DNA from: Bacteroidales bacterium
GTDB taxonomy: Bacteria > Bacteroidota > Bacteroidia > Bacteroidales > Marinilabiliaceae
Assembly: GCA_017960905.1 (NCBI GenBank)
Contig: JAGCYH010000011.1
Coordinates: 62,001 to 126,000, forward strand
Length of the DNA: 64,000 nt
Direction of reading: 5' to 3'
The position numbers were made by a program, and so were the translations under genes. Below, piece by piece: positions 1 to 64,000 of this stretch. Position 1 is the first letter of the stretch; every line of letters begins with the position of its first letter. Under the pieces are notes generated by a model, which saw nothing but the letters and a program-made list of their open reading frames with translations, made no database searches and was not told the DNA's origin.

Positions 1-746
1 TTCTGTCTATCGATCTGTCAAATTATTGCAGTAAGCAATGTCCGTTTTGTTACAATCATAGTACACGCAACGGCAATACAATTTGGGAACCGCAAGAAGT
101 TATCGGTTTTGCGATTGACTGCATCAAGAGTGGTGGCGTGAAGGCCGTTTCGCTTGGCGGTGGCGAACCTTTTGAATATGAGGGCGTTTTCGATATTATC
201 GACGCTCTTTATCCGCTGTGTTATCTGTCGGTAACGTCGAATGGTTTGCCTTTGCAGAATGACGAGACTATGAACTGTTTGAAGGCGCACAAGCCTGATA
301 AAATTCACATAACGATTCATCGTCCTGATAATGAGTCGGAAGTTGACAGGGTAGAGCATCAGATGGATCAGATATCGGCCTTAGGAATAAAGCCCGGACT
401 TAATCTTTTGGTCGGGGCCGACAATGTTGAATACGCTAAAGTTGTTTATTCGCGTTTTCTCAAGGTGCTGAAACCTGATCAGATTATTCTCGTCCCTCAA
501 CGTTTCTCTAATACGCCTACACCCAAGCAGTTAGCAGCTGTTACACTCGGACGTACATTCCAAAGCCCGTCGTGCCTGCTTAAGTGTGAGCCACCAAAGA
601 ATTTTTGCAGTGTTTCGTGGGACAAAAATGTTAACTATTGCAGTTATGCCGAAGGAAAGCAACAGTTACAAACGCTTGACTATAAGGGATTAATGTTAGC
701 TTTGAGCAAGGTGCGGTTTGTTAGTTGTGAAACGCAGTCAGTATAA
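1..746 (+). CDS. Radical SAM protein, 5' end outside window
   Basis: The reading frame is already open at base 3 and runs to the TAA at 744-746, so the gene starts before the window. The visible part has the radical SAM cluster motif CxxxCxxC (Cys codons at 27, 39 and 48, context YCSKQCPFCY) followed by a GGGEP motif at 156-170 that contacts S-adenosylmethionine in this superfamily. A C-terminal region has further cysteines (LLKCEPP, NFCSVSW, NYCSYAEG), which may bind an auxiliary cluster. A GTG at 138 lies after the cluster motif and is not a credible start. Substrate unknown; family assignment is firm. A 10-bp stem (67-76 pairs of 767-776 with 792-801) follows the stop but lacks a U-tract. 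Confidence 0.85.
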   Translation, partial: LSIDLSNYCSKQCPFCYNHSTRNGNTIWEPQEVIGFAIDCIKSGGVKAVSLGGGEPFEYEGVFDIIDALYPLCYLSVTSNGLPLQNDETMNCLKAHKPDKIHITIHRPDNESEVDRVEHQMDQISALGIKPGLNLLVGADNVEYAKVVYSRFLKVLKPDQIILVPQRFSNTPTPKQLAAVTLGRTFQSPSCLLKCEPPKNFCSVSWDKNVNYCSYAEGKQQLQTLDYKGLMLALSKVRFVSCETQSV

Positions 747-850
747 CTATCTGAAAAGCTCCTCTTCGGCATAATCTTATAAAATATACACGATTATGCC
801 GGTTAATCTGAAATTGTTTTTTTTTGAAGGCAAAAAAACATTGAAAAAAT

Positions 851-881
851 TTTGCAGTGTGAAAAATAAGCATTTACTTTG
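851..881 (+). promoter_or_regulatory. Bacteroidota-type promoter of the trp operon
   Basis: TTTG at 851-854 and TTACTTTG at 874-881 are separated by 19 bases, matching the Bacteroidota sigma-ABfr consensus TTTG-N19-21-TAnnTTTG with one mismatch. Initiation would fall near 887, about 15 bases before the leader peptide. Confidence 0.7.
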
Positions 882-901
882 CGGCGTTGAAAAAACAGAA
901 T

Positions 902-961
902 ATGCAAACATTAGTATTAAATAACAATTGGTGGTGGCGCTTACGAAAACACAATTCGTGA
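902..961 (+). CDS. trpL: trp leader peptide (MQTLVLNNNWWWRLRKHNS)
   Basis: A 19-codon ORF sits between the trp promoter and a strong terminator, 100 bases upstream of trpE. It contains three consecutive TGG codons at 929-937, the hallmark of a ribosome-sensed tryptophan leader. The ACGAA at 943-947 can pair with TTCGT at 955-959 right after the Trp codons, and GTGAGT at 958-963 can pair with ACTCAC at 1011-1016 inside the terminator. A ribosome stalled on Trp codons would hide the first stem and favour the second, which is mutually exclusive with termination. Promoter, Trp codons and terminator are seen directly; the alternative fold is inference. A Bacteroidota trp leader motif has been described (Bacteroid-trp RNA), and this probably belongs to it. 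Confidence 0.88.
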   Translation: MQTLVLNNNWWWRLRKHNS

Positions 962-994
962 GTGGAATCCGCTTTTGTATTTAAAAATGATATA

Positions 995-1031
995 AAAGGT
1001 CTGATGTGAAACTCACATCAGACCTTTTTTT
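995..1031 (+). terminator. trp attenuator (intrinsic terminator)
   Basis: A perfect 15-bp stem (995-1009 with 1013-1027), a 3-base loop and a T-run lie between the leader peptide stop and trpE. Its position makes it the attenuator of the trp operon rather than an end-of-gene terminator. Confidence 0.9.
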
Positions 1032-1062
1032 GTTAGAAATAATAAAATAAAAATATAATAAT

Positions 1063-2454
1063 ATGTATAACTACAAAACAGTTTCAAAAACAGTCCTGAG
1101 CGACCTTTATACGCCAGTAAGCGCGTACTTGAGGCTCAGGGATTCGGGCGTGCAGAGCGCCCTCATGGAGTCGAACGACTACCACTCAAAAGAGAACTCG
1201 CGTTCGTTCATCGGAATATTTCCGCTTGCGAGCGTGGCCATAAACCATGGTAACGCAATATTCAGATTCCCCGACGAACACATTGTTACAAAGCCTGTTA
1301 CTGACAAATACAAAGTTGAAGACGCACTCAAGGAGTTTCTGAGCAACTTCGAGGTCGAGGGCGACGATTCGAAATACTGCGGACTATACGGCTACACGGC
1401 ATTCAATGCCGTGAGATATTTCGAGAATATACCGGTGAAGGACATTACCATGGCTGAGAACGATGCGCCCGACATGCTTTATGTTATGTTCCGTACGGTG
1501 CTGGTTTTCAATCATTTCACATCGGAACTTACCATTGTTGACATGACCGACGGCAGTGCCGACAAGATTCAGGATGTGGAGAAACTGATGTCGAAAGCCG
1601 GTGTGAGAACCGATGAGTTCCATGCGGTAGGCGAGACCACCTCGCCACTTACCGATGAAGAGCACAAGGACAACATACGGCGCGGCATAGCGCACTGCAA
1701 GCGTGGCGATGTGTTCCAGATAGTCATCTCGCGCCGTTTCGTGCAACGTTACAGTGGCGACGACTTCAAGCTTTATCGAGCCTTGCGCTCGATAAATCCG
1801 TCGCCTTATTTGTTTTACTTCGACTTCGGCGGCTTCCGCATTTTTGGCTCGTCGCCCGAGACGCACTGCCGCATCGAGAACGGCCGTGCCTACATCGACC
1901 CGATAGCCGGCACTACTAAACGCACCGGCAATCATGACGAAGATATGAGGAATGCCGAATATCTGCGCAACGACCCTAAGGAGAATGCCGAGCATGTGAT
2001 GCTCGTCGACCTTGCACGCAACGACCTTAACCGCAACTGCGACAATGTGAAAGTTGATTTCTACAAGGACATGCAGTTCTATTCGCATGTCATTCACTTG
2101 GTTAGCCGTGTAAGCGGTGACCTTCGTCCCGGTGCCGACACAATAAAGACCTTCATCGACACCTTTCCGGCCGGCACGCTCAGCGGTGCACCGAAGGTGC
2201 GCGCCATGCAGCTCATAAGCGAGATAGAGCCTCACAACCGCGGCATCTATGGCGGTTGCATCGGTTTTCTTGGTCTCAACGGCGAATTGAATCAGGCCAT
2301 TACGATACGCACCTTCGTGGCGCGCAACAACGAGTTGTGGTTTCAGGCCGGCGGCGGCATAGTAGCCAAGTCGGACCCCGAATACGAGCTTCAGGAAGTT
2401 AACAACAAGCTTGGCGCATTGCGCCAAGCAGTTATTCAAGCAGAAAAATTTTAA
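1063..2454 (+). CDS. trpE: Anthranilate synthase component I
   Basis: TrpE condenses chorismate with ammonia to anthranilate, the first committed step of tryptophan synthesis; TrpG supplies the ammonia. The 463-residue protein has the chorismate-binding fold signatures: PIAGTTKRTG, the HVMLVDLARNDL block, TFPAGTLSGAPK and the C-terminal GGGIVAKSDPEYE. An N-terminal SALMES segment corresponds to the LLES-type region that binds feedback tryptophan in other TrpE proteins. The ATG at 1063 follows the attenuator by about 30 bases. It is the first structural gene of the operon here; in many Bacteroidales trpB comes first, and that gene is missing. Confidence 0.97.
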   Translation: MYNYKTVSKTVLSDLYTPVSAYLRLRDSGVQSALMESNDYHSKENSRSFIGIFPLASVAINHGNAIFRFPDEHIVTKPVTDKYKVEDALKEFLSNFEVEGDDSKYCGLYGYTAFNAVRYFENIPVKDITMAENDAPDMLYVMFRTVLVFNHFTSELTIVDMTDGSADKIQDVEKLMSKAGVRTDEFHAVGETTSPLTDEEHKDNIRRGIAHCKRGDVFQIVISRRFVQRYSGDDFKLYRALRSINPSPYLFYFDFGGFRIFGSSPETHCRIENGRAYIDPIAGTTKRTGNHDEDMRNAEYLRNDPKENAEHVMLVDLARNDLNRNCDNVKVDFYKDMQFYSHVIHLVSRVSGDLRPGADTIKTFIDTFPAGTLSGAPKVRAMQLISEIEPHNRGIYGGCIGFLGLNGELNQAITIRTFVARNNELWFQAGGGIVAKSDPEYELQEVNNKLGALRQAVIQAEKF

Positions 2455-2457
2455 AAT

Positions 2458-3024
2458 ATGAAGACGATAATAATTGACAACTACGACTCATTTACCTACA
2501 ACCTGTTTGGTTTGGTGAGAAAACTCGGGTTCGACTGCGATGTGGTCAGAAACGACAAGTTTGAACTCGGCGAGTTGAAGAAATATGACAAGATAATATT
2601 GTCGCCCGGACCGGGAATACCTTCAGAATCAGGACTTTTGCTCGATGTGATAAAAGAATACGCCGGACAGAAACCGATACTTGGCGTGTGCCTTGGCCAT
2701 CAGGCGATAGGCGAGGTTTTCGGAGCGAAGCTCCGAAACCTGACTGAAGTATATCACGGAGTGGCAAATCCATGCAAAATAACTGGTAAAGATTACATTT
2801 TCAACGATTTGGAACGAATAATAGAAGTAGGTCGCTATCACTCGTGGGTTGTCGATACCGTCGATTTTCCGGCCGACCTCGAAATAACCGCATTGAGCAA
2901 CGAAGGCCTCATTATGGCATTGAAGCACAAGACGTTAGACGTTCACGGCATACAGTTTCATCCCGAAAGTGTGCTAACGCCACGCGGTGAGATAATTATC
3001 CATAATTTTTTAACCAATAAATAA
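2458..3024 (+). CDS. trpG: Anthranilate synthase component II (glutamine amidotransferase)
   Basis: TrpG is the class I glutamine amidotransferase subunit that feeds ammonia to TrpE. It has the oxyanion segment SPGPGIP, the nucleophile in GVCLGHQAIGE and the catalytic His/Glu in IQFHPES. At 188 residues it is a free-standing TrpG rather than a TrpGD fusion. It starts three bases after the trpE stop, so the two subunits are probably made at matching levels. Confidence 0.97.
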   Translation: MKTIIIDNYDSFTYNLFGLVRKLGFDCDVVRNDKFELGELKKYDKIILSPGPGIPSESGLLLDVIKEYAGQKPILGVCLGHQAIGEVFGAKLRNLTEVYHGVANPCKITGKDYIFNDLERIIEVGRYHSWVVDTVDFPADLEITALSNEGLIMALKHKTLDVHGIQFHPESVLTPRGEIIIHNFLTNK

Positions 3025-3032
3025 GAAATACC

Positions 3033-4028
3033 ATGAAAACTATATTGGAAAAACTCATTTCGGGCGCGACATTTTCGCGCGATGAGATGAAAGACATACT
3101 TGTGAGCATTACCGAGCAGAAATACTCCAACGAGCAGATAGCAGGTCTGCTTACAGGCCTGCAGATGCGCTCGATAACCGTTGACGAGCTTCTGGGTCTG
3201 CGCGATGGCATACTCGAAACGGGCAAGCCGGTCGACCTCTCGCCCTATAAAGTTGTCGACATAGTTGGCACGGGCGGCGACGGCAAGAACACGTTCAACA
3301 TATCGACATGCTCGTGCTTTGTTGTAGCCGGAGCCGGCTACAAGGTTGCAAAGCACGGAAACTACTCAGCCACATCGGTTTCGGGTGCCGGAAATGTGCT
3401 GGAGGAGCATGGCGTGAAATTCACCGCCGATAATGACAAGCTCAAAAATAACATCGAGAAATGCAACTTCACCTACATGCACGCTCCGCTGTTTGCTTAC
3501 GCCATGAAGTTTGTGGCGCCGGTGCGCAAAGCTCTTCAGGTGCCCACGTGCTTCAATCTTCTGGGTCCGATAGTCAATCCGTGCCGTCCGCAATATCAAG
3601 TGCTCGGAACCGCCACTCTCGACCAAATGCGTTTGTATCACAGTGTGCTGCAGCAAATTAGCGAAGGCTATTCGATAGTGACTTCGTTGGATGTTTACGA
3701 TGAGATATCGCTCACGAAGGATTTTAAAGTTATCTCGTCGAATATGGAGCAGGTGTTCAGCTGCACCGACATTGGTTTTGAGCGAATCAATCCGGCCGAT
3801 ATTTATGGCGGCAGCACCAAGCAGGAGGCCAAAAAGATATTCGACGACGTGTTGTCGAACACAGCCACAGCGGCGCAGAAAAACGTTGTTTTGGCCAATT
3901 CGGCGTTCTCTATCAACTGCATTTGCCCCGAGAAAAACATACACGACTGTTTCCTCGAGGCCAAAGAGTCGCTCGAGAGCGGCAAAGCTTTGAACGCACT
4001 GAAAAAATATGTCGAAATGAACTCATAA
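3033..4028 (+). CDS. trpD: Anthranilate phosphoribosyltransferase
   Basis: TrpD transfers phosphoribose from PRPP to anthranilate. The 331-residue protein has the glycine-rich PRPP loop DIVGTGGDGKNTFNIST, the KHGNYSATS segment that follows it, and GPIVNPCRP, all typical of the family. It starts eight bases after trpG. There is no fusion to TrpG. Length and motifs are normal. Confidence 0.97.
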   Translation: MKTILEKLISGATFSRDEMKDILVSITEQKYSNEQIAGLLTGLQMRSITVDELLGLRDGILETGKPVDLSPYKVVDIVGTGGDGKNTFNISTCSCFVVAGAGYKVAKHGNYSATSVSGAGNVLEEHGVKFTADNDKLKNNIEKCNFTYMHAPLFAYAMKFVAPVRKALQVPTCFNLLGPIVNPCRPQYQVLGTATLDQMRLYHSVLQQISEGYSIVTSLDVYDEISLTKDFKVISSNMEQVFSCTDIGFERINPADIYGGSTKQEAKKIFDDVLSNTATAAQKNVVLANSAFSINCICPEKNIHDCFLEAKESLESGKALNALKKYVEMNS

Positions 4029-4038
4029 TGAGGTGTTT

Positions 4039-4836
4039 ATGGCAACAATTCTTGACGAAATAGTAGAGAACAAACGGCTCGAGACGGCGGAACTGAAAAA
4101 ACGTGTTACCTTGTTGCAGCTTAAGCAAAATCAGCTTTTTGAGCGAAAAACCTTTTCGCTCAAAAACGCGCTTCTGCAGAGCAAGACGGGCATCATAGCT
4201 GAGTTCAAACGCCGCTCGCCATCGAAAGGCGACATACACCAAGGCATTGACCCAAAGGACGTTGTGCCGCTTTACGAGCAGTATGGTTGCACCGGTGTAT
4301 CGTGCCTGGCCGATAATAAATACTTCGGCGGCAGTGCCGCCGATGTGGCTCAAGCCCGCGCCAATCTGACACGTACGCCACTGTTGTTCAAGGAGTTCCT
4401 CACCGACCCGTACCAACTCTACCTGGCCAAGTCGTCGGGTGCCGATGTTATACTGCTTATAGCTGCTTGTCTGCAAAAAACTCAGTGTCAGGAACTTGCG
4501 CTTGAAGCGCAAGCACTCGGACTGCAAACGCTCTTGGAAGTCCATTCCGAAGACGAGCTCTCGTACTACGATGCCAAATACATTGACATTCTGGGTGTTA
4601 ATAATCGGAATCTGAAGATTTTCAAAACCGACATTGGCATTTCAAAATCGCTCATAAAAAATATGCCCGACGATGCTGTAAAGATTTCAGAATCAGGCAT
4701 TTCGAATCCGCAGACGGTTGTAGAGCTCAAGCATCTCGGTTTCAACGGTTTCCTGATGGGCGAGAACTTTATGAAAGAGGCTAATCCGGGCATAGCGCTC
4801 AAAAAATTTATTGAGGAGGTTGAACGATGCTTGTAA
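4039..4836 (+). CDS. trpC: Indole-3-glycerol phosphate synthase
   Basis: TrpC closes the indole ring by converting carboxyphenylamino-deoxyribulose phosphate to indole-3-glycerol phosphate. The TIM-barrel motifs AEFKRRSPSKGDI (phosphate and substrate contacts), LFKEFLTDPYQ (catalytic Lys) and LGVNNRNL, and the phosphate-binding SESGI, are all present. A GTG two codons upstream (4033) is open, but the ATG at 4039 fits the family's MATILDEIV start. It is separate from trpF, and the two overlap by 10 bases. Confidence 0.97.
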   Translation: MATILDEIVENKRLETAELKKRVTLLQLKQNQLFERKTFSLKNALLQSKTGIIAEFKRRSPSKGDIHQGIDPKDVVPLYEQYGCTGVSCLADNKYFGGSAADVAQARANLTRTPLLFKEFLTDPYQLYLAKSSGADVILLIAACLQKTQCQELALEAQALGLQTLLEVHSEDELSYYDAKYIDILGVNNRNLKIFKTDIGISKSLIKNMPDDAVKISESGISNPQTVVELKHLGFNGFLMGENFMKEANPGIALKKFIEEVERCL

Positions 4837-5438
4837 AGGTCTGTGGATTAAGGGATAACTTCGCCGAAGTGGCAAGTCTCAAACCCGATTTTACGGGTTT
4901 GATATTCTATCCGAAATCGCCGAGGTATGTTTTGCAAAATGCTGATAATGAGCTGAAAAAGTCTGTCAGTGGTGTAAAGAAAGTCGGTGTGTTCGTCAAT
5001 GAGCAGTTCGACCGGATAGTGGAGCTTGCAGGCGAGTACAATCTCGACATGGTGCAGCTTCATGGTAGCGAGAGTGTCGATTTTTGCGCGCGTCTGCGCG
5101 CAAAAATCCCAGTCATAAAGGCGTTCGGCATTTCCGCAAAAGAAGATTTTGCGGCAGCCGAAGAATATGCGCAATATGCTGATTATCTGCTTTTTGACAC
5201 AAAGACAAAAGCATACGGCGGTTCGGGACAGAAATTCGACTGGTCGCTCTTCAACGGTGTCAGCATTCCGCAGCGCTTCTTCATTTCGGGCGGAATATCG
5301 CTTAGCGATATTCCCTCTATTAAAGCATTGAAAATAAATAATTTATGCGGCATTGATTTGAACAGTCGGTTCGAAATCGCGCCAGCACTCAAAGACATAG
5401 ATTTATTAGAAAAAGCAATAAAAAATATACGACAATGA
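4827..5438 (+). CDS. trpF: Phosphoribosylanthranilate isomerase
   Basis: TrpF catalyses the Amadori rearrangement of phosphoribosylanthranilate. The protein opens with VKVCGLR, holding the catalytic Cys, and has the VQLHGSE segment, the second acidic site FDTK and the phosphate-binding FISGGI. The 203-residue length is normal. The ATG lies inside the last codons of trpC, and the stop overlaps the trpA start (ATGA), consistent with translational coupling along the operon. Confidence 0.96.
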   Translation: MLVKVCGLRDNFAEVASLKPDFTGLIFYPKSPRYVLQNADNELKKSVSGVKKVGVFVNEQFDRIVELAGEYNLDMVQLHGSESVDFCARLRAKIPVIKAFGISAKEDFAAAEEYAQYADYLLFDTKTKAYGGSGQKFDWSLFNGVSIPQRFFISGGISLSDIPSIKALKINNLCGIDLNSRFEIAPALKDIDLLEKAIKNIRQ

Positions 5439-6208
5439 GCAGAATAGAAAAACTTTTCGAAAGTGGTAAAAAAGACATTCTATCGGTCTATTTTACAGCC
5501 GGTTATCCCAATCTGGACGATACCGCGCGCATCATCAAATCGCTCTCTGACCATGGCGTCGACATGATAGAGATCGGCGTTCCGTTCTCCGACCCGATGG
5601 CCGACGGGCCCGTCATTCAGGCTAGCGGACAGAAGGCTCTGAACAACGGCATGACGCAGAAGCTGCTCTTTGAGCAGCTTGCGAATATCCGCCAACTGAC
5701 TGATATTCCGCTTATTATGATGAGCTATGTGAATACCGCCATGCAGTTCGGCTTCAAAGAATACTGCGAGAATTGCGCCCGCGTAGGCGTCGACGGTCTG
5801 ATAATTCCCGACCTTCCGCTCGAGATTTATCAGAAGGAATACAAGCAATACGTCGAGGCTAACAAGCTGAATTACATACAGTTGATAACGCCCGAAACGT
5901 CCGATGAGCGAATCCGCGAAATCGACTCCACGACAAGCGGCTTCGTCTATATGGTTTCGTCGGTTGCCACGACTGGCGCCCAGCAATCGTTCAACGATGC
6001 CAAACAGCAGTATTTCAAGCATATAGAAGATATGCACCTGACAAATCCGACGCTTGTCGGATTTGGCGTGTCGAACCGTGAGACGTTCCGCGCAGCGGCC
6101 GACCATTCGCGAGGTTGCATCATCGGCAGCGCCTTCATCAAACTGCTTAGCACCTGCCCAACCATCGACGAGGCCGTCGAGACACTCATCAGAAATGTGA
6201 AAGGGTAG
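5435..6208 (+). CDS. trpA: Tryptophan synthase alpha subunit
   Basis: TrpA cleaves indole-3-glycerol phosphate and channels indole to TrpB. The protein has the catalytic Glu in MIEIGVPFSDPMADGPVIQ, the second acidic residue in DGLIIPDLPLE, and the phosphate site segments VGFGVSN and GCIIGSAF. It is the last gene of the operon and is followed by a long terminator. No trpB is seen anywhere in the window, although alpha normally works only as an alpha-beta complex, so trpB must be elsewhere in the genome. Confidence 0.97.
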   Translation: MSRIEKLFESGKKDILSVYFTAGYPNLDDTARIIKSLSDHGVDMIEIGVPFSDPMADGPVIQASGQKALNNGMTQKLLFEQLANIRQLTDIPLIMMSYVNTAMQFGFKEYCENCARVGVDGLIIPDLPLEIYQKEYKQYVEANKLNYIQLITPETSDERIREIDSTTSGFVYMVSSVATTGAQQSFNDAKQQYFKHIEDMHLTNPTLVGFGVSNRETFRAAADHSRGCIIGSAFIKLLSTCPTIDEAVETLIRNVKG

Positions 6209-6232
6209 AGTTGTGGGGGAAAAAAGCATTTC

Positions 6233-6272
6233 ATAAATAAAGTCGGAGGTTAAAGCCTCCGACTTTATTTAT
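6233..6272. terminator. Bidirectional terminator between trpA and the convergent ATPase gene
   Basis: A perfect 17-bp stem (6233-6249 with 6256-6272) with a 6-base loop is flanked by A/T-rich arms that give a U-tract on both strands. It serves the trp operon on the plus strand and the ATPase gene on the minus strand. Confidence 0.85.
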
Positions 6273-6295
6273 ATAATAGTTGTCTCATTTCCACA

Positions 6296-7519
6296 TTACG
6301 ACAAATGCAGACTTACTTTGTGCATCAGAAAGTCCACAATATTTATATGTTCTATGCCATTGTTGCTGAGATTGATACGGTCTAAGGATAGAACATATTT
6401 GGGAGAGGCGTCGGTGATTTTGTCGTAGGCTCCAAACTCGCGTTTAAGGGTGGTCTCGTTGGTCATTAGGTACGAAACCTGTATAAAACATTTTTTGTTG
6501 TCTTTGATTGCTACAAAATCAATTTCGCCTTTGAATGTTTTGCCTGTGAATACGGTAAATCCTTGAATCAAAAGTTCGTTGTAGATAATGTTTTCGAGAT
6601 AAAACGTGTCTTCGTAGTTGATAGTGTTGGTGTTGAGGGTGCGGAGACCGGTGTCGGTGGCATAAAACTTATCGCTTGTGTCGAGTGCCGCCTTGCCCAT
6701 TATGTTGTATTTTTTGCAAGAGTGCAAAATATAAGCACGTTGGAGTTTTTCGATGTAATTGTATATGGTGCGTGCACTTACCGATTTGTGGCTTTTTTGC
6801 GAATAATACTTGGCTATGTTGTCGGCAGAAAACTCCTTGCCTGCATTTGACAATATGTAAAGCGAAATGTCTTTAAACGTTGCACGGTCTATCTTGCTTG
6901 ACTTATGGATGATGTCGCGGTTGATGATGTTGGTGTAAAGGTTGTCTAAAAAACGTTTTACCGAACCCTCTTCTCTAAAACTGAATCGTAGTGGAAAACC
7001 GCCCCATTTGATATAGTCAATTATAAATTCGTCGGGATTGCAGTCGATGTTGTTAAGTTTCAGAAAATCAACAGATTCTTTGAAACTAAAAGGAAAGATT
7101 TCAAACTCTACCGTGCGTCCGGTGAGTAGTGTGGCAAGTTCGCCCGAAAGCATTGTAGAGTCGCTGCCGGTAACAAAAATTGAGCAATTGAATTTTGCCC
7201 GTAGCGAAGCCAAAAGTTTTTCAAAGTTTTTAATGTGCTGAATTTCATCGAGAAAGATATAGTATTTCTCCTTGTCGGTGATGTGGCTTTCAATTTCGGC
7301 GTTAAGTTCTTTAACATCGGTAATAAACGAATAATCAAGGTCTTCTAGGTTGATGCTGATAATATGCGACCCTTTGATGCCGTTTGAGATAATCTCGTTT
7401 TTGATGGTTTCCATCAACACCGACTTGCCCGAACGTCGTATGCCAGTAATCACCTTAATCAAATCCACATTGTAATATGGGCGAATAAGTTTTAGATAAT
7501 CTTCTCTAATTAGTTCCAT
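6296..7519 (-). CDS. AAA_14/DUF4143-type P-loop ATPase
   Basis: The protein of about 407 residues has an N-terminal ATPase domain with Walker A GIRRSGKS and Walker B YYIFLDEIQ, a sensor segment VTGSDSTML, and a C-terminal nuclease-like DUF4143 region (KGEIDFVAIKDNKKCFIQVS). Families of this type are widespread in Bacteroidota and archaea and have no settled function. An upstream in-frame ATG at 7567 exists, but the start at 7519 (MELIREDYL) fits the family and leaves room for a promoter. Two 51-base direct repeats lie just upstream (7568-7669). Two further ATPase genes with upstream repeats are at 17381 and 20967. Confidence 0.88.
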   Translation of the reverse strand: MELIREDYLKLIRPYYNVDLIKVITGIRRSGKSVLMETIKNEIISNGIKGSHIISINLEDLDYSFITDVKELNAEIESHITDKEKYYIFLDEIQHIKNFEKLLASLRAKFNCSIFVTGSDSTMLSGELATLLTGRTVEFEIFPFSFKESVDFLKLNNIDCNPDEFIIDYIKWGGFPLRFSFREEGSVKRFLDNLYTNIINRDIIHKSSKIDRATFKDISLYILSNAGKEFSADNIAKYYSQKSHKSVSARTIYNYIEKLQRAYILHSCKKYNIMGKAALDTSDKFYATDTGLRTLNTNTINYEDTFYLENIIYNELLIQGFTVFTGKTFKGEIDFVAIKDNKKCFIQVSYLMTNETTLKREFGAYDKITDASPKYVLSLDRINLSNNGIEHINIVDFLMHKVSLHLS

Positions 7520-7552
7520 TTTTGTACCGCTTTTTAATTGTTGATATTTTTT

Positions 7553-7583
7553 GCAAATATAATGCATTATATTTTCACAAACA
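7553..7583 (-). promoter_or_regulatory. Promoter of the ATPase gene
   Basis: On the minus strand a perfect TATATTTG is preceded, about 20 bases upstream, by the first TTTG of a TTTGTTTGTG run. The -33 half lies inside the first of the two 51-base repeats, so anything bound to the repeats could control this promoter. Confidence 0.6.
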
Positions 7584-7669
7584 AACGATTTTTATGATTT
7601 TTTTGAAAATAAACGGGCTTATATTTTCACAAATTTGCAATTTTTACGATTTTGTGAAAGAATAGGGGG
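7568..7669. repeat. Two tandem 51-base repeats with inner palindrome
   Basis: Units at 7568-7618 and 7619-7669 each begin TTATATTTTCACAAA and continue with CgATTTTTAtGATTTT. In the second unit TTTTCACAAA and TTTTGTGAAA form a clear inverted repeat; in the first the right arm is degenerate. Position over the ATPase promoter suggests operators. Confidence 0.75.
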
Positions 7670-7780
7670 TGGATTCGTGCAAAAGTGACACATCTTTTTT
7701 TATGTTCATAACAAAAAAACATTTTTCATATAAACAAATGAAAAAAGAACTATATTAGCAGTCTGAAATATAGACAAAAA

Positions 7781-7888
7781 TAGAAAGAGCGTTTGCTCGT
7801 TACTGACTTGTTGAAAACGACCAATTATTCAATTTGATGTCAGTACGGGCAAATGCTTGCACTCCGATAAAGGGTGCAGGCTTTTTTT
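7781..7888 (+). ncRNA. Possible structured RNA ending in an intrinsic terminator
   Basis: In the 7670-8030 gap, 7787-7799 can pair with 7845-7857 (13 bp with G-U pairs), and TACTGAC at 7801-7807 with GTCAGTA at 7839-7845 extends the stem. A small GTTG-AAAA-CGAC hairpin lies inside. A second hairpin (GCTTGCACTC near 7855 with GGGTGCAGGC near 7872-7881) is followed by seven Ts at 7882-7888, a good terminator. No convincing ORF is present. No perfect promoter was found upstream. It could be a small RNA or a fragment of one. The remaining bases to 8036 show nothing else. Confidence 0.4.
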
Positions 7889-8037
7889 ATAGTATCAAAA
7901 GGGCTTTGGTCGGCCTTCAACAAGCTATAAAAGTGTCTGCACCTTTCTTTTTTTGTGTTATATCAAAAACGATTGTATAACATTAAAAAATAAAGAAATA
8001 TGGAAAATTCGAGTTGAAAGAACAGAAAAAAATCGTA

Positions 8038-8075
8038 CTTGTACCACAATTTGGTACAGGCAACGCTGAGATTTG
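8038..8075 (+). promoter_or_regulatory. Palindrome-promoter module, copy 1
   Basis: TTGTACCA (8039-8046) and TGGTACA with a covarying outer pair (8052-8060) form an inverted repeat around a 5-base centre. Its TTTG (8050-8053) is followed after exactly 14 bases by GAGATTTG (8068-8075), a one-mismatch version of the -7 box. The same arrangement recurs at 14945 and 18784. It lies 15-40 bases before the lipoprotein start. Confidence 0.7.
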
Positions 8076-8113
8076 CGGTGATAATAAAAATGTCTAATTT
8101 AAATTTTAAATTT

Positions 8114-9802
8114 ATGAAAAAACAACTGTATTTATTAGTGGCGCTTGCGAGCGCGATGTTCTTTGCCGGCTGTGATAAAGACGATGAAGAAAAAACCATA
8201 AGCAAAATTGAAATCGTTGAAGGTGTTGAGAATCAGACCGGCGACGGAAAAACACTTCAAATGAAAGTAGGACAGAAAATACAATTACATGCCCAACATT
8301 TCCCCGAAAGACTCGACCAACCAACATATTCTTGGAAGTCGAGCAACACAAATGTCGTACAAGCTGGTTATGGTGGTTATGTAACAGCCATAAATACTGG
8401 CACTGCTACAGTTACCGTTACCACCGAATTGGGTGTAGAAACGAAGTGTGTTATTACTGTCGGACTTACAGCAGTAAAGGAAATAAATCTAGAAACTGAT
8501 AATAAGCTGAAGCTTATTGAAGACCCTGATGGTGAGGATTACTATCAGTTGAATATGATAATAGGAGGAACTTACACATTCAACCCAATAACTACACCCG
8601 ATAGTGCGTCGTACAAGTATAATTTGGTTTATGTTACTGTGGATGAAGGATTTGCATATAGCAGTGATGCATTCATCAAATTGTTTAAAGAAGGACAAAG
8701 ACTTACAGAAAATGGTATTCTTCAGATAAGAGGTGAAAATCTTGATGTTACAACTAGTGGTACTATCACTCCAAAGCAGGTAGGTACTACTGATGTTATT
8801 GTAGTATCACCTGATTCACTCTACGCACACAAACGTATACATGTATCCATCAGTCCTATCCTTGAAAAAGATATTGTATTGAGCGACAGTGTAATAACAA
8901 TGGAGAAGGGGGAAACCAAAGAAATTGTTGCGACAGTAAAACCTGATATCACTACATTTAAAGAATTGAGTGTCGACAATATTTCTGGTAATGGTACTGA
9001 CAATATTATAAACTGCCAAGTAACAGAGTCCGACAGAATAAGAATAGTAGCTTTAGAAGAAGGTGAAGCCACTTTTGACGTGTCAGTTTGTAGTGGTATG
9101 ACTAATGGCGTTAATTATGGCAAACAAGTTACAAATGTATTTAGAAAGTGTCGAGTCAAGGTTCTGCCTATATCAGTAAAAGGTTTGACTCTGGACAAAG
9201 GTAGTATTGATATGGTAAATGGGACAACAGCAAAACTGAATGCCACCATTTCACCTTATAATGCCAAGAACCAAAACATAGATTGGAGTTCGCGAAACCC
9301 CAATGTGGTCACCATTAGCACAGATCCAAACAATCCAGGAACGTGTACAATATCTGCTATTGCAAAAGGAACAGCGTACGTTACTGCAACAAGTCAGGAT
9401 GGCAACCATTATCAACAATGCTTGGTTAATGTTGGTTTGCTAACAGATTTCCTTTCGTCAGAAAGTACAGGTATAAGCACGGTATTTAGCTCAAATACAG
9501 GAATGAATAATAAATTGTCATTTAATATCATAAACAACAGCAATGTGGATATTCAACTCACTTATTGTGAAATAATCAATTCAGTAACAGGTAATACCAT
9601 TGCTGGGTGTTCAAGTTTTTCTGATCCTATTGTACGCGCTAATAGCACAGTAGATTATACGCTTAGTGGGCGATGGCTTAACATTGAAGATAACGCTAAA
9701 CCAATTGTAAAATCTACAATTTTGTACGATGGAACTTATTATGAAATAAGATCTTCATACTCATCTGATTATGAACTTAGAAAACTTGGGATGATTAAAT
9801 AA
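8114..9802 (+). CDS. Lipoprotein with bacterial Ig-like (Big2) domains
   Basis: The start at 8114 gives a signal peptide ending in the lipobox FFAGC with Cys20, followed by DKDDEE, an acidic stretch typical of surface-exported Bacteroidota lipoproteins. An earlier ATG at 8090 is in frame but would spoil the signal peptide. Of the 562 residues, two segments look like Big2 domains: about 30-115 (YSWKSSNTNVV, GTATVTVTT) and about 355-445 (DWSSRNPNVVTIS, GTAYVTATS). The function is probably surface adhesion or scaffolding; this is inference. It is the first of three genes with the shared palindrome module and is followed by its own terminator. Confidence 0.8.
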   Translation: MKKQLYLLVALASAMFFAGCDKDDEEKTISKIEIVEGVENQTGDGKTLQMKVGQKIQLHAQHFPERLDQPTYSWKSSNTNVVQAGYGGYVTAINTGTATVTVTTELGVETKCVITVGLTAVKEINLETDNKLKLIEDPDGEDYYQLNMIIGGTYTFNPITTPDSASYKYNLVYVTVDEGFAYSSDAFIKLFKEGQRLTENGILQIRGENLDVTTSGTITPKQVGTTDVIVVSPDSLYAHKRIHVSISPILEKDIVLSDSVITMEKGETKEIVATVKPDITTFKELSVDNISGNGTDNIINCQVTESDRIRIVALEEGEATFDVSVCSGMTNGVNYGKQVTNVFRKCRVKVLPISVKGLTLDKGSIDMVNGTTAKLNATISPYNAKNQNIDWSSRNPNVVTISTDPNNPGTCTISAIAKGTAYVTATSQDGNHYQQCLVNVGLLTDFLSSESTGISTVFSSNTGMNNKLSFNIINNSNVDIQLTYCEIINSVTGNTIAGCSSFSDPIVRANSTVDYTLSGRWLNIEDNAKPIVKSTILYDGTYYEIRSSYSSDYELRKLGMIK

Positions 9803-9811
9803 ACCGAAAAC

Positions 9812-9854
9812 AAAAGAGTCTTTGAAATAATTCATATTTCAAAGACTCTTTTTT
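9812..9854 (+). terminator. Terminator of the Big2 lipoprotein gene
   Basis: A perfect 17-bp stem (9812-9828 with 9836-9852) with a 7-base loop and a T-run follows the stop codon by about 10 bases. Confidence 0.88.
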
Positions 9855-9900
9855 AAATAATCTCATTACATTTGTATCTCAACTAAATCATAAAAAGCAC

Positions 9901-10836
9901 ATGAAGACAGCCGAACTGCTGAAAGAGTATATATGGATAGTGCAGACCATAAAGCGCTATGGCAAGATATCGTTTGACGAGCTCAACGACAGATGGCTCG
10001 ACACGACACTGAGCGACGGCGCGGCTATGCCGCGCACGACTTTCAACCGGCACCGTGAATCGATCGAAGAACTATTCGGCCTCAGAATAGAGTGCGACAG
10101 CCACGACGGCTACAAATACTACATCAGCAATCAGAACGAGCTGTCGGACAGGTCGATAGCCAACTGGATTTACAACACCATGAGTGTGAGCGTCGAACTG
10201 ATGGACAACCACAGCATCAAAGACCGCATACTGCTAGAGAATGTGCCTTCGGGCAACGACTTCCTGCATCAGATTGTCGAAGCCATGAAGAACAACAATA
10301 TCATCAGCGTGAAGTATCAGCGCTACAACACCTTCAAACCCAAGGACTTTCGCATGGCGCCATACTGCGTCAAACTATGGCACCAGCGGTGGTATGTGCT
10401 CTGCAAACTCGACAACGGCAACATGGGCATCTTCTCGCTCGACCGCATGCGCGAATTGTCGGTTACAACCGACAAGTTCGAAATCGATAGCGATTTCGAC
10501 GCCGAGGCATATTTCCGCGACTGCTACGGCATAGCTGCCAATGTGTTCATCGACACCGAGCGCATCGTAGTGCGCGCCTTCGAAGAAGAGGCCTTCTACA
10601 TACGCGACCTACCGATGCACCACACGCAGAGGGTTGTCGCCCAGACTGAAGAATACACTGACTATGAGATACAAATGCGCCCCACAATCGACTTCTCGGA
10701 GTTCCTCGTGTCGCGTTACTACCGCGTGAAAGTACTTGAACCTCAGTGGCTTGCCAACGAGGTTTACAACATGCATCTGCGCACTCTCGAAATGTACGAC
10801 GCCGACGAGGAAGAAGAACAAGAGGAAGAGAATTGA
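9901..10836 (+). CDS. WYL-domain transcriptional regulator
   Basis: This 311-residue protein has an N-terminal winged helix-turn-helix (about 1-65, with FDELNDRWLDTT and RTTFNRHRESIEELF) and a central WYL domain with the motif WHQRWYVLCKLDNG around residues 160-175. WYL regulators bind nucleic-acid-like ligands, and several (BrxR, CapW) repress phage-defence operons through inverted repeats. Its place inside an island with helicase and nuclease genes fits that role. A TACATTTG -7 box is at 9867-9874 without a clear -33. The acidic C-terminal tail (DADEEEEQEEE) is unusual but harmless. A candidate target is the palindrome found at 8039, 14945 and 18784. Confidence 0.88.
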   Translation: MKTAELLKEYIWIVQTIKRYGKISFDELNDRWLDTTLSDGAAMPRTTFNRHRESIEELFGLRIECDSHDGYKYYISNQNELSDRSIANWIYNTMSVSVELMDNHSIKDRILLENVPSGNDFLHQIVEAMKNNNIISVKYQRYNTFKPKDFRMAPYCVKLWHQRWYVLCKLDNGNMGIFSLDRMRELSVTTDKFEIDSDFDAEAYFRDCYGIAANVFIDTERIVVRAFEEEAFYIRDLPMHHTQRVVAQTEEYTDYEIQMRPTIDFSEFLVSRYYRVKVLEPQWLANEVYNMHLRTLEMYDADEEEEQEEEN

Positions 10837-10898
10837 TGCGGCAGGGCTGTGGCAAAGGATGCTTTTTAGCTTTTGTAGAAAAAAAGACAAAAATAATT

Positions 10899-10929
10899 TT
10901 TGAATTATTAAACCATTTTAATATATTTG
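10899..10929 (+). promoter_or_regulatory. Perfect Bacteroidota promoter for the structured RNA
   Basis: TTTG (10899-10902), 19 bases, TATATTTG (10922-10929). The first RNA hairpin begins five bases after the -7 box, and the same 5-base offset is found at the second copy of this RNA (42468). Confidence 0.8.
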
Positions 10930-10933
10930 TGAT

Positions 10934-11222
10934 GTTTTTATCAGCCCGAAGCTCTTCGGGCTGCATGATAAAAACAGACATATTTTTATAAGGCGTTACT
11001 TAGCGCTTTGTGTTTGACTCATTGGAATCTGGCAGTTTCAAAGTATCGTCAAATGATCAAAGCAATATTAACGCCTACGTAATATGTATTATCACAGACC
11101 AAAAGTCTGTAAGATATACATACAACGTGGGCTTTGGTGTTGCTCGTTCTTGACGATAGGGCAAGCCAGAGCCTCAATGAGTGGGACGAGCAGCAAAGTA
11201 AAATCCCACGTTTCTTATTTTT
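10934..11222 (+). ncRNA. Structured non-coding RNA, copy A
   Basis: About 289 bases between the WYL gene and the helicase gene have no ORF but fold into a series of stems: a 5' hairpin (10934-10975, outer GTTTTTATCA with TGATAAAAAC and an inner GCCCGAAG stem); GGCGTTA (10992-10998) with TAACGCC (11069-11075), enclosing GCTTTG with CAAAGC; ATGTAT/ACAGAC with GTCTGT/ATACAT (11084-11121); and a final long stem CGTGGG (11126-11131) with CCCACG (11205-11210), enclosing TTGCTCG with CGAGCAG, then a T-rich tail. A second copy lies on the minus strand at 42198-42468, and the 5' hairpin differs in sequence but keeps its pairing. It may be the known Bacteroidales-1 RNA class; this could not be checked. 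Confidence 0.8.
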
Positions 11223-11323
11223 ATATGCCTCGTGTTTTTTAATTATTGTTGTTCCGGTTTTGGGGTTGCGGAAACGTGTGGTCGAAATATAATAATCGGC
11301 TAAACTTAAAAAAGAAAAGACTA

Positions 11324-14300
11324 ATGATGCAAAACAACAACCAGGCAGAGGAGTTCATCTACAACACATTACGGGAGAAATCGATATTTCCATACTCAAA
11401 AGAACTTTGTGAGTGTATCGAAAACACTGCGAAATCACTACTGAGCAGCAAACCCAATGCGAAAGAGCCTGTGCTATTGCTCGGCAAAATCCAATGTGGC
11501 AAAACCAACACATTCGAAAACATTATAGGATTGTGTTTCGACCATGGAATTGATGTGTGCGTGGTGATGACAAAAGGGACCAAAACACTTGCCTCTCAAA
11601 CAATTAACAGATTACTAAAAGATTTTAGATGGTTTAAATCCGACGGCACTCTAAACCAAAAAGGCGTAGTGGAGATTTACGACATTCTTGAAAGGTTCAA
11701 AAAAAACGGACTTCAAGAGAGTGTGACGAAACGAGCCAAAATTATTATTGTATGTAAAAAAGAGACCACAAACATTAAGCACCTTATTAATCTATTTAAC
11801 GTTAAATCGCCATATCTCAAAAAGAAAAAAGTACTGGTAGTTGACGACGAGGCCGATTTTGCAAGTTGCAATTTCCGCAAAATACGCAATATTAGTTCGA
11901 TGGCCAAAATCAGCAGTCAAATAATGGAGTTTTTAACAATTCCCGAATATTGCCGTTATTTGCAGGTAACGGCCACGCCATACGCACTCTATTTGCAGCC
12001 CAACGGCTATATTAATCTCAATGCCGACGGTCTTGTGCCTCATTTCAAGCCGCGCCGCACTGTGCTTGTCCCTGTCCACGATAAATACGTGGGTGGAATT
12101 CAGTACTTTGAAAAATCAGAAGATGGCAATTCGTTGTACTCCAATCTTTTTGTGCCGGTAGACGAAAAGTGCATCACCATAATGGGCAAAAAAAATGAAC
12201 GATATACCAATACTGGTATTGCTTCTGACAACCTCAAAAGCATCACCAAAACTCTTGTTTACTATTTTACCGCCGCGGCCATCCGTTCTGTACAAAAGGA
12301 GAAACAAAACTTGATTTGCCAAACAAGTTGCCTTATACACGTGGACACAGACAAAGACGCTCACGAATGGCAGAAAAAACTAAGTATTAGACTTATAGAT
12401 GATATCAAACGTGGTTTCCTTTACGAAATCAACGACAAAGCCGACCTGCGGTTAGAAGAGATGTACGACATTGCTTACGACGACTTTAAAGAATCAAACC
12501 AAAAAGCCAAAAACGAGGGTATAGAAAACATCGATTTGCCGTCGAAACGAGAGGTGAGAGACCGAATTATCAGAATCTTCAACGACAAAGATTATTCGGT
12601 AAACATCATTAATTCAGACCACGAAGTATCAGAATTGCTAAACAAAGACACAGGCCAATTGAACCTCAATAACACCGCTAATATTTTTATAGGCGGCAGC
12701 ATCCTCGACCGTGGAATCACCATCGACAATATGCTGTGTTTCTTCTACGGGCGCGACCCGAAAAATTTCCAGATGGACACCGTTTTGCAGCACGCCCGAA
12801 TGTATGGCAACCGCAGCAAAGAGGATATGGCGGTAACTCGCTTCTTTACCACCAACAGCATTTACATTATATTAAAACGAATCCATCAAATCGACGAAGA
12901 TTTGCGCCAACGTCTCAGCCAAATGGTTGACGATGAGGATATTGACGGCACTTTTGCAACAGAGTTTATCGGATACGACAAGCACATCAAGCCTTGTGCC
13001 GATTCCAAGATAAAATTTACCAACATTTCAATGATAAAGCCCACACAGCGTATTGTTCCTATCGGATTTCAAACAGGTACAAAAAACGTCATCTCAAAAA
13101 CCATCGACGAAATTGACTCGATTATCAAATCAGCACCAGGTTTTGTTAAAAATTCTTTCTTCGAGATGGATTCTTCATTGGCTAAGGATATTATCATAAA
13201 AATCCGCAGCACATTTATCTACGACGACACCCCATTATGCACATTCAACAAAGGCCTTGAATGGGACGAGAACGAAATGCTTGCCGCAATAGAATATTCG
13301 CTCAAGGGCAAAGACTCGCAAAAAGTGCTTATTCACTATGCCGACAACCGCAATATGAGTCGCGTCAGAGAAAACGGTAAATACATTGACGCTCCTGACG
13401 ACGGAAACAACGACACTGCACCTTCACGCGCCGCAGCTACCGATTATCCTGTGCTTATGCTACTACGACAAAACGGATTGAAAAAAGACGGATGGCGCGA
13501 TACACCATTCTATTGGCCTGTTTTGATTGTTCCGCAAAGAATCAAAAAAGTGATGTATGCATTGAACGGTGCAGTGTTGAAAGACAAAGAAATTATTACT
13601 GACGAGGGTTTCGGAATTAACCCCGACGGTGAAAACGTACTGAGACTAACACTTGCAAGTGAACCATTTTGGAATATACTTTTTGGTTTAAAAGACATAG
13701 AGCTTAGAGATATTGACCAAAATACAGCATCAAGATACATCGAACAGTCTCCGACATCGCCTGTCAAATACAAAATACGCACGGACATTCCAATAGATGA
13801 AAGCCAAATTTCAGGAATTGAATCGTACAATAACGGCGTATTCCCTTTCGTATTGCGAAAATTCGACTATATTCTATTTCGTAACTCGCATGACCATTCT
13901 GGTAGTTTGTTACTTGTAAAACTATGGCCATACACCGAGGATTCCATTGTACACTATTCGTTGATGAATGACACCGATAATCTTGCCGATATGTGCAACA
14001 ACGTTACTCCATACTCAGAAAAGACTATATGTAATTGGGGTTTGGAATATCCAATAGATAGTGTTGTTGGCTACAAACTCAACAAAGCCGACCAAAGCAG
14101 ATACGAAATAATAAAAGCGCAATACCTCGAAGGAAAACTTATAAAGCCGGAAGATGTACCACTAATCGAAAACAAAAAAATAGACAGCAACGATAATTCA
14201 GAAACGGTCGTAGGCAACAATGATGATATCCAACCCGACCAGACAGACCGACTCAATAAGGTTGAATTGGATGTAAAACACAGCGAACAACCCTCTCAGA

Positions 14301-14626
14301 CCCTTCGCATAACCTGTCCCGACGGACTGGTTATAGAGAGTCATAAAGCCACGGCGACATTTGTCGAAGCAGTGCTGAAAGCTGGTGTTGAGCGTGTAAA
14401 CCGCTTAGGTATAGAGCGTTGTGGTGTGGCGCTTATAGCGCCCACCAAAGACGCCAAGTACAACCAGACGAAGCTTGAATCGGGCGAATATCTATTCACA
14501 AATCTCAGTACTTCAGACAAGAAAAAGGTTCTCGACACGATAAATGCCGGACTAAAGCTCGGCTGGCGCGTGGAACTGGTAGAAAAAAAGGCTCTATACA
14601 GAGCGTTTCCGCACAACCGCCTGTAA
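11324..14626 (+). CDS. Z1-type superfamily II helicase, predicted defence protein
   Basis: The 1100-residue protein has helicase motifs in order: Walker A GKIQCGKT (about residue 53), VLVVDDEADFAS (about 173), VTATPYA (about 215), GGSILDRGITID (about 456) and QHARMYGNR (about 488). The layout matches Z1-domain proteins, which occur in predicted restriction-like systems. After residue 980 there is a separate small domain (LRITCPDGLVIE to WRVELVEKK) that I cannot name. Two ATGs (11324, 11327) are possible starts. The 0-frame ends at 14626, but an A AAA AAG slip site at 14584-14590 could extend the protein into a domain-2-like fold encoded to 14937. The nuclease gene at 15051 follows on the same strand. 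Confidence 0.8.
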   Translation: MMQNNNQAEEFIYNTLREKSIFPYSKELCECIENTAKSLLSSKPNAKEPVLLLGKIQCGKTNTFENIIGLCFDHGIDVCVVMTKGTKTLASQTINRLLKDFRWFKSDGTLNQKGVVEIYDILERFKKNGLQESVTKRAKIIIVCKKETTNIKHLINLFNVKSPYLKKKKVLVVDDEADFASCNFRKIRNISSMAKISSQIMEFLTIPEYCRYLQVTATPYALYLQPNGYINLNADGLVPHFKPRRTVLVPVHDKYVGGIQYFEKSEDGNSLYSNLFVPVDEKCITIMGKKNERYTNTGIASDNLKSITKTLVYYFTAAAIRSVQKEKQNLICQTSCLIHVDTDKDAHEWQKKLSIRLIDDIKRGFLYEINDKADLRLEEMYDIAYDDFKESNQKAKNEGIENIDLPSKREVRDRIIRIFNDKDYSVNIINSDHEVSELLNKDTGQLNLNNTANIFIGGSILDRGITIDNMLCFFYGRDPKNFQMDTVLQHARMYGNRSKEDMAVTRFFTTNSIYIILKRIHQIDEDLRQRLSQMVDDEDIDGTFATEFIGYDKHIKPCADSKIKFTNISMIKPTQRIVPIGFQTGTKNVISKTIDEIDSIIKSAPGFVKNSFFEMDSSLAKDIIIKIRSTFIYDDTPLCTFNKGLEWDENEMLAAIEYSLKGKDSQKVLIHYADNRNMSRVRENGKYIDAPDDGNNDTAPSRAAATDYPVLMLLRQNGLKKDGWRDTPFYWPVLIVPQRIKKVMYALNGAVLKDKEIITDEGFGINPDGENVLRLTLASEPFWNILFGLKDIELRDIDQNTASRYIEQSPTSPVKYKIRTDIPIDESQISGIESYNNGVFPFVLRKFDYILFRNSHDHSGSLLLVKLWPYTEDSIVHYSLMNDTDNLADMCNNVTPYSEKTICNWGLEYPIDSVVGYKLNKADQSRYEIIKAQYLEGKLIKPEDVPLIENKKIDSNDNSETVVGNNDDIQPDQTDRLNKVELDVKHSEQPSQTLRITCPDGLVIESHKATATFVEAVLKAGVERVNRLGIERCGVALIAPTKDAKYNQTKLESGEYLFTNLSTSDKKKVLDTINAGLKLGWRVELVEKKALYRAFPHNRL
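14584..14590 (+). other. Candidate -1 programmed frameshift site A AAA AAG
   Basis: The heptamer lies in the zero frame as GAA AAA AAG, the same slippery sequence used by Escherichia coli dnaX. A -1 slip continues as EKKGSIQSV and then an open, Pro/Ala/Thr-rich linker to the domain at 14683-14937. A GCTCT-ATAC-AGAGC hairpin follows immediately, and TGTAAC/GTTACA (14622-14645) can form a second stem. The alternative is a simple one-base mutation in a run of seven As. Confidence 0.5.
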
Positions 14627-14937
14627 CTACTAACGGGGCGTTACACCCAGTTGCGGCAGCCACAGCCGACGGTCCGTTCTTCATGCCCGTAAACGAAGCG
14701 CGGTTCAATTCCGGACTGATGGTTCTCAGTGGCGACATTGAGTCCGGCACTATACGTAAAGGCGATCGAGTGAAAATCTCAAACGGCATGCAACTCGCTG
14801 TGTATCGTATAGTTGTGGGCGGCGAACAACGCCAGCAAGCTACAGCCGGCGAAGAGGCAAGTCTGGCATTCAGTGGCGTCGAGCGTGGCGAGGAGCATTT
14901 GTTCAGCAAACCGGGTCTGACAGTATCAAAAGATTAA
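14591..14937 (+). CDS. EF-Tu domain-2-like segment, probable -1 frame extension of the helicase
   Basis: The -1 frame is open from the slip site at 14584-14590 to the TAA at 14935-14937, adding about 115 codons. After a linker rich in Pro, Ala and Thr comes GPFFMPVNEARF, then GDIESGTIRKGDRVKI and AGEEASLAFSGVERGE, which line up well with domain 2 of translation factor EF-Tu (PFLMPVEDVF, GRIERGVVKVGDEVEI, AGDNVGLLLRGV). This beta-barrel binds RNA ends in the translation GTPases. An internal ATG at 14683 would start inside the fold, so independent translation is less likely. Coding similarity begins before that ATG, which supports a fused product. There is no GTPase domain. Confidence 0.6.
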
Positions 14938-14944
14938 AAAAAAA

Positions 14945-15034
14945 TCAGCCTGTACCATTATTTGGTACAGGCTGAAAATATCTTTGCAAACAATAAACAA
15001 AAAGAATAACCAGCCGACGGCGAAAGCCGCCGGC
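14945..15034 (+). promoter_or_regulatory. Palindrome-promoter-leader module, copy 2
   Basis: TCAGCCTGTACCA (14945-14957) and its complement (14963-14975) form a 13-bp palindrome. The TTTG at 14961-14964 is followed after 14 bases by TATCTTTG (14979-14986). A leader hairpin GCCGACGGC-GAAA-GCCGCCGGC (15013-15034, one A-C mismatch) lies before the nuclease start. Every spacing equals that of copy 3 at 18784-18875. Confidence 0.8.
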
Positions 15035-15050
15035 ACAAAAACCTAAGACT

Positions 15051-17171
15051 ATGGAGATAAAAGACAGCAAAGGCGCAGTAGGCGAGGCCTACGACCTCGT
15101 AACCACCAAAGAGAACGCCCTCGACATTCTCTCGGGGCGGAAAAAAGTTGAATTCAGAAAGGCCAACAAGTTCTACGATAGTGTTTTTCTCGATGTAGAT
15201 GATAGTGGCAAAATGAAAATCAAAGAAATATTTGCTGTTCATTTTCATGACAGCAACAACACTTGGTTTTTAGATGTATTTGCCTGTTCGATAGCTATTT
15301 ATCATATGCATCCGGACGAAAAGGAAACAATGAAATATCTGCGTGAAAACAATCTGCATGAGATGGATGAAGTTTTAGCTAAAGCAAAAAACTTACCCAT
15401 TGATTCCGAAGAGGTTGAATGGTATTATTCATTAAAAATCGATGGCTATATAGGCACAAATCTGAATGTCAATGAGTTGCCGTCTATTATTGATAAAGTT
15501 AATTTTGACGATTATGTCGGTGATAGCAGCAGTAAAAAAGCACCAAAAAAGACGTCTAAAAAGGAAAATAAAAAGACGCAGCCAACCGTTGAAATTAACT
15601 ATGATGTAGAGGAGCAAGGCCTTCTGAATAAGAATTTTTGGAACATGTACAAAGATTCAGAAAAAGGCAAAAAAGCGATAGATTTATTTAATCCTGAGCC
15701 AGAGAAGTTGGCTGAATCCATCGAAAAACTAGGAGAATACGCTCAAAATGAATTAAATGACGAAAATAGTCCGCATTATATGTACTATGATATTTGGGCT
15801 AATTTTGAGGAAGAGGAAGAGTTTAATAAAAAACTGCAAACTAATACTCGCGAATCATTTTCCGAGTTCATTGACATGTTTTATGTGAAAGAAGCAGATT
15901 TCTCAGACGAAAACGAGATTAAATTTACTGGTCGTATAATATTACCACAACAAGAATACCGTTGGATGGCGAATTCTATCGATTCAATCTCTTTTTATCT
16001 GTATTATAATTATGATTTTTTCAAACCAATCTTCAACAAACTGCGTTTCGACATCATTCGGAGAAACTGTGATGCCATTGGGTTGCGATTACCGCCAATT
16101 CCACGTTCGAATGACTATAAGGAATATTTGATGTATTATTATGATGTATGCGTTGCTTTCAACAATTTTCAGAAAAAAAATAAACTGACTGATGCTGAAT
16201 TTTGCGCTTGCCTTTACGACTACGCACCAATGTATATAAAAGAGGAGAGTTTGTCAGAACTGCCAAAACCAACAAATGTCTGGATTACAGGTGCTGCACC
16301 TGGTGATTTTGACATTCTCGATAACCTTGGTAAAGGAGACAATTCGGGCAACCCAACACTTGTCTGGGCATGTAACGAACGTACAAAACGTGGTGATATT
16401 GTGATAATATATTGCCGTACGCCACGCAGTTGCATTCATTCTATTTGGCGGGCAAAAAACGATGGTATTTTTAATCCGTTCGACTATTACCATTGCCGCG
16501 TGAATGTTTGTGAAGGCATAAGAGTCCCGCCTATAACTTCGAAAGAATTGAAAGCCGACCCATATTTCTCGCAAGTGCCAATAGTACGCAAAAACTTACA
16601 AGGCATTAAGGGAGTGGAGTTTACAGCAGAAGATTATTCTGAATTGTTGCGATTCATAGCGCAGAAAGGAGGCGATGTTTCGGCTTTGCCGAAACTGTTC
16701 GAGGCTGGCAATTACAATTTCGGTGAAGTGAAAATAGAGAAAGATGTTGAGGAGAAAATACTCATTCCGATGCTCGAAAAACTTGGTTACTCATCTGATG
16801 ATTGGACTCGCCAATTGTCGCTTAAAGCAGGACGTAATCAAAAAGCTATTCCCGATTTTGTGTTTTTCGCCAAAGGCGAAAGACATTTCGAGAATGCGCC
16901 TTTTATCATCGAAGCGAAATATGATATGGCTTATATAACTGATCAGCAAAATGCTTTTACTCAAGCACTTTCGTATGCGCGTATGCTGCGCTCTAAGTTA
17001 ATGGGTATTTGCGACAAAAATCGTATAATTCTATACAATGTAAATGATGATGGTTCTTGCAACCGCAATCAGCCTATTTACGAAAACCATTGGGAGACAA
17101 TATATTCTGATGAGTTAGAAGGTGCAAGGCTAAAAAAACTTATCGGCAGAGATGTCGTAAAAAATATATAA
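15051..17171 (+). CDS. EVE-domain, PD-(D/E)XK nuclease (predicted modification-dependent restriction)
   Basis: The 706-residue protein has three recognisable parts: an N-terminal PUA/ASCH-like region (about 1-140, with SGRKKVEFRKANK); an EVE-like domain (about 408-530, NVWITGAAPGDFDIL, KRGDIVIIYCR, IHSIWRAK), a fold that reads modified bases; and a C-terminal HsdR_N-like nuclease (about 565-690) with IPDFVFF and FIIEAKYD as the PD and ExK elements. A Lys-rich linker (KKAPKKTSKKENKKTQ, about 164-180) follows the first part. Together with the helicase upstream this suggests restriction of DNA with altered bases; that is inference from domain content. It has its own promoter module and is followed by a terminator at 17221. 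Confidence 0.75.
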   Translation: MEIKDSKGAVGEAYDLVTTKENALDILSGRKKVEFRKANKFYDSVFLDVDDSGKMKIKEIFAVHFHDSNNTWFLDVFACSIAIYHMHPDEKETMKYLRENNLHEMDEVLAKAKNLPIDSEEVEWYYSLKIDGYIGTNLNVNELPSIIDKVNFDDYVGDSSSKKAPKKTSKKENKKTQPTVEINYDVEEQGLLNKNFWNMYKDSEKGKKAIDLFNPEPEKLAESIEKLGEYAQNELNDENSPHYMYYDIWANFEEEEEFNKKLQTNTRESFSEFIDMFYVKEADFSDENEIKFTGRIILPQQEYRWMANSIDSISFYLYYNYDFFKPIFNKLRFDIIRRNCDAIGLRLPPIPRSNDYKEYLMYYYDVCVAFNNFQKKNKLTDAEFCACLYDYAPMYIKEESLSELPKPTNVWITGAAPGDFDILDNLGKGDNSGNPTLVWACNERTKRGDIVIIYCRTPRSCIHSIWRAKNDGIFNPFDYYHCRVNVCEGIRVPPITSKELKADPYFSQVPIVRKNLQGIKGVEFTAEDYSELLRFIAQKGGDVSALPKLFEAGNYNFGEVKIEKDVEEKILIPMLEKLGYSSDDWTRQLSLKAGRNQKAIPDFVFFAKGERHFENAPFIIEAKYDMAYITDQQNAFTQALSYARMLRSKLMGICDKNRIILYNVNDDGSCNRNQPIYENHWETIYSDELEGARLKKLIGRDVVKNI

Positions 17172-17220
17172 AAACTTGTTGTTCATAACTCAGTGTTTTA
17201 AGGTGTTAATAATTTTAATG

Positions 17221-17251
17221 TTGGGCGGTGCTAAAGCACCGCCCAATTTTT
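17221..17251 (+). terminator. Terminator of the nuclease gene
   Basis: TTGGGCGGTGC (17221-17231) pairs perfectly with GCACCGCCCAA (17236-17246) around a TAAA loop and is followed by five Ts. Confidence 0.9.
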
Positions 17252-17252
17252 G

Positions 17253-17344
17253 TTTATGTTTGGATTTATTACAAAAAACTGCCGATTTATGTTTGGATTT
17301 GTTACAAAAAATCGTCGATTTATGTTTGGATTTATTACAAAACG
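17253..17344. repeat. Three tandem 33-base repeats over an ATPase promoter
   Basis: Units at 17253-17285, 17286-17318 and 17319-17344 (the last shortened) begin TTTATGTTTGGATTT and continue RTTACAAAA. TTTG and CAAA in each unit face each other. The repeats are contiguous, so this is not a CRISPR array. Confidence 0.88.
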
Positions 17345-17354
17345 TATTATATTT
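17324..17354 (+). promoter_or_regulatory. Promoter of the second ATPase gene
   Basis: The TTTG of the third repeat unit is followed after 19 bases by a perfect TATATTTG ending at about 17354, about 27 bases before the ATG. The -33 element is therefore part of the repeat, and each upstream unit carries a copy of it. Confidence 0.75.
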
Positions 17355-17380
17355 GCCGCGTAATATAAAGATTATCAGTT

Positions 17381-18718
17381 ATGTTTGAGAGAAATGCATT
17401 ACGATGGCTCCGCGAATGGAAAAACAAAGCCGACCGAAAGCCACTTGTGCTCCGAGGAGCACGACAAGTAGGGAAGACGTCGCTAGTATATTCATTTGCA
17501 AAAGAGTTCGATGTTTTTATGCCGTTCAATTTAGAAACACCTGAAGACGCATCGCTTTTTGAGAAGGAAATGCCTGTAAATCAGTTGTTCGACTTGATGT
17601 GTATGGTAAAACAAGTCACCAAAAAGGGTAGTATGCTTGTTTTTCTCGATGAGATACAAAATTCGCCTTATGCAATTAAGGCGTTGCGATACTTTTACGA
17701 ACAGTTGCCCGATGTTTATGTAATAGCTGCAGGATCGCTGTTAGAGACAATGATAAACACTCAGGTATCGTTCCCTGTGGGCAGAGTTGAATATATGGCG
17801 CTCCGACCAGCTACGTTCTGCGAATTTCTCACAGCAATTGGCGAACAGCCTATGCGTCAGTTGGTTGAGCAGATGGCAGTGCCAGAAGTGTTGCACCAGA
17901 AAGTGATGACACTGTTCAACTTATATACGCTTGTCGGTGGCATGCCAGAGGCAGTTGCAAATTACGCCGAGAAGCGCGATGTGGTTGCTCTCAGTGCTGT
18001 CTATCAGACACTTATAGCTGGGTATGCCGATGATGTTGAGAAATATCAAAAAGATGGTCCGATGCGTAATGTGCTGCGCCTGATTATTCAGAAGGGTTGG
18101 CAATCGGCAGCATCGCGCATAACTTTCGAACACTTCGGCAACAGCGCATATAAGAGTCGCGAAATAGGCGAAGCTATGCGTACTTTGCAGAAAACCATGC
18201 TGTTAGAACTTGTATATCCAACCACAGACACTGCAGTGCCCTTTGCTGAGAACTTGAAGAAACGGCCAAAATTGCTTTGGTTGGACACAGGTCTTGTTAA
18301 CTATGCCGCAGGTGTTCAGTCTGAATTGTTTGGCAAAACAGACATTTCTGATGTTTGGCGTGGTTGCATAGCGGAACACATTATCGGACAGGAACTTTGG
18401 GCTACATCGCCATTGTTTCTGAACCGTCGCAGATTTTGGGTGCGCGAGGAGAAAAACTCGCAAGCCGAAATAGATTTCCTTTACATGAGCCGTTATGGCA
18501 CCGTGCCAATAGAAGTGAAATCAGGACATATCGCTCATCTGAAATCCTTGCAAATGTTTATGCAGTTGTCCGGATTACGACATGCTGTGCGTTTTTGGCC
18601 AGGACCAATGCTGACTGACACGATAACTCTAAACAATGGTAACAGTTTCATTCTGCACAACTTACCTTACTATTATGCGGGCCAGATTGATAAACTGACA
18701 AATACCTATTTCGAATAG
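17381..18718 (+). CDS. AAA_14/DUF4143-type P-loop ATPase
   Basis: A 445-residue ATPase with Walker A GARQVGKTS (about residues 26-34), Walker B MLVFLDEIQ, sensor-like IAAGSLLE, and a C-terminal DUF4143 domain with the nuclease-like segment QAEIDFLYMSRYGTVPIEVKSG. The ATG at 17381 is the only start close to the promoter. The gene lies between the nuclease and amidoligase genes but has its own promoter and tandem repeats. The repeat sequences differ from those of the other two ATPase genes. Function unknown; energy-dependent action on DNA or protein is the usual guess. Confidence 0.9.
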   Translation: MFERNALRWLREWKNKADRKPLVLRGARQVGKTSLVYSFAKEFDVFMPFNLETPEDASLFEKEMPVNQLFDLMCMVKQVTKKGSMLVFLDEIQNSPYAIKALRYFYEQLPDVYVIAAGSLLETMINTQVSFPVGRVEYMALRPATFCEFLTAIGEQPMRQLVEQMAVPEVLHQKVMTLFNLYTLVGGMPEAVANYAEKRDVVALSAVYQTLIAGYADDVEKYQKDGPMRNVLRLIIQKGWQSAASRITFEHFGNSAYKSREIGEAMRTLQKTMLLELVYPTTDTAVPFAENLKKRPKLLWLDTGLVNYAAGVQSELFGKTDISDVWRGCIAEHIIGQELWATSPLFLNRRRFWVREEKNSQAEIDFLYMSRYGTVPIEVKSGHIAHLKSLQMFMQLSGLRHAVRFWPGPMLTDTITLNNGNSFILHNLPYYYAGQIDKLTNTYFE

Positions 18719-18783
18719 TGTTGTTTTGCAAAAAACTGAAAATAAGCGTTTAAGATTCGATTTAGATAATATTTGAATCTTTC

Positions 18784-18875
18784 TTCGGGGTTGTACCATT
18801 ATTTGGTACAACCCCGAAATAGTTTTGCATATCAGTAAACGGAAGTCGAACCAGCCAGCGGCGAAAGCCGCTGGC
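18784..18875 (+). promoter_or_regulatory. Palindrome-promoter-leader module, copy 3
   Basis: TTCGGGGTTGTACCA (18784-18798) pairs perfectly with 18804-18818. TTTG at 18802-18805 is followed after 14 bases by TAGTTTTG (18820-18827). The leader hairpin GCCAGCGGC-GAAA-GCCGCTGGC (18854-18875) is perfect. The outer stem bases differ from copy 2 but stay complementary. Confidence 0.82.
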
Positions 18876-18890
18876 ACAAAACCCAAAACC

Positions 18891-20180
18891 ATGACACTTA
18901 ACGAACAGATACAGAGCATTATGTATTCGGAGCGCAGCAACTGCGAGAAGGAGCAGGCGCTCATAGGGCTCGGCCTCAGACCGGCAGAAATTGGTCGGCT
19001 GATGCAGTATTACGGATATGCAGAGCCGACTCAGCCGTTGCGGCAAGCGCAACGGACACGCGCTCAGGTAGTTACAACCGATGTTTGTCAGACAGAAACA
19101 CTGCCGCGACCGGCACGAAACTGTCCTACACTCAACGACCAAGTGCGGAGCATCATGCGGTCGGAGCAAAGCGACAGCGATAAAGAACGGGCTCTCGTTG
19201 AGCTCGGCATCTTGGGCAGCGAGATGGAAAGGGTGTGGCAGTATTATGCTCATCGACAGCCAGAAGGATTGCCAGTGCCAGCGCCTCAGCCACGACAGCG
19301 TAGACCACGCCGCCGGCCGCTTCAGCAGCCGGCAGTGCAACCACCTATGCCACAGACTGTTATCAGCATTCAACCAACTGAAATGCTCACTGATAGTGAG
19401 TTGCGTTATGCCTTTGGCGTAGAGATAGAATGTGGGCTCAACAAGCGCAAGTTCAGCGGACGGGCGCGGGCGAACAACTTCAGCGAGTACGTGACGCAGC
19501 GCTACAACCACAACGACCTGAGCGACAGGTTCAAATTCGTGTCCGACGCGTCGGTGCGTGTCGAGGACTCTACCGAACTGGTGTCGCCCATCTTGAGCGG
19601 CGCTGGCGGACTCGAGAAGCTGCGTACCGTGTGCACCATACTGAGCGAGGCGGAAGCGAAAGTCAACATCACGTGCGGTCTGCACGTGCACATCGACGCG
19701 CACACGCTCTCTAAACAGCACTATCTCAACGTGTTTATCAACTATCAGCGCATCGAACGTATCATCGATACGTTCATGTCGCCCTCGCGGCGCGCATCGC
19801 ACAACTTCTACTGCCGCACCATAAAACACATCAAATACGCTGAAATAGACGCAAACTACTATTACACAACGGAGGCGATAGCCAACCGCATCGACCGGCT
19901 TTGCAACAACAGCCGTTACTACAAGGTGAACCATCAGGCCTTCCTGCGCCACAAGAGTCTCGAGTTCCGCCAGCATCAGGGCTCGGTGGATTTTGTGAAG
20001 ATTTGCAACTGGATAAAATTCCTGCAACTTCTGGTGGCTTGGTCGGAAAGGAACACTATAGATGCCGATAAATGCCGCACAATCAACGACTTGCCATTTC
20101 TGACCGACGAACTGAGAGAGTATTACACGATGCGTGCGAATCATTTCGCATGCCTGAAGAGAAAAACCAGCAACAATTAA
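18891..20180 (+). CDS. Putative amidoligase (PF12224-like) with duplicated N-terminal motif
   Basis: The core (about residues 165-400) has the marks of the glutamine-synthetase-like amidoligase family: YAFGVEIECG, SDASVR, TCGLHVHIDAH and HKSLEFRQHQGS, which supply metal and ATP ligands. Such enzymes form amide bonds and are often paired with a class II glutamine amidotransferase, as here. Two copies of a 42-residue unit precede the core: TLNEQIQSIMYSE to MQYYGY and TLNDQVRSIMRSE to WQYYAH. They probably recognise a partner. A Pro/Arg-rich linker (about 125-150) follows. A TTG at 18825 overlaps the -7 box, so the ATG at 18891 is the start. Confidence 0.82.
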   Translation: MTLNEQIQSIMYSERSNCEKEQALIGLGLRPAEIGRLMQYYGYAEPTQPLRQAQRTRAQVVTTDVCQTETLPRPARNCPTLNDQVRSIMRSEQSDSDKERALVELGILGSEMERVWQYYAHRQPEGLPVPAPQPRQRRPRRRPLQQPAVQPPMPQTVISIQPTEMLTDSELRYAFGVEIECGLNKRKFSGRARANNFSEYVTQRYNHNDLSDRFKFVSDASVRVEDSTELVSPILSGAGGLEKLRTVCTILSEAEAKVNITCGLHVHIDAHTLSKQHYLNVFINYQRIERIIDTFMSPSRRASHNFYCRTIKHIKYAEIDANYYYTTEAIANRIDRLCNNSRYYKVNHQAFLRHKSLEFRQHQGSVDFVKICNWIKFLQLLVAWSERNTIDADKCRTINDLPFLTDELREYYTMRANHFACLKRKTSNN

Positions 20181-20201
20181 ACATCGAGGAGGAAAAGTAT
20201 C

Positions 20202-20777
20202 ATGTGTGTATTATGCTACAAACCGAAAAACATAGAATTGCCACCGCATAAAGTACTGAGAGCGTGCTGTTTGGCCAATCCCGACGGAATGGGATTCGCC
20301 ACCAGCGGTGGCGAATATTTCAGAACCTTGGATTTCGGCGAATTCTGCCGCCGACTCAGCAAGATAGGCAAGAGCGAGGCGGTGATGTTCCATTTCCGTC
20401 TGGCTACGCACGGAAGCGTGCGTACGGCCAACTGCCATCCGTTCTACGACGAGTCGTCGGAGCTGTTTTTCGCTCACAACGGAGTGCTGCCTCATGTCGT
20501 TGTGAGCAACGACATGACCGACAGCGAGACCGTCTTCCGCAAGCACTTCGCGCCTGTATTTCAGCAGTGCGGCAACGACCTCACTGACAGGTATTTCAAC
20601 TATGTTGTGAAACAGTTTTTGGGCGCCAGCCGGTTTGCCTTCATGCACGGCAGCGATGTGCGGCTTTTCGGCGAGTACACCCTGGCCGACGGCGTCTACT
20701 ACAGCAACCAACGCTGGTGCCACTATCTGCACGACAGCTACAGATATATGCGCCTTGGTGCCGAAACGCTTAACTGA
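20202..20777 (+). CDS. Class II glutamine amidotransferase-like protein
   Basis: The protein begins MCVLCYKP, so the N-terminal nucleophile Cys2 of class II amidotransferases is in place after Met removal. HFRLATHGSV, NCHPF and FAHNGVL match the glutamine-binding and oxyanion segments (compare GlmS and YafJ). At 191 residues it is a stand-alone amidotransferase domain. It starts 21 bases after the amidoligase and most likely forms an operon with it, supplying ammonia or acting on the product. Families of this pairing have been predicted to modify peptides or make small amides; the substrate here is unknown. Confidence 0.85.
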   Translation: MCVLCYKPKNIELPPHKVLRACCLANPDGMGFATSGGEYFRTLDFGEFCRRLSKIGKSEAVMFHFRLATHGSVRTANCHPFYDESSELFFAHNGVLPHVVVSNDMTDSETVFRKHFAPVFQQCGNDLTDRYFNYVVKQFLGASRFAFMHGSDVRLFGEYTLADGVYYSNQRWCHYLHDSYRYMRLGAETLN

Positions 20778-20808
20778 CAACCACAAACGGCAAACTTATC
20801 GCCTGAAA

Positions 20809-20966
20809 TCTGCCACGAAATCGATTTTTTTGATTTCGTGGCAGAATTTTTGCCCAAAAATCTGCCACGAAACGATTTTTTTTGATTTCGTGGCAGAAAA
20901 AATGCCTAAAAATTTGCCACGAAATATATTTTTTGTAATTTCGTGGCAGAAATAATTGGCAAAAAT
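20809..20966. repeat. Three tandem 52-base palindromic repeats
   Basis: Units at 20809-20860, 20861-20912 and 20913-20966 each hold an inverted repeat TGCCACGAAAT with ATTTCGTGGCA around a T-rich centre. The third unit ends at the ATPase start codon. Between palindromes is a short TTTTTGCCCAAAAA-like segment. Unit length and the CGATTTTTnnGATTT core resemble the 51-base repeats at 7568-7669. Confidence 0.9.
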
Positions 20967-22406
20967 ATGGACAGAATCATCAGTAGAAAGCAGCAAATCA
21001 AGGAGTTGGAAGAAATATACAACTCTGGCAAATCAGAGTTCGTCGTCGTCTATGGGCGGCGGCGTGTGGGCAAGACCTTTTTGGTGAGGGAATTGTTCAA
21101 CGACAAGTTTGTATTCTACCATACGGCACTGTCGACGATAGAACTCGACAATGTAAAACTGACTGAAAACCAACTCATTGCATTTTGCACTACGCTCAAA
21201 AACTATGGCGCAGAATTCGAGCGACAGCCGCAAAGTTGGTTCGATGCGTTTGGCGAGTTAAGAAAACTCATCGTAAAGCAACCAGCGCAAAAGCGTGTTG
21301 TAGTCTTTATTGACGAAATGCCCTGGCTCGACACAAAGGATTCGGGATTCATAACGGCTTTCGAGAATTTCTGGAATAGTTTCGGCGACGGATGCCACAA
21401 CCTCATGCTCATTGTCTGCGGCTCTGCTACAACATGGATTGCCGACAAACTAATCAACAATTACGGCGGACTCTACAACCGCATAACACGCCAAATCTGC
21501 CTCGAAGCGTTCACCCTCGGTGAATGCGAAGAGTATTACAAAAGTCTTGGAATCTCTATGAGCCGCTACGACCAAGCGCTATGCTACATGGCGTTGGGCG
21601 GCATACCATACTACATGTCGCAACTCAAAAAAGGCATGAGCGTTGCACAAAACCTTGACAATCTGTTTTTTAAGAGCAACGCTATTTTCAGAGACGAGTT
21701 CAACCGGCTTTGCGCTTCGCAATTCTTAGAAAACGACAAATACAAGTCGGTGCTTAAATTCTTAAGTAGCAAACGATTGGGCTACACGCGCAAAGAGATT
21801 TCCGAAGGCACACAAATTCCGTTCGGTGGCGGGCTGACAGAAATACTCAAAGCTCTGGAAGTGAGCGGATTCATAATGTCGTACACACTTTTTGAAGGCT
21901 CAAAGCGCAATGTTTATTATAAGCTTATCGATCTCTTCACTCTTTTTTGGATGCATTTCTTAGGTGGCGAAACGACCACAACTCCCAACTATTTCCAGAC
22001 GATGCAACAAAGCCAAACTATAAAAACGTGGCAGGGTTTTGCATTTGAGGAGTTGTGTTTCGTACATCGAAGTCAGATAGCCAAAGCGCTGGGTATAAAC
22101 GGAATAACCACCGACTTTAAGCCGTGGCGCTACATAGGCGACAGCGAAACCGACGGTGCGCAGGTCGATATGCTCATCGACCGCGCCGACAATATGATCG
22201 ACCTTTGCGAAATGAAATTTTACGGCGATGAATTCGCCGTAACCAAAGAATACGACGCCAATCTACGTCACAAACTGCAAACTTTTATCGATCATTCAAA
22301 AAACAAAAAATCAGTCAATATGGTGTTAATCACCACCTTCGGACTTAAACAGAACATGTATTTTTCAAGATTTCAGCAAACAATAACACTAGATGATTTA
22401 TTCTGA
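20967..22406 (+). CDS. ATPase_2/DUF234-type P-loop ATPase
   Basis: A 479-residue ATPase with Walker A GRRRVGKTF (about residues 29-37), Walker B VVVFIDEMPWL and sensor IVCGSATTW, a winged-helix-like middle (KSVLKFLSSKRLGYTRKEIS) and a DUF234-like C-terminus (GAQVDMLIDRADNMIDLCEMKF) with nuclease-fold character. A GTG at 20943 is open, but it lies within the repeat palindrome; the ATG at 20967 is preferred. It differs in family branch from the other two ATPases but shares their promoter repeats. Function unknown. Confidence 0.88.
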   Translation: MDRIISRKQQIKELEEIYNSGKSEFVVVYGRRRVGKTFLVRELFNDKFVFYHTALSTIELDNVKLTENQLIAFCTTLKNYGAEFERQPQSWFDAFGELRKLIVKQPAQKRVVVFIDEMPWLDTKDSGFITAFENFWNSFGDGCHNLMLIVCGSATTWIADKLINNYGGLYNRITRQICLEAFTLGECEEYYKSLGISMSRYDQALCYMALGGIPYYMSQLKKGMSVAQNLDNLFFKSNAIFRDEFNRLCASQFLENDKYKSVLKFLSSKRLGYTRKEISEGTQIPFGGGLTEILKALEVSGFIMSYTLFEGSKRNVYYKLIDLFTLFWMHFLGGETTTTPNYFQTMQQSQTIKTWQGFAFEELCFVHRSQIAKALGINGITTDFKPWRYIGDSETDGAQVDMLIDRADNMIDLCEMKFYGDEFAVTKEYDANLRHKLQTFIDHSKNKKSVNMVLITTFGLKQNMYFSRFQQTITLDDLF

Positions 22407-22551
22407 AGATAATACACAAATGAAATAATTATAATTTGTAATACAACGATATACAACACTTCATCTAAAGTAATAGTTTAAATAATAAAACTCATATCTT
22501 TAGTCATTCGGGCTTTTGAGCCCGAATGACGTACAGCAGAGGCAACAGCGT
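22407..22551. other. Intergenic stretch with one hairpin
   Basis: AT-rich sequence with a perfect 12-bp hairpin at 22503-22530 (GTCATTCGGGCT, loop TTTG, complement) but no T-run after it. No ORF or promoter is convincing. Confidence 0.5.
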
Positions 22552-22582
22552 AAAAAAAAATCGTCGTACGGCGATTTTTTTT
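22552..22582. terminator. Symmetric intrinsic terminator
   Basis: A run of nine As, TCGTC-GTAC-GGCGA, then a run of Ts form a stem of about 13 bp with one G-T pair. It can work on either strand and separates the ATPase from the ribosomal protein genes. Confidence 0.75.
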
Positions 22583-22590
22583 AATTCAGT

Positions 22591-22622
22591 ATTGCATTGA
22601 ATTGGAAAAAGTTATAATTTTG
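22591..22622 (+). promoter_or_regulatory. Promoter of the rpmB-rpmG-DUF4295 operon
   Basis: ATTG (22591-22594), 20 bases, TAATTTTG (22615-22622). It gives a leader of about 210 bases. A second, weaker -7-like GAATTTTG lies near 22792-22799, closer to the ATG, and could give a short leader. Confidence 0.5.
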
Positions 22623-22838
22623 CGGCTGCAAAAAGAGGCAGATTGGTTGTGGCCAGAAACGAGCCAACCTTCTCATTTTCCGACAGTTCCGCCGCCGCGG
22701 TGCAAGATGCAGGCGCCAGAGTGGGGGAGAAAACTGACGGGATACGGCAAAATAATTTGCAAAAAGGCTTGTTTTATTGAAAAATATTGTCGAATTTTGC
22801 ACCGTGTTTTGAAAAAAGTATTCGAAAAGTAATTTACG

Positions 22839-23081
22839 ATGTCAAAAATTTGTCAGATAACAGGTATTTCTTATTTGAATGGGAACAACGTATCTCACTC
22901 AAAGAGAAGAACAAAGAGAAAATTCCAGCCGAATCTTTTCAAGAAAAGATTCTTCCTGCCGGAAGAGAACCGCTGGGTGTCTCTTAAAGTATCGTGCGCC
23001 GGTCTTCGTTTGATAAACAAGATTGGCTTACAAGCTGCATTGAAAAGAGCTCAGTCTGAAGGTTTAATTAGTAACATTTAA
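22839..23081 (+). CDS. rpmB: Ribosomal protein bL28
   Basis: An 80-residue large-subunit protein with [22 protein letters not shown] and GLRLINKIG, the conserved bL28 segments. It has only Cys5 and no CxxC pairs, so it is the zinc-free type. First gene of a three-gene ribosomal operon; rpmG follows after 14 bases. Confidence 0.96.
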
Positions 23082-23095
23082 AAAGGCATACAACA

Positions 23096-23284
23096 ATGGC
23101 AAAGAAGTCGAAAGGTAACAGAGTTCAGGTGATTCTCGAATGCACCGAACAGAAAGAAAGCGGCGTACCAGGTATGTCACGTTACATTACCACTAAGAAC
23201 CGCAAAAACACTCCGGACCGTCTGGAGATGAAGAAGTATAATCCATATTTGAAGCGTGTAACGCTTCACCGTGAAATCAAATAA
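23096..23284 (+). CDS. rpmG: Ribosomal protein bL33
   Basis: A 62-residue bL33 with the start [42 protein letters not shown] and the C-terminal VTLHREIK. Only one cysteine is present, so this is the zinc-free form. Gene order rpmB-rpmG-DUF4295 is typical of Bacteroidota. Confidence 0.96.
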
Positions 23285-23296
23285 TATTTTTGAATT

Positions 23297-23452
23297 ATGG
23301 CAAAGAAAGCAGTTGCAACATTGCAAAAAGGTGAAGGTAAGGCTCACGTTAAAGTTATCAAAATGGTTAAATCACCGAAAACTGGTGCCTATACTTTCGT
23401 AGAGGAAATGGTTCTGACCGACGAGGTTAAGAATTATTTGGCAAAGAATTAA
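23297..23452 (+). CDS. DUF4295 small ribosome-associated protein
   Basis: A 51-codon gene, MAKKAVATLQKGEG to VKNYLAKN, 12 bases after rpmG. The basic N-terminus and the VKSPKTGAYTFVEEMV segment match DUF4295, a family confined to Bacteroidota and always beside rpmB-rpmG. A Bacteroidota-specific ribosomal protein named bL38 has been described from ribosome structures, and I believe it is this family; that link is from memory. Terminator follows at 23476. Confidence 0.9.
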   Translation: MAKKAVATLQKGEGKAHVKVIKMVKSPKTGAYTFVEEMVLTDEVKNYLAKN

Positions 23453-23475
23453 ATTTCGTTTGTACCTCAGATACA

Positions 23476-23506
23476 GCCGCCGCACATTGTGTGGCGGCTT
23501 TTTTTT
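23476..23506 (+). terminator. Terminator of the ribosomal protein operon
   Basis: GCCGCCGCAC (23476-23485) pairs with GTGTGGCGGC (23489-23498, one G-U) around ATT and is followed by eight Ts. Confidence 0.9.
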
Positions 23507-23603
23507 GCCTTCGGCGAAAAAAAAACTTAAAAAAATCGCATCAGTCGGCGCTGCTTTGATTTTTTTCATTATTTTTACGGACATAAAAATACAGAGTAAT
23601 ATT

Positions 23604-24692
23604 ATGAACCGACTGACTATTAAATACTTAGCTTTGATTATCTCAATTGTCGCATCAATTGGGACCATAGAAGCACAGAAGACACTATCAACAGTAGTTC
23701 TCGACGCCGGTCACGGCGGTAAAGACCCAGGCGCACTCGGAAAGAAGAGCAAAGAGAAGGATATCGTGCTCGACTTCACACTGCGGCTTGGTAAGATGCT
23801 CAACGACAGTTTTCCCGATGTGAAAACCGTGTATACGCGCGACAAGGACGTGTTCATTCCGCTCAACGAACGCGCGGCCATAGCTAATAAAAACAACGCC
23901 GACTTGTTCATTTCGGTTCATGCCAACTGGGTGAAAAACAAACAGATACATGGCGCCGAGACCTTCGTTCTGGGTTTGCACCGCTCGAAAGAGAACCTCG
24001 AGGTGGCTCAGAAAGAGAACTCGGTAATTGTGATGGAGGACGACTACACCAACACATACGAAGGTTTCGACCCGTCGCAGCCCGAGTCGTACATCATTTT
24101 CTCGCTCATGCAGAACCTTTATCTCGAGCAGAGCATCTCGGTAGCCTCGAAAATACAAGAGGCCTTCAGTGCGCATCAGCGCTTCGACAGGGGCGTGAAG
24201 CAGGCCGGATTCCTCGTCCTGCGCCAAACATCGATGCCGAGCGTGCTTATAGAGCTCGGTTTCATTAGCAATGAAACCGAAGAACAGTACCTGATGTCGG
24301 ACAAGGGAAAAGACGAGCTTGTGCTGTCGGTTTTCAACGCTTTCAGAGCCTACAAAAGCCAGTACGACGAGGGAAACAAGGCGGCAATAAAGACGCATCA
24401 GCCCGAAGAGCAACAGCTTGAACCCGAAGACGTTAAAGGCATTTATTTCAAGATACAGTTTATGGCGTCGAAGGCTAAACTTGACAACCCCGACGACTCG
24501 TTCGGCAAGGTGGAAATACTTGAGGAGGACGGCAAATTTAAGTATCTGACCGGCTCGTCGGCAAAATATGCCGACGCGGCCGCAATTCAGAAGAAAATGC
24601 GCAAGAAATACCCTGATTGCTTTATAGTTGCGTTCGAAGACGGCAAGAAAGTGAGTGTGAAGCACGCAAAAAAAATGTCGGAGAAGAAGTAA
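23604..24692 (+). CDS. N-acetylmuramoyl-L-alanine amidase (Amidase_3)
   Basis: This exported enzyme cleaves the amide between muramic acid and the stem peptide in peptidoglycan. After a signal peptide (MNRLTIKYLALIISIVASIG, cut near TIEAQ) comes the zinc-amidase domain with LDAGHGGKDPGA (zinc His), the Glu in ANKNNADLFISVHANW and the catalytic Glu in SVLIELGFISN. The last 100 residues (about 260-363) look like a SPOR-type or related wall-binding tail (YFKIQFMASKAKL). An in-frame upstream start at 23460 would overlap the terminator; the ATG at 23604 is right. Length is normal for Bacteroidota AmiC-like proteins. Confidence 0.93.
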   Translation: MNRLTIKYLALIISIVASIGTIEAQKTLSTVVLDAGHGGKDPGALGKKSKEKDIVLDFTLRLGKMLNDSFPDVKTVYTRDKDVFIPLNERAAIANKNNADLFISVHANWVKNKQIHGAETFVLGLHRSKENLEVAQKENSVIVMEDDYTNTYEGFDPSQPESYIIFSLMQNLYLEQSISVASKIQEAFSAHQRFDRGVKQAGFLVLRQTSMPSVLIELGFISNETEEQYLMSDKGKDELVLSVFNAFRAYKSQYDEGNKAAIKTHQPEEQQLEPEDVKGIYFKIQFMASKAKLDNPDDSFGKVEILEEDGKFKYLTGSSAKYADAAAIQKKMRKKYPDCFIVAFEDGKKVSVKHAKKMSEKK

Positions 24693-25042
24693 AAAAATCA
24701 AAAAAGTCTTGCTTTTTTGAAAAAAAACTCTCAGAAAAAATTTAACATTTCGGAGGTCATTTTTCTTCTAAACGGTTTATTTTAAGAGCATTATTTGATT
24801 GCACCTACCAATTTTGTTGAAGTGTAAAGAACTGATATACAGAGTGTTATAAGCTATTATTTTTAACTTTCTGATTTTAAGCGAAAATATATTTTTCTAA
24901 AAAATCAATATCAAAAACTATTTTTTTTGAACTTTTTATTGATAAAATTTGCACTATCGAAAAAAGAAAAAAAAGAACGAAAAGAAAGAAATTGAATTAA
25001 AACAAACAAAAGATAAACATAAAGTAAAAAAGGGGAAATGTC
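24693..25042 (+). other. AT-rich leader region of dnaA
   Basis: 350 bases of A/T-rich sequence without an ORF. A possible -7 box AAAATTTG (24944-24951) has TTTG 14 bases upstream (24926-24929). No copy of TTATnCACA or of TTATnAACA was seen here, so this does not look like an origin next to dnaA. Confidence 0.4.
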
Positions 25043-26455
25043 ATGTTAGATTGTGTAGCAACATGGGACAGATGTTTGGAGTATATAGGCCAAAACATAA
25101 CAATGTCGACGTACAAGGCTTGGTTTGAGCCTTTGAAGCCGTTGCAAATCGACGGCGACACGCTGACATTGGAGGTGCCGAGTATGCATTTTATGGAGAC
25201 GCTCGAGACGAAGTATCTGAAGAACTTGAGCGGCGCTCTTCGGACCGTCATTGGTCCGAAGGCCCAGTTGCAGTATAAGATAAATGTGGCCGAAAACGTG
25301 GGTGTTACCGAGCCGAGCAAAGGCGAGGCTACACCTAAACTGCCCGACGGCTATCCGAAAGTGCCGCGCCCGAAAAACGGCGATGAGAACTTCAACCCGT
25401 TCATGCCTATCGGTGTGCATCACATGAATGTAGATCCGCAGCTGAACGAGAACTTCACCTTCGAGAACTTCGTCGACGGCGAGTGCAACCGCCTCGCAAG
25501 CTCGGTGGCGCACGCTGTGGCCGAAAAACCCGGCGACACGCCCTTCAACCCGCTCTTTATATATGGCAACAGCGGAGTGGGCAAGACGCACCTCATTCAG
25601 GCCATTGGCGCCGAAGTAAAACGACGCAACCCGCTCAAAAACGTCATTTACCTCTCGGCAAACCGTTTCATGCGCCAATATATGGAAGCAACGAAGGACA
25701 ACAACATTGCAGGCTTCGTGAAATTCTTCCAACAGATTGACGTACTGATAGTTGACGACGTACAAGAACTCGCCGGAAAGACAGGCACCGAACTCGTGTT
25801 CTTCACCATATTCAACCACTTGCACCAAAACCGCAAGCAGATTGTGATGGCCGCCGACAAGAAACCGGTGGATATAATGGGACTCGAGGAACGCCTTCTG
25901 ACGCGTTTTAAGGCCGGAATGATCGTCGAAATACTTACACCCGACTATGACACCCGCGTGGGCATAATAAAGAAAAAAACGGCCAAAGACGGCATAGAAT
26001 TGCCCGACGACGTGGTCGACTACATAGCGTCGAACCTGACGACTAATGTGCGCGAAATTGAGGGCTCGCTCATCTCGCTGCTCGCGCGCGCAACGCTGAC
26101 GCATTGCGACGTGTCGCTCGACATTGCGCGTCAAGTGGTTGGCAACCTCGTGAAAAACACGCCGCAAGAGATTTCTGTAGAGTCGATTGTCAATACTGTG
26201 TGCGAGTTCTACGGCATCGACACGTCGGTGCTGCAGAAGAACAGCCGTAAGCGCGAGATAGTCATTGCACGGCAAGTGGCCATGTACCTCTGCAAAGAGC
26301 TCACCACCACAAGTCTTTCGACAATCGGCGCGAAACTTGGCAACCGCAACCACTCAACGGTGCTCTACGCTTGCAAGTCGGTAGCCACACAGATAGAGGT
26401 CGACAAGGATTTCCAGATGCAAGTGAAACGCATAGAGGCTAAGATAAGAGGTTAA
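25043..26455 (+). CDS. dnaA: Chromosomal replication initiator DnaA
   Basis: The 470-residue protein has the N-terminal oligomerisation domain (WDRCLEYIGQNITMSTYKAWF), the AAA+ core with Walker A GNSGVGKTH and Walker B VLIVDDVQEL, the LEERLLTRFKAGM box VII-like segment, and DNA-binding domain IV with the signature KLGNRNHSTVLYACKS. In that signature the usual Asp of GGRDHSTV is Asn436. The equivalent Asp in E. coli makes a base contact in the DnaA box, so the box read here may differ from TTATCCACA. The ATG at 25043 gives the normal start MLDCVATWDRCL. Confidence 0.97.
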   Translation: MLDCVATWDRCLEYIGQNITMSTYKAWFEPLKPLQIDGDTLTLEVPSMHFMETLETKYLKNLSGALRTVIGPKAQLQYKINVAENVGVTEPSKGEATPKLPDGYPKVPRPKNGDENFNPFMPIGVHHMNVDPQLNENFTFENFVDGECNRLASSVAHAVAEKPGDTPFNPLFIYGNSGVGKTHLIQAIGAEVKRRNPLKNVIYLSANRFMRQYMEATKDNNIAGFVKFFQQIDVLIVDDVQELAGKTGTELVFFTIFNHLHQNRKQIVMAADKKPVDIMGLEERLLTRFKAGMIVEILTPDYDTRVGIIKKKTAKDGIELPDDVVDYIASNLTTNVREIEGSLISLLARATLTHCDVSLDIARQVVGNLVKNTPQEISVESIVNTVCEFYGIDTSVLQKNSRKREIVIARQVAMYLCKELTTTSLSTIGAKLGNRNHSTVLYACKSVATQIEVDKDFQMQVKRIEAKIRG

Positions 26456-26474
26456 CAGACTGACATACAGCAAT

Positions 26475-26512
26475 AAAAAAGGTTCAAGATTAAAATCTTG
26501 AACCTTTTTTTG
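26475..26512. terminator. Bidirectional terminator after dnaA
   Basis: A perfect 16-bp stem (26475-26490 with 26495-26510) around TAAA, with A and T runs outside. It ends dnaA on the plus strand and the ferredoxin gene on the minus strand. Confidence 0.9.
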
Positions 26513-26533
26513 TATGGCAATTAAAACACTCTA

Positions 26534-28012
26534 TTACAAATCGACGTGCTGCTGTCGGCCTTCGACGTAAATGGCGCTGAGCGGCCTGACAGGGCAGAGG
26601 TTCTCGCACGCGCCGCAGCCTATACAGCGTTCGGTGTTGACCGACGGAATGAGCGTTGAGTCGGGATTCTGCGGGTCTTTGGGCACCATGTATATGGCGC
26701 CGACAGGGCAGTGGCGGGCGCAGTTGCCACAGCGAACATCGTCGGCGTAAGCTAAACAATTCTCTTTAAGTAGCACCGCATAACCAACTGAAATAGAAGA
26801 TTTTTGCGCTGTTGTAATTGGCCGTATGGCACCAGCCGGGCAAACCTCGGAGCAGCGGACACATTCGGGGCGGCAGTAGCCGCGCTCGAACGACATTTCG
26901 GGCTGCATGAAGTGCTCGAGGTCGGTCGACGGACGCAGAACCTGATTCGGACAGGCCGAGACGCACAGCTGACAAGCTGTGCAGCTGTTGGTGAAGTTCT
27001 TTATGCTGAGCGAGCCCGCAGGCTTAGGCGACAGTTCGCGGGCGGGAATCTGCTTGTCGACGATGGTGGCAAAGCCGCCATCGACTTTTTTCTCTTGTGC
27101 ATTCACAGCCGCGCCCACGGCAAGCATCGAACCTACCGCAATGAAGTTGCGGCGCGACTTGTCGGCCGGCGCGCTGTCGGTTGCAGCCGCCGAACTTCTA
27201 AATTTATAGCTTATTGCGTTCTGACGGCATTTGCCGATGCAGTCGAAGCAGGTTACGCAGCGACTGTAGTCAATCTCATGTTCTTTGGCGTTGATGCAGG
27301 CAGCCTTGCAATTTCGTGCGCACAAGCCGCACGAATTGCACTTCGTGGTGTCGATGACGGGCTTGAGCAGCGAGTAGCGCGAGAAGAAGCCAAGCAGAGT
27401 GCCAACGGGGCAGATGGTGTTGCACCATGTGCGGCCGTTGCGCCAAGCCAATACAGCCACAACTATGAGAGTAGCGGCGGCAATGGCAAAAGTCGACACG
27501 CTTTTCAGCCAAACTTCAGTTGAATAAAAGGTGTAAGTGCCGGCACGTTCTGATATGTAAGCCAGCAAGTTATTGCAATAAAGATATATCGGTTGGAACA
27601 GATTAGACGCTATGCGTCCGAAAGCGCTGTAGGGCGCAATGAGATGAGCAATGACGCCTACGCCAGGCGCGATGATCGTGGCAAAGAAGAGCACCATGAC
27701 GATGATTCTGAGCCATTTGCGGGCAGGCGAGTAAGAGTAGCGGTTTTTCTTAGCCTTGCGTCCGAAGCGCGCGAAAATATCCTGTAATATGCCCAACGGG
27801 CATATTACCGAACAGTATATGCGGCCGAAAACGAACGTCAGCACGAGGAGCGCCAACACCACAGCGATGTTGAGAGCCAGCAGGGCAGGCACGAACTGTA
27901 TTTTCGCCATCCAACCGAAATAAATGTGGATAGTACCCGTAAAGTCGAGAAACAGAAGCGTTGTAAAAGTTATGAAAACTATTGCCAACGCAATTCTAAT
28001 TTTGTGTAACAT
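26534..28012 (-). CDS. Membrane 4Fe-4S protein (NapH-like plus ferredoxin domains)
   Basis: The 492-residue protein has five or so membrane helices in its first 230 residues with CSVICPLG and CNTICPVG loops like NapH/RdxA, then two cluster motifs (CNSCGLCARNCKAAC and CVTCFDCIGKC). A second half starts with a twin-arginine-like RRNFIAVGSMLAVGA and has four more Cys motifs (CTACQLCVSACP, CVRCSEVCP, CGNCARHCP, CIGCGACENLCP). It looks like a NapH-type electron carrier fused to a periplasmic polyferredoxin. It probably moves electrons across the inner membrane to an unknown partner. No reductase gene lies beside it. Confidence 0.85.
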   Translation of the reverse strand: MLHKIRIALAIVFITFTTLLFLDFTGTIHIYFGWMAKIQFVPALLALNIAVVLALLVLTFVFGRIYCSVICPLGILQDIFARFGRKAKKNRYSYSPARKWLRIIVMVLFFATIIAPGVGVIAHLIAPYSAFGRIASNLFQPIYLYCNNLLAYISERAGTYTFYSTEVWLKSVSTFAIAAATLIVVAVLAWRNGRTWCNTICPVGTLLGFFSRYSLLKPVIDTTKCNSCGLCARNCKAACINAKEHEIDYSRCVTCFDCIGKCRQNAISYKFRSSAAATDSAPADKSRRNFIAVGSMLAVGAAVNAQEKKVDGGFATIVDKQIPARELSPKPAGSLSIKNFTNSCTACQLCVSACPNQVLRPSTDLEHFMQPEMSFERGYCRPECVRCSEVCPAGAIRPITTAQKSSISVGYAVLLKENCLAYADDVRCGNCARHCPVGAIYMVPKDPQNPDSTLIPSVNTERCIGCGACENLCPVRPLSAIYVEGRQQHVDL

Positions 28013-28198
28013 AGTGCTTTATTTTAACTGTTTTGAAGTGTTACTTTAATTATGATTTTATGTAGTTGTTGTTGCTTATAATAGGTTGCTAATTAAAAGA
28101 CTTTTTTGCAGAAACGGAAATTTTTTGATAAAAAAATAACTTTTCCGATTAACTTTTTCCTTAATTTCGCTACTTATGGGTAGAAACGATTAAGAAAA

Positions 28199-28699
28199 AT
28201 GACTGCTCAAGAATTTGAACATATTTCTGACCAAATAAGACGCAAACTGCTGTCGGTGGCGCAAAGGTTTATTGAAAAGACCGGTATAGCCGACGACAGC
28301 GAGGACATAGTGCAGGACTCGCTGCTGACACTGTGGCGGCTGTCGGAAGACGGACACCCGATACGGAACGCCGAGGCGCTTGCGGTCAGAATTGTGAAAA
28401 ACAACTGCGTGGCTTGCTTCCGCAAGCACAACATACGCCTCAGATCGATAGGCGACATGGACGTGACGGGCGGTGCTTCGGCTTCGGAGATTGTAGATTC
28501 GGCCGACAGAGCCAAGATTGCCGAAATGCTTTTCGGCAATCTGACCGACACACAACGTAAATACCTGAGACTCAGAAACGAAGAGGGCCTCTCGCTCGAC
28601 GAGATAGCGCAGATGACAGGCGCACCAAAATCGAGCATCAAAACCTCTATTTCGGTGGCACGAAAACAAATGTTGGAACTTTTAGAAAGACAATTATGA
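28199..28699 (+). CDS. ECF-type RNA polymerase sigma factor
   Basis: The 166-residue protein has sigma region 2 (DDSEDIVQDSLLTLWR) and region 4 (TDTQRKYLRLRNEEGLSLDEIAQMTGAPKSSIKTSI), with no region 1 or 3. The ATG at 28199 follows the gap after the divergent ferredoxin gene. Its stop overlaps the next ATG (ATGA), so it is co-translated with the membrane protein downstream, the usual sigma/anti-sigma arrangement. Confidence 0.9.
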   Translation: MTAQEFEHISDQIRRKLLSVAQRFIEKTGIADDSEDIVQDSLLTLWRLSEDGHPIRNAEALAVRIVKNNCVACFRKHNIRLRSIGDMDVTGGASASEIVDSADRAKIAEMLFGNLTDTQRKYLRLRNEEGLSLDEIAQMTGAPKSSIKTSISVARKQMLELLERQL

Positions 28700-29235
28700 T
28701 GAATTTAGACAATAAAACAGAACGTAAAGAGTTGATGCAGCGGTACTTAGAAGCCGAAACAACCGTAGCCGAAGAGACTGCTCTGGCAGAGTACTACGCA
28801 ACTCACGAGGCCGAAGCCGACGAAAAGGCTTTCGCTCAGATGATTACACTCACGCACAACGCCGGCGCGACACTCTCGGAGGCCGACACGCAAGAGTATG
28901 ACGACATAATGGCCGGCGGAAAGACAAGGTCGCTCTCTTCGCGCCTTGCGCGAAGAATAATAGCAGTGGCAAGCGTTGCGGCGGCGGCAATACTGGTGTT
29001 CTTGTTCTTTTCTACCGAAGAGGAGGAGACATTCGCAGTGTCGCCGGCGGTTGTCGCTGAGTCGATCGACGCAATAATGAATCTCGATTACGATAATATA
29101 GAGTCAGTTACGGCAAAACCCAATGGTTCAACCGTTATCATTGTAGCCAAAAAGAAAGACGGAAGCTCGAGCACTTACCTTATGGCGCACAACGAGAAAG
29201 ACGGCACTACCACGCTGTTTGCTTGGGACAACTGA
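28696..29235 (+). CDS. Putative anti-sigma factor, single-span membrane protein
   Basis: A 179-residue protein with an acidic N-terminal cytoplasmic part (about 1-80), one hydrophobic helix (IIAVASVAAAAILVFLFF, about 90-107) and a short external domain. It overlaps the sigma gene by four bases. That size, topology and position fit an anti-sigma factor, but no zinc or ASD motif is clear, so the role is by context. Confidence 0.6.
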   Translation: MMNLDNKTERKELMQRYLEAETTVAEETALAEYYATHEAEADEKAFAQMITLTHNAGATLSEADTQEYDDIMAGGKTRSLSSRLARRIIAVASVAAAAILVFLFFSTEEEETFAVSPAVVAESIDAIMNLDYDNIESVTAKPNGSTVIIVAKKKDGSSSTYLMAHNEKDGTTTLFAWDN

Positions 29236-29278
29236 CATATTATACAACTAAAAAGTTAACAATTAAAATTTAGAAAAG

Positions 29279-30007
29279 ATGAAAGCAATATTAGTTATCA
29301 TGCTGTGTGTCATGACGTTACACGCCGAGGCACGTTCGTCGAAGAGCGACGAGATAAACAAGTACATCGTCGATGGCAAGGCTGTCAGCTCGTTCGACGG
29401 TTCGCAACTCAAAGGCAAGATTATTGCCGACTATTCGGTGAAAACCGAAAAACAAGGCAAGGAAGTCGTTAATACTCATGTGATTACGACGATAGCACCT
29501 GCTGATATTAAAGGGATTGGTTCGGGCCCTATGACCGACAATTTTACGTCTGAGGCTCTTACTATTTCAGACCTCAGTGGTATAAAGATCAGGAAATCAG
29601 GGGATATGAGTAAAGTAATGATTCCAGACAAAAACATTGATAAAGTTGTTTTTGTTGTCGATGGCGAAAAGACTGACAACAAACGCCTTCCGGAAAATGT
29701 TGAAAGTATAGAGATTAAAAAAGGCGACCCTGAAATGATAAAAAAATACGGCGAAGATGCTCAATACGGTGTTGTCTTTATCACTACTAAAGGCGGGGCT
29801 AAATATAATCAAACGCTTTACTTTTTGGACGATGAACCGATTACCGAAACAGAGTTCAAATCTCTTGTTCCCAAAGACATAGATGCCATAGAAATAATTA
29901 AAGATAATGGCGTTGAACCTTTCCTGAGAGGTAAAGAGATGAAAGCTGACAATGTAGGGACAATTGTTTTAGTTACGACCAAAAAGAGGAAAATCCGATA
30001 TTTCTAA
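29279..30007 (+). CDS. Secreted protein with plug-like repeats
   Basis: A 242-residue protein with a signal peptide (MKAILVIMLCVMTLHAEA). It has two similar segments, VESIEIKKGDPEMIKKYGEDAQYGVVFITTK and DAIEIIKDNG to GTIVLVTTK; the first resembles the plug domain segment of TonB-dependent receptors. It lies 43 bases after the anti-sigma gene and ends in a terminator, so it is probably the third gene of that operon and part of its sensing pathway. No barrel is present. Function unknown. Confidence 0.65.
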   Translation: MKAILVIMLCVMTLHAEARSSKSDEINKYIVDGKAVSSFDGSQLKGKIIADYSVKTEKQGKEVVNTHVITTIAPADIKGIGSGPMTDNFTSEALTISDLSGIKIRKSGDMSKVMIPDKNIDKVVFVVDGEKTDNKRLPENVESIEIKKGDPEMIKKYGEDAQYGVVFITTKGGAKYNQTLYFLDDEPITETEFKSLVPKDIDAIEIIKDNGVEPFLRGKEMKADNVGTIVLVTTKKRKIRYF

Positions 30008-30036
30008 TCACATCAGTTAATTATCTTAAAATCAAT

Positions 30037-30074
30037 AAAAAGCGGGCGAAGAATTAATTCTTCGCCCGCTTTTT
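30037..30074. terminator. Terminator of the sigma operon
   Basis: A perfect 19+19 base palindrome (30037-30074) with A-run and T-run ends and a GAATTAATTC centre. Confidence 0.9.
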
Positions 30075-30131
30075 GTTCTGTATCTGACCGAAAATAGCTA
30101 CATTTGCCGCACTAATCAAAAGATAAAAGAG

Positions 30132-30698
30132 ATGAAAGAGTATAAATGCCCGAACTGTGGTGCGCCCATAACATCGGAGAAATGCCCGTATTGCGGCAAT
30201 GTGCTGACAATCAATTCGGACGGCTTGGCGCCCGAATATCCTGTGATAAAGTGCAAAAGTGCCCATCTTACTTTTTTCAGAGTAGTATTCCCTGCTATTT
30301 TTTTCGTCGCTTTTGGCCTGCTTGGTGTTCTGATGCCTCTGATGCTTCTCAGCGAAGACAGCGACAGCGGTGTCCTTTTTGTTGCTTTGCCGTTTGGCGC
30401 TATAGGTCTTGGTGCCTTTGCAATAATGGCTTATTCACTGTGGAAATACCTGATGGCCAGTTGTTTTGGTAAAAAAATCTCTGGTGTCGTTTGTGGCTAC
30501 GTCAACGATGAATGGATGACGAACGGTGTACACGACAAGAAGGTTAAGATACTCGTCGATACTAAGTACGGCAAGCGTTTCATATACTACAGCACTGGCG
30601 GCACCGAGAAAAAGTATGCCATTAATTCGTCCGTAGACCTCAAAGTGTACAAGAACATCTTCCTGATAATCGACAGGAAAGTGGACGATTATTTCTGA
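30132..30698 (+). CDS. Zinc-ribbon membrane protein
   Basis: A 188-residue protein with an N-terminal zinc ribbon (CPNCGAPITSEKCPYCG, residues 6-22), two membrane helices (about 50-75 and 90-112) and a C-terminal soluble domain of about 70 residues. The function is unknown. It has its own upstream terminator and ends ten bases before the convergent gene. Confidence 0.6.
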   Translation: MKEYKCPNCGAPITSEKCPYCGNVLTINSDGLAPEYPVIKCKSAHLTFFRVVFPAIFFVAFGLLGVLMPLMLLSEDSDSGVLFVALPFGAIGLGAFAIMAYSLWKYLMASCFGKKISGVVCGYVNDEWMTNGVHDKKVKILVDTKYGKRFIYYSTGGTEKKYAINSSVDLKVYKNIFLIIDRKVDDYF

Positions 30699-30707
30699 GA
30701 GAGAGCC

Positions 30708-34054
<3,347 letters not shown>

Positions 34055-34058
<4 letters not shown>

Positions 34059-35464
34059 ACTTTAATTCCTTTTTTAGCTAAAAGTTGTTTTATTTCTTTC
34101 TTTTTGAACATTTCCGAGAGCATGTCGTTTTGCATGGCGTCAGAGAGCACGTCGTACGATTCGTAGTAAATTTCGTCGATAAGGCCCAGGGCCTCGTCTT
34201 TGCGGTTGAGGAAGGTCCAGTCGAAATAGGCTTCGAGCATTTTCAGAGCGGTCACGTCGCCGTGTTTCTTGCGTTGTTTTTTCAAGAAATCATCATGTTC
34301 GAAAAACGGTCCCTGCTCGAGCGCCTCTATTCGGTAGAGTTCGCACCAAGCGTGTATCTCGTTGGGTGCCAGCGCCAGTCCGCGGTTAAGGTATTCGGCC
34401 GTTTTCTTGCTTTTGCCCATGCTGTCGTACACTTCGGCTACCGAGAAGAGGTAAGTAGGTTCTACGGGGTCGAGTTCGGCGGCTTTTTTGTACGACTCGA
34501 GCGCGCCTTCGGCGTCGCCGTCGTCGAGCTGAGTCATGCCGAGGTAGTAGTATGGCGTGGCCGAGTCGGGCATCAGTTCGCAGGCTTTTTTCAGATTTTT
34601 GGTGGCCTCTTCGTAGTTTTTCAGCTCGTACCAGCTCGCGCCCAGACTCACGTATGTGTCGGGCTCCACGTCGGCTGTGAGCGAAATGTATTCGGTCATG
34701 CTGTCGATGGTTTTCTGATGCTCGTAGTTGCGGAAATAAATAACGCCCATGTTGTAGTAAACCCTTGACGCAAAAGGATTTATCGACAGAACTTTGTTGC
34801 ATGCTTCGAGAGCTTTCTCCTCATTGCCATTCGACAGGTAGGCCATCGATAGTCCGTACCAAATCTGCCAATTCGACGAGTGTCGACGCAAAATTTTGAT
34901 ATACAGCGAAATAGCCTTGTCGTTTTTGCCAATCTGGCTGTATGCGTAAGCGAGATTCGACAAGTCGGGGTTGTCCTCGACGACATATTTTTTATACTCT
35001 TCCCAATAGGGAATGGCCTCGTTGAAGAAACCGCCGCCGTTAAGGTTGAAGGCGATATTATAGAGCATTATCGACCGCTCGCCGGTCGATGAGCATTTTT
35101 TCAGTGCAGAGTTGAAAGCTTTAAGCGCTTCGCCGACGCGTTCCTGGCGCAGATAGTACCAGCCGATGCCAACTTCCATCGCGGCATTGTCGATGCCGCG
35201 CGACTTGAGCATCTTGATAGTGCTGTAGGCTTCGTCGAAAAGCTGGTTGTTGACAAGTATCATCACCTTCAGAATGAGAATCTTAGGGTTGTCGGGGTAG
35301 CATTCCAACCCGTAATTCATCATCTTGAAGGCGTCGGCGTGGCGGCCGTCGTCGGTGAGCGCACAGCTGTAACGCTCTATATCTTCGGGCGCTATGTACG
35401 GTTTTTTCTTTTGGTCGATTTGCTTAAGCAAATCGTCTATCAGAATCGAATCGTTATTGCTCAT
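34055..35464 (-). CDS. Tetratricopeptide repeat protein
   Basis: A 469-residue protein made of about ten TPR units (for example WQIWYGLSMAYLSNGNEEKALEA and PYYYLGMTQLDDGDAEGALESY) with no signal peptide, so probably cytoplasmic. TPR proteins bind other proteins. It is the first gene of the TPR-aroE-ligA-DUF operon on the minus strand. Its partner is unknown. Confidence 0.9.
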
Positions 35465-35616
35465 GTCACTGGAAAATTAAAATTGTGCAAATTTAATTAT
35501 CAAAAGCCATATTTTTTAATAAAACTTGAGTAATCTTTGCTTGTTTCTCTAATCGAATTCGATTATTTTTGCACGGAATTTTAATGTTTTTGTTCGCATT
35601 GTTGAATAAGAGACAT

Positions 35617-36591
35617 ATGAAAGCGATTGGCTGGATATCGGCAGCAATAATCTGCGTATCGGTTTTCGGTATCAAAATGCAGAATAAGGCGGCAGTGCAT
35701 AACATTGTCGCACAAGTCGATAACAGCAATATATCGAAAACCGACGCCATAAACATCATGGCCGGTTCGGCCACACTTATCGGTACGGTCGAGAACAAAG
35801 CCGCCTCTATTCCGCTGCGCTACAAATACGGTTTCTTCTATGCCGACGAGTCGTTCGACGAGGCTAATTTTGAGCAATACGTCAGCCAGAACAAGAAAAA
35901 CCTGAACATCAAATACGCCTCGTATCTGAGCAACAACACTTTTGCCGTCAAAATCGAGAATCTGAAGTCGAACACTGTTGTGAAATACTGCGCAGTGATG
36001 TCGGTGGGCGATTCGGTGTACAGCCACACACCGTTTAAGACATTCAAAACCACCGAGTTGCAGATTTCGACCGACAAAAAAGTCGATTTGGGACTTAGCG
36101 TCGACTGGGCGGGCTACAACATTGGCGCCTCGGCGCCAAGCGAATACGGCAATTACTTCGGCTGGGGCGACATAACGGGCTCTGTAAAATCGACACGTTA
36201 TAAAGATTATGTGGTTGAAACGTCGGACGACGACAAAAACGTAGTGCCCGACTACGACATAGCCACTTCGCTCTGGGGCGAAGAGTGGCGCATGCCCACG
36301 CTCACCGAAGTGAAAGAGCTGCTCGACAAATGCACATGGACGTGGGTTGAGTACAAGAAGACCAACGGATACGCCATTACCGGACCTAACGGCAACACAA
36401 TATTCTTACCGGCAGCTGGCTGCCGGTACGGCAACACGATATGCGTAACAGGCGAGCGCGGCAGCTACTGGACCGGCGACCTGTGCAACTCGTACAATGC
36501 TTACTATCTCTATTTCAACAACAACTACCACGGCTACAACTACTTCCTCTGCTACGGCGGACGAAGCGTGAGGGCTGTGGCGAAAAAGTGA
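35617..36591 (+). CDS. Exported protein with FISUMP-like C-terminal domain
   Basis: From the ATG at 35617 (MKAIGWISAAIICVSVFG) the protein has an N-terminal membrane anchor or signal, a middle region of about 130 residues, and a C-terminal domain (about 170-324: VDLGLSVDWAGYNIG, WRMPTLTEVKELLD, SYWTGDLCNSYNAYYLYF, RSVRAVAK) like the C-type-lectin-fold modules of Bacteroidota and Fibrobacter surface proteins. An earlier ATG at 35584 lies only 13 bases after the TATTTTTG -7 box, so it is less likely. Function unknown; binding to a cell-surface or extracellular ligand is a guess. Confidence 0.7.
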   Translation: MKAIGWISAAIICVSVFGIKMQNKAAVHNIVAQVDNSNISKTDAINIMAGSATLIGTVENKAASIPLRYKYGFFYADESFDEANFEQYVSQNKKNLNIKYASYLSNNTFAVKIENLKSNTVVKYCAVMSVGDSVYSHTPFKTFKTTELQISTDKKVDLGLSVDWAGYNIGASAPSEYGNYFGWGDITGSVKSTRYKDYVVETSDDDKNVVPDYDIATSLWGEEWRMPTLTEVKELLDKCTWTWVEYKKTNGYAITGPNGNTIFLPAAGCRYGNTICVTGERGSYWTGDLCNSYNAYYLYFNNNYHGYNYFLCYGGRSVRAVAKK

Positions 36592-36641
36592 TTTTTTGAG
36601 CCCAACGGGCTCAAAAAGACTAACAAGAAACCGTCAGAAAC

Positions 36642-38576
36642 ATGAAAAAACTACTATCGATAATAAGCGAATTCACATTACCTTTGTACAGATACATTCT
36701 GCTACTGCTGATATACGCAATTCTGCGTATATCATTCTATCTGTTCAACTACACGCTATTCCCGAATGTCGATTTCGGCGGATTCTGCAACATCATGTAC
36801 GGCGGCCTGCGCTTCGACATTAGCGCACTCACGTATCTCAATCTCATTTATTTCCTGTTGTATTACTTGTCGTTCCGACTAAAATACAGACCTAAGGTAA
36901 GAAAGACCATCGATGGTATTTTCTTCACTGTCAATGGTTTAGGAATAATGATGAACTGCATCGACTTCATCTATTACCGCTTCATACTTCACCGCACGAC
37001 GTTCAACACGCTCGACTCGCTCAAGAACGAGGACAATATGGTGTCGCTCTGTTTCCAATTCCTCATCGACTATTGGTATGTCGTTGTGTTCTACGTGGCT
37101 GTGATGTACTTTTTCGTTCGTCTGACGCTATGCGTCAGACCGCGCCCGTCGGCAATCCGAAGCAAATTGGCCTACGCGCTGACATCGGTAGTAGTGTTTG
37201 CCATCATAGGCGGTTTGTCGGTAGCGGCCATCAGAGGCGGTTTCCGCCATAGCACGCGGCCTATTGCCATGAGCAATGCCGCAGCTTACACCAACTCGCC
37301 CGAAGAGAGCGCCATCGTGCTCAACACACCGTTTGCCTTCATACGCACGATAGGCAAGAAGAGCTTTCCGCATGTTGAATATTTTGCTGAAAATGAAATA
37401 GATAGCATCTTCACACCCATACACGAGCCTATTGCCGCCGATTCGGCGGCAATGACTCGCCGCAACGTTGTCATTTTCATTCTCGAGAGTTTCAGCCGCG
37501 AGTTCCTCGGCAGTTTCAATCCGACTCTCGAAAACGGTGATTATAAGGGCTATACGCCTTTCCTCGATTCGCTCTCGCAACACAGTCTTGTCTTCACCAA
37601 CGCCTACGCCAACGGCCGCAAGTCGATAGATGCTATGCCGTCGGTTCTGGCAAGCATTCCGGCGCTCATAATGCCTTATGTCATAAGCGAATACTCGTCG
37701 AACAAGATAAACAGCATAGCGAGCCTTCTGGGCTCAGAAGGCTATCAGACAGCCTTCTTCCATGGCGCGCCCAATGGCAGCATGGGTTTCGATGGATTTG
37801 CAAAAATAGCCCGTTTCGACAGCTATTTCGGCAAAAACGAATACAACAACGACGACGATTTCGACGGCATCTGGGGCATTTGGGACCATGCGTTTTTCAA
37901 ATATTATGCGCAGACACTCAACACATTCCACGAGCCGTTCTGTACGGCGCTCTTCTCACTATCGTCGCATCACCCGTTCAATGTGCCCGAGCAGTTCGAA
38001 GGCCGCTTCCCCGAAGGTCCGCTGCCCGTAGAGAAGTGCATCGGCTACTCCGACAATGCTTTGCGGCTTTTTTTCGCCGAGGCGAAAAAAATGCCGTGGT
38101 ATCAGAATACGCTCTTCGTCATCACAGCCGACCACAGCAGCATTCCCGACCACGACGAATATAAAAACAACGCACAGGCTTTTGCGGTGCCCATAATCTT
38201 CTTCTCGCCCTCCGACACGGCTCTCGTTGGGCGCGACGACCGTCTGGCGCAGCAAATAGACATAATGCCAACCATTCTGTCGTACTTGGGCTACGACAAA
38301 CCTTACGTTTCGTTCGGACATGACTTACGAAACGCTGATAATCAGCGTTTTGCAATAAACTACAACAACGACACGTATCAGATTTATCTCAACGACACCA
38401 TTGCCTATTTCGACGGCAAAAAAACAATCGGTGCCTACGATATGAAAAACGACCCGAATCTGACCACAAACGTTTACGAAGAGGGTAGAGCCGTAGAGCA
38501 CGAGACGTTGGTGAAAGCCTTCATACAGCAATTCAACAACCGTATGCGAACTGATAATCTAACGATAAATCAATAA
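36642..38576 (+). CDS. LTA synthase family sulfatase (membrane phosphoglycerol transferase type)
   Basis: The 644-residue protein has about five membrane helices in its first 190 residues and an extracytoplasmic alkaline-phosphatase-superfamily domain with NVVIFILESFSREF (metal and nucleophile region), NAYANGRKSIDAMPS and ITADHSS. Relatives transfer phosphoglycerol or phosphoethanolamine to envelope glycans or lipids. The next gene starts after six bases. A hairpin at 36593-36617 lies between it and the previous gene, without a T-run. Confidence 0.9.
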   Translation: MKKLLSIISEFTLPLYRYILLLLIYAILRISFYLFNYTLFPNVDFGGFCNIMYGGLRFDISALTYLNLIYFLLYYLSFRLKYRPKVRKTIDGIFFTVNGLGIMMNCIDFIYYRFILHRTTFNTLDSLKNEDNMVSLCFQFLIDYWYVVVFYVAVMYFFVRLTLCVRPRPSAIRSKLAYALTSVVVFAIIGGLSVAAIRGGFRHSTRPIAMSNAAAYTNSPEESAIVLNTPFAFIRTIGKKSFPHVEYFAENEIDSIFTPIHEPIAADSAAMTRRNVVIFILESFSREFLGSFNPTLENGDYKGYTPFLDSLSQHSLVFTNAYANGRKSIDAMPSVLASIPALIMPYVISEYSSNKINSIASLLGSEGYQTAFFHGAPNGSMGFDGFAKIARFDSYFGKNEYNNDDDFDGIWGIWDHAFFKYYAQTLNTFHEPFCTALFSLSSHHPFNVPEQFEGRFPEGPLPVEKCIGYSDNALRLFFAEAKKMPWYQNTLFVITADHSSIPDHDEYKNNAQAFAVPIIFFSPSDTALVGRDDRLAQQIDIMPTILSYLGYDKPYVSFGHDLRNADNQRFAINYNNDTYQIYLNDTIAYFDGKKTIGAYDMKNDPNLTTNVYEEGRAVEHETLVKAFIQQFNNRMRTDNLTINQ

Positions 38577-38582
38577 ACACAC

Positions 38583-40928
38583 ATGACTTACAAACGATTG
38601 AAAATAAAGATATTAACGCTTCTGATGCTTACAGCCACAACGGCAAACGCCGTTGCGCAGGACACGCTCACCGTAGTTCCCGACAGCATCGGTGCAGTGC
38701 CCGACAGCGTTGTTGAACACGCGCCTCTGAAACGTCCGAAAATAGGACTTGTGCTCAGTGGCGGCGGCGCCAAGGGACTTGCGCACGCCGGCATTCTCAA
38801 CGCCATCGACAGCGCCGGCCTGCAAATCGACTACATCACCGGCACCAGTATGGGCGCCATTCTCGCTGCCATGTACGCCGCCGGATACAACGGTCACCAA
38901 ATCGACTCTATAGCGCGCGGAATGGACTGGATGCAGGCTATGGGTTCGTCGGCGTCGTACTCCAAAATGAGTATCGAGCAGAAAGACCAGTACGAAAACT
39001 ACTCGGTTGAATTTCCGGTAGAAGGATTTCACCTACGCCCGACAACCGGCGTGCTCGAACCGCAAGAGGTGATGCTCAAATTCTGCGAGGTCTTTTATCC
39101 TGTGTATAAAATCAAGGATTTCAGCAAGTTGAACATTCCGTTCAAATGTATAGCCACCGACCTTAGCAACGGCGACGCCGTGGTCATCGACCACGGCAAC
39201 CTGCCTTATGCCGTGCGCAGCAGTATGGCCATTCCGGGCGTGTTCTCGGCCACCAACTACAACAACACCAAACTCGTCGATGGCGGCATAGTGCGCAACT
39301 TCCCGGTGAAGGACGTACGCGAGATGGGCGCCGACTTCGTCATCGGTGTCAACCTCTTCAGCGGCCTGACACACCCCAAAGACATGAGCTCTATGATCGA
39401 CGTGATGCTTCAGGTGACCAACTTCCGCGATGCCAACGACCTCGTGAACGAGAAAAGCGTGTGCGACATGGTCATCGAGCCTAACGTATCGAACTACAGC
39501 TCAGCAAGTTTCGGCTCGAGCCAGCAGATTCTCGCCATTGGCGACACCGTGGGCAAACAGTTCTATCCGCTCTTCAAACAGCTTGCCGACTCGCTCTACA
39601 ACCGCTACGACGTGCCTTACACGTCGAAATACCGCATAAAACCTTATAATGAGAAGGTGCGCATCGACAAGTTTGAGTTTGTCGGACTGCAGCAGACCGA
39701 AGAGCGGCAGATAGTGCACGACCTTGGACTCGTGCCTGGCAGTTACTACTCGCCACTCGAAATCAACGAAGCATTCCGCAACGTCTATTCGTCGCTGGCG
39801 TTCTCAAACCTGACCTACGAGCTCATACCGACCGATGACGGCGACGGCGTTTGCCTCAAGTGCAACGTTGAGGAACTGCCGCTTGCGGCAGTTAAACTCG
39901 GTCTGGCATACAACACATTTACAGGTGCGTCGCTCATTCTGGGCTACACCCACAAAAACCTGCTCGGCAAACGCTCTATCACCGAAGCCAAACTCGCCAT
40001 CTCGGAGGCCGTTAGCCTCCGACTCAGCAACTTGCACTATTTCGGCAACAGAAACCGCAACCTGCAATACGCCACCTACGAGTTCCGACACTTCTACCTG
40101 CCGCTCTACGGCGAGAAATCGACCAAGAAAGAGTTCATCTACTCATATTTCCACAACGACTTTCACATCGCTCTCGGGCATCTTTTCGGACCCCGAAGCG
40201 ACATACAGTTCAAACTCGGCTTCGAGCTCTTCAACCTCCGTCCCGACGTTGTGGGCGACAAAGGCTCTATCAATGGCCGCGTGCACAACTTCTACCTTAA
40301 CATACGCAAACGCTACAACTCAGCCGACCGCAAGTATATGCCGCAGCGGGGCGCACTGTTCGAGGCCAATCTCTATTGGGGCATCGACCCAATTTACAAG
40401 ATGAACGGCATCGACACCACCAACATCAACTACAGCAAATACCGCGACTCGAAGAGCTTTACCTGCGGCAATCTGTACCGCTTTACTGCTAAAGGCGATT
40501 TCTATCAGCCTATAAAAGAGCGTTTTACACTTATGGAAAACTTCAGCCTTGCCGCCATCTACGGCACATCGACGCTCACTCACCAGACATACCTTGGCGG
40601 TGTGAACGAGTTTCTGCCGAGCCACTTCATTTTCTACGGTCTCAATACCGCGCAGAAATTCGAACCTACACTGGCTTCGGCACGCCTCGGACTGCGCTAC
40701 CGCCTTGTTGCCGAGCTCTATACATCGCTGCATGTAAATGCAGCGTGCACCTTCGAGAGCCTCGACAAATACATAAAAGACAATGCAGAGTTCAAGATAA
40801 AAGAGAAAATCTACGGTTTCGGACTCACGGCAGCCTACAATTTCTCGTACCTGCCATTCGACCTTACGCTCATGTATTCGCCTGATTATAAGTTCAATGT
40901 GAATGTCAATGTAGGTATTAACTTCTAA
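38583..40928 (+). CDS. Patatin-like phospholipase with outer-membrane barrel
   Basis: The 781-residue protein has a signal peptide, a patatin domain with SGGGAKGLAHAG (oxyanion loop), catalytic Ser in GTSMG and catalytic Asp in DGGIVRNFP, a POTRA-like segment around 350-430, and a C-terminal beta-barrel ending in VNVNVGINF, as in BamA/type Vd (PlpD-like) systems. It probably acts on lipids at the outer membrane. It follows the sulfatase gene by six bases and is likely co-transcribed. Confidence 0.92.
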   Translation: MTYKRLKIKILTLLMLTATTANAVAQDTLTVVPDSIGAVPDSVVEHAPLKRPKIGLVLSGGGAKGLAHAGILNAIDSAGLQIDYITGTSMGAILAAMYAAGYNGHQIDSIARGMDWMQAMGSSASYSKMSIEQKDQYENYSVEFPVEGFHLRPTTGVLEPQEVMLKFCEVFYPVYKIKDFSKLNIPFKCIATDLSNGDAVVIDHGNLPYAVRSSMAIPGVFSATNYNNTKLVDGGIVRNFPVKDVREMGADFVIGVNLFSGLTHPKDMSSMIDVMLQVTNFRDANDLVNEKSVCDMVIEPNVSNYSSASFGSSQQILAIGDTVGKQFYPLFKQLADSLYNRYDVPYTSKYRIKPYNEKVRIDKFEFVGLQQTEERQIVHDLGLVPGSYYSPLEINEAFRNVYSSLAFSNLTYELIPTDDGDGVCLKCNVEELPLAAVKLGLAYNTFTGASLILGYTHKNLLGKRSITEAKLAISEAVSLRLSNLHYFGNRNRNLQYATYEFRHFYLPLYGEKSTKKEFIYSYFHNDFHIALGHLFGPRSDIQFKLGFELFNLRPDVVGDKGSINGRVHNFYLNIRKRYNSADRKYMPQRGALFEANLYWGIDPIYKMNGIDTTNINYSKYRDSKSFTCGNLYRFTAKGDFYQPIKERFTLMENFSLAAIYGTSTLTHQTYLGGVNEFLPSHFIFYGLNTAQKFEPTLASARLGLRYRLVAELYTSLHVNAACTFESLDKYIKDNAEFKIKEKIYGFGLTAAYNFSYLPFDLTLMYSPDYKFNVNVNVGINF

Positions 40929-40936
40929 CGTGAATC

Positions 40937-41560
40937 ATGCAGGCCGACGAATACTTGACAATAATAGGGGAGAGCCGTGGTATTTACAAGGAGAAGGGCA
41001 GTAAGTTCCTTGCTTTTGCCTATCCTGTATCCGACGAAGAGACAGCCAAAAAACATATTCAGCGCCTACGGCGCGAATATTTCGACGCGCGCCATTGCTG
41101 TTTTGCCTGGCGCCTCGGCCTCGACGACAACGCCTTCCGCACCAACGACGACGGCGAACCGTCGGGCACGGCCGGCAAACCCATCTACGGCCAGATTATG
41201 TCGAACGAACTGACGAATATTCTGATTGTCGTTGTTCGCTATTTTGGTGGCGTGAAACTCGGCACTAGCGGCCTTATTAACGCATATCGCACGGCAGCCG
41301 CCGATGCGATATCGGCGGCGCAAACCATTGTGAAAACCGCAAACGATTATTACTCAATAACTTTCAGTTACGATGCCATGAACGACGTGCAGCGCGTGAT
41401 TAAAGAAGAAACGCCAGAAATCATTTCGCAGCAATTCGATTTGCAATGCCAAATCTGTTTTTCAGTTCGCAAACTGCGAACTGAAAAAATAATCGATAAG
41501 CTTTCGAAAATCTCTTCGGTGCAAATATCTGAAACACAAGCACCTGCAAGCGCTATATAA
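40937..41560 (+). CDS. IMPACT/YigZ family protein
   Basis: The 207-residue protein has the YigZ core: RGIYKEKGSKFLAFAYPV, ARHCCFAWRLG, DDGEPSGTAGKPI and RYFGGVKLGTSGLINAYR. The family shares a ribosomal S5-like fold with EF-G domain IV and binds nucleic acid; its exact role is not settled. It starts eight bases after the patatin gene and ends at a shared terminator. Confidence 0.93.
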   Translation: MQADEYLTIIGESRGIYKEKGSKFLAFAYPVSDEETAKKHIQRLRREYFDARHCCFAWRLGLDDNAFRTNDDGEPSGTAGKPIYGQIMSNELTNILIVVVRYFGGVKLGTSGLINAYRTAAADAISAAQTIVKTANDYYSITFSYDAMNDVQRVIKEETPEIISQQFDLQCQICFSVRKLRTEKIIDKLSKISSVQISETQAPASAI

Positions 41561-41676
41561 CTATCCCCTTCCCAATTTTGCCATACTCTATTTAACATAA
41601 TACAAATTCTAAGACAAATATATAGGGTTTTTCTGGGGGACTATTTGCAATAAATAATTAATAATTATTTGATAAT

Positions 41677-41716
41677 AAAAAGCATCGTTTGTGCATATGC
41701 ACAAACGATGCTTTTT
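41677..41716. terminator. Bidirectional terminator (40-base perfect palindrome)
   Basis: 20+20 base palindrome centred at 41696/41697 with five A and five T at the ends. It serves the IMPACT gene on the plus strand and the small gene on the minus strand. Confidence 0.92.
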
Positions 41717-41721
41717 GTTGT

Positions 41722-42138
41722 TTATGGTAGCTCGTAGTATTCTATTCTTATTGGTATCTCATTTTTAGTTCGACTTCCAATAAGTCTGAACTCAATGCCA
41801 ACTTTACACGATTTACAAAGCTTTGTGATTGACTTTAAATCAGCATCAGATTTATTAGAGTCTTTGAAATTTTTAATCATTTCATTTTTCATCTCTTTAA
41901 TCATTCTTTGATCTTTTACATTTGAAATAGAATAAAGCTCACTCTCATCTACTCTACATACATATTCAATATAGTCACCATGCCTCTGTATGCTAGTAAC
42001 GTCAATCCCTTCGTCAATATTTATCGGGCACTCTCTATTAGACGCCCAAATATCAATTTTCAAACGAACTTCGGACCAACCGCCCATTAAATGAACAATT
42101 ACCAACACAGCTACAACAAAATATAAAAACTTTTTCAT
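41722..42138 (-). CDS. Small membrane-anchored hypothetical protein
   Basis: A 138-residue protein with an N-terminal hydrophobic helix (MKKFLYFVVAVLVIVHLMGG) and a polar domain with three cysteines (RECPIN, EYVCRVDE, KLCKSCK). No family recognised. Coding is AT-richer than the neighbours. Its upstream region holds the minus-strand RNA copy B. Confidence 0.55.
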   Translation of the reverse strand: MKKFLYFVVAVLVIVHLMGGWSEVRLKIDIWASNRECPINIDEGIDVTSIQRHGDYIEYVCRVDESELYSISNVKDQRMIKEMKNEMIKNFKDSNKSDADLKSITKLCKSCKVGIEFRLIGSRTKNEIPIRIEYYELP

Positions 42139-42197
42139 ACCTATTTTATTATTCTGTTGTTCCCTAACAGATTGTTAATTATCAAACATTCAGCCAT

Positions 42198-42468
42198 ATA
42201 AAACAAAAAACGTGGGAACTTTACTTGTTGCTCGTCCCGCGTTTCGAGGCCTTGGTCTGCCCTTCCTGTCAGAATCGAGCAACACCAAAAGCCCACGCTT
42301 TAATGTATATATGACAGACTATTTAGGTCTGCGATAATACATACCAGCTGGACATTACGTGCTGCTTTGTTATTGACAGGAAATAGAAACGACCAAGTTT
42401 CGAAACGCCAAGAACAAAGCGTTAAGTAACGCCTTATTTTATATGTCTGTTCTTATAGAGATAAGAAC
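42198..42468 (-). ncRNA. Structured non-coding RNA, copy B
   Basis: The minus-strand counterpart of the RNA at 10934-11222. The TATATTTG -7 box is at 42473-42480 (complement), and the first hairpin GTTCTTAT-CTCT-ATAAGAAC starts five bases later (42449-42468); its sequence differs from copy A but its pairing is kept. Then come the shared AGACATAT, AAGGCGTTACTTA-CGCTTTG, the TATGTATTATC-CAGACC/GTCTG hairpin and the final CGTGGG...CCCACG stem enclosing GTTGCTCG/CGAGCAAC, with a T-rich tail. No -33 TTTG is clear. Two copies with compensatory changes make a functional RNA likely. Confidence 0.8.
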
Positions 42469-42534
42469 AATACAAATATACGTATATTTTCTAGTTTGGA
42501 TATTATTTGGGCTGATTTTTCATTTTTATTAAAT

Positions 42535-42600
42535 AAAAAGAGGCCGCGTTTCACAACGTGGCCAATTGTATAACCTAACCATTATAAATGGTTATGATGT
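42535..42600 (-). ncRNA. Small RNA 1 with own promoter and terminator
   Basis: On the minus strand TACCTTTG (complement of 42606-42613) is preceded by TTTG 16 bases upstream. The predicted RNA of about 66 bases has an AACCAT-TTATA-ATGGTT hairpin and ends in GGCCACGTT-GTGA-AACGCGGCC followed by Ts. The same layout, spacing and terminator sequence occur at 43206-43278. No ORF. Confidence 0.6.
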
Positions 42601-42659
42601 AAATACAAAGGTAATAAAAAAATGAAATTCAAAAATCTAAAAACGCTTTTTTCCAGATT

Positions 42660-43200
42660 AAATCGTTAGGAACACACGAAAAATTCCCCGTTCGGCGTAG
42701 CCTCCAGGCTGCGTCGAAGCTAAAAGCAAGGCTCCTGCCTTGCGAATAAAAGATTGTGTCTCCCTTTCAGGGCTCTGAATGTTGTATGTGGCATTGTAGC
42801 TGGGGTTTACACCCCAGCCTATTTTATATCGCCCCTTCGGGGCTCATGGCATTGTACACAGCAAAGGCTGCCACAATGTGACAGCCCTACAACACACAAT
42901 ATGCTAAACAATGCGAGGCCAGAATGGCCAGAATGGCCGGTACGGCCACACTACCGCATGAGCCTGCGAGCGCCCGAAGAATTGGTGAGGAAGGCGGAGA
43001 GAGCAAAACACCGTTCAAGCGACGCGCGTTTGTTTTGCGTCGCCGAACGAAGCAAATTCTTAGCGAGGCGGGTCCGCGGCGAGTTCTTTTGCAACTTTTC
43101 TCACGGCGAGAAAAGTTCTTTTTTTGAAAAAAAAAAACAAAATAAGAGACGTTGCACGCAACGTCTCTACCCTTTCATGGCAAAAAATATTTAACCACGG
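42660..43200. repeat. Intergenic repeat cluster
   Basis: This gene-free stretch is a mosaic of hairpin repeats: CCCCTTCGGGG and TGGGGTTTACACCCCA units of a dispersed Bacteroidota type, a GGCACGGCCAC-like segment, a 93-base unit at 43078-43170 nearly identical to 54344-54433, and the palindrome GAGACGTTGC-AC-GCAACGTCTC at 43146-43167. Plus-strand ORFs across it carry no recognisable family. Confidence 0.8.
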
Positions 43201-43205
43201 AACAC

Positions 43206-43278
43206 AAAAAAAAAGGCCGCGTTTTCACAACGCGGCCCACCTATGACCACCTTAAAAAAGGTATATGAATAAATATAC
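43206..43278 (-). ncRNA. Small RNA 2 with own promoter and terminator
   Basis: Second copy of the small RNA layout: TATCTTTG (complement of 43284-43291) with TTTG 16 bases upstream, in the shared context CATTTTTTTATTAyCTTTG. The RNA of about 73 bases has GTATA/TATAC and ACCTT-TTTT-AAGGT hairpins and the terminator GGCCGCGTT-GTGAA-AACGCGGCC plus nine Ts. Its -33 element lies within the gyrA-TPR terminator. Confidence 0.6.
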
Positions 43279-43293
43279 TCATGCAAAGATAAT

Positions 43294-43331
43294 AAAAAAA
43301 TGCGCTTCAAAATTTTGAAGCGCATTTTTTT
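43294..43331 (-). terminator. Terminator of the gyrA-TPR operon
   Basis: 19+19 base perfect palindrome (43294-43312 with 43313-43331) with A and T runs, 16 bases past the TPR stop codon. Confidence 0.9.
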
Positions 43332-43346
43332 CAGGTTAAAAACTTA

Positions 43347-44576
43347 TTACAATTCGTTAGCCTTGTTAGCGTACTCCTGCGATTTGTCGTATTCGCCAAG
43401 GTTGTAATATGTTTGTTTGATGTTGCTGTAAGCGTTGCGTTTCGAGTCGTTGTCTTCTGCGCACTCAGCAGCGTCGAGCATCGGCTGAAGAGCTTGTTTG
43501 AAGTAGTCTTTCGACATTTTCTCGTACTCGTTGATTTTAGCTTCGAGTTCGGCTTTCTTAGCTTTGTCTTTTGTGCGGAACTGCTCGTTCTCGGTATCGT
43601 TGGCTTTGCCTTTGTATTCGATACCGTAGTTGTAGTAGATAACGCCTAAGTTGTAGTGAGCGTTGTAGAGCTTCGGCGATTTAGCAACGGCAGTTTTGTA
43701 ATCCTCAATCGATTTGTTCTTGTCGATTTTCTCATACAAGCAGCCGCGAGCATAGTAGAAGATGCCGTTCGACGGGTCTTTCTGGATAGCCTGGTCGAGA
43801 TAAACGAGGGCCTCTTCGTTGCGATTCGAAGTGAGGTAGAACTGCACGAGCTCTTTGAGGATGTCTATGTTCGACGGATAGAGTTCGATGCCTTTGTGCA
43901 GTGTTTTCTCCATCTGAGTCGAGTCGCCCATCTGCTGGTAGCTGTAGTTGGCGCGGCGCAGCGAAAGCGCGCCGTCGTAGTTGAGTTCGGCGCACTGCAT
44001 GAAGTATTTAGCCGACACTGGCCAGTCTTTGTCCTGCATTGCAGCGAGAGCTGCATTGTAGAAGATAGCCGAGTCGCCTACTACGCTGTAAGCGTCGCCC
44101 GAACCGGTCTGATTAGCCCAGAGAGCTGTCATGAACGCCTCTTTGGCCATCTTGAAGTCCTGCTTGTCGAAACCTTTCACACCGGCGTTGATAGCCTGGT
44201 TGCGAATGTCGCCTTTAAGGGCGTTTTCGATGTCTTTTTTCGACTTGCCTATACCCTTTCCTTTCTCATCGCCTTTCTCGTCCATCTCGATAGCTTTCTG
44301 GATGTACTCTTTGGCCTGTTGCAAGCCGTTCGGGTCTTTGTCCATACCAGCCAACGTAGCGTAAACCTTAGCCGCAACGATGTAAGTTTTGGCTTTAGTG
44401 TTCGACTTAGGGCTAGCCAAAGCCTCGTCAATCATTGTCTTGGCTTCGTTGATGTTAGCTCGTGCACCACCGAGTGCGCTGAGGTTAACGATGTTTTCGG
44501 CGCTGCTGACTTTTGCCATCTGCGCGAAGCTTGCTGTAGAGATGCAAGCCATAGCAATTAAAACTAATTTTCTCAT
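43347..44576 (-). CDS. Exported tetratricopeptide repeat protein
   Basis: A 409-residue protein with a signal peptide (MRKLVLIAMACISTASFAQ) and TPR units throughout (for example YNAALAAMQDKDWPVSAKYFMQCAEL and YARGCLYEKIDKNKSIEDY). A charged insert (MDEKGDEKGKGIGKSKKD) lies around 100-115. It follows gyrA by 18 bases. The gyrA-TPR pairing is common in Bacteroidales, though no functional tie is known. Confidence 0.88.
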   Translation of the reverse strand: MRKLVLIAMACISTASFAQMAKVSSAENIVNLSALGGARANINEAKTMIDEALASPKSNTKAKTYIVAAKVYATLAGMDKDPNGLQQAKEYIQKAIEMDEKGDEKGKGIGKSKKDIENALKGDIRNQAINAGVKGFDKQDFKMAKEAFMTALWANQTGSGDAYSVVGDSAIFYNAALAAMQDKDWPVSAKYFMQCAELNYDGALSLRRANYSYQQMGDSTQMEKTLHKGIELYPSNIDILKELVQFYLTSNRNEEALVYLDQAIQKDPSNGIFYYARGCLYEKIDKNKSIEDYKTAVAKSPKLYNAHYNLGVIYYNYGIEYKGKANDTENEQFRTKDKAKKAELEAKINEYEKMSKDYFKQALQPMLDAAECAEDNDSKRNAYSNIKQTYYNLGEYDKSQEYANKANEL

Positions 44577-44594
44577 ATTCTTTTGCCTTTTAAT

Positions 44595-47138
44595 TTATTC
44601 GTTAGAATTATTTTCATTATCATTTGTTGTTGTATCATTTTCTGTGCCAGAAATCTCGATGCCTTCGCCTTCGGCGCTCTCCTCTTCGGTTTCGTTCTCG
44701 TGCGGAACGATAGTGCCTGAAGCTATCTCGTCGTTCTTCTTGCTCAGGTTGATGAGTTTGACGCCTTGCGTAGCGCGGCCTGCTGTGCGGATATCGGTTG
44801 CGGGTATGCGTATGGTGATACCCGAGCGGTTGATAATCATCAGGTCGTTGTCGTCGTTGATGGTGTCGATGGCAATCAGATTGCCGGTTTTCTCGGTAAT
44901 CTTGATGGTTATGACACCTTTACCGCCACGGTTGGTGATGCGGTAATCGTCAATCTCAGAGCGTTTTCCGAAGCCTTTTTCGGAGAGTACGAGAATGTTG
45001 TCCTTCGAGTCTTGCGGAATGCCGACGAAGCCGACGACGCAGTCGTCGCCGTCGTCGTTGAGCGTAACGCCTTTGACACCGGCGCCTGTGCGGCCGATGC
45101 AGCGGATCTTATCCTCGTTGAAGCGTATGGCTCTACCCGACCGTGTTGCCATCATTATCTCGTTCTTGCCGTCGGTGAGCACAGCTCTCAAGAGCTCATC
45201 ACCGTCTTTGACGGTGATAGCGATGACGCCGTTCTGACGCGGACGCGAGTAGTTCTCGAGCAGCGATTTCTTAATGACGCCCTGTTTGGTGGCCATAATA
45301 ATATAGTTGCTCTTGACGTACTCTTCGTTGTCGAGGTTGCGCACGGTGATGAAGGCTTTCACGCAGTCTTCCTTCTCGATGTTGAGTATGTTCTGTATGG
45401 CTCTGCCCTTCGAGGCTTTGTTGCCTTCGGGTATGTCGTACACCTTGTACCAGAAGCAGCGTCCGAGACGGGTGAAGAACATCATCGTGTCGTGCATCTT
45501 AGCGAAGTAAAGATGCTCGATGAAGTCCTGGTCGCGGGTGTTGGAGCCTTTCGAGCCTACTCCGCCCCTACTCTGCGCTTTGAACTCGCTCAGCAATGTG
45601 CGTTTGATGTAGCCCATGTGCGATACGGTTACGACGACTTCGTCGTCGGCGTAGAAGTCTTCGGGGTTGAACTCATCGGCTGAGTATTCGATATTTGTAC
45701 GGCGCTCGTCGCCGTACTTATCTTTTATTTCGAGAAGTTCCTTTTTGATAACGCCCATCTGCATGTCTTCATTGGCAAGGAGTTGCTCGAGGTAAGCAAT
45801 CTGCTCTTTGAGTTTGTCGTACTCGGCGTGCAGCTTGTCCTGCTCCAGTCCGGTGAGCTGTCGCAGACGCATCTCAACTATCGCGCGTGCCTGTATGTCG
45901 GTAAGGTCGAAGCGCTCCATGAGTTTGGCGCGTGCGTCGTCGATGCTTTCGGCACCGCGTATTATCTTCACCACTTCGTCGATATTATCGCAAGCGATAA
46001 TAAGACCTTCGAGAATGTGAACGCGCTCTTCGGCTTTGCGTTTCTCGAATTGCGAGCGGCGTATGATAACTTCGTGACGGTGGTCGACGAAGTATTTGAT
46101 AATCTGCTGAAGGTTAAGCAGTTGCGGACGGCCGTTGACGAGTGCGATATTGTTGACGCAGAAGCTCGACTGAAGAGCTGTGTTTTTGTACAAGTGGTTG
46201 AGAACCACTTGTGGCATAGCGTCTTTGCGCAGCTCGATAACGATGCGCGTATTGGTGTCGGACTGGTCGCTGATGTCGCTGATACCGTCGATTTTCTTCT
46301 CGTTGACGAGCTGACCGATGCGTGCGGTGAGTTCCGAGCGGTTGATCATGTACGGTATTTCGGTGACGACAATGCAGTCGTGTCCGTCGATGGTTTCAAA
46401 TTCGCATTTAGAGCGGATGATGATTCGTCCGCGCCCAGTCTCGTATGCCTGGCGTACGCCGGCGTAGCCGAATATGGTGCCGCCTGTTGGGAAGTCGGGC
46501 GCTTTGATGATTCGTATCAGTTCATCAATAGGAATGTCGTGGTTGTCGACGTAAGCCACAATAGCATCGATAGCGTCAGAGATGTTGTGTGGTGCCATGT
46601 TGGTGGCCATGCCGACAGCAATACCCGACGAGCCGTTGATGAGCAGGTTGGGGATACGTGTCGGCAGTACGGTCGGTTCTTCGAGGGTCTCGTCGAAGTT
46701 CTTTACGAAATCAACAGTCTCTTTGTCGATGTCGGTGAGCATATCCTCGGCCATTTTGGTCATGCGTGCTTCGGTGTAACGCATAGCCGCCGGGCCGTCG
46801 CCGTCGACCGAGCCGAAGTTACCCTGACCATCGACGAGCGTATAGCGCAGTGCCCATGGCTGAGCCATGTGCACCAGCGCTCCGTAAACCGACGAGTCGC
46901 CGTGCGGGTGATATTTACCGAGCACATCGCCTACGATACGCGCTGATTTCTTGTGAGGTTTGTCAGATGTGTTGCCAAGATTGTCCATGCCGAAGAGTAT
47001 TCGGCGATGCACAGGCTTGAAACCGTCTCTGACGTCGGGAAGTGCACGCGCTACAATGACTGACATAGAGTAGTCGATGTAGGCGGTTTTCATCTGTTCC
47101 TCAATTTTAACAGGAATAATATTTTCTCCTTCTGCCAT
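44595..47138 (-). CDS. gyrA: DNA gyrase subunit A
   Basis: GyrA cuts and rejoins DNA to introduce negative supercoils with GyrB. The 847-residue protein has [13 protein letters not shown], the quinolone region [18 protein letters not shown], the active tyrosine in [10 protein letters not shown], and a C-terminal beta-pinwheel with the GyrA-box-like [11 protein letters not shown]. At the position of E. coli Asp87 there is Gly, probably a lineage trait. An acidic tail ([16 protein letters not shown]) ends the protein. gyrB is not in the window. Confidence 0.97.
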
Positions 47139-47278
47139 TTTTGTTTTTAAAATTGTTTTAAAAAGTATGCCTTATATGCTATCTGCAAAAAAGCGTGCTA
47201 AATTAGCTATTTTTTATTAAAAATCGACATTCTGTCGGAAATAATATCAAAATAAAATTTAAGGCCTTTCTGCGCGAA

Positions 47279-47554
47279 TCAGAATCCGAAGTACCAAACC
47301 GCCAACGCCACATGGGCGGCGAAGGCCAGCGGAACAAGGATGCGGAATTTCCAATGCTTCGTCTTATGGCGGAAAACGTACATGCCCACAAGCGCGCCCA
47401 CCGACCCGCCTATCCATGCCGAAAGCACAAGCGTGCTTTCGGGTATGCGCCAACGCCCTTTGCGGGCTTTGCGCTTATCGGCCACATAGAGTATCAGTGT
47501 CAGCAGATTCACCGCCAACAGATATAATATAAGTATTCTGAGATATATGTTCAT
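47279..47554 (-). CDS. DUF1294 membrane protein
   Basis: A 91-residue protein with two or three membrane helices and the family core DKRKARKGRWRIPESTLVLSAWIGGSVGALVGM followed by HKTKHWKF. Role unknown. It stands alone, 140 bases upstream of gyrA. Confidence 0.88.
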   Translation of the reverse strand: MNIYLRILILYLLAVNLLTLILYVADKRKARKGRWRIPESTLVLSAWIGGSVGALVGMYVFRHKTKHWKFRILVPLAFAAHVALAVWYFGF

Positions 47555-47577
47555 AATGGTGCAAAGATAGTGTTTTT

Positions 47578-47634
47578 TTTAGAGTAAAGTGTAAAGTGTA
47601 AAGAGTAAAGTAGAGACGCACGGCCGTGCGTCTT
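47578..47634. repeat. Dispersed repeat: AGTAAAG-type run and palindrome
   Basis: AGAGTAAAGTGTAAAGTGTAA-type simple repeats (47578-47611) abut the 20-base palindrome AGACGCACGGCCGTGCGTCT (47614-47633). Related pieces occur at 43146-43167, 54410-54470 and 60038-60179. Confidence 0.7.
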
Positions 47635-47693
47635 TATGAGCAATGTAATGTGTATTTTTGTCTATCTGAAGAAAAACCACTAATTTTGCTCAC

Positions 47694-48614
47694 ATGAAAG
47701 TAGATGACAAACCTAAGAAAGAGGTGAAACGTGGCGCCTCATTCACTGTGAATCAGGACGAAACGATAGAGGCGTTCCTTGCCCGTGCCATGCAGGGCAA
47801 GAGCCGCACATCGATAAAACAGCTGTTGCAGAAAGGTGCTATCACTGTCGGGCGGCGCACGCTGCACCGCCTCGACGACATGGTGCATGCGGGCGAGACG
47901 GTGTTCGTGGGCAAACGCCCCGAACCAAAATTTCCAATGCCCGACGGTCTGCGCATCTTGTGGGAGGACCGCTGGCTCATTGTGGTTAAGAAAGACACCG
48001 GCCTGCTCACCGTGGGCAACGACAGCGAGCAGCTGCTCACCGCGCAAGTGTATCTCGATGCATATATGCAATTCAAGAAAGAGCCGTCGGGGCGCGTGTA
48101 TATCGTGCACCGCATCGACCGTGACACGTCGGGCGTGCTGCTTTTCGCCAAAGACGAAAACACACAGCAGATTCTGCGCTCGAACTGGAACGAGATAGTA
48201 CACAGCCGACGCTATATTGCTGTGGTAGAAGGCGTTATGCAACGTCAGGAAGGCACCATCGACACGTGGATTGAGGAGAACCCGAAGACGATGACCATGT
48301 ACATATCGCGCCAGGGCGTTGGCAAACGCGCCATCACGCACTACAGCGTGATGGACGAGGCCAGCGGCTATTCGCTGCTGGCTCTCGAACTCGAGACCGG
48401 CCGCAAGAACCAGATACGCGTTCACATGAAGCACATAGGTCATCCCGTTGCCGGCGACGGCAAGTACGGTGCACAAACCGACCCGTGCGGCAGGCTTTGC
48501 CTGCACGCACAACAAATTGAATTTGAGCATCCTGTGACTGGCGAAATGATGGAGTTCACTTCAGAAATTCCACGCGAATTTCTAAAGATTTTCAAACCGA
48601 AACGAATAAACTGA
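47694..48614 (+). CDS. RluA-family pseudouridine synthase
   Basis: The 306-residue enzyme converts uridine to pseudouridine in RNA. It has an N-terminal S4 RNA-binding domain (IEAFLARAMQGKSRTSIKQLLQKGAI, about 25-80) and the catalytic HRIDRDTSGVLLFAK with the active Asp, then ETGRKNQIRVHMKHIGHPVAGD. The RluD-like layout suggests rRNA as substrate. A TTTTGCTC-rich leader precedes the ATG at 47694. Confidence 0.92.
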   Translation: MKVDDKPKKEVKRGASFTVNQDETIEAFLARAMQGKSRTSIKQLLQKGAITVGRRTLHRLDDMVHAGETVFVGKRPEPKFPMPDGLRILWEDRWLIVVKKDTGLLTVGNDSEQLLTAQVYLDAYMQFKKEPSGRVYIVHRIDRDTSGVLLFAKDENTQQILRSNWNEIVHSRRYIAVVEGVMQRQEGTIDTWIEENPKTMTMYISRQGVGKRAITHYSVMDEASGYSLLALELETGRKNQIRVHMKHIGHPVAGDGKYGAQTDPCGRLCLHAQQIEFEHPVTGEMMEFTSEIPREFLKIFKPKRIN

Positions 48615-48719
48615 AAAACGTCACATTTGTTTACCAAAAAACGAAAAAACAATTAACTTTGCACTCGATTTCACGTTGTCCGAGAGATTACCGAGGGCGA
48701 CACATTTTACTTATTATAT

Positions 48720-50426
48720 ATGGCAATAATTACTGTCTTTAAGATGCTTGGTTGCCTTGCGCTCATGATGTTCGGCATGAAGACTATGAGCGAAGGCCTG
48801 CAGAAGCTTACAGGTGCACATCTTAGAAAAGCGTTAGGCGCTATGACCCGCAACCGTTTCACGGGACTTCTGTCAGGAACATTCATTACAGCCACCGTAC
48901 AATCATCTACCGCAACAACCTTACTTACAGTCAGTTTCGTCAACGCCGGACTTCTCTCACTCGCACAGGCAATTTCCGTTATCATGGGTGCCAACATAGG
49001 CACAACGGCCACCGGCTGGATGATGGCTGTGTTCGGTTTCCAGCTCAACATGACCAACATCGTCTACTCGCTCTTCCTTGTGGCGATAGTGATGACGTTT
49101 ATGAAAAAGAGCAGCGCCAAGTCGCTCGGTGAGTTTGTCTTCGGCTTCTCGTTCATGTTTCTGGGTCTGACCACGCTACGCGAGAATGCAGTAGAGATGA
49201 ATCTCGATCAGAATCAGGCAGTTACCGACTTCTTCGTGTCGTGCGGCAACTGGGGCTTCGGCTCTACCCTGCTCTTCCTGCTCTTGGGCAGTGTGCTGAC
49301 AATGTGCGTGCAGTCGTCGGCGGCGATAATGGCCATAACGATGCTCCTCTGCTCGAGCGGCGTACTGCCCATTCACCAGGGCATTGCACTGGTGATGGGC
49401 GAAAACATAGGCACCACCGTAACATCAAACATTGCGGCACTGAAAGCCACCACGCAAGCCCGTAGGGCTGCGTTGGCGCACATGTTCTTCAACGTCTTCG
49501 GCGTTGTTTGGGTGCTCTTCGTTTTCACTCCGTTCGTCAATTTGATATGCTCGTTCGTTGGGTTCGACACCAACTTCAAACCGCAGACGCCCGAGGAGAT
49601 AAGCGCAAGTTCGATAAAAGTAACCTACGCGCTTTGCGCCTTCCACACTGCGTTCAACCTTTGCAACGTACTGATACTCATTTGGTTCCTCAAACCTCTC
49701 GAGCGCTTCATCTGCACGCTCATCAAGAGCAAGGACGAAGACGAGGAGATACGCCTGAAATTTATTTCAGGCGGCATGTTGTCCACAGCCGAGCTGTCGA
49801 TACTCGAGGCGCGCAAAGAGATTAATCTCTTTGCCACACGCGCCCGCAAGATGTTCGGTTTCGTGCCTAAACTGCTCTCGTTAACCGACGAGAACGAATT
49901 CAGCAAACTCTACTCGCGCATAGGCAAATACGAAGGCATAAGCGACAATATGGAGATAGAGATAGCCAACTATCTCAACAAAGTGTCGGAGGGCCGCCTG
50001 AGCCCCGAGAGTAAATCGACAATACGCCCAATGCTGCGCGAAATATCTGAAATAGAGAGCATTTGCGACTCGTGCTACAACATCAGCCGAGTAATAAGTC
50101 ATAAGTTCAACTCGAAAGAGAAATTCACCGAGGAGCAGCTGCAGCACATCACGCACATGTTTGAGCTGAGCGACAAGTCGCTCGAGCAGATGATTTCGGT
50201 GCTCGAAGACCAAAACCACGACACGAAACAGACGCTCAACATTGAGAACGAGATAAACGACTATCGCGACCGTCTGAAGAAGAACAACATCTTCGACATC
50301 AACGACCATAAATACGACTACAAGGCCGGTGTTCACTACATGGACATCATCTGCGACTGCGAGAAACTCGGCGACTACGTGGTCAACGTGGTTGAGGCGC
50401 ACACGCAGACTAAGATTTCGGGCTGA
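48720..50426 (+). CDS. Na+/phosphate cotransporter family protein with PhoU-like tail
   Basis: The 568-residue protein has the two inverted Na/Pi-cotransporter repeats (GTFITATVQSSTATTLLTVSFVNAG and TMCVQSSAAIMAITMLLCSSG, each with the QSS motif) in about nine helices, and a cytoplasmic PhoU-like domain after residue 350. It imports or exports phosphate coupled to sodium, or regulates it. Its ATG is preceded by an AT-rich spacer with TAACTTTG (about 48654-48661). Confidence 0.92.
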   Translation: MAIITVFKMLGCLALMMFGMKTMSEGLQKLTGAHLRKALGAMTRNRFTGLLSGTFITATVQSSTATTLLTVSFVNAGLLSLAQAISVIMGANIGTTATGWMMAVFGFQLNMTNIVYSLFLVAIVMTFMKKSSAKSLGEFVFGFSFMFLGLTTLRENAVEMNLDQNQAVTDFFVSCGNWGFGSTLLFLLLGSVLTMCVQSSAAIMAITMLLCSSGVLPIHQGIALVMGENIGTTVTSNIAALKATTQARRAALAHMFFNVFGVVWVLFVFTPFVNLICSFVGFDTNFKPQTPEEISASSIKVTYALCAFHTAFNLCNVLILIWFLKPLERFICTLIKSKDEDEEIRLKFISGGMLSTAELSILEARKEINLFATRARKMFGFVPKLLSLTDENEFSKLYSRIGKYEGISDNMEIEIANYLNKVSEGRLSPESKSTIRPMLREISEIESICDSCYNISRVISHKFNSKEKFTEEQLQHITHMFELSDKSLEQMISVLEDQNHDTKQTLNIENEINDYRDRLKKNNIFDINDHKYDYKAGVHYMDIICDCEKLGDYVVNVVEAHTQTKISG

Positions 50427-50515
50427 CGGGCCATTTTTCACAATTCATTTTTTAGAATTAAATAGACATTTGTTCTATCAAAAACGTATATTTGCGCATT
50501 TAAAAACCGAATCAA

Positions 50516-52867
50516 ATGAAACGAGTAATTAAAATTGTGTCGATAGTGGCAGGCGTCGTACTTATACTGATGCTGCTGATAATGATTTTTGCGCCGATAA
50601 TAGCCCGCAGCTACATCCAGAACAACGGTAAAGAGCTGATAGGACGAACGATACAGATAGACGACATCGACTACAACCCGTTCACTACAATGGTGTCGGT
50701 GGAGGGTCTGGTAATCAAAGAGGCCAACGACACAGCCGACTTCATCCGTTTGGGCGAGATAACCGTTAGCTCTAGTCTGCTCGGAATGCTCTCATCGACA
50801 ATCGATGTGAGCCAGTTCCACATCAACCAGCTGGAGGTGTCGGTGTCGCAAGACAGCACTCGTTTCAACTTCGACGACATTGTGGCGCACTTCGCCGCGC
50901 CAGGCGACACCATAGAGCTTAAAGAGATAGCCGACGGTGTGGTCGACGCTACCGAAGAGGTGCAGAAGTCGTCGTGGATTGTCAATCTGCACGACATACA
51001 AATCAACGACAGCCGTATAATATATGCCGATCAGCAGATCGGCAGCAAATTCGACATAAAAAACATCAACCTCGCCATTCCCGACCTTTGCCTTGGCGGC
51101 CAAGAGTCGGAAGGCGGCATCGACCTCAATTTTGAAGGCGGCGGCCATCTGCTCACCGACCTCAAAATCGACATGGAATCGTCTGATTTCGACTTCGCGC
51201 TGCTGCTCGAGGACTTCAATCTCAACAGCACTCTGCCCTATCTGAAACCCGTCGTGAGAGCCGGCGACCTGCAAGGCAACCTCAATTCCGACATTCACCT
51301 CAAAGGCAACCTTAACCACCTGACGCAGACGATAATATCGGGCACGGTGGATATCAACGACTTCGAACTGGCCGACTCGCTGAAGAACAAAGTGGTCACC
51401 TTCCGCCGCTCGCTCGTAGATATGGCGCACGTCAACTTCGACTCGCTCAATATCAACCTTAACCGAGTGCTGCTGCGCGGCGTTCATACGAACGCCGTAG
51501 TTGAACCCGACAGCTCTATCAACTTGCTGAATATGATGGTGTTGCTGGGCAAAGACTTCGATGCCGACCTCGACTCGGCACAACGTGCCGAGCTACAGGC
51601 CATCAACGACGCCACACCCAAGCGCCCGCCGCATTTCTACGTAAGCGAGATAGACCTCGACTCTATGTCGCTCACCTTCATCGACAACTCGCTCCAACGC
51701 CCCTTCCGCTACAACATCACCAACGCCTCGGTCAAAGGGCACAAATTCACAACCGAGAAACGTAACGAGCTGAGAGTGAAGGCCAACGTGGGCGAAACAG
51801 GCAACCTCATTTGCGCCCTGCAGCTCGACATCCCAAAACTGCCCGACGTCAACCTGTCGGTGAAAGTGACAAACGTCGATCTGTCGGAGTTCTCGCCCTA
51901 CACGAGCCAGATAACTGGTTTCAACATCATTAAAGGCAACATGTCGATACAGAATCAGGATATAATCAAAAACGAACACCTCGAAAGTCTCAATGTGATA
52001 GACATTTACAAGTGCGAGGTGGAGAAAGACCACTCGATAGAGAAACCCGACATGAAGGTGCCGCTCAAACTTGCCCTGGCGGTTTTGCGCGACAAGAACG
52101 ACCACATAAAACTCGACCTGCCGGTCAACGGCAACCTCTACGACCCCGACTTCTCGTACGGCAAGGTAATATGGGGCACGCTGAAGAACCTCTTGGTGAA
52201 AGTGGCCACAAGTCCGTTCTCGGCTTTGGGCAAAGCCTTCAAATCGAAAAAAGACGACCTCTCGCGCATCGAATTCGATGGCAGCGAACTCGAACTCGAC
52301 AACACTCAGTACGAACGTCTCAACGCTGTGGCCGACCAGCTCATGCAAAAGCCTGAGCTGAAGCTGATGCTCGTGCAGAACATCAACTACCCCGAAGCCA
52401 TCAAGAAACAGGCCATTCACGACCTCAAGAAAGCATGCTACTTCGCCTCGCACGAGGATAAGGACATCAACGAACCCGACATGTTCGACCGCAAGGCCAT
52501 CAGAACAATGTCGGACAAAGACGACCAGCTCGTGGCCTATGCCACTCTCTTGGGCGGCAAAGGCAAGAAGGTGCCCGACATAGCCATGGAACGCTACGAG
52601 CAGGAGGCAACACGCCAGGTAACCGAAAAGGCCGCTAAACGCGCCGACGCCATAAAGACCTATCTCTCGGAACGCAAGCGACTGCACGCCGACCGATTCA
52701 GCATCATCACACCCGAATACGACCGAAGCGTTGAATACAACGGCGCCGACTACTTCGCTATTCACGCCATAATTGGCGAAGAGGATATGGAATTCATAGA
52801 AGAGACGCTCGCCGAAGAGGAGAACGAAATGACCGAAGAGGAATTCGAACGGCTTAAGAATGAATAA
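50516..52867 (+). CDS. DUF748/AsmA-like envelope protein
   Basis: The 783-residue protein has one N-terminal helix (MKRVIKIVSIVAGVVLILML) and an AsmA/DUF748-type beta-rich body (IDDIDYNPFTTMVSVEGLVIKE, HFYVSEIDLDSMSLTFID), ending in a highly charged tail (ETLAEEENEMTEEEFERLKNE). Such proteins bridge inner and outer membrane and are linked to lipid transport. It follows the transporter by 89 bases and may be a separate unit. Confidence 0.85.
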   Translation: MKRVIKIVSIVAGVVLILMLLIMIFAPIIARSYIQNNGKELIGRTIQIDDIDYNPFTTMVSVEGLVIKEANDTADFIRLGEITVSSSLLGMLSSTIDVSQFHINQLEVSVSQDSTRFNFDDIVAHFAAPGDTIELKEIADGVVDATEEVQKSSWIVNLHDIQINDSRIIYADQQIGSKFDIKNINLAIPDLCLGGQESEGGIDLNFEGGGHLLTDLKIDMESSDFDFALLLEDFNLNSTLPYLKPVVRAGDLQGNLNSDIHLKGNLNHLTQTIISGTVDINDFELADSLKNKVVTFRRSLVDMAHVNFDSLNINLNRVLLRGVHTNAVVEPDSSINLLNMMVLLGKDFDADLDSAQRAELQAINDATPKRPPHFYVSEIDLDSMSLTFIDNSLQRPFRYNITNASVKGHKFTTEKRNELRVKANVGETGNLICALQLDIPKLPDVNLSVKVTNVDLSEFSPYTSQITGFNIIKGNMSIQNQDIIKNEHLESLNVIDIYKCEVEKDHSIEKPDMKVPLKLALAVLRDKNDHIKLDLPVNGNLYDPDFSYGKVIWGTLKNLLVKVATSPFSALGKAFKSKKDDLSRIEFDGSELELDNTQYERLNAVADQLMQKPELKLMLVQNINYPEAIKKQAIHDLKKACYFASHEDKDINEPDMFDRKAIRTMSDKDDQLVAYATLLGGKGKKVPDIAMERYEQEATRQVTEKAAKRADAIKTYLSERKRLHADRFSIITPEYDRSVEYNGADYFAIHAIIGEEDMEFIEETLAEEENEMTEEEFERLKNE

Positions 52868-53189
52868 ATTATATCACAGAGAACGTTGAGGAATTACGAA
52901 TTCCGACTACGGAACACGCGAAAAACACGGAAAGATAATATATCACCGAATAAAATCAACCGAACGAATGACGCCTTGCGGCGTCGGGCGAATAATTGGA
53001 AATGAACGATTAACAACGCCCTGAAAGGGCAAAAATACATAGCCCAAGGCAACGCATTGGGAAACAACGCAATATAACCGTTTTCGCGCTGAAAGCGCAA
53101 AAGTTTTTTGAACCACGGAACGCACGAAAAACACGGAAAAGTTTGTTTTCTCTCAGAAAACACTATCTTTGTAATCAAACAATTCGCAT
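52868..53189. repeat. Repeat-rich intergenic region
   Basis: Two copies of a CGGAACnCnCGAAAAACACGG repeat (52907-52933 and 53113-53139) flank short hairpins GCCCTGAAAGGGC, CCCAAGGCAACGCATTGGG and GCGCTGAAAGCGC. This is a common type of Bacteroidota intergenic repeat. The TTTG (53142-53145), 18 bases, TATCTTTG (53164-53171) at its right end is a promoter for the next gene. Confidence 0.75.
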
Positions 53190-54248
53190 ATGACAGCCAC
53201 CGCGAAATACATAAATCGTTTGCACATAACAACGTGGATTGTATTGATATTTATAATAATATCACAGTGTTGTTTGGCACAAAATAATAGTTTATACGAT
53301 TGTTATATGGATGTCAAAGAACAAATAAATAATATATCAGAATCAAATTGTTGTATTCAAAAGAGAGCGCGAATTAGAAAAATATACAAACAAAAGAGAG
53401 AAAACAATGTATTACCCGATAGCTTGTTGTTAGAACTTAATCAGTTAAAGAATGACCTAGATTCTGTTTCTAAAGTATTGTTTTATGCAGAATACAATGC
53501 GATAGAAAACATGTTTAATATAAATCTTAAATTACTTCTCAATAATAGCGTAAGCGATACTTTGCGGAATGACTCTATTTTGCAGTATATAATACCTAAT
53601 CCATATAAAGAATGGGATAAAGGCTCTTTTATTCATTTTGTCAAAATAAATTCTGATAGAATATTTCCTTATTGCTGGAATTATAAAAATAGCATAAATC
53701 AAAGGAAAATGCTGACATTCTTGAATATAAGTGATTCTTTAAAAAATGAGTTGCTTTCTAATTTCGAATGGGAAAAATTATCGACAAAAGCACGTCTAGG
53801 TGATGTTAATGCAGAGGATTCATTAATAAGGTGTTTTCGAGAAGCAATAGAACGCTTTGATAAATATCCTCATATAACATCAGAATGTTATGATTTACTG
53901 TTGGCTTGTACGCATCGTTGTACTAATGCTTATATCTCAGCATTTGACTGTAATAAAATTTGTTTTAATAAGCGCTATTATGATAATTGTTCTGCGTTGA
54001 ATAATTTGATCTACTATTTTAGATATTTCTATCCAAATGTATATATGTTTTCATCTTACAAACAATACATTAACGAAGACTGTTTGACTTTCCGTTATGA
54101 TGAGTATCGGACCTATGAACCTGAGCAGAAATATCTACGTGAGATAGAAGAGTATTGTAAGAAAGAGTATGGAATAGAATTGCATATCGATATACCATTT
54201 TTGCGCATAGACAAGAATGCTTGGTGGTACGAAACTGAGGAAGAGTGA
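53190..54248 (+). CDS. AT-rich hypothetical exported protein
   Basis: A 352-residue protein with an N-terminal helix near 13-31 (TWIVLIFIIISQCCLAQ) that may be a signal peptide. The rest is polar, with many Tyr, Asn and Cys residues and no motif I recognise. It is clearly AT-richer than its neighbours, and repeat regions flank it on both sides, which suggests recent acquisition. Its promoter is at 53142-53171. Confidence 0.6.
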   Translation: MTATAKYINRLHITTWIVLIFIIISQCCLAQNNSLYDCYMDVKEQINNISESNCCIQKRARIRKIYKQKRENNVLPDSLLLELNQLKNDLDSVSKVLFYAEYNAIENMFNINLKLLLNNSVSDTLRNDSILQYIIPNPYKEWDKGSFIHFVKINSDRIFPYCWNYKNSINQRKMLTFLNISDSLKNELLSNFEWEKLSTKARLGDVNAEDSLIRCFREAIERFDKYPHITSECYDLLLACTHRCTNAYISAFDCNKICFNKRYYDNCSALNNLIYYFRYFYPNVYMFSSYKQYINEDCLTFRYDEYRTYEPEQKYLREIEEYCKKEYGIELHIDIPFLRIDKNAWWYETEEE

Positions 54249-54450
54249 TAATGATTGGCGTAATCAATATACGCTCAAGCCTTGCGCAAAGGTAGCCCTG
54301 CGGGCACCCGAATGACCGGCACGGCCACGCTACCGCTTGAACCGGCGAGTTCTTTTGCAACTTTTCTCACGGCGAGAAAAGTTCTTTTTTTGGGGAAAAA
54401 ACAAAATATGAGACGTTGCACGCTACGTCTCTACTCTCTACACATTACAC
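54249..54450. repeat. Second copy of the 93-base dispersed repeat
   Basis: 54344-54433 is nearly identical to 43078-43170 and contains a GAGACGTTGC-AC-GCTACGTCTC palindrome (54410-54431), the TTTTCTC/GAGAAAA stem and the T-run TTCTTTTTTT. The bases before it (GGCACGGCCACGCTACCGC) also match 42938-42966. The last bases, TTACACTTTACTCTTTAC, belong to the simple-repeat family. Confidence 0.85.
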
Positions 54451-54451
54451 T

Positions 54452-55759
54452 TTACTCTTTACCCAACTTGCCTTTATACTCTTGCCATTGGCTGTCGTCG
54501 CGCAGGAGGTCGGTATCGGGCCATTGGGCGACGCGGTGAACCGCGTCGTTCATAATATTGCGCAGCATGGCGGCGAGAGCAGTGCCGCGGTGGTTGGCGC
54601 TGTTAGAAATCACTGCGTAGCAAATCGAATCGGGCAGTCGGGCAAGCATGGCCGTGGTGGCCGAGAGAGTGCCGGTGCGGAACCACGAGCCGTCGGAAGC
54701 CGTTGTGCGCCAGCCTATTGGGTCGAACGGCTCTTCGTGCTGCACCATAGTGTCGATGCTCGCTGCCGTAAGGCAGTCGGGCACATTGTCGAAGCCGTCG
54801 GTGGCGAGGGCAATCTTCACAAGGTCGACCGAGCTCGCTATCCAGCCGCCTGCCGAGCCAAGCGTGTGTATGTCGTTGCCGCCATACGCACGTGTGGCGG
54901 CGATGTTGGCGTTGGTGTAATCGGCCACTTGCGTTGTATCGGCCTCATAGTAAGCCGTTTCGGTGGGAAAACGGTGCTGCTGGTGCGAATGTCCGAGGTA
55001 CATGTCGTTGATGCCGAAGGGCGACAGAATGTACTTCTGCACATACTGTTCGTATGGCATGCCGGCCGCTTTAGCCACCACTTCGCCCAAAATGCCATAG
55101 CCGAAATTGGAATAGTTTGAGCCTGTACCAGGCTCAAAATGAAGCGATTTGGTCTGCATGAAGCATATAATATCCTTCATCGACACGGGCAACGGCTTGC
55201 CAGTCTGCCGGGCGATGGCATGTGGCATGAACATCGGGTCGCCGTAGCGCGGTGTCCATCCGCCCGAATGGTTAAGCAACTGGTAAACAGTAACATTGCC
55301 CATGCGCGGGTCTTTAAAAGTGAGGTAAATGCTGTCGTTGAGAATACCATCGGGACCGAAGACATTCTGCCGCAGACCTATTCTGCCCTCTTCGACGAGT
55401 TTCATAACAGCGACCGCTGTTATGAGTTTCGACACGCTTGCAATGCGCATAGTATGAAAGGGTTGCATAGCCACACGGCTTGTTGTGTCGGCATAGCCGA
55501 ACCCTTTGGCATAGACGAGGCGTCCTTTGTACGCTACGGCAACCGAAATGCCGCCGGCGAGCCACTGGTCGCGCAGGAAACGTTTGATGGCGCGGTCGAT
55601 AGGAAGCAGAACAGTGTCGTTGCTTGCGTTGGTAATCTGTACGACACGGCGTGCAGCCGGCTTAGCCGTCTGCGCAGGTTTCTCAGGTTTGTGCGAACAG
55701 CACGCAATACACGCAGACAAAAAAGCCAGTATCAGAAAACGGAAACACTTAAGCCACAT
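54452..55759 (-). CDS. Serine hydrolase, beta-lactamase class C fold, lipoprotein
   Basis: The 435-residue protein has a lipobox (FLSACIACCS, Cys20 or nearby) and the penicillin-binding-type motifs SVSK (Ser108-Lys111), YSNFGYG (Tyr-x-Asn) and HTLGSAGG in place of KTG. Such proteins are usually peptidases or esterases rather than lactamases. In-frame upstream starts lie inside DUF4105; the ATG at 55759 gives the signal peptide. It overlaps DUF4105 by 11 bases, so coupling is likely. Confidence 0.88.
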   Translation of the reverse strand: MWLKCFRFLILAFLSACIACCSHKPEKPAQTAKPAARRVVQITNASNDTVLLPIDRAIKRFLRDQWLAGGISVAVAYKGRLVYAKGFGYADTTSRVAMQPFHTMRIASVSKLITAVAVMKLVEEGRIGLRQNVFGPDGILNDSIYLTFKDPRMGNVTVYQLLNHSGGWTPRYGDPMFMPHAIARQTGKPLPVSMKDIICFMQTKSLHFEPGTGSNYSNFGYGILGEVVAKAAGMPYEQYVQKYILSPFGINDMYLGHSHQQHRFPTETAYYEADTTQVADYTNANIAATRAYGGNDIHTLGSAGGWIASSVDLVKIALATDGFDNVPDCLTAASIDTMVQHEEPFDPIGWRTTASDGSWFRTGTLSATTAMLARLPDSICYAVISNSANHRGTALAAMLRNIMNDAVHRVAQWPDTDLLRDDSQWQEYKGKLGKE

Positions 55760-56927
55760 TTTTCTTCGGAGGTAAACTAGTAATAGTTCGGATAAACAGA
55801 GCAGCCACAATCGGATAGACCATCGAAGGTGCATATTGCAGTCCGAAAATATTTAACATAATAAAAAGGACATCAGACGCGCAAATTACGTAAACTAATA
55901 CCGTGTAAAATTTCGCGTGATTTCTTTTTCTCAATAACATAATAGTAAGCGGAATGTAAAAAATGGAATCCCAAAGCACATGAATGTTGTACGAAGTGGC
56001 ATCGTGATTCGTAACAAGCCACATATACCAGAAAAATACCGAAAGCAGACTGAAAATAGAGAAAACAATAACGTTGTAAACACGAAAAACGCAATTTTTG
56101 CGTTTTTCGATAGCCGTTACAACTATTGTAAACAGTAAAAAGAGCAACGCGATAGGCAACGGATCAGAAAATGTAAACGAGTAAACACTCGCAGCTTTGT
56201 CGGTTTTTACAACCATCGACTCACTCTCGACCACACCGGCGTGCACAAACAGACTGTCGAGATAGACCGGCAGGAAGGCACGGTCGTACTCCGAAGCGGG
56301 ATAGTCGGTGCGCAAACCGAGCACAATATCGATGCCCTGAGCCGTCCACGTTGCGGGCGGCAGACAGACATGAAGGTAGTCGCGGAACGAGACTCCATCG
56401 TCAACCGACTGGAATTCAGTCGGTTGTATTCCTTTCACATCGAACACCACATCGCGTATGCGAGTGGCGCAATTGTCGAAGAAGAAATTGTAGCGGTAGG
56501 CACGGTTTTCGGGTTGAGCATTTGTTACGAGGCGCTCCCATAGCTGCTGTTTTTCCGACGCATTAAGTTTTAGAATACTCTCCTTTACACTGCGGTTTTC
56601 ATATTTGTACGAAATAAGGAAATTTGTGTACGACGAAGTTGACAAAAGGTAATCGAGATTGCCATTTGTAAACTTCATGTAAAAATTCGGCGTATCAAAA
56701 TCGAAAGTACCATAGTTAAAAACGATATTGATACCGAGAGAATCGTCGTTTACATGAAGCGCACTATGTCCGAAAGTTGAATATAATTCGTCGCCCGCGT
56801 CGCACGTAAGTAACGATATATTAGCACTTTCGGATAAGTTTACAATCTGACCGGCAGATTGTAAACAATACAACTGTAAACAAAACGCTACTGTAAAAAT
56901 CTTTTTGTGAATATTTAGTAAACTCAT
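55749..56927 (-). CDS. DUF4105 membrane protein
   Basis: The 392-residue protein has a signal peptide, a periplasmic cysteine-hydrolase-like domain (about 30-250) with the conserved TFGHSALHV and NFFFDNCATRIRD motifs that provide His and Cys, and about five C-terminal membrane helices. I recall that DUF4105 proteins include a Bacteroides lipoprotein N-acyltransferase (Lnb); that assignment is from memory. Within and around this gene are 14 GTTTAC or GTAAAC hexamers in 1.1 kb, far above chance. It overlaps the serine hydrolase gene and follows pyrD by 28 bases. Confidence 0.85.
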   Translation of the reverse strand: MSLLNIHKKIFTVAFCLQLYCLQSAGQIVNLSESANISLLTCDAGDELYSTFGHSALHVNDDSLGINIVFNYGTFDFDTPNFYMKFTNGNLDYLLSTSSYTNFLISYKYENRSVKESILKLNASEKQQLWERLVTNAQPENRAYRYNFFFDNCATRIRDVVFDVKGIQPTEFQSVDDGVSFRDYLHVCLPPATWTAQGIDIVLGLRTDYPASEYDRAFLPVYLDSLFVHAGVVESESMVVKTDKAASVYSFTFSDPLPIALLFLLFTIVVTAIEKRKNCVFRVYNVIVFSIFSLLSVFFWYMWLVTNHDATSYNIHVLWDSIFYIPLTIMLLRKRNHAKFYTVLVYVICASDVLFIMLNIFGLQYAPSMVYPIVAALFIRTITSLPPKKNVA

Positions 56928-56955
56928 ATCGTCGGTATTATATTGTGTTTACAAA

Positions 56956-57867
56956 TCATTCAAGTAAACCGCCAACAAGTTCGTTTACAGAACCAATATT
57001 ATGACGTTCCAAGTAATCTTTTATTCCATCGACAACCTTAACGGTAACCGTAGGGTCGATGAAGTTGGCGGTGCCAATCTGCACCGCCGAAGCGCCTGCG
57101 AGCATAAACTCAATGGCATCGGTGGCGCACATTATGCCGCCCAACCCTACTACGGGAATGCCGACAGCCTTGTGGACCTGCCAAACCATGCGCAGAGCGA
57201 TAGGTTTGACCGCCGCGCCCGACAGACCGCCTGTAACAGTCGATATGAGCGGTCGGCGCCTTTCGGCGTCGATAGCCATGCCGAGCAGCGTGTTGATGAG
57301 CGACACCGAGTCGGCGCCGGCAGCTTCGACAGCCTTGGCTATCTCGGCGATATTGGTGACGTTGGGCGACAGTTTGACCATCAGATGTTTCTTATAAACC
57401 TTGCGCACGGCGGCAACAACGTTGGCCGCCGAAGTGCAGTCGGTGCCGAACGCCATGCCACCCTCTTTCACATTGGGGCACGAGATGTTGAGCTCTATAG
57501 CCGGGATGTTGTCGAGTTCGTTGATACGTTCGGCCGTCGCCATATAATCTTCTACAGATGAGCCCGATACGTTCACCAAGACATTCGTCTGGTACTTCAG
57601 CAGTTTCGGGTTGATGTTTTTGCAGAAATAATCGACGCCTTTGTTTTGCAGCCCCACGGCATTAATCATACCTTGTGGCGTCTCGGCAAGGCGCGGATAC
57701 GGATTGCCTTCGCGCGGCTTGAGCGTAGTGCCCTTCACTATTATACCGCCAAGCGACGACACATCGATGAAGTCGTCGTACTCGTAGCCGTAGCCAAAAG
57801 TGCCCGAAGCCGTCATCACAGGATTTTTGAGCTTCAGACCGTTTAAATTTACAGATAAATCTACCAT
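56956..57867 (-). CDS. pyrD: Dihydroorotate dehydrogenase B, catalytic subunit
   Basis: The FMN enzyme oxidises dihydroorotate to orotate in pyrimidine synthesis. The 303-residue protein has [13 protein letters not shown], the [10 protein letters not shown] segment, [13 protein letters not shown] and the catalytic base region [12 protein letters not shown], matching class 1B. A longer in-frame start at 57996 lies inside pyrK; the ATG at 57867 overlaps the pyrK end by seven bases, so the two subunits are co-translated. Confidence 0.95.
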
Positions 57868-58637
57868 TTCAATTGTTTTATGTCGAATACAGGACCATCG
57901 GAACAAACGCACTTGTGGCCTTCGGTGGTGTCGGTAACGCAGCACAGGCAGACGCCTATGCCGCAGGCCATTTTGTTTTCGAGCGACACTTCGCACGACA
58001 CGCCGGCCGCCTTAGCCAAGGCGGCAACGGCCTTCATCATTGGCGTTGGGCCGCATACGAGCAGCGAGGTGTACGACGATATGCTGTCGGTGAGCACCTT
58101 ATGGTTGGTCACGAAACCTCGAGTGCCCACAGAGCCGTCTTCGGTGGTGACGTTCACACGACCGAGCTTCTCGAACTCACTGAGCAGAAGCAGTCCGCCA
58201 GCGTTGCGAGCGCCGAAGAGGAATTCGGGCTGAGCGCCATTCTCGAGCAGTTTGCGCCCCAGATACATCATAGGCGCAATGCCCACGCCACCGCCTATAA
58301 GAAGCGGGCGGCTGCCCGCTTTTTCTATCGAGAAGCCGTTACCGAGCGGATAGACGAGGTTGACGGAATCGCCGCGACGGAGAGAGCCCAAAAGACGCGT
58401 TCCGTTGCCAATCATCTTAATCAGCAGCGATATTGTATTATTCTCATAATCAACATCTTCGATAGATATCGGACGGCGCAGGAAAGTCTTTGCCGTGTCG
58501 GGAATGCGCACTTCGGCAAACTGGCCGGCGTTGATTTCGGGCAGTTTGTCGGGATGCTGCAATTTGAGCAGAATATAGTCGGCATCGATGTTCTCGATGC
58601 CAGCAACAGTAAAGTCTGTCGTAAAACGTTTCAGCAT
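57861..58637 (-). CDS. pyrK: Dihydroorotate dehydrogenase B, electron transfer subunit
   Basis: PyrK carries FAD and a 2Fe-2S cluster and passes electrons from PyrD to NAD. The 258-residue protein has [17 protein letters not shown] for NAD binding and the cluster motif [21 protein letters not shown]. It is the first gene of the pyrK-pyrD-DUF4105-hydrolase group on the minus strand. Confidence 0.95.
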
Positions 58638-58767
58638 GATTCTTTGATTTTTTCAAGTGCAAAGATACTGAAAATTATAAACGAAAACGAAGATGACGAG
58701 TTGATATTAACTCGCATCTGACACGCCAGACTATGACGGAAGGCTATTAAAAAGCTGACAATCAGTG

Positions 58768-59277
58768 CTATTTCGCACCATTGGTGCGAAATGATTTTGG
58801 CAAATGTTCGCTGAACGAGCCATCGGTGTAGAAGATGACGATGCGTTCAATCTCGGGCTTTGGTTCGTATACCGCCTTCACCTCATACTGAGCCTCGGCG
58901 ACACGGTCGTCCTGTTCCGATGGTTTACTCTTGGCATACGAATACGGCTTTGCGGCAGATTTCTTATTATCAGCACTTTGGCTCTGCTCGGCGGAATCGT
59001 TGCGAAGGCTTTCGCCTTCGCTCTCAACATGATAATTGGCGTCGAAGAGATTACCCATCTGTCCGGGTTCGACCACCATGTTGCCTTCGCCCTCTTCGAG
59101 CCAGCGGCCGCTGATTTCGGGAAATGCCATCTTTATCTTCTCAACGATAGCAGCAGTTACCGGTCGCTGTCCCTTTATAATCAGACTGACCAGAGTCTTC
59201 GACACATTGATACGAAACGCAAACTCAGTTTGCGTAAGTTTGTAATAATCAATGATATTAACCAATCGCTCGTTCAT
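58768..59277 (-). CDS. XRE-type helix-turn-helix regulator
   Basis: The 169-residue protein has an N-terminal HTH (LTQTEFAFRINVSKTLVSLIIKG, about 12-35) and a polar, partly disordered tail (SEQDDRVAEAQYEVK). An in-frame extension to 59448 encodes an unlikely Cys/Phe/Leu-rich segment; the ATG at 59277 is the start. The promoter just upstream carries an inverted TGTAAAT/ATTTACA that may be its own operator. Confidence 0.8.
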   Translation of the reverse strand: MNERLVNIIDYYKLTQTEFAFRINVSKTLVSLIIKGQRPVTAAIVEKIKMAFPEISGRWLEEGEGNMVVEPGQMGNLFDANYHVESEGESLRNDSAEQSQSADNKKSAAKPYSYAKSKPSEQDDRVAEAQYEVKAVYEPKPEIERIVIFYTDGSFSEHLPKSFRTNGAK

Positions 59278-59299
59278 GTTTACAGAAAAATGAAATATT

Positions 59300-59328
59300 T
59301 GTAAATGCAAATATACAACAAATTTACA
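59300..59328 (-). promoter_or_regulatory. Promoter and possible auto-operator of the XRE gene
   Basis: TATATTTG on the minus strand (complement of 59308-59315) lies between the arms TGTAAAT (59300-59306) and ATTTACA (59322-59328), 15 bases apart. Binding there would block the -7 region. Confidence 0.5.
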
Positions 59329-59509
59329 CACCGTCAACAAAAAACATAAAAAATATTTACAACTAATTTTAAGTAAAATTGATTTACAAAATAGACAAAG
59401 CACCAGTTTACACGATAAAGTAAACAGCTTTTTACAAAAGAGCACCACCTAATACCAAAAATATGTAAAAAACGCCAAAATTAGGGGTGAAATACGGAAA
59501 CCGGCCACA

Positions 59510-59740
59510 ACTGCAGTTATGAACAATTTATAATCATTAGCGTTGTATTTCCGTTGGAAATCAATGTTTTAGAGTTATCAACATCTGTTGATAACTATTT
59601 ATTTGCTTTTATTTGTTAAAATAAACCATACTCAGAAACACCCCATTAGAGGGCGGCATTAAAGCCGTAGTTGATATAACAAACATAAAATACTGGGTTT
59701 TAAGTAGTTATATATCATTTTTGCGAGTTATGAACAGCTT
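59510..59740. other. Candidate replication origin with DnaA-box-like 9-mers
   Basis: Four 9-mers TTATSAACA occur in 220 bases: TTATGAACA (59517-59525), TTATCAACA (59575-59583), its inverse TGTTGATAA (59586-59594) and TTATGAACA (59728-59736), each preceded by AG on its own strand except the inverted one. The flanks are very AT-rich, the gap is 940 bases long with no gene, and genes diverge from it. The boxes differ from TTATCCACA at one or two bases, while this DnaA has an Asn in its box-reading motif. No direct proof. Confidence 0.4.
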
Positions 59741-60037
59741 TTCGGATAAAACGGGCGAAAATATTAATCTATTTCTTTAGATAGAAATATATAAATTACT
59801 GAGTTTGTGTACTTTAAATATGTACATAATCAATTTTTACACATGTTTTTACACGCACAAAATAGCGTTTACATTACTGTTTTTAACATTTACAAAAGAA
59901 CCATTGTACCCCACCCTTGCAAATTGAGCAACAGATGTGATTTTTCTACTCGCCAAAATGCACCAAACAAACTATTAGGAAATGATGATTTCTATTTAAC
60001 AATAAATAATTGACGAAGAAGGCGGGGAAAAAGTGGA

Positions 60038-60179
60038 AAGTATAAAGTGGAAAGTATAAAGAGTAAAGTATAAAGTGTAAAGTATAAAGTGGAAAGTCAT
60101 TACTCAGTACTCATTACTCATTACTCATTACTCTTTACTCTATTAACATTACTCTCTACTCTCTACTCTTTACTCTAAA
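60038..60179. repeat. Simple-repeat tract of AAAGTATAAAGTGG and TTACTCATTACTC types
   Basis: A purine-rich half (60038-60099) and its roughly complementary TTACTC/CTCTTTACTC half (60100-60179) could fold back on each other. The same words occur at 47578-47611 and 54431-54470. TATATTTG at 60190-60197 follows as the -7 box of the next gene. Confidence 0.75.
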
Positions 60180-60216
60180 AAAAAATAGGTATATTTGTAG
60201 CAATTTACGCAATGTT

Positions 60217-61029
60217 ATGGAACGATTGACAATCTTAGGCACGGGCGCTGCTATGGTGACGAAGTGCTACAACACATGCTTCACTCTGTCGGACGAGACG
60301 GGCGAGTCGATACTTGTCGACGGTGGCGGCGGGAACGGCATTCTGCGCCAACTGGAATTGGCGCAGATAAAAATAGCGCAGATACGTGCCGCTTTCATCA
60401 CTCACATACATACCGACCATGTGCTCGGACTGATATGGGTTGTGCGCTACATCTGCCAGGAGATAAACAAAGACCGCTACGAGGGCAATTTCTGCATATA
60501 CGGCCACCAGCGGTCGCTCGACACCATACGCACCATCTGCATGCTGGTGCTGAAAGGCAAACTGACGGTGCACTTCGACAGTCGCATTCTGTTCGTGCCC
60601 GTCGCCGACGGGCACCGATGCGAGATACTGGGCCGTAAGTTCCTCTTTTTCGACATCTGCAGCCGCAAAGAATTGCAACACGGTTTCATCGCTACGCTCA
60701 AAAACGGCCGCCGGCTTGCCTTCCTGGGCGACGAGCCCATGCACGAAGAGAACTTCGAGACGATACGCGGGGCCGACATTGTGGTGCAGGAGGCCTATTG
60801 CGCCCACGCCGACGCCGAGGTGTTCAATCCGTACGCCAAGCACCATGGCACTGCCCTTCTGGCGTGCCAGAACGCGCAAAGAATAGGCGCAAAAATGACT
60901 GTGCTGGTGCACACCGAAGGGCGCACACTCGATACTCGGCGGCAACGCTACACCGCCGAAGGACGCACCGCATTCGACGGCGAGATATTTGTGCCCGATG
61001 ATTTGGAAATAATCGACCTCGACCGATGA
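60217..61029 (+). CDS. RNase Z-like MBL-fold hydrolase
   Basis: The 270-residue protein has the metallo-beta-lactamase metal motif THIHTDHVLG (HxHxDH), an N-terminal LGTGAA with VDGGGGNG, FLGDEP and the late His in VLVHTEG. It resembles RNase Z (tRNA 3' processing) but lacks a clear long exosite arm, so another hydrolase role is possible. The next gene starts within its stop codon (ATGA). Confidence 0.82.
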   Translation: MERLTILGTGAAMVTKCYNTCFTLSDETGESILVDGGGGNGILRQLELAQIKIAQIRAAFITHIHTDHVLGLIWVVRYICQEINKDRYEGNFCIYGHQRSLDTIRTICMLVLKGKLTVHFDSRILFVPVADGHRCEILGRKFLFFDICSRKELQHGFIATLKNGRRLAFLGDEPMHEENFETIRGADIVVQEAYCAHADAEVFNPYAKHHGTALLACQNAQRIGAKMTVLVHTEGRTLDTRRQRYTAEGRTAFDGEIFVPDDLEIIDLDR

Positions 61030-62645
61030 GTGTTTTTCACGAACTAATCATAAACGACAAGCAAACCGCTCTGCCAGAGCAGTTTACTTGTCCGTTTTGC
61101 TATGAGCCGAATCCGTTGGCAGTGGAAGCCGCAAGTGAGACTATGCGCTACATCGACCGTCGTGCCGAATGGCGCGACGAGCTCCGAAGCGGCAAGATGT
61201 TCGGTGTACTGGTTGTGCACAATGCAGAAGGCGCGTTGGGCTATTTAGCGGCCTTCTCTGGCAATATCGACGGGCGCAACGACCACGAGTACTTTGTGCC
61301 GCCAATATACGACTGTCAGGCCCCTGACGGCTATTTCAAGACCGAAGAGAGGCGATTGACAGACATCAACCATGAGATAGAAGCTCTGACGCAATCGGAG
61401 AGGTATGTTCGTGGTATGGAAACATACCACGAACTAGTGCAAGCCGGCCAAAATGAGATTGGCGCCTCGAGAGAGGCGCTCAAAAGACACAAGCAGGAAC
61501 GTGACGCACTGCGAGCAAACGGCATCGGCGAGGCCGAAGAACAAGAGCTGATACGCCAGAGCCAGTTTGAAAAAGCCGAGCATAAACGCTTGGAGCGCAA
61601 ATGGCAAGAGAGAATCAACAAAGCACGCGAAACGACAGAATGTCTCGTAGCGGAAATAAACGAGCTGAAAGAGATGCGACGGCAGAAGTCGGCCGAACTT
61701 CAGTCGTGGCTATTCGAACAATACAGAATACGCAATGCGCGAGGGGAAGAAAAGACTGTGAATGAGATATTTGCAGAGTCGCGAGGTACTGTGCCGCCTG
61801 GCGGCACGGGCGAGTGCGCGGCGCCAAAACTGCTTCAATACGCCTATCTCAACCATTACGAGCCAGTGGCTATGGCCGAATTCTGGTGGGGCGACTCACC
61901 TGCGGGCGAAGTGCGCCGCCACGGGCATTTCTACCCTGCTTGCCACAACAAATGCGAGCCATTGCTCAACTTCATGCTGCAAGGACTCAACGTAGAGCCC
62001 AACCGACTGACTGAGAGCAGCAACAGACCGTTAGAGATAGTTTACGAAGACGAATGGATAGTGGCTGTCAACAAACCGGCTGGTTTGTTGTCGGTGCCAG
62101 GGCGCGAAGCAGCCGACTCGGTTTACAGCCGTATGCGCATGCTCTATCCCGAAGCCACCGGACCGCTCGTGGTGCACCGCCTCGACATGGCCACGTCGGG
62201 CGTGTTTCTTATTGCCAAGACCAAAGAGGTGCACGCAGCATTGCAGCGGCAGTTTGAGCAGCGCAAAGTGCAAAAACGATACATAGCCATAGTCAACGGT
62301 CGTCCGACGCACGACGAAGGCACAATAGACATTCCAATCCGTCTGAACCCCGATGACCGTCCGCGACAAATAGTCGATTACGAAAACGGCAAGTCGGCGC
62401 AGACGCATTATAAAGTATTGTCGACCGACGGAAAAACATCGCGCATTGAGTTCTGTCCGCTTACCGGACGAACACACCAGATACGTCTTCATGCAGCGCA
62501 CGAAGACGGTTTAAACTGCTATATACTAGGCGATAATCTGTACGGAAAACAAGGCGAACGGCTATTATTACACGCCGAAAGCATACTATTCGCGCATCCA
62601 ATCACCAAAAAAACGGTGAAAATAGAGGCGAAATGTAAATTCTGA
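61026..62645 (+). CDS. RluA-family pseudouridine synthase with long N-terminal domain
   Basis: The 539-residue protein has about 330 extra N-terminal residues, of which about 110-235 are coiled coil (REALKRHKQERDALRANGIG, KWQERINKARETTECLVAEI), with cysteines near the start (FTCPFCYEPNP). The C-terminal domain from about 335 has the synthase motifs WIVAVNKPAGLLSVPGR, VVHRLDMATSGVFLIAK with the active Asp, and LTGRTHQIRLHAA. This long type is common in Bacteroidota. It overlaps the MBL gene by four bases. Confidence 0.92.
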   Translation: MSVFHELIINDKQTALPEQFTCPFCYEPNPLAVEAASETMRYIDRRAEWRDELRSGKMFGVLVVHNAEGALGYLAAFSGNIDGRNDHEYFVPPIYDCQAPDGYFKTEERRLTDINHEIEALTQSERYVRGMETYHELVQAGQNEIGASREALKRHKQERDALRANGIGEAEEQELIRQSQFEKAEHKRLERKWQERINKARETTECLVAEINELKEMRRQKSAELQSWLFEQYRIRNARGEEKTVNEIFAESRGTVPPGGTGECAAPKLLQYAYLNHYEPVAMAEFWWGDSPAGEVRRHGHFYPACHNKCEPLLNFMLQGLNVEPNRLTESSNRPLEIVYEDEWIVAVNKPAGLLSVPGREAADSVYSRMRMLYPEATGPLVVHRLDMATSGVFLIAKTKEVHAALQRQFEQRKVQKRYIAIVNGRPTHDEGTIDIPIRLNPDDRPRQIVDYENGKSAQTHYKVLSTDGKTSRIEFCPLTGRTHQIRLHAAHEDGLNCYILGDNLYGKQGERLLLHAESILFAHPITKKTVKIEAKCKF

Positions 62646-62900
62646 CCGTTTTTAGCGGTACATTTGTTTACATATATACGAAAAGTGTCGGAAAAAGTGT
62701 CGTTCGGATTACAAAAAGATTACAAGATATTCGAAAAATTTACCAAAACACATTCAAAAGGCAAAAAAACTCATTATTATACGTTTGAAATCTGCGAATA
62801 GTTATATTTATTTTTCAAACTAAAAATCTTCGCATAAAATGTAACTTAAATTTACACAATAAGTAAAAGGGGCTGATTTACATTTTTACAATATTGCTAA
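62646..62900. other. Short AT-rich intergenic region
   Basis: No ORF, hairpin terminator or promoter is convincing. Several TTTACA words are present, as elsewhere near here. Confidence 0.4.
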
Positions 62901-64000
62901 TCAGCGAATAACCTTTTTACAAAGGATAAGAGCATGCCGGTCGTCGGAAAGTGTAGTGGCAAAAATGTAGTCGTCGCCACCTTCGGAAAGTTTTAATTTA
63001 GAGCGTAAAACATCTGTTCGCAATGGAAAATTGCGAACAGACAAGTTTGCTTTTTTGAGTTTACTGATGCCTGCAGGGAGTGAATTCTTTCCAAGTCCGC
63101 CAAAATCAACCACTTCGAACACTCGTCCGGGGAAATCTTTCACAAGCGTATCGCTTGTGTAAAGATGGCTGTTGCGGTGCAGTTTACAAAGTCCGAAACG
63201 CAGGCCGCCACATCTGAAAGCGCCCGCTTTCAGAATGGCTGCGTTGGGCTCGTAAAGATAGCGGCACACAGCTGTGGCCAAGTCGGCCACAGCACTGCGC
63301 TCTTCGCTATAGCGAAATGTGAACGACTCTACCCTGCTGTCGGTCAGCAAGTTGACCGCCGTTATCGCAGTCTCTTCGTCGCCCCGACGAAGCAGAGCGA
63401 CAATCTCTTTGCACTCGTTGCCTACGGCAACGATGTGAACAGCCGCCACATGTCGGATGCTCGACAGCAGTTCGCTTAGGTCGAGCATGGGCGACAACTT
63501 AGCTACCACAGTGCTGGCCTTAGCAAGAAGTTCGGGCGCCAAAACCGTAAGGTCGGGCGTACAATCGGACAGGCGCACGCATTTAGCGCCCGCCGCACTG
63601 CGGCGGGCCGGGTCGATGTATATGCAGTCGGCATGCTGCATCTGACAAAGATACTCAGTGGCATCGGCACAGATGATAGTGGCATCGGGCAAGCCCCACC
63701 GCGGCATGTTATTGGCGGCAATTGCCGCCAATTCGCTTTGCTGCTCGACGTATGTGGCCGACTGAAACTTCGGTGCCATAAAGGCGAAATCGACACCGAA
63801 ACCGCCAGTAAGGTCAACCAGCGCGTCGCCGCCTACAAGCGAAGCCTTGTAGCGCGCCGTAGCCTCCGATGAGCATTGCTCTACCGACAGATGGCGCGGA
63901 AAGACAACACCGTCAGCTGCAGCCAGCGATGGCGCTTTACGCGCCATCTGCTGCCGGCCTTCTATCTGACGAAGAACAAGGTCGTTGCGCACGCCAGCAT
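62901..64000 (-). CDS. Class I SAM methyltransferase (THUMP-like), 5' end outside window
   Basis: The frame is open past 63992 to the window edge, so the N-terminus is missing (family members start about 30-40 residues earlier). The visible part has a SAM loop DLTGGFGVDFAFM, an acidic second strand, the YIDPARR motif and a C-terminal region with GGLGKNSLPAGISKLKKANLSVRNFP, like Bacteroidota THUMP-domain methyltransferases. The likely substrate is RNA. A GTG at 63992 is probably not the real start. Confidence 0.85.
   Translation of the reverse strand, partial: AGVRNDLVLRQIEGRQQMARKAPSLAAADGVVFPRHLSVEQCSSEATARYKASLVGGDALVDLTGGFGVDFAFMAPKFQSATYVEQQSELAAIAANNMPRWGLPDATIICADATEYLCQMQHADCIYIDPARRSAAGAKCVRLSDCTPDLTVLAPELLAKASTVVAKLSPMLDLSELLSSIRHVAAVHIVAVGNECKEIVALLRRGDEETAITAVNLLTDSRVESFTFRYSEERSAVADLATAVCRYLYEPNAAILKAGAFRCGGLRFGLCKLHRNSHLYTSDTLVKDFPGRVFEVVDFGGLGKNSLPAGISKLKKANLSVRNFPLRTDVLRSKLKLSEGGDDYIFATTLSDDRHALILCKKVIR

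Follow-up and report, generated by a model that had tools for sequence, protein, structure and literature searches.

Cobalamin riboswitches use a kissing loop, in which an upstream-domain loop base-pairs with the hairpin loop of the expression platform, and in the plasmid systems ColE1 RNAI/RNAII and R1 CopA/CopT variable loops are kept complementary, with specificity between related elements. Type III toxin-antitoxin operons and similar RNA-terminator-gene operons place a promoter, a structured RNA, a terminator-like hairpin and a gene in that order. Bacteroidales-1 RNA (RF01693) is a structured RNA of Bacteroidales that was described by comparative genomics (PMC2864571).

We analyzed a 64,000-nucleotide stretch of a Bacteroidales genome, hereafter the window, which carries two copies (A and B) of an RNA that resembles each of these systems in part. 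Like the cobalamin riboswitch (RF00174), it appears to be a 5' leader with a kissing contact between a sensor domain and an expression platform, but three loop-loop helices are present, two of them hypervariable, instead of one, the RF00174 model does not match it, and the genes downstream of the RNA class are not B12 genes (107 proteins). The order of elements is that of a type III toxin-antitoxin operon; however, there are no tandem RNA repeats, a hairpin (P8) links the RNA to the start region of the gene, and among the 107 downstream proteins neither a ToxN/AbiQ/CptN-type toxin nor any dominant family was found. The downstream proteins fall into dozens of unrelated families, and the RNA therefore cannot partner one of them as a type III antitoxin does. 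As in ColE1 and R1, variable loops are kept complementary, except that a single transcript contains both partners, and a search of the own genome revealed no second RNA. Finally, the RNA shares with Bacteroidales-1 its structured nature and its host order, but it gave no match to that model at E<=10 and precedes very varied genes. Altogether, this RNA belongs to an undescribed, large and intricately folded class, and we consider it likely that the class forms a switchable 5' leader of about 350 nt in the mRNA of the adjacent gene, governing the expression of a horizontally exchanged accessory gene.

Fold of the two copies in the window

A blast search of copy A against its own genome showed that copies A and B are homologous (73% identity, E=1.4e-30). 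An earlier, sequence-only reading had placed them at 10934-11222 on the plus strand and 42198-42468 on the minus strand; the presence and strands of both were borne out, while the ends were too short, the element reaching about 11273 and 42154. That reading had included neither the loop-loop helices, three in number, nor P8 further downstream. It had rightly recognized a common -7 box, TATATTTG, which is found at 10922-10929 in copy A and at 42480-42473 on the minus strand in copy B, but the distance from this box to the first hairpin is 4 nt in copy A and 3 nt in copy B rather than the 5 bases that it gave. The 31 kb between the two copies was considered as a mobile element with inverted ends, and this was rejected because the segment holds housekeeping genes, e.g. 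dnaA and ligA.

The stems were tested by comparing the true partners with partners shuffled among copies; the resulting z values include kinship, which matters for the weaker helices Pout and P1a and less for X1 and X3. The first hairpin, P0 (outer stem z=9.5), spans 10934-10975 in copy A (GTTTTTATC/GATAAAAAC plus AGCCCGAAG/CTTCGGGCT) and 42448-42469 in copy B (TGTTCTTAT/ATAAGAACA), where the sequences are wholly unlike and yet paired, in agreement with the earlier reading. In 27 of 90 copies P0 contains a conserved asymmetric motif, GAAG...GGnGGG, possibly a site for protein binding or one akin to a kink-turn; in copies A and B, P0 is a plain hairpin. P1 (z=10.6) and P2 (z=16.3) follow, with P1 of copy A formed by GGCGTTA (10992-10998) and TAACGCC (11069-11075) and, within it, P2 formed by GCTTTG (11005-11010) and CAAAGC (11058-11063) together with TTTGA/TCAAA. 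The corresponding strands of copy B are GGCGTTAC (42433-42426) and GTAATGTC (42358-42351) for P1, and GCTTTGTT (42420-42413) and AACAAAGC (42371-42364) for P2. The GGCGTTA/TAACGCC stem had been thought to be kept in both copies; it is present in copy A and replaced in copy B, with pairing intact. GCTTTG/CAAAGC, CAGAC/GTCTG and CGTGGG/CCCACG, on the other hand, do occur in both, as had been stated. The 5' strand of P1 has a second covarying partner in a local hairpin, P1a (z=6.3).

Downstream of P1, copy A has the P3 hairpin (11083-11122; TATGTAT..ACAGAC/GTCTGT..ATACATA), at the place of which copy B has the stem CAGAC/GTCTG. Next comes P4 (z=10.6), which encloses P5 (z=9.9). In copy A, P4 consists of AACGTGGG (11124-11131) and CCCACGTT (11205-11212), P5 of GTTGCTCGTTC (11139-11149) and GGGACGAGCAGC (11183-11194), and a T-rich, terminator-like run at 11211-11222 ends this part; in copy B, P4 (42211-42297) is CGTGGG (42297-42292) with CCCACG (42216-42211), and P5 is GTTGCTCG (42283-42276) with CGAGCAAC (42234-42227). 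Across copies, 98.1% of P4/P5 cells were paired versus 94.1% with shuffled partners and at most 48% on sliding, and double-change cells numbered 40 versus 10.2. At least five T were found in the 8 nt after P4 in 104/110 copies. P4 and the T-run thus have the form of a putative intrinsic terminator, i.e., a G+C-rich hairpin followed by a T-run, and we infer that transcription may indeed terminate there. The whole is closed by a weaker helix, Pout (own score 6.44 versus 6.02 shuffled, sd 0.10; z about 4.3), which in copy B (42195-42445) joins CATATAAAA (42445-42437) to TTTTATATG (42203-42195) and uses the T-run in pairing. An alternative hairpin inside P5, CTTCTGCGTTGC/GCAATGCGAGAG, was weak (z=3.2, and 1.6 among deviating copies) and was rejected.

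In related genomes, each helix exceeded its shuffled-partner controls. Members of the class turned up in 76 of 393 Bacteroidales genomes, and because of this recurrence and of the behavior of all helices against these controls, a chance origin is excluded. The proposal of a structured RNA with compensatory changes, of an undescribed class, was upheld by these controls and by the lack of an Rfam match.

Promoter, downstream gene and the P8 hairpin

In 143 distinct loci, the next downstream ORF was on the same strand as the RNA in 129 of 135 cases, at a median gap of 68 nt, and the upstream ORF in 78/135 only. The motif TAnnTTTG, which is the Bacteroidota -7 box, was found 20-125 nt upstream of P1 in 89/110 copies, with 50 occurrences within one 10-nt bin versus 0.63 expected. 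Between RNA and gene, no second promoter was evident, with 4 occurrences of TAnnTTTG versus 4.5 expected in 103 gaps. The promoter of the gene is therefore the one that precedes the RNA. The RNA lies between a promoter and a same-strand gene with no second promoter between them, which is the general mark of a cis-regulatory 5' leader, and on these positional grounds its assignment as the 5' leader of the downstream gene appears well supported.

A conserved sequence beyond the T-run, GGGGAATCTG, was spotted in copies with unrelated flanks. It complements CAGATTCCC, which comprises the P4 3' strand and the bases preceding it, and lies within the loop of a short hairpin, P8 (z=5.9). The P8 loop and the P4 3' strand covary (own score 6.28 versus 5.39 shuffled, z=8.2; z=8.1 in a second test), and from the end of P8 to the start codon, assigned by a simple rule, the median distance is 17 nt. 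In copy B, P8 (42154-42170, minus strand; CTGTT/AACAG) lies 15 nt before the ATG at 42138, and its loop AGGGAAC complements GTTCCC of the P4 3' strand. In copy A (11252-11273; TTCCG/CGGAA), the loop TGGGGTT (11261-11267) complements AATCCCA of the P4 3' strand; this match is short (7 bp, one of them GU), and P8 is separated from the annotated ATG by 50 nt. The P4 3' strand thus has two covarying partners, the P4 5' strand and the P8 loop, which compete for it in mutually exclusive helices. We take the two-partner strands of P4 and P1 as marks of a switch, and they suggest that the leader may indeed act as one. The P8 loop is synthesized after the T-run and is itself unable to block termination there, and the 17-nt spacing leaves the start region free.

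These results bear on the possibility of a free-standing small RNA, as which the earlier reading had treated the element. In that case the RNA would end at the T-run, and the neighboring gene would have a promoter of its own. Such an RNA would have its own promoter and a terminator-like 3' end (at least five T of 8 in 104/110 copies), and both are present here. However, the same-strand gene at a median of 68 nt (129/135), promoter motifs in the gap that are not above chance, and a conserved gap hairpin that is complementary to P4 and keeps a fixed spacing to the start codon all argue against it and for a 5' leader, and we regard a separate small RNA as unlikely.

The proteins encoded downstream of the RNA (107 proteins) belong to dozens of families, many being without any family. 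BspA-type LRR proteins (LRR_5) were the commonest (8/107), followed by lipoproteins, outer-membrane (OMP) and Ig-like proteins, together with defence-type products, e.g. a HaeIII endonuclease, DndC, PD-T4-6, AbiGi and, under copy A, a Z1 helicase. No common pathway was found among the 107 proteins, and the gene context therefore suggests no ligand or signal. The gene under copy A (11324-14626, plus strand) encodes a Z1-domain helicase (PF10593) that is type II helicase-like in PADLOC; the placement of copy A beside a defence-type helicase had been reported correctly, but it is one case only, the downstream genes elsewhere being very varied. Copy B precedes a gene for a 138-aa membrane or exported protein (41722-42138, minus strand) with no Pfam match.

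Several observations were made on the surroundings of individual copies. The helicase gene lies in a plus-strand segment of the window (9901-18718) that encodes a WYL regulator, the Z1-domain type II helicase, a protein of 706 aa that matches HSDR_N weakly and one that matches PDC-S01 strongly (PADLOC 9e-170), and that we consider a candidate restriction-type defence cassette. An Acido-Lenti-1 RNA (RF01687), a family described from Acidobacteria and Lentisphaerae (PMC2864571), matched at 42799-42844 on the plus strand of the window with 52.1 bits versus a gathering score of 37. This match, in a Bacteroidales genome, lies on the strand opposite to copy B and about 320 nt upstream of it. On an 85-kb IMG/VR contig (L030, 648-8967), the RNA stands before an operon for an EF-Tu-like GTPase, an HSP70/MreB-like protein and a HerA-like ATPase, which is possibly an undescribed defence operon. 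Behind the RNA at two other loci (L101 and L102), the gene for a surface-type protein has a middle third of about 55% identity between flanks of 97%, as under diversifying selection or recombination. Finally, each of two loci (L116 and L117) contains a pair of RNA copies on opposite strands, separated by about 5 kb.

Loop-loop helices and their codes

Loop 1, atop P2, consists of X1, the small hairpin P6 (z=10.1) with X2 in its loop, and X3, and loop 2, atop P5, consists of X3', GGGCAA, X2', GGCCT and X1', so ordered that X1-X2-X3 of the one complements X3'-X2'-X1' of the other in three loop-loop helices. In copy A, loop 1 (11017-11052) has X1 ACTCATTG at 11017-11024, X2 TCTGGC at 11028-11033 and X3 TATCGTCAA at 11044-11052, and loop 2 (11150-11182) has X3' TTGACGATA at 11150-11158, X2' GCCAGA at 11165-11170 and X1' CAATGAGT at 11175-11182. 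The same elements of copy B are X1 GCGTTTCGA (42408-42400), X2 CTTGGTC (42397-42391) and X3 TTTCCTGTCA (42383-42374) in loop 1 (42374-42408), and X3' TGACAGGAA, X2' GACCAAG (42257-42251) and X1' TCGAAACGC (42247-42239) in loop 2 (42239-42271).

X1 and X3 are 8 bp each, and AU, UA, GC and CG were all seen at every position in 115 copies, which carried 92 distinct X1' and 99 distinct X3' codes. Nevertheless, pairing is kept: in these copies X1 had 834 Watson-Crick, 30 GU, 3 AC and 21 other pairs, and X3 had 798, 23, 5 and 22, respectively. With a free offset allowed equally in own and shuffled pairs, the own scores of X1 and X3 were 7.38 and 7.18 of 8 versus 4.30 and 3.56 shuffled, and pairing, at 96% and 94% in register, did not exceed 37% after a one-base slide. 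X2 likewise exceeded its shuffled control (z=16.9). The loci had been selected with a P4/P5 model and a 20-base probe, and because loop 1 lies outside the search model, the loop-loop pairing was not selected by the search.

At times new codes appear in an otherwise conserved RNA. At one locus in two species (L083 and L098; 7.6 kb of synteny, 92.7% identity), 16 of 29 X positions differ, as opposed to 12 of 179 positions elsewhere in the RNA, with the partner always altered too, and a further copy (L257) combines X1 of one of these orthologs with X3 of the other, an arrangement that a single exchange of the inner part would yield. Counter to a simple rule of hypervariability, another pair (L068 and L077) keeps its codes at 82% identity, and four loci (L134, L152, L178 and L186) have common codes at 83-92% identity in unrelated genomic places. 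Together, these cases indicate inheritance of the codes within lineages, with occasional replacement of whole blocks.

The replacement of codes at the orthologous locus and their recombination in L257 would also fit an action of X1 and X3 in trans, addressing another copy, a small RNA or DNA beyond the private lock. In the own genome, however, X1 followed by X3 of copy A was found in exactly two places, its loop 1 and the complement of its loop 2, and X1 to X3 of copy B in its loop 1 only, i.e., no target elsewhere was found for either copy. The codes always match inside the same RNA, and they are retained in the pair at 82% identity. Thus, a role in trans is improbable, and a lock of each RNA on itself fits these data better. 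As for the reason behind such private codes, we suggest tentatively that the class may be a genome-wide, diversity-selected, self-addressed family of leaders. A private 8+8-bp code would then lock the expression switch in the leader of each accessory gene, those for defence and surface proteins included, and variation would keep the copies orthogonal or allow them to evade RNAs of phages or plasmids that act in trans.

We also considered that the structure acts as DNA, e.g. as a folded site at which mobile gene cassettes recombine or insert. The RNA does occur with unrelated flanks, as at the four loci with common codes. Moreover, at three loci that are otherwise 97-98% identical (L104, L105 and L106), the RNA is followed by a small first ORF of 84 aa or 98 aa (around 4140-4460), which lies upstream of a conserved BspA-type LRR gene and is fully swapped. 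At two others (L109 and L114), the RNA and the start of the downstream gene are identical and the promoter and P0 are unrelated, as if RNA and gene had moved without them; there and in L115, homology begins exactly at the 3' strand of P0. However, GU pairs in X1 and X3 far exceed AC mismatches on the transcribed strand (53 versus 8), which indicates selection on this strand as RNA. The promoter position and the distance to the start codon are fixed, and no association with recombinases was seen, making an action as DNA very unlikely.

Distribution, proposed mechanism and significance

A covariance model of the 3' domain (R1), built from a first alignment that included four blast relatives, found the class in the 76 genomes mentioned above, representing 40 of 206 genera. 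In a phylum-wide sample of 395 genomes, two had matches, both of them Bacteroidales, and none was found outside this order among the sampled genomes of the phylum. Carrier genomes have up to 12 copies, and that of the window has 5. In named genomes, an exact search with a 20-base probe gave at least 119 stretches, and all 80 among the matches listed fit the model. Among the matches listed were Bacteroides, Phocaeicola, Prevotella, Hallella, Xylanibacter, Paraprevotella, Muribaculaceae, Paludibacteraceae and Salinivirgaceae, as well as three records under Firmicutes names (L126, L156 and L165), which are metagenome bins and probably mis-binned. Other members of the class led to copies on plasmids of two human gut isolates, Phocaeicola dorei CL06T03C03 and P. 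vulgatus CL10T00C06, within an unannotated gap; copy A itself had no match in the plasmid search. Two queries gave no match in a phage search, and one viral contig, of 85 kb, carries the RNA.

Rfam 15 assigned no known class to either copy: in the window no family scored above gathering at the element (4227 families tested), nor did any at six further loci (L269, L030, L083, L025, L062 and L070), and up to E<=10 both copies gave chance hits alone, far below gathering scores. The earlier suggestion of Bacteroidales-1 RNA fell with this result. That the RNA is a divergent form of an already described class, such as Bacteroidales-1, the cobalamin riboswitch or 6S, is hardly credible in spite of the host order shared with the first and the kissing loop of the second, membership being refuted at the sensitivity of the Rfam models. 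An earlier description of the class was not found in the literature within open-access papers, with subscription papers and preprints outside this search.

We propose that transcription of the leader would start at the TAnnTTTG promoter, that P0 would be made first, followed by the P1-P2-P6 domain, and that X1, X2 and X3 would then catch the emerging 38-nt loop of the P4/P5 hairpin. This docked state may favor termination or hold the fold closed. In molecules that read through, the P8 loop could take the P4 3' strand (CAGATTCCC with GGGAATCTG), undoing P4 and the docked loop, and the P8-paired state would be that of the read-through mRNA beside its start codon. The docked, terminator-like fold and the P8-paired fold would exclude each other, and expression would depend on their balance, possibly set by a signal or by a protein that recognizes the conserved core, with control by the leader on transcription, translation or both. 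The private codes of X1 and X3 would make each of up to 12 leaders in a cell dock to itself.

The fold is unusual in that the loop of a terminator-like hairpin is clamped by three loop-loop helices, two of which vary freely, and the private codes permit a direct test of orthogonal RNA switches, for which the plasmid copy of P. dorei CL06T03C03 and P. vulgatus CL10T00C06 is a natural object. The class is present in about a fifth of the sampled Bacteroidales genomes and absent from Rfam. As a leader class, it would give its carriers, in the human gut and the rumen, a common layer of control over accessory genes, including those for phage defence and surface proteins.
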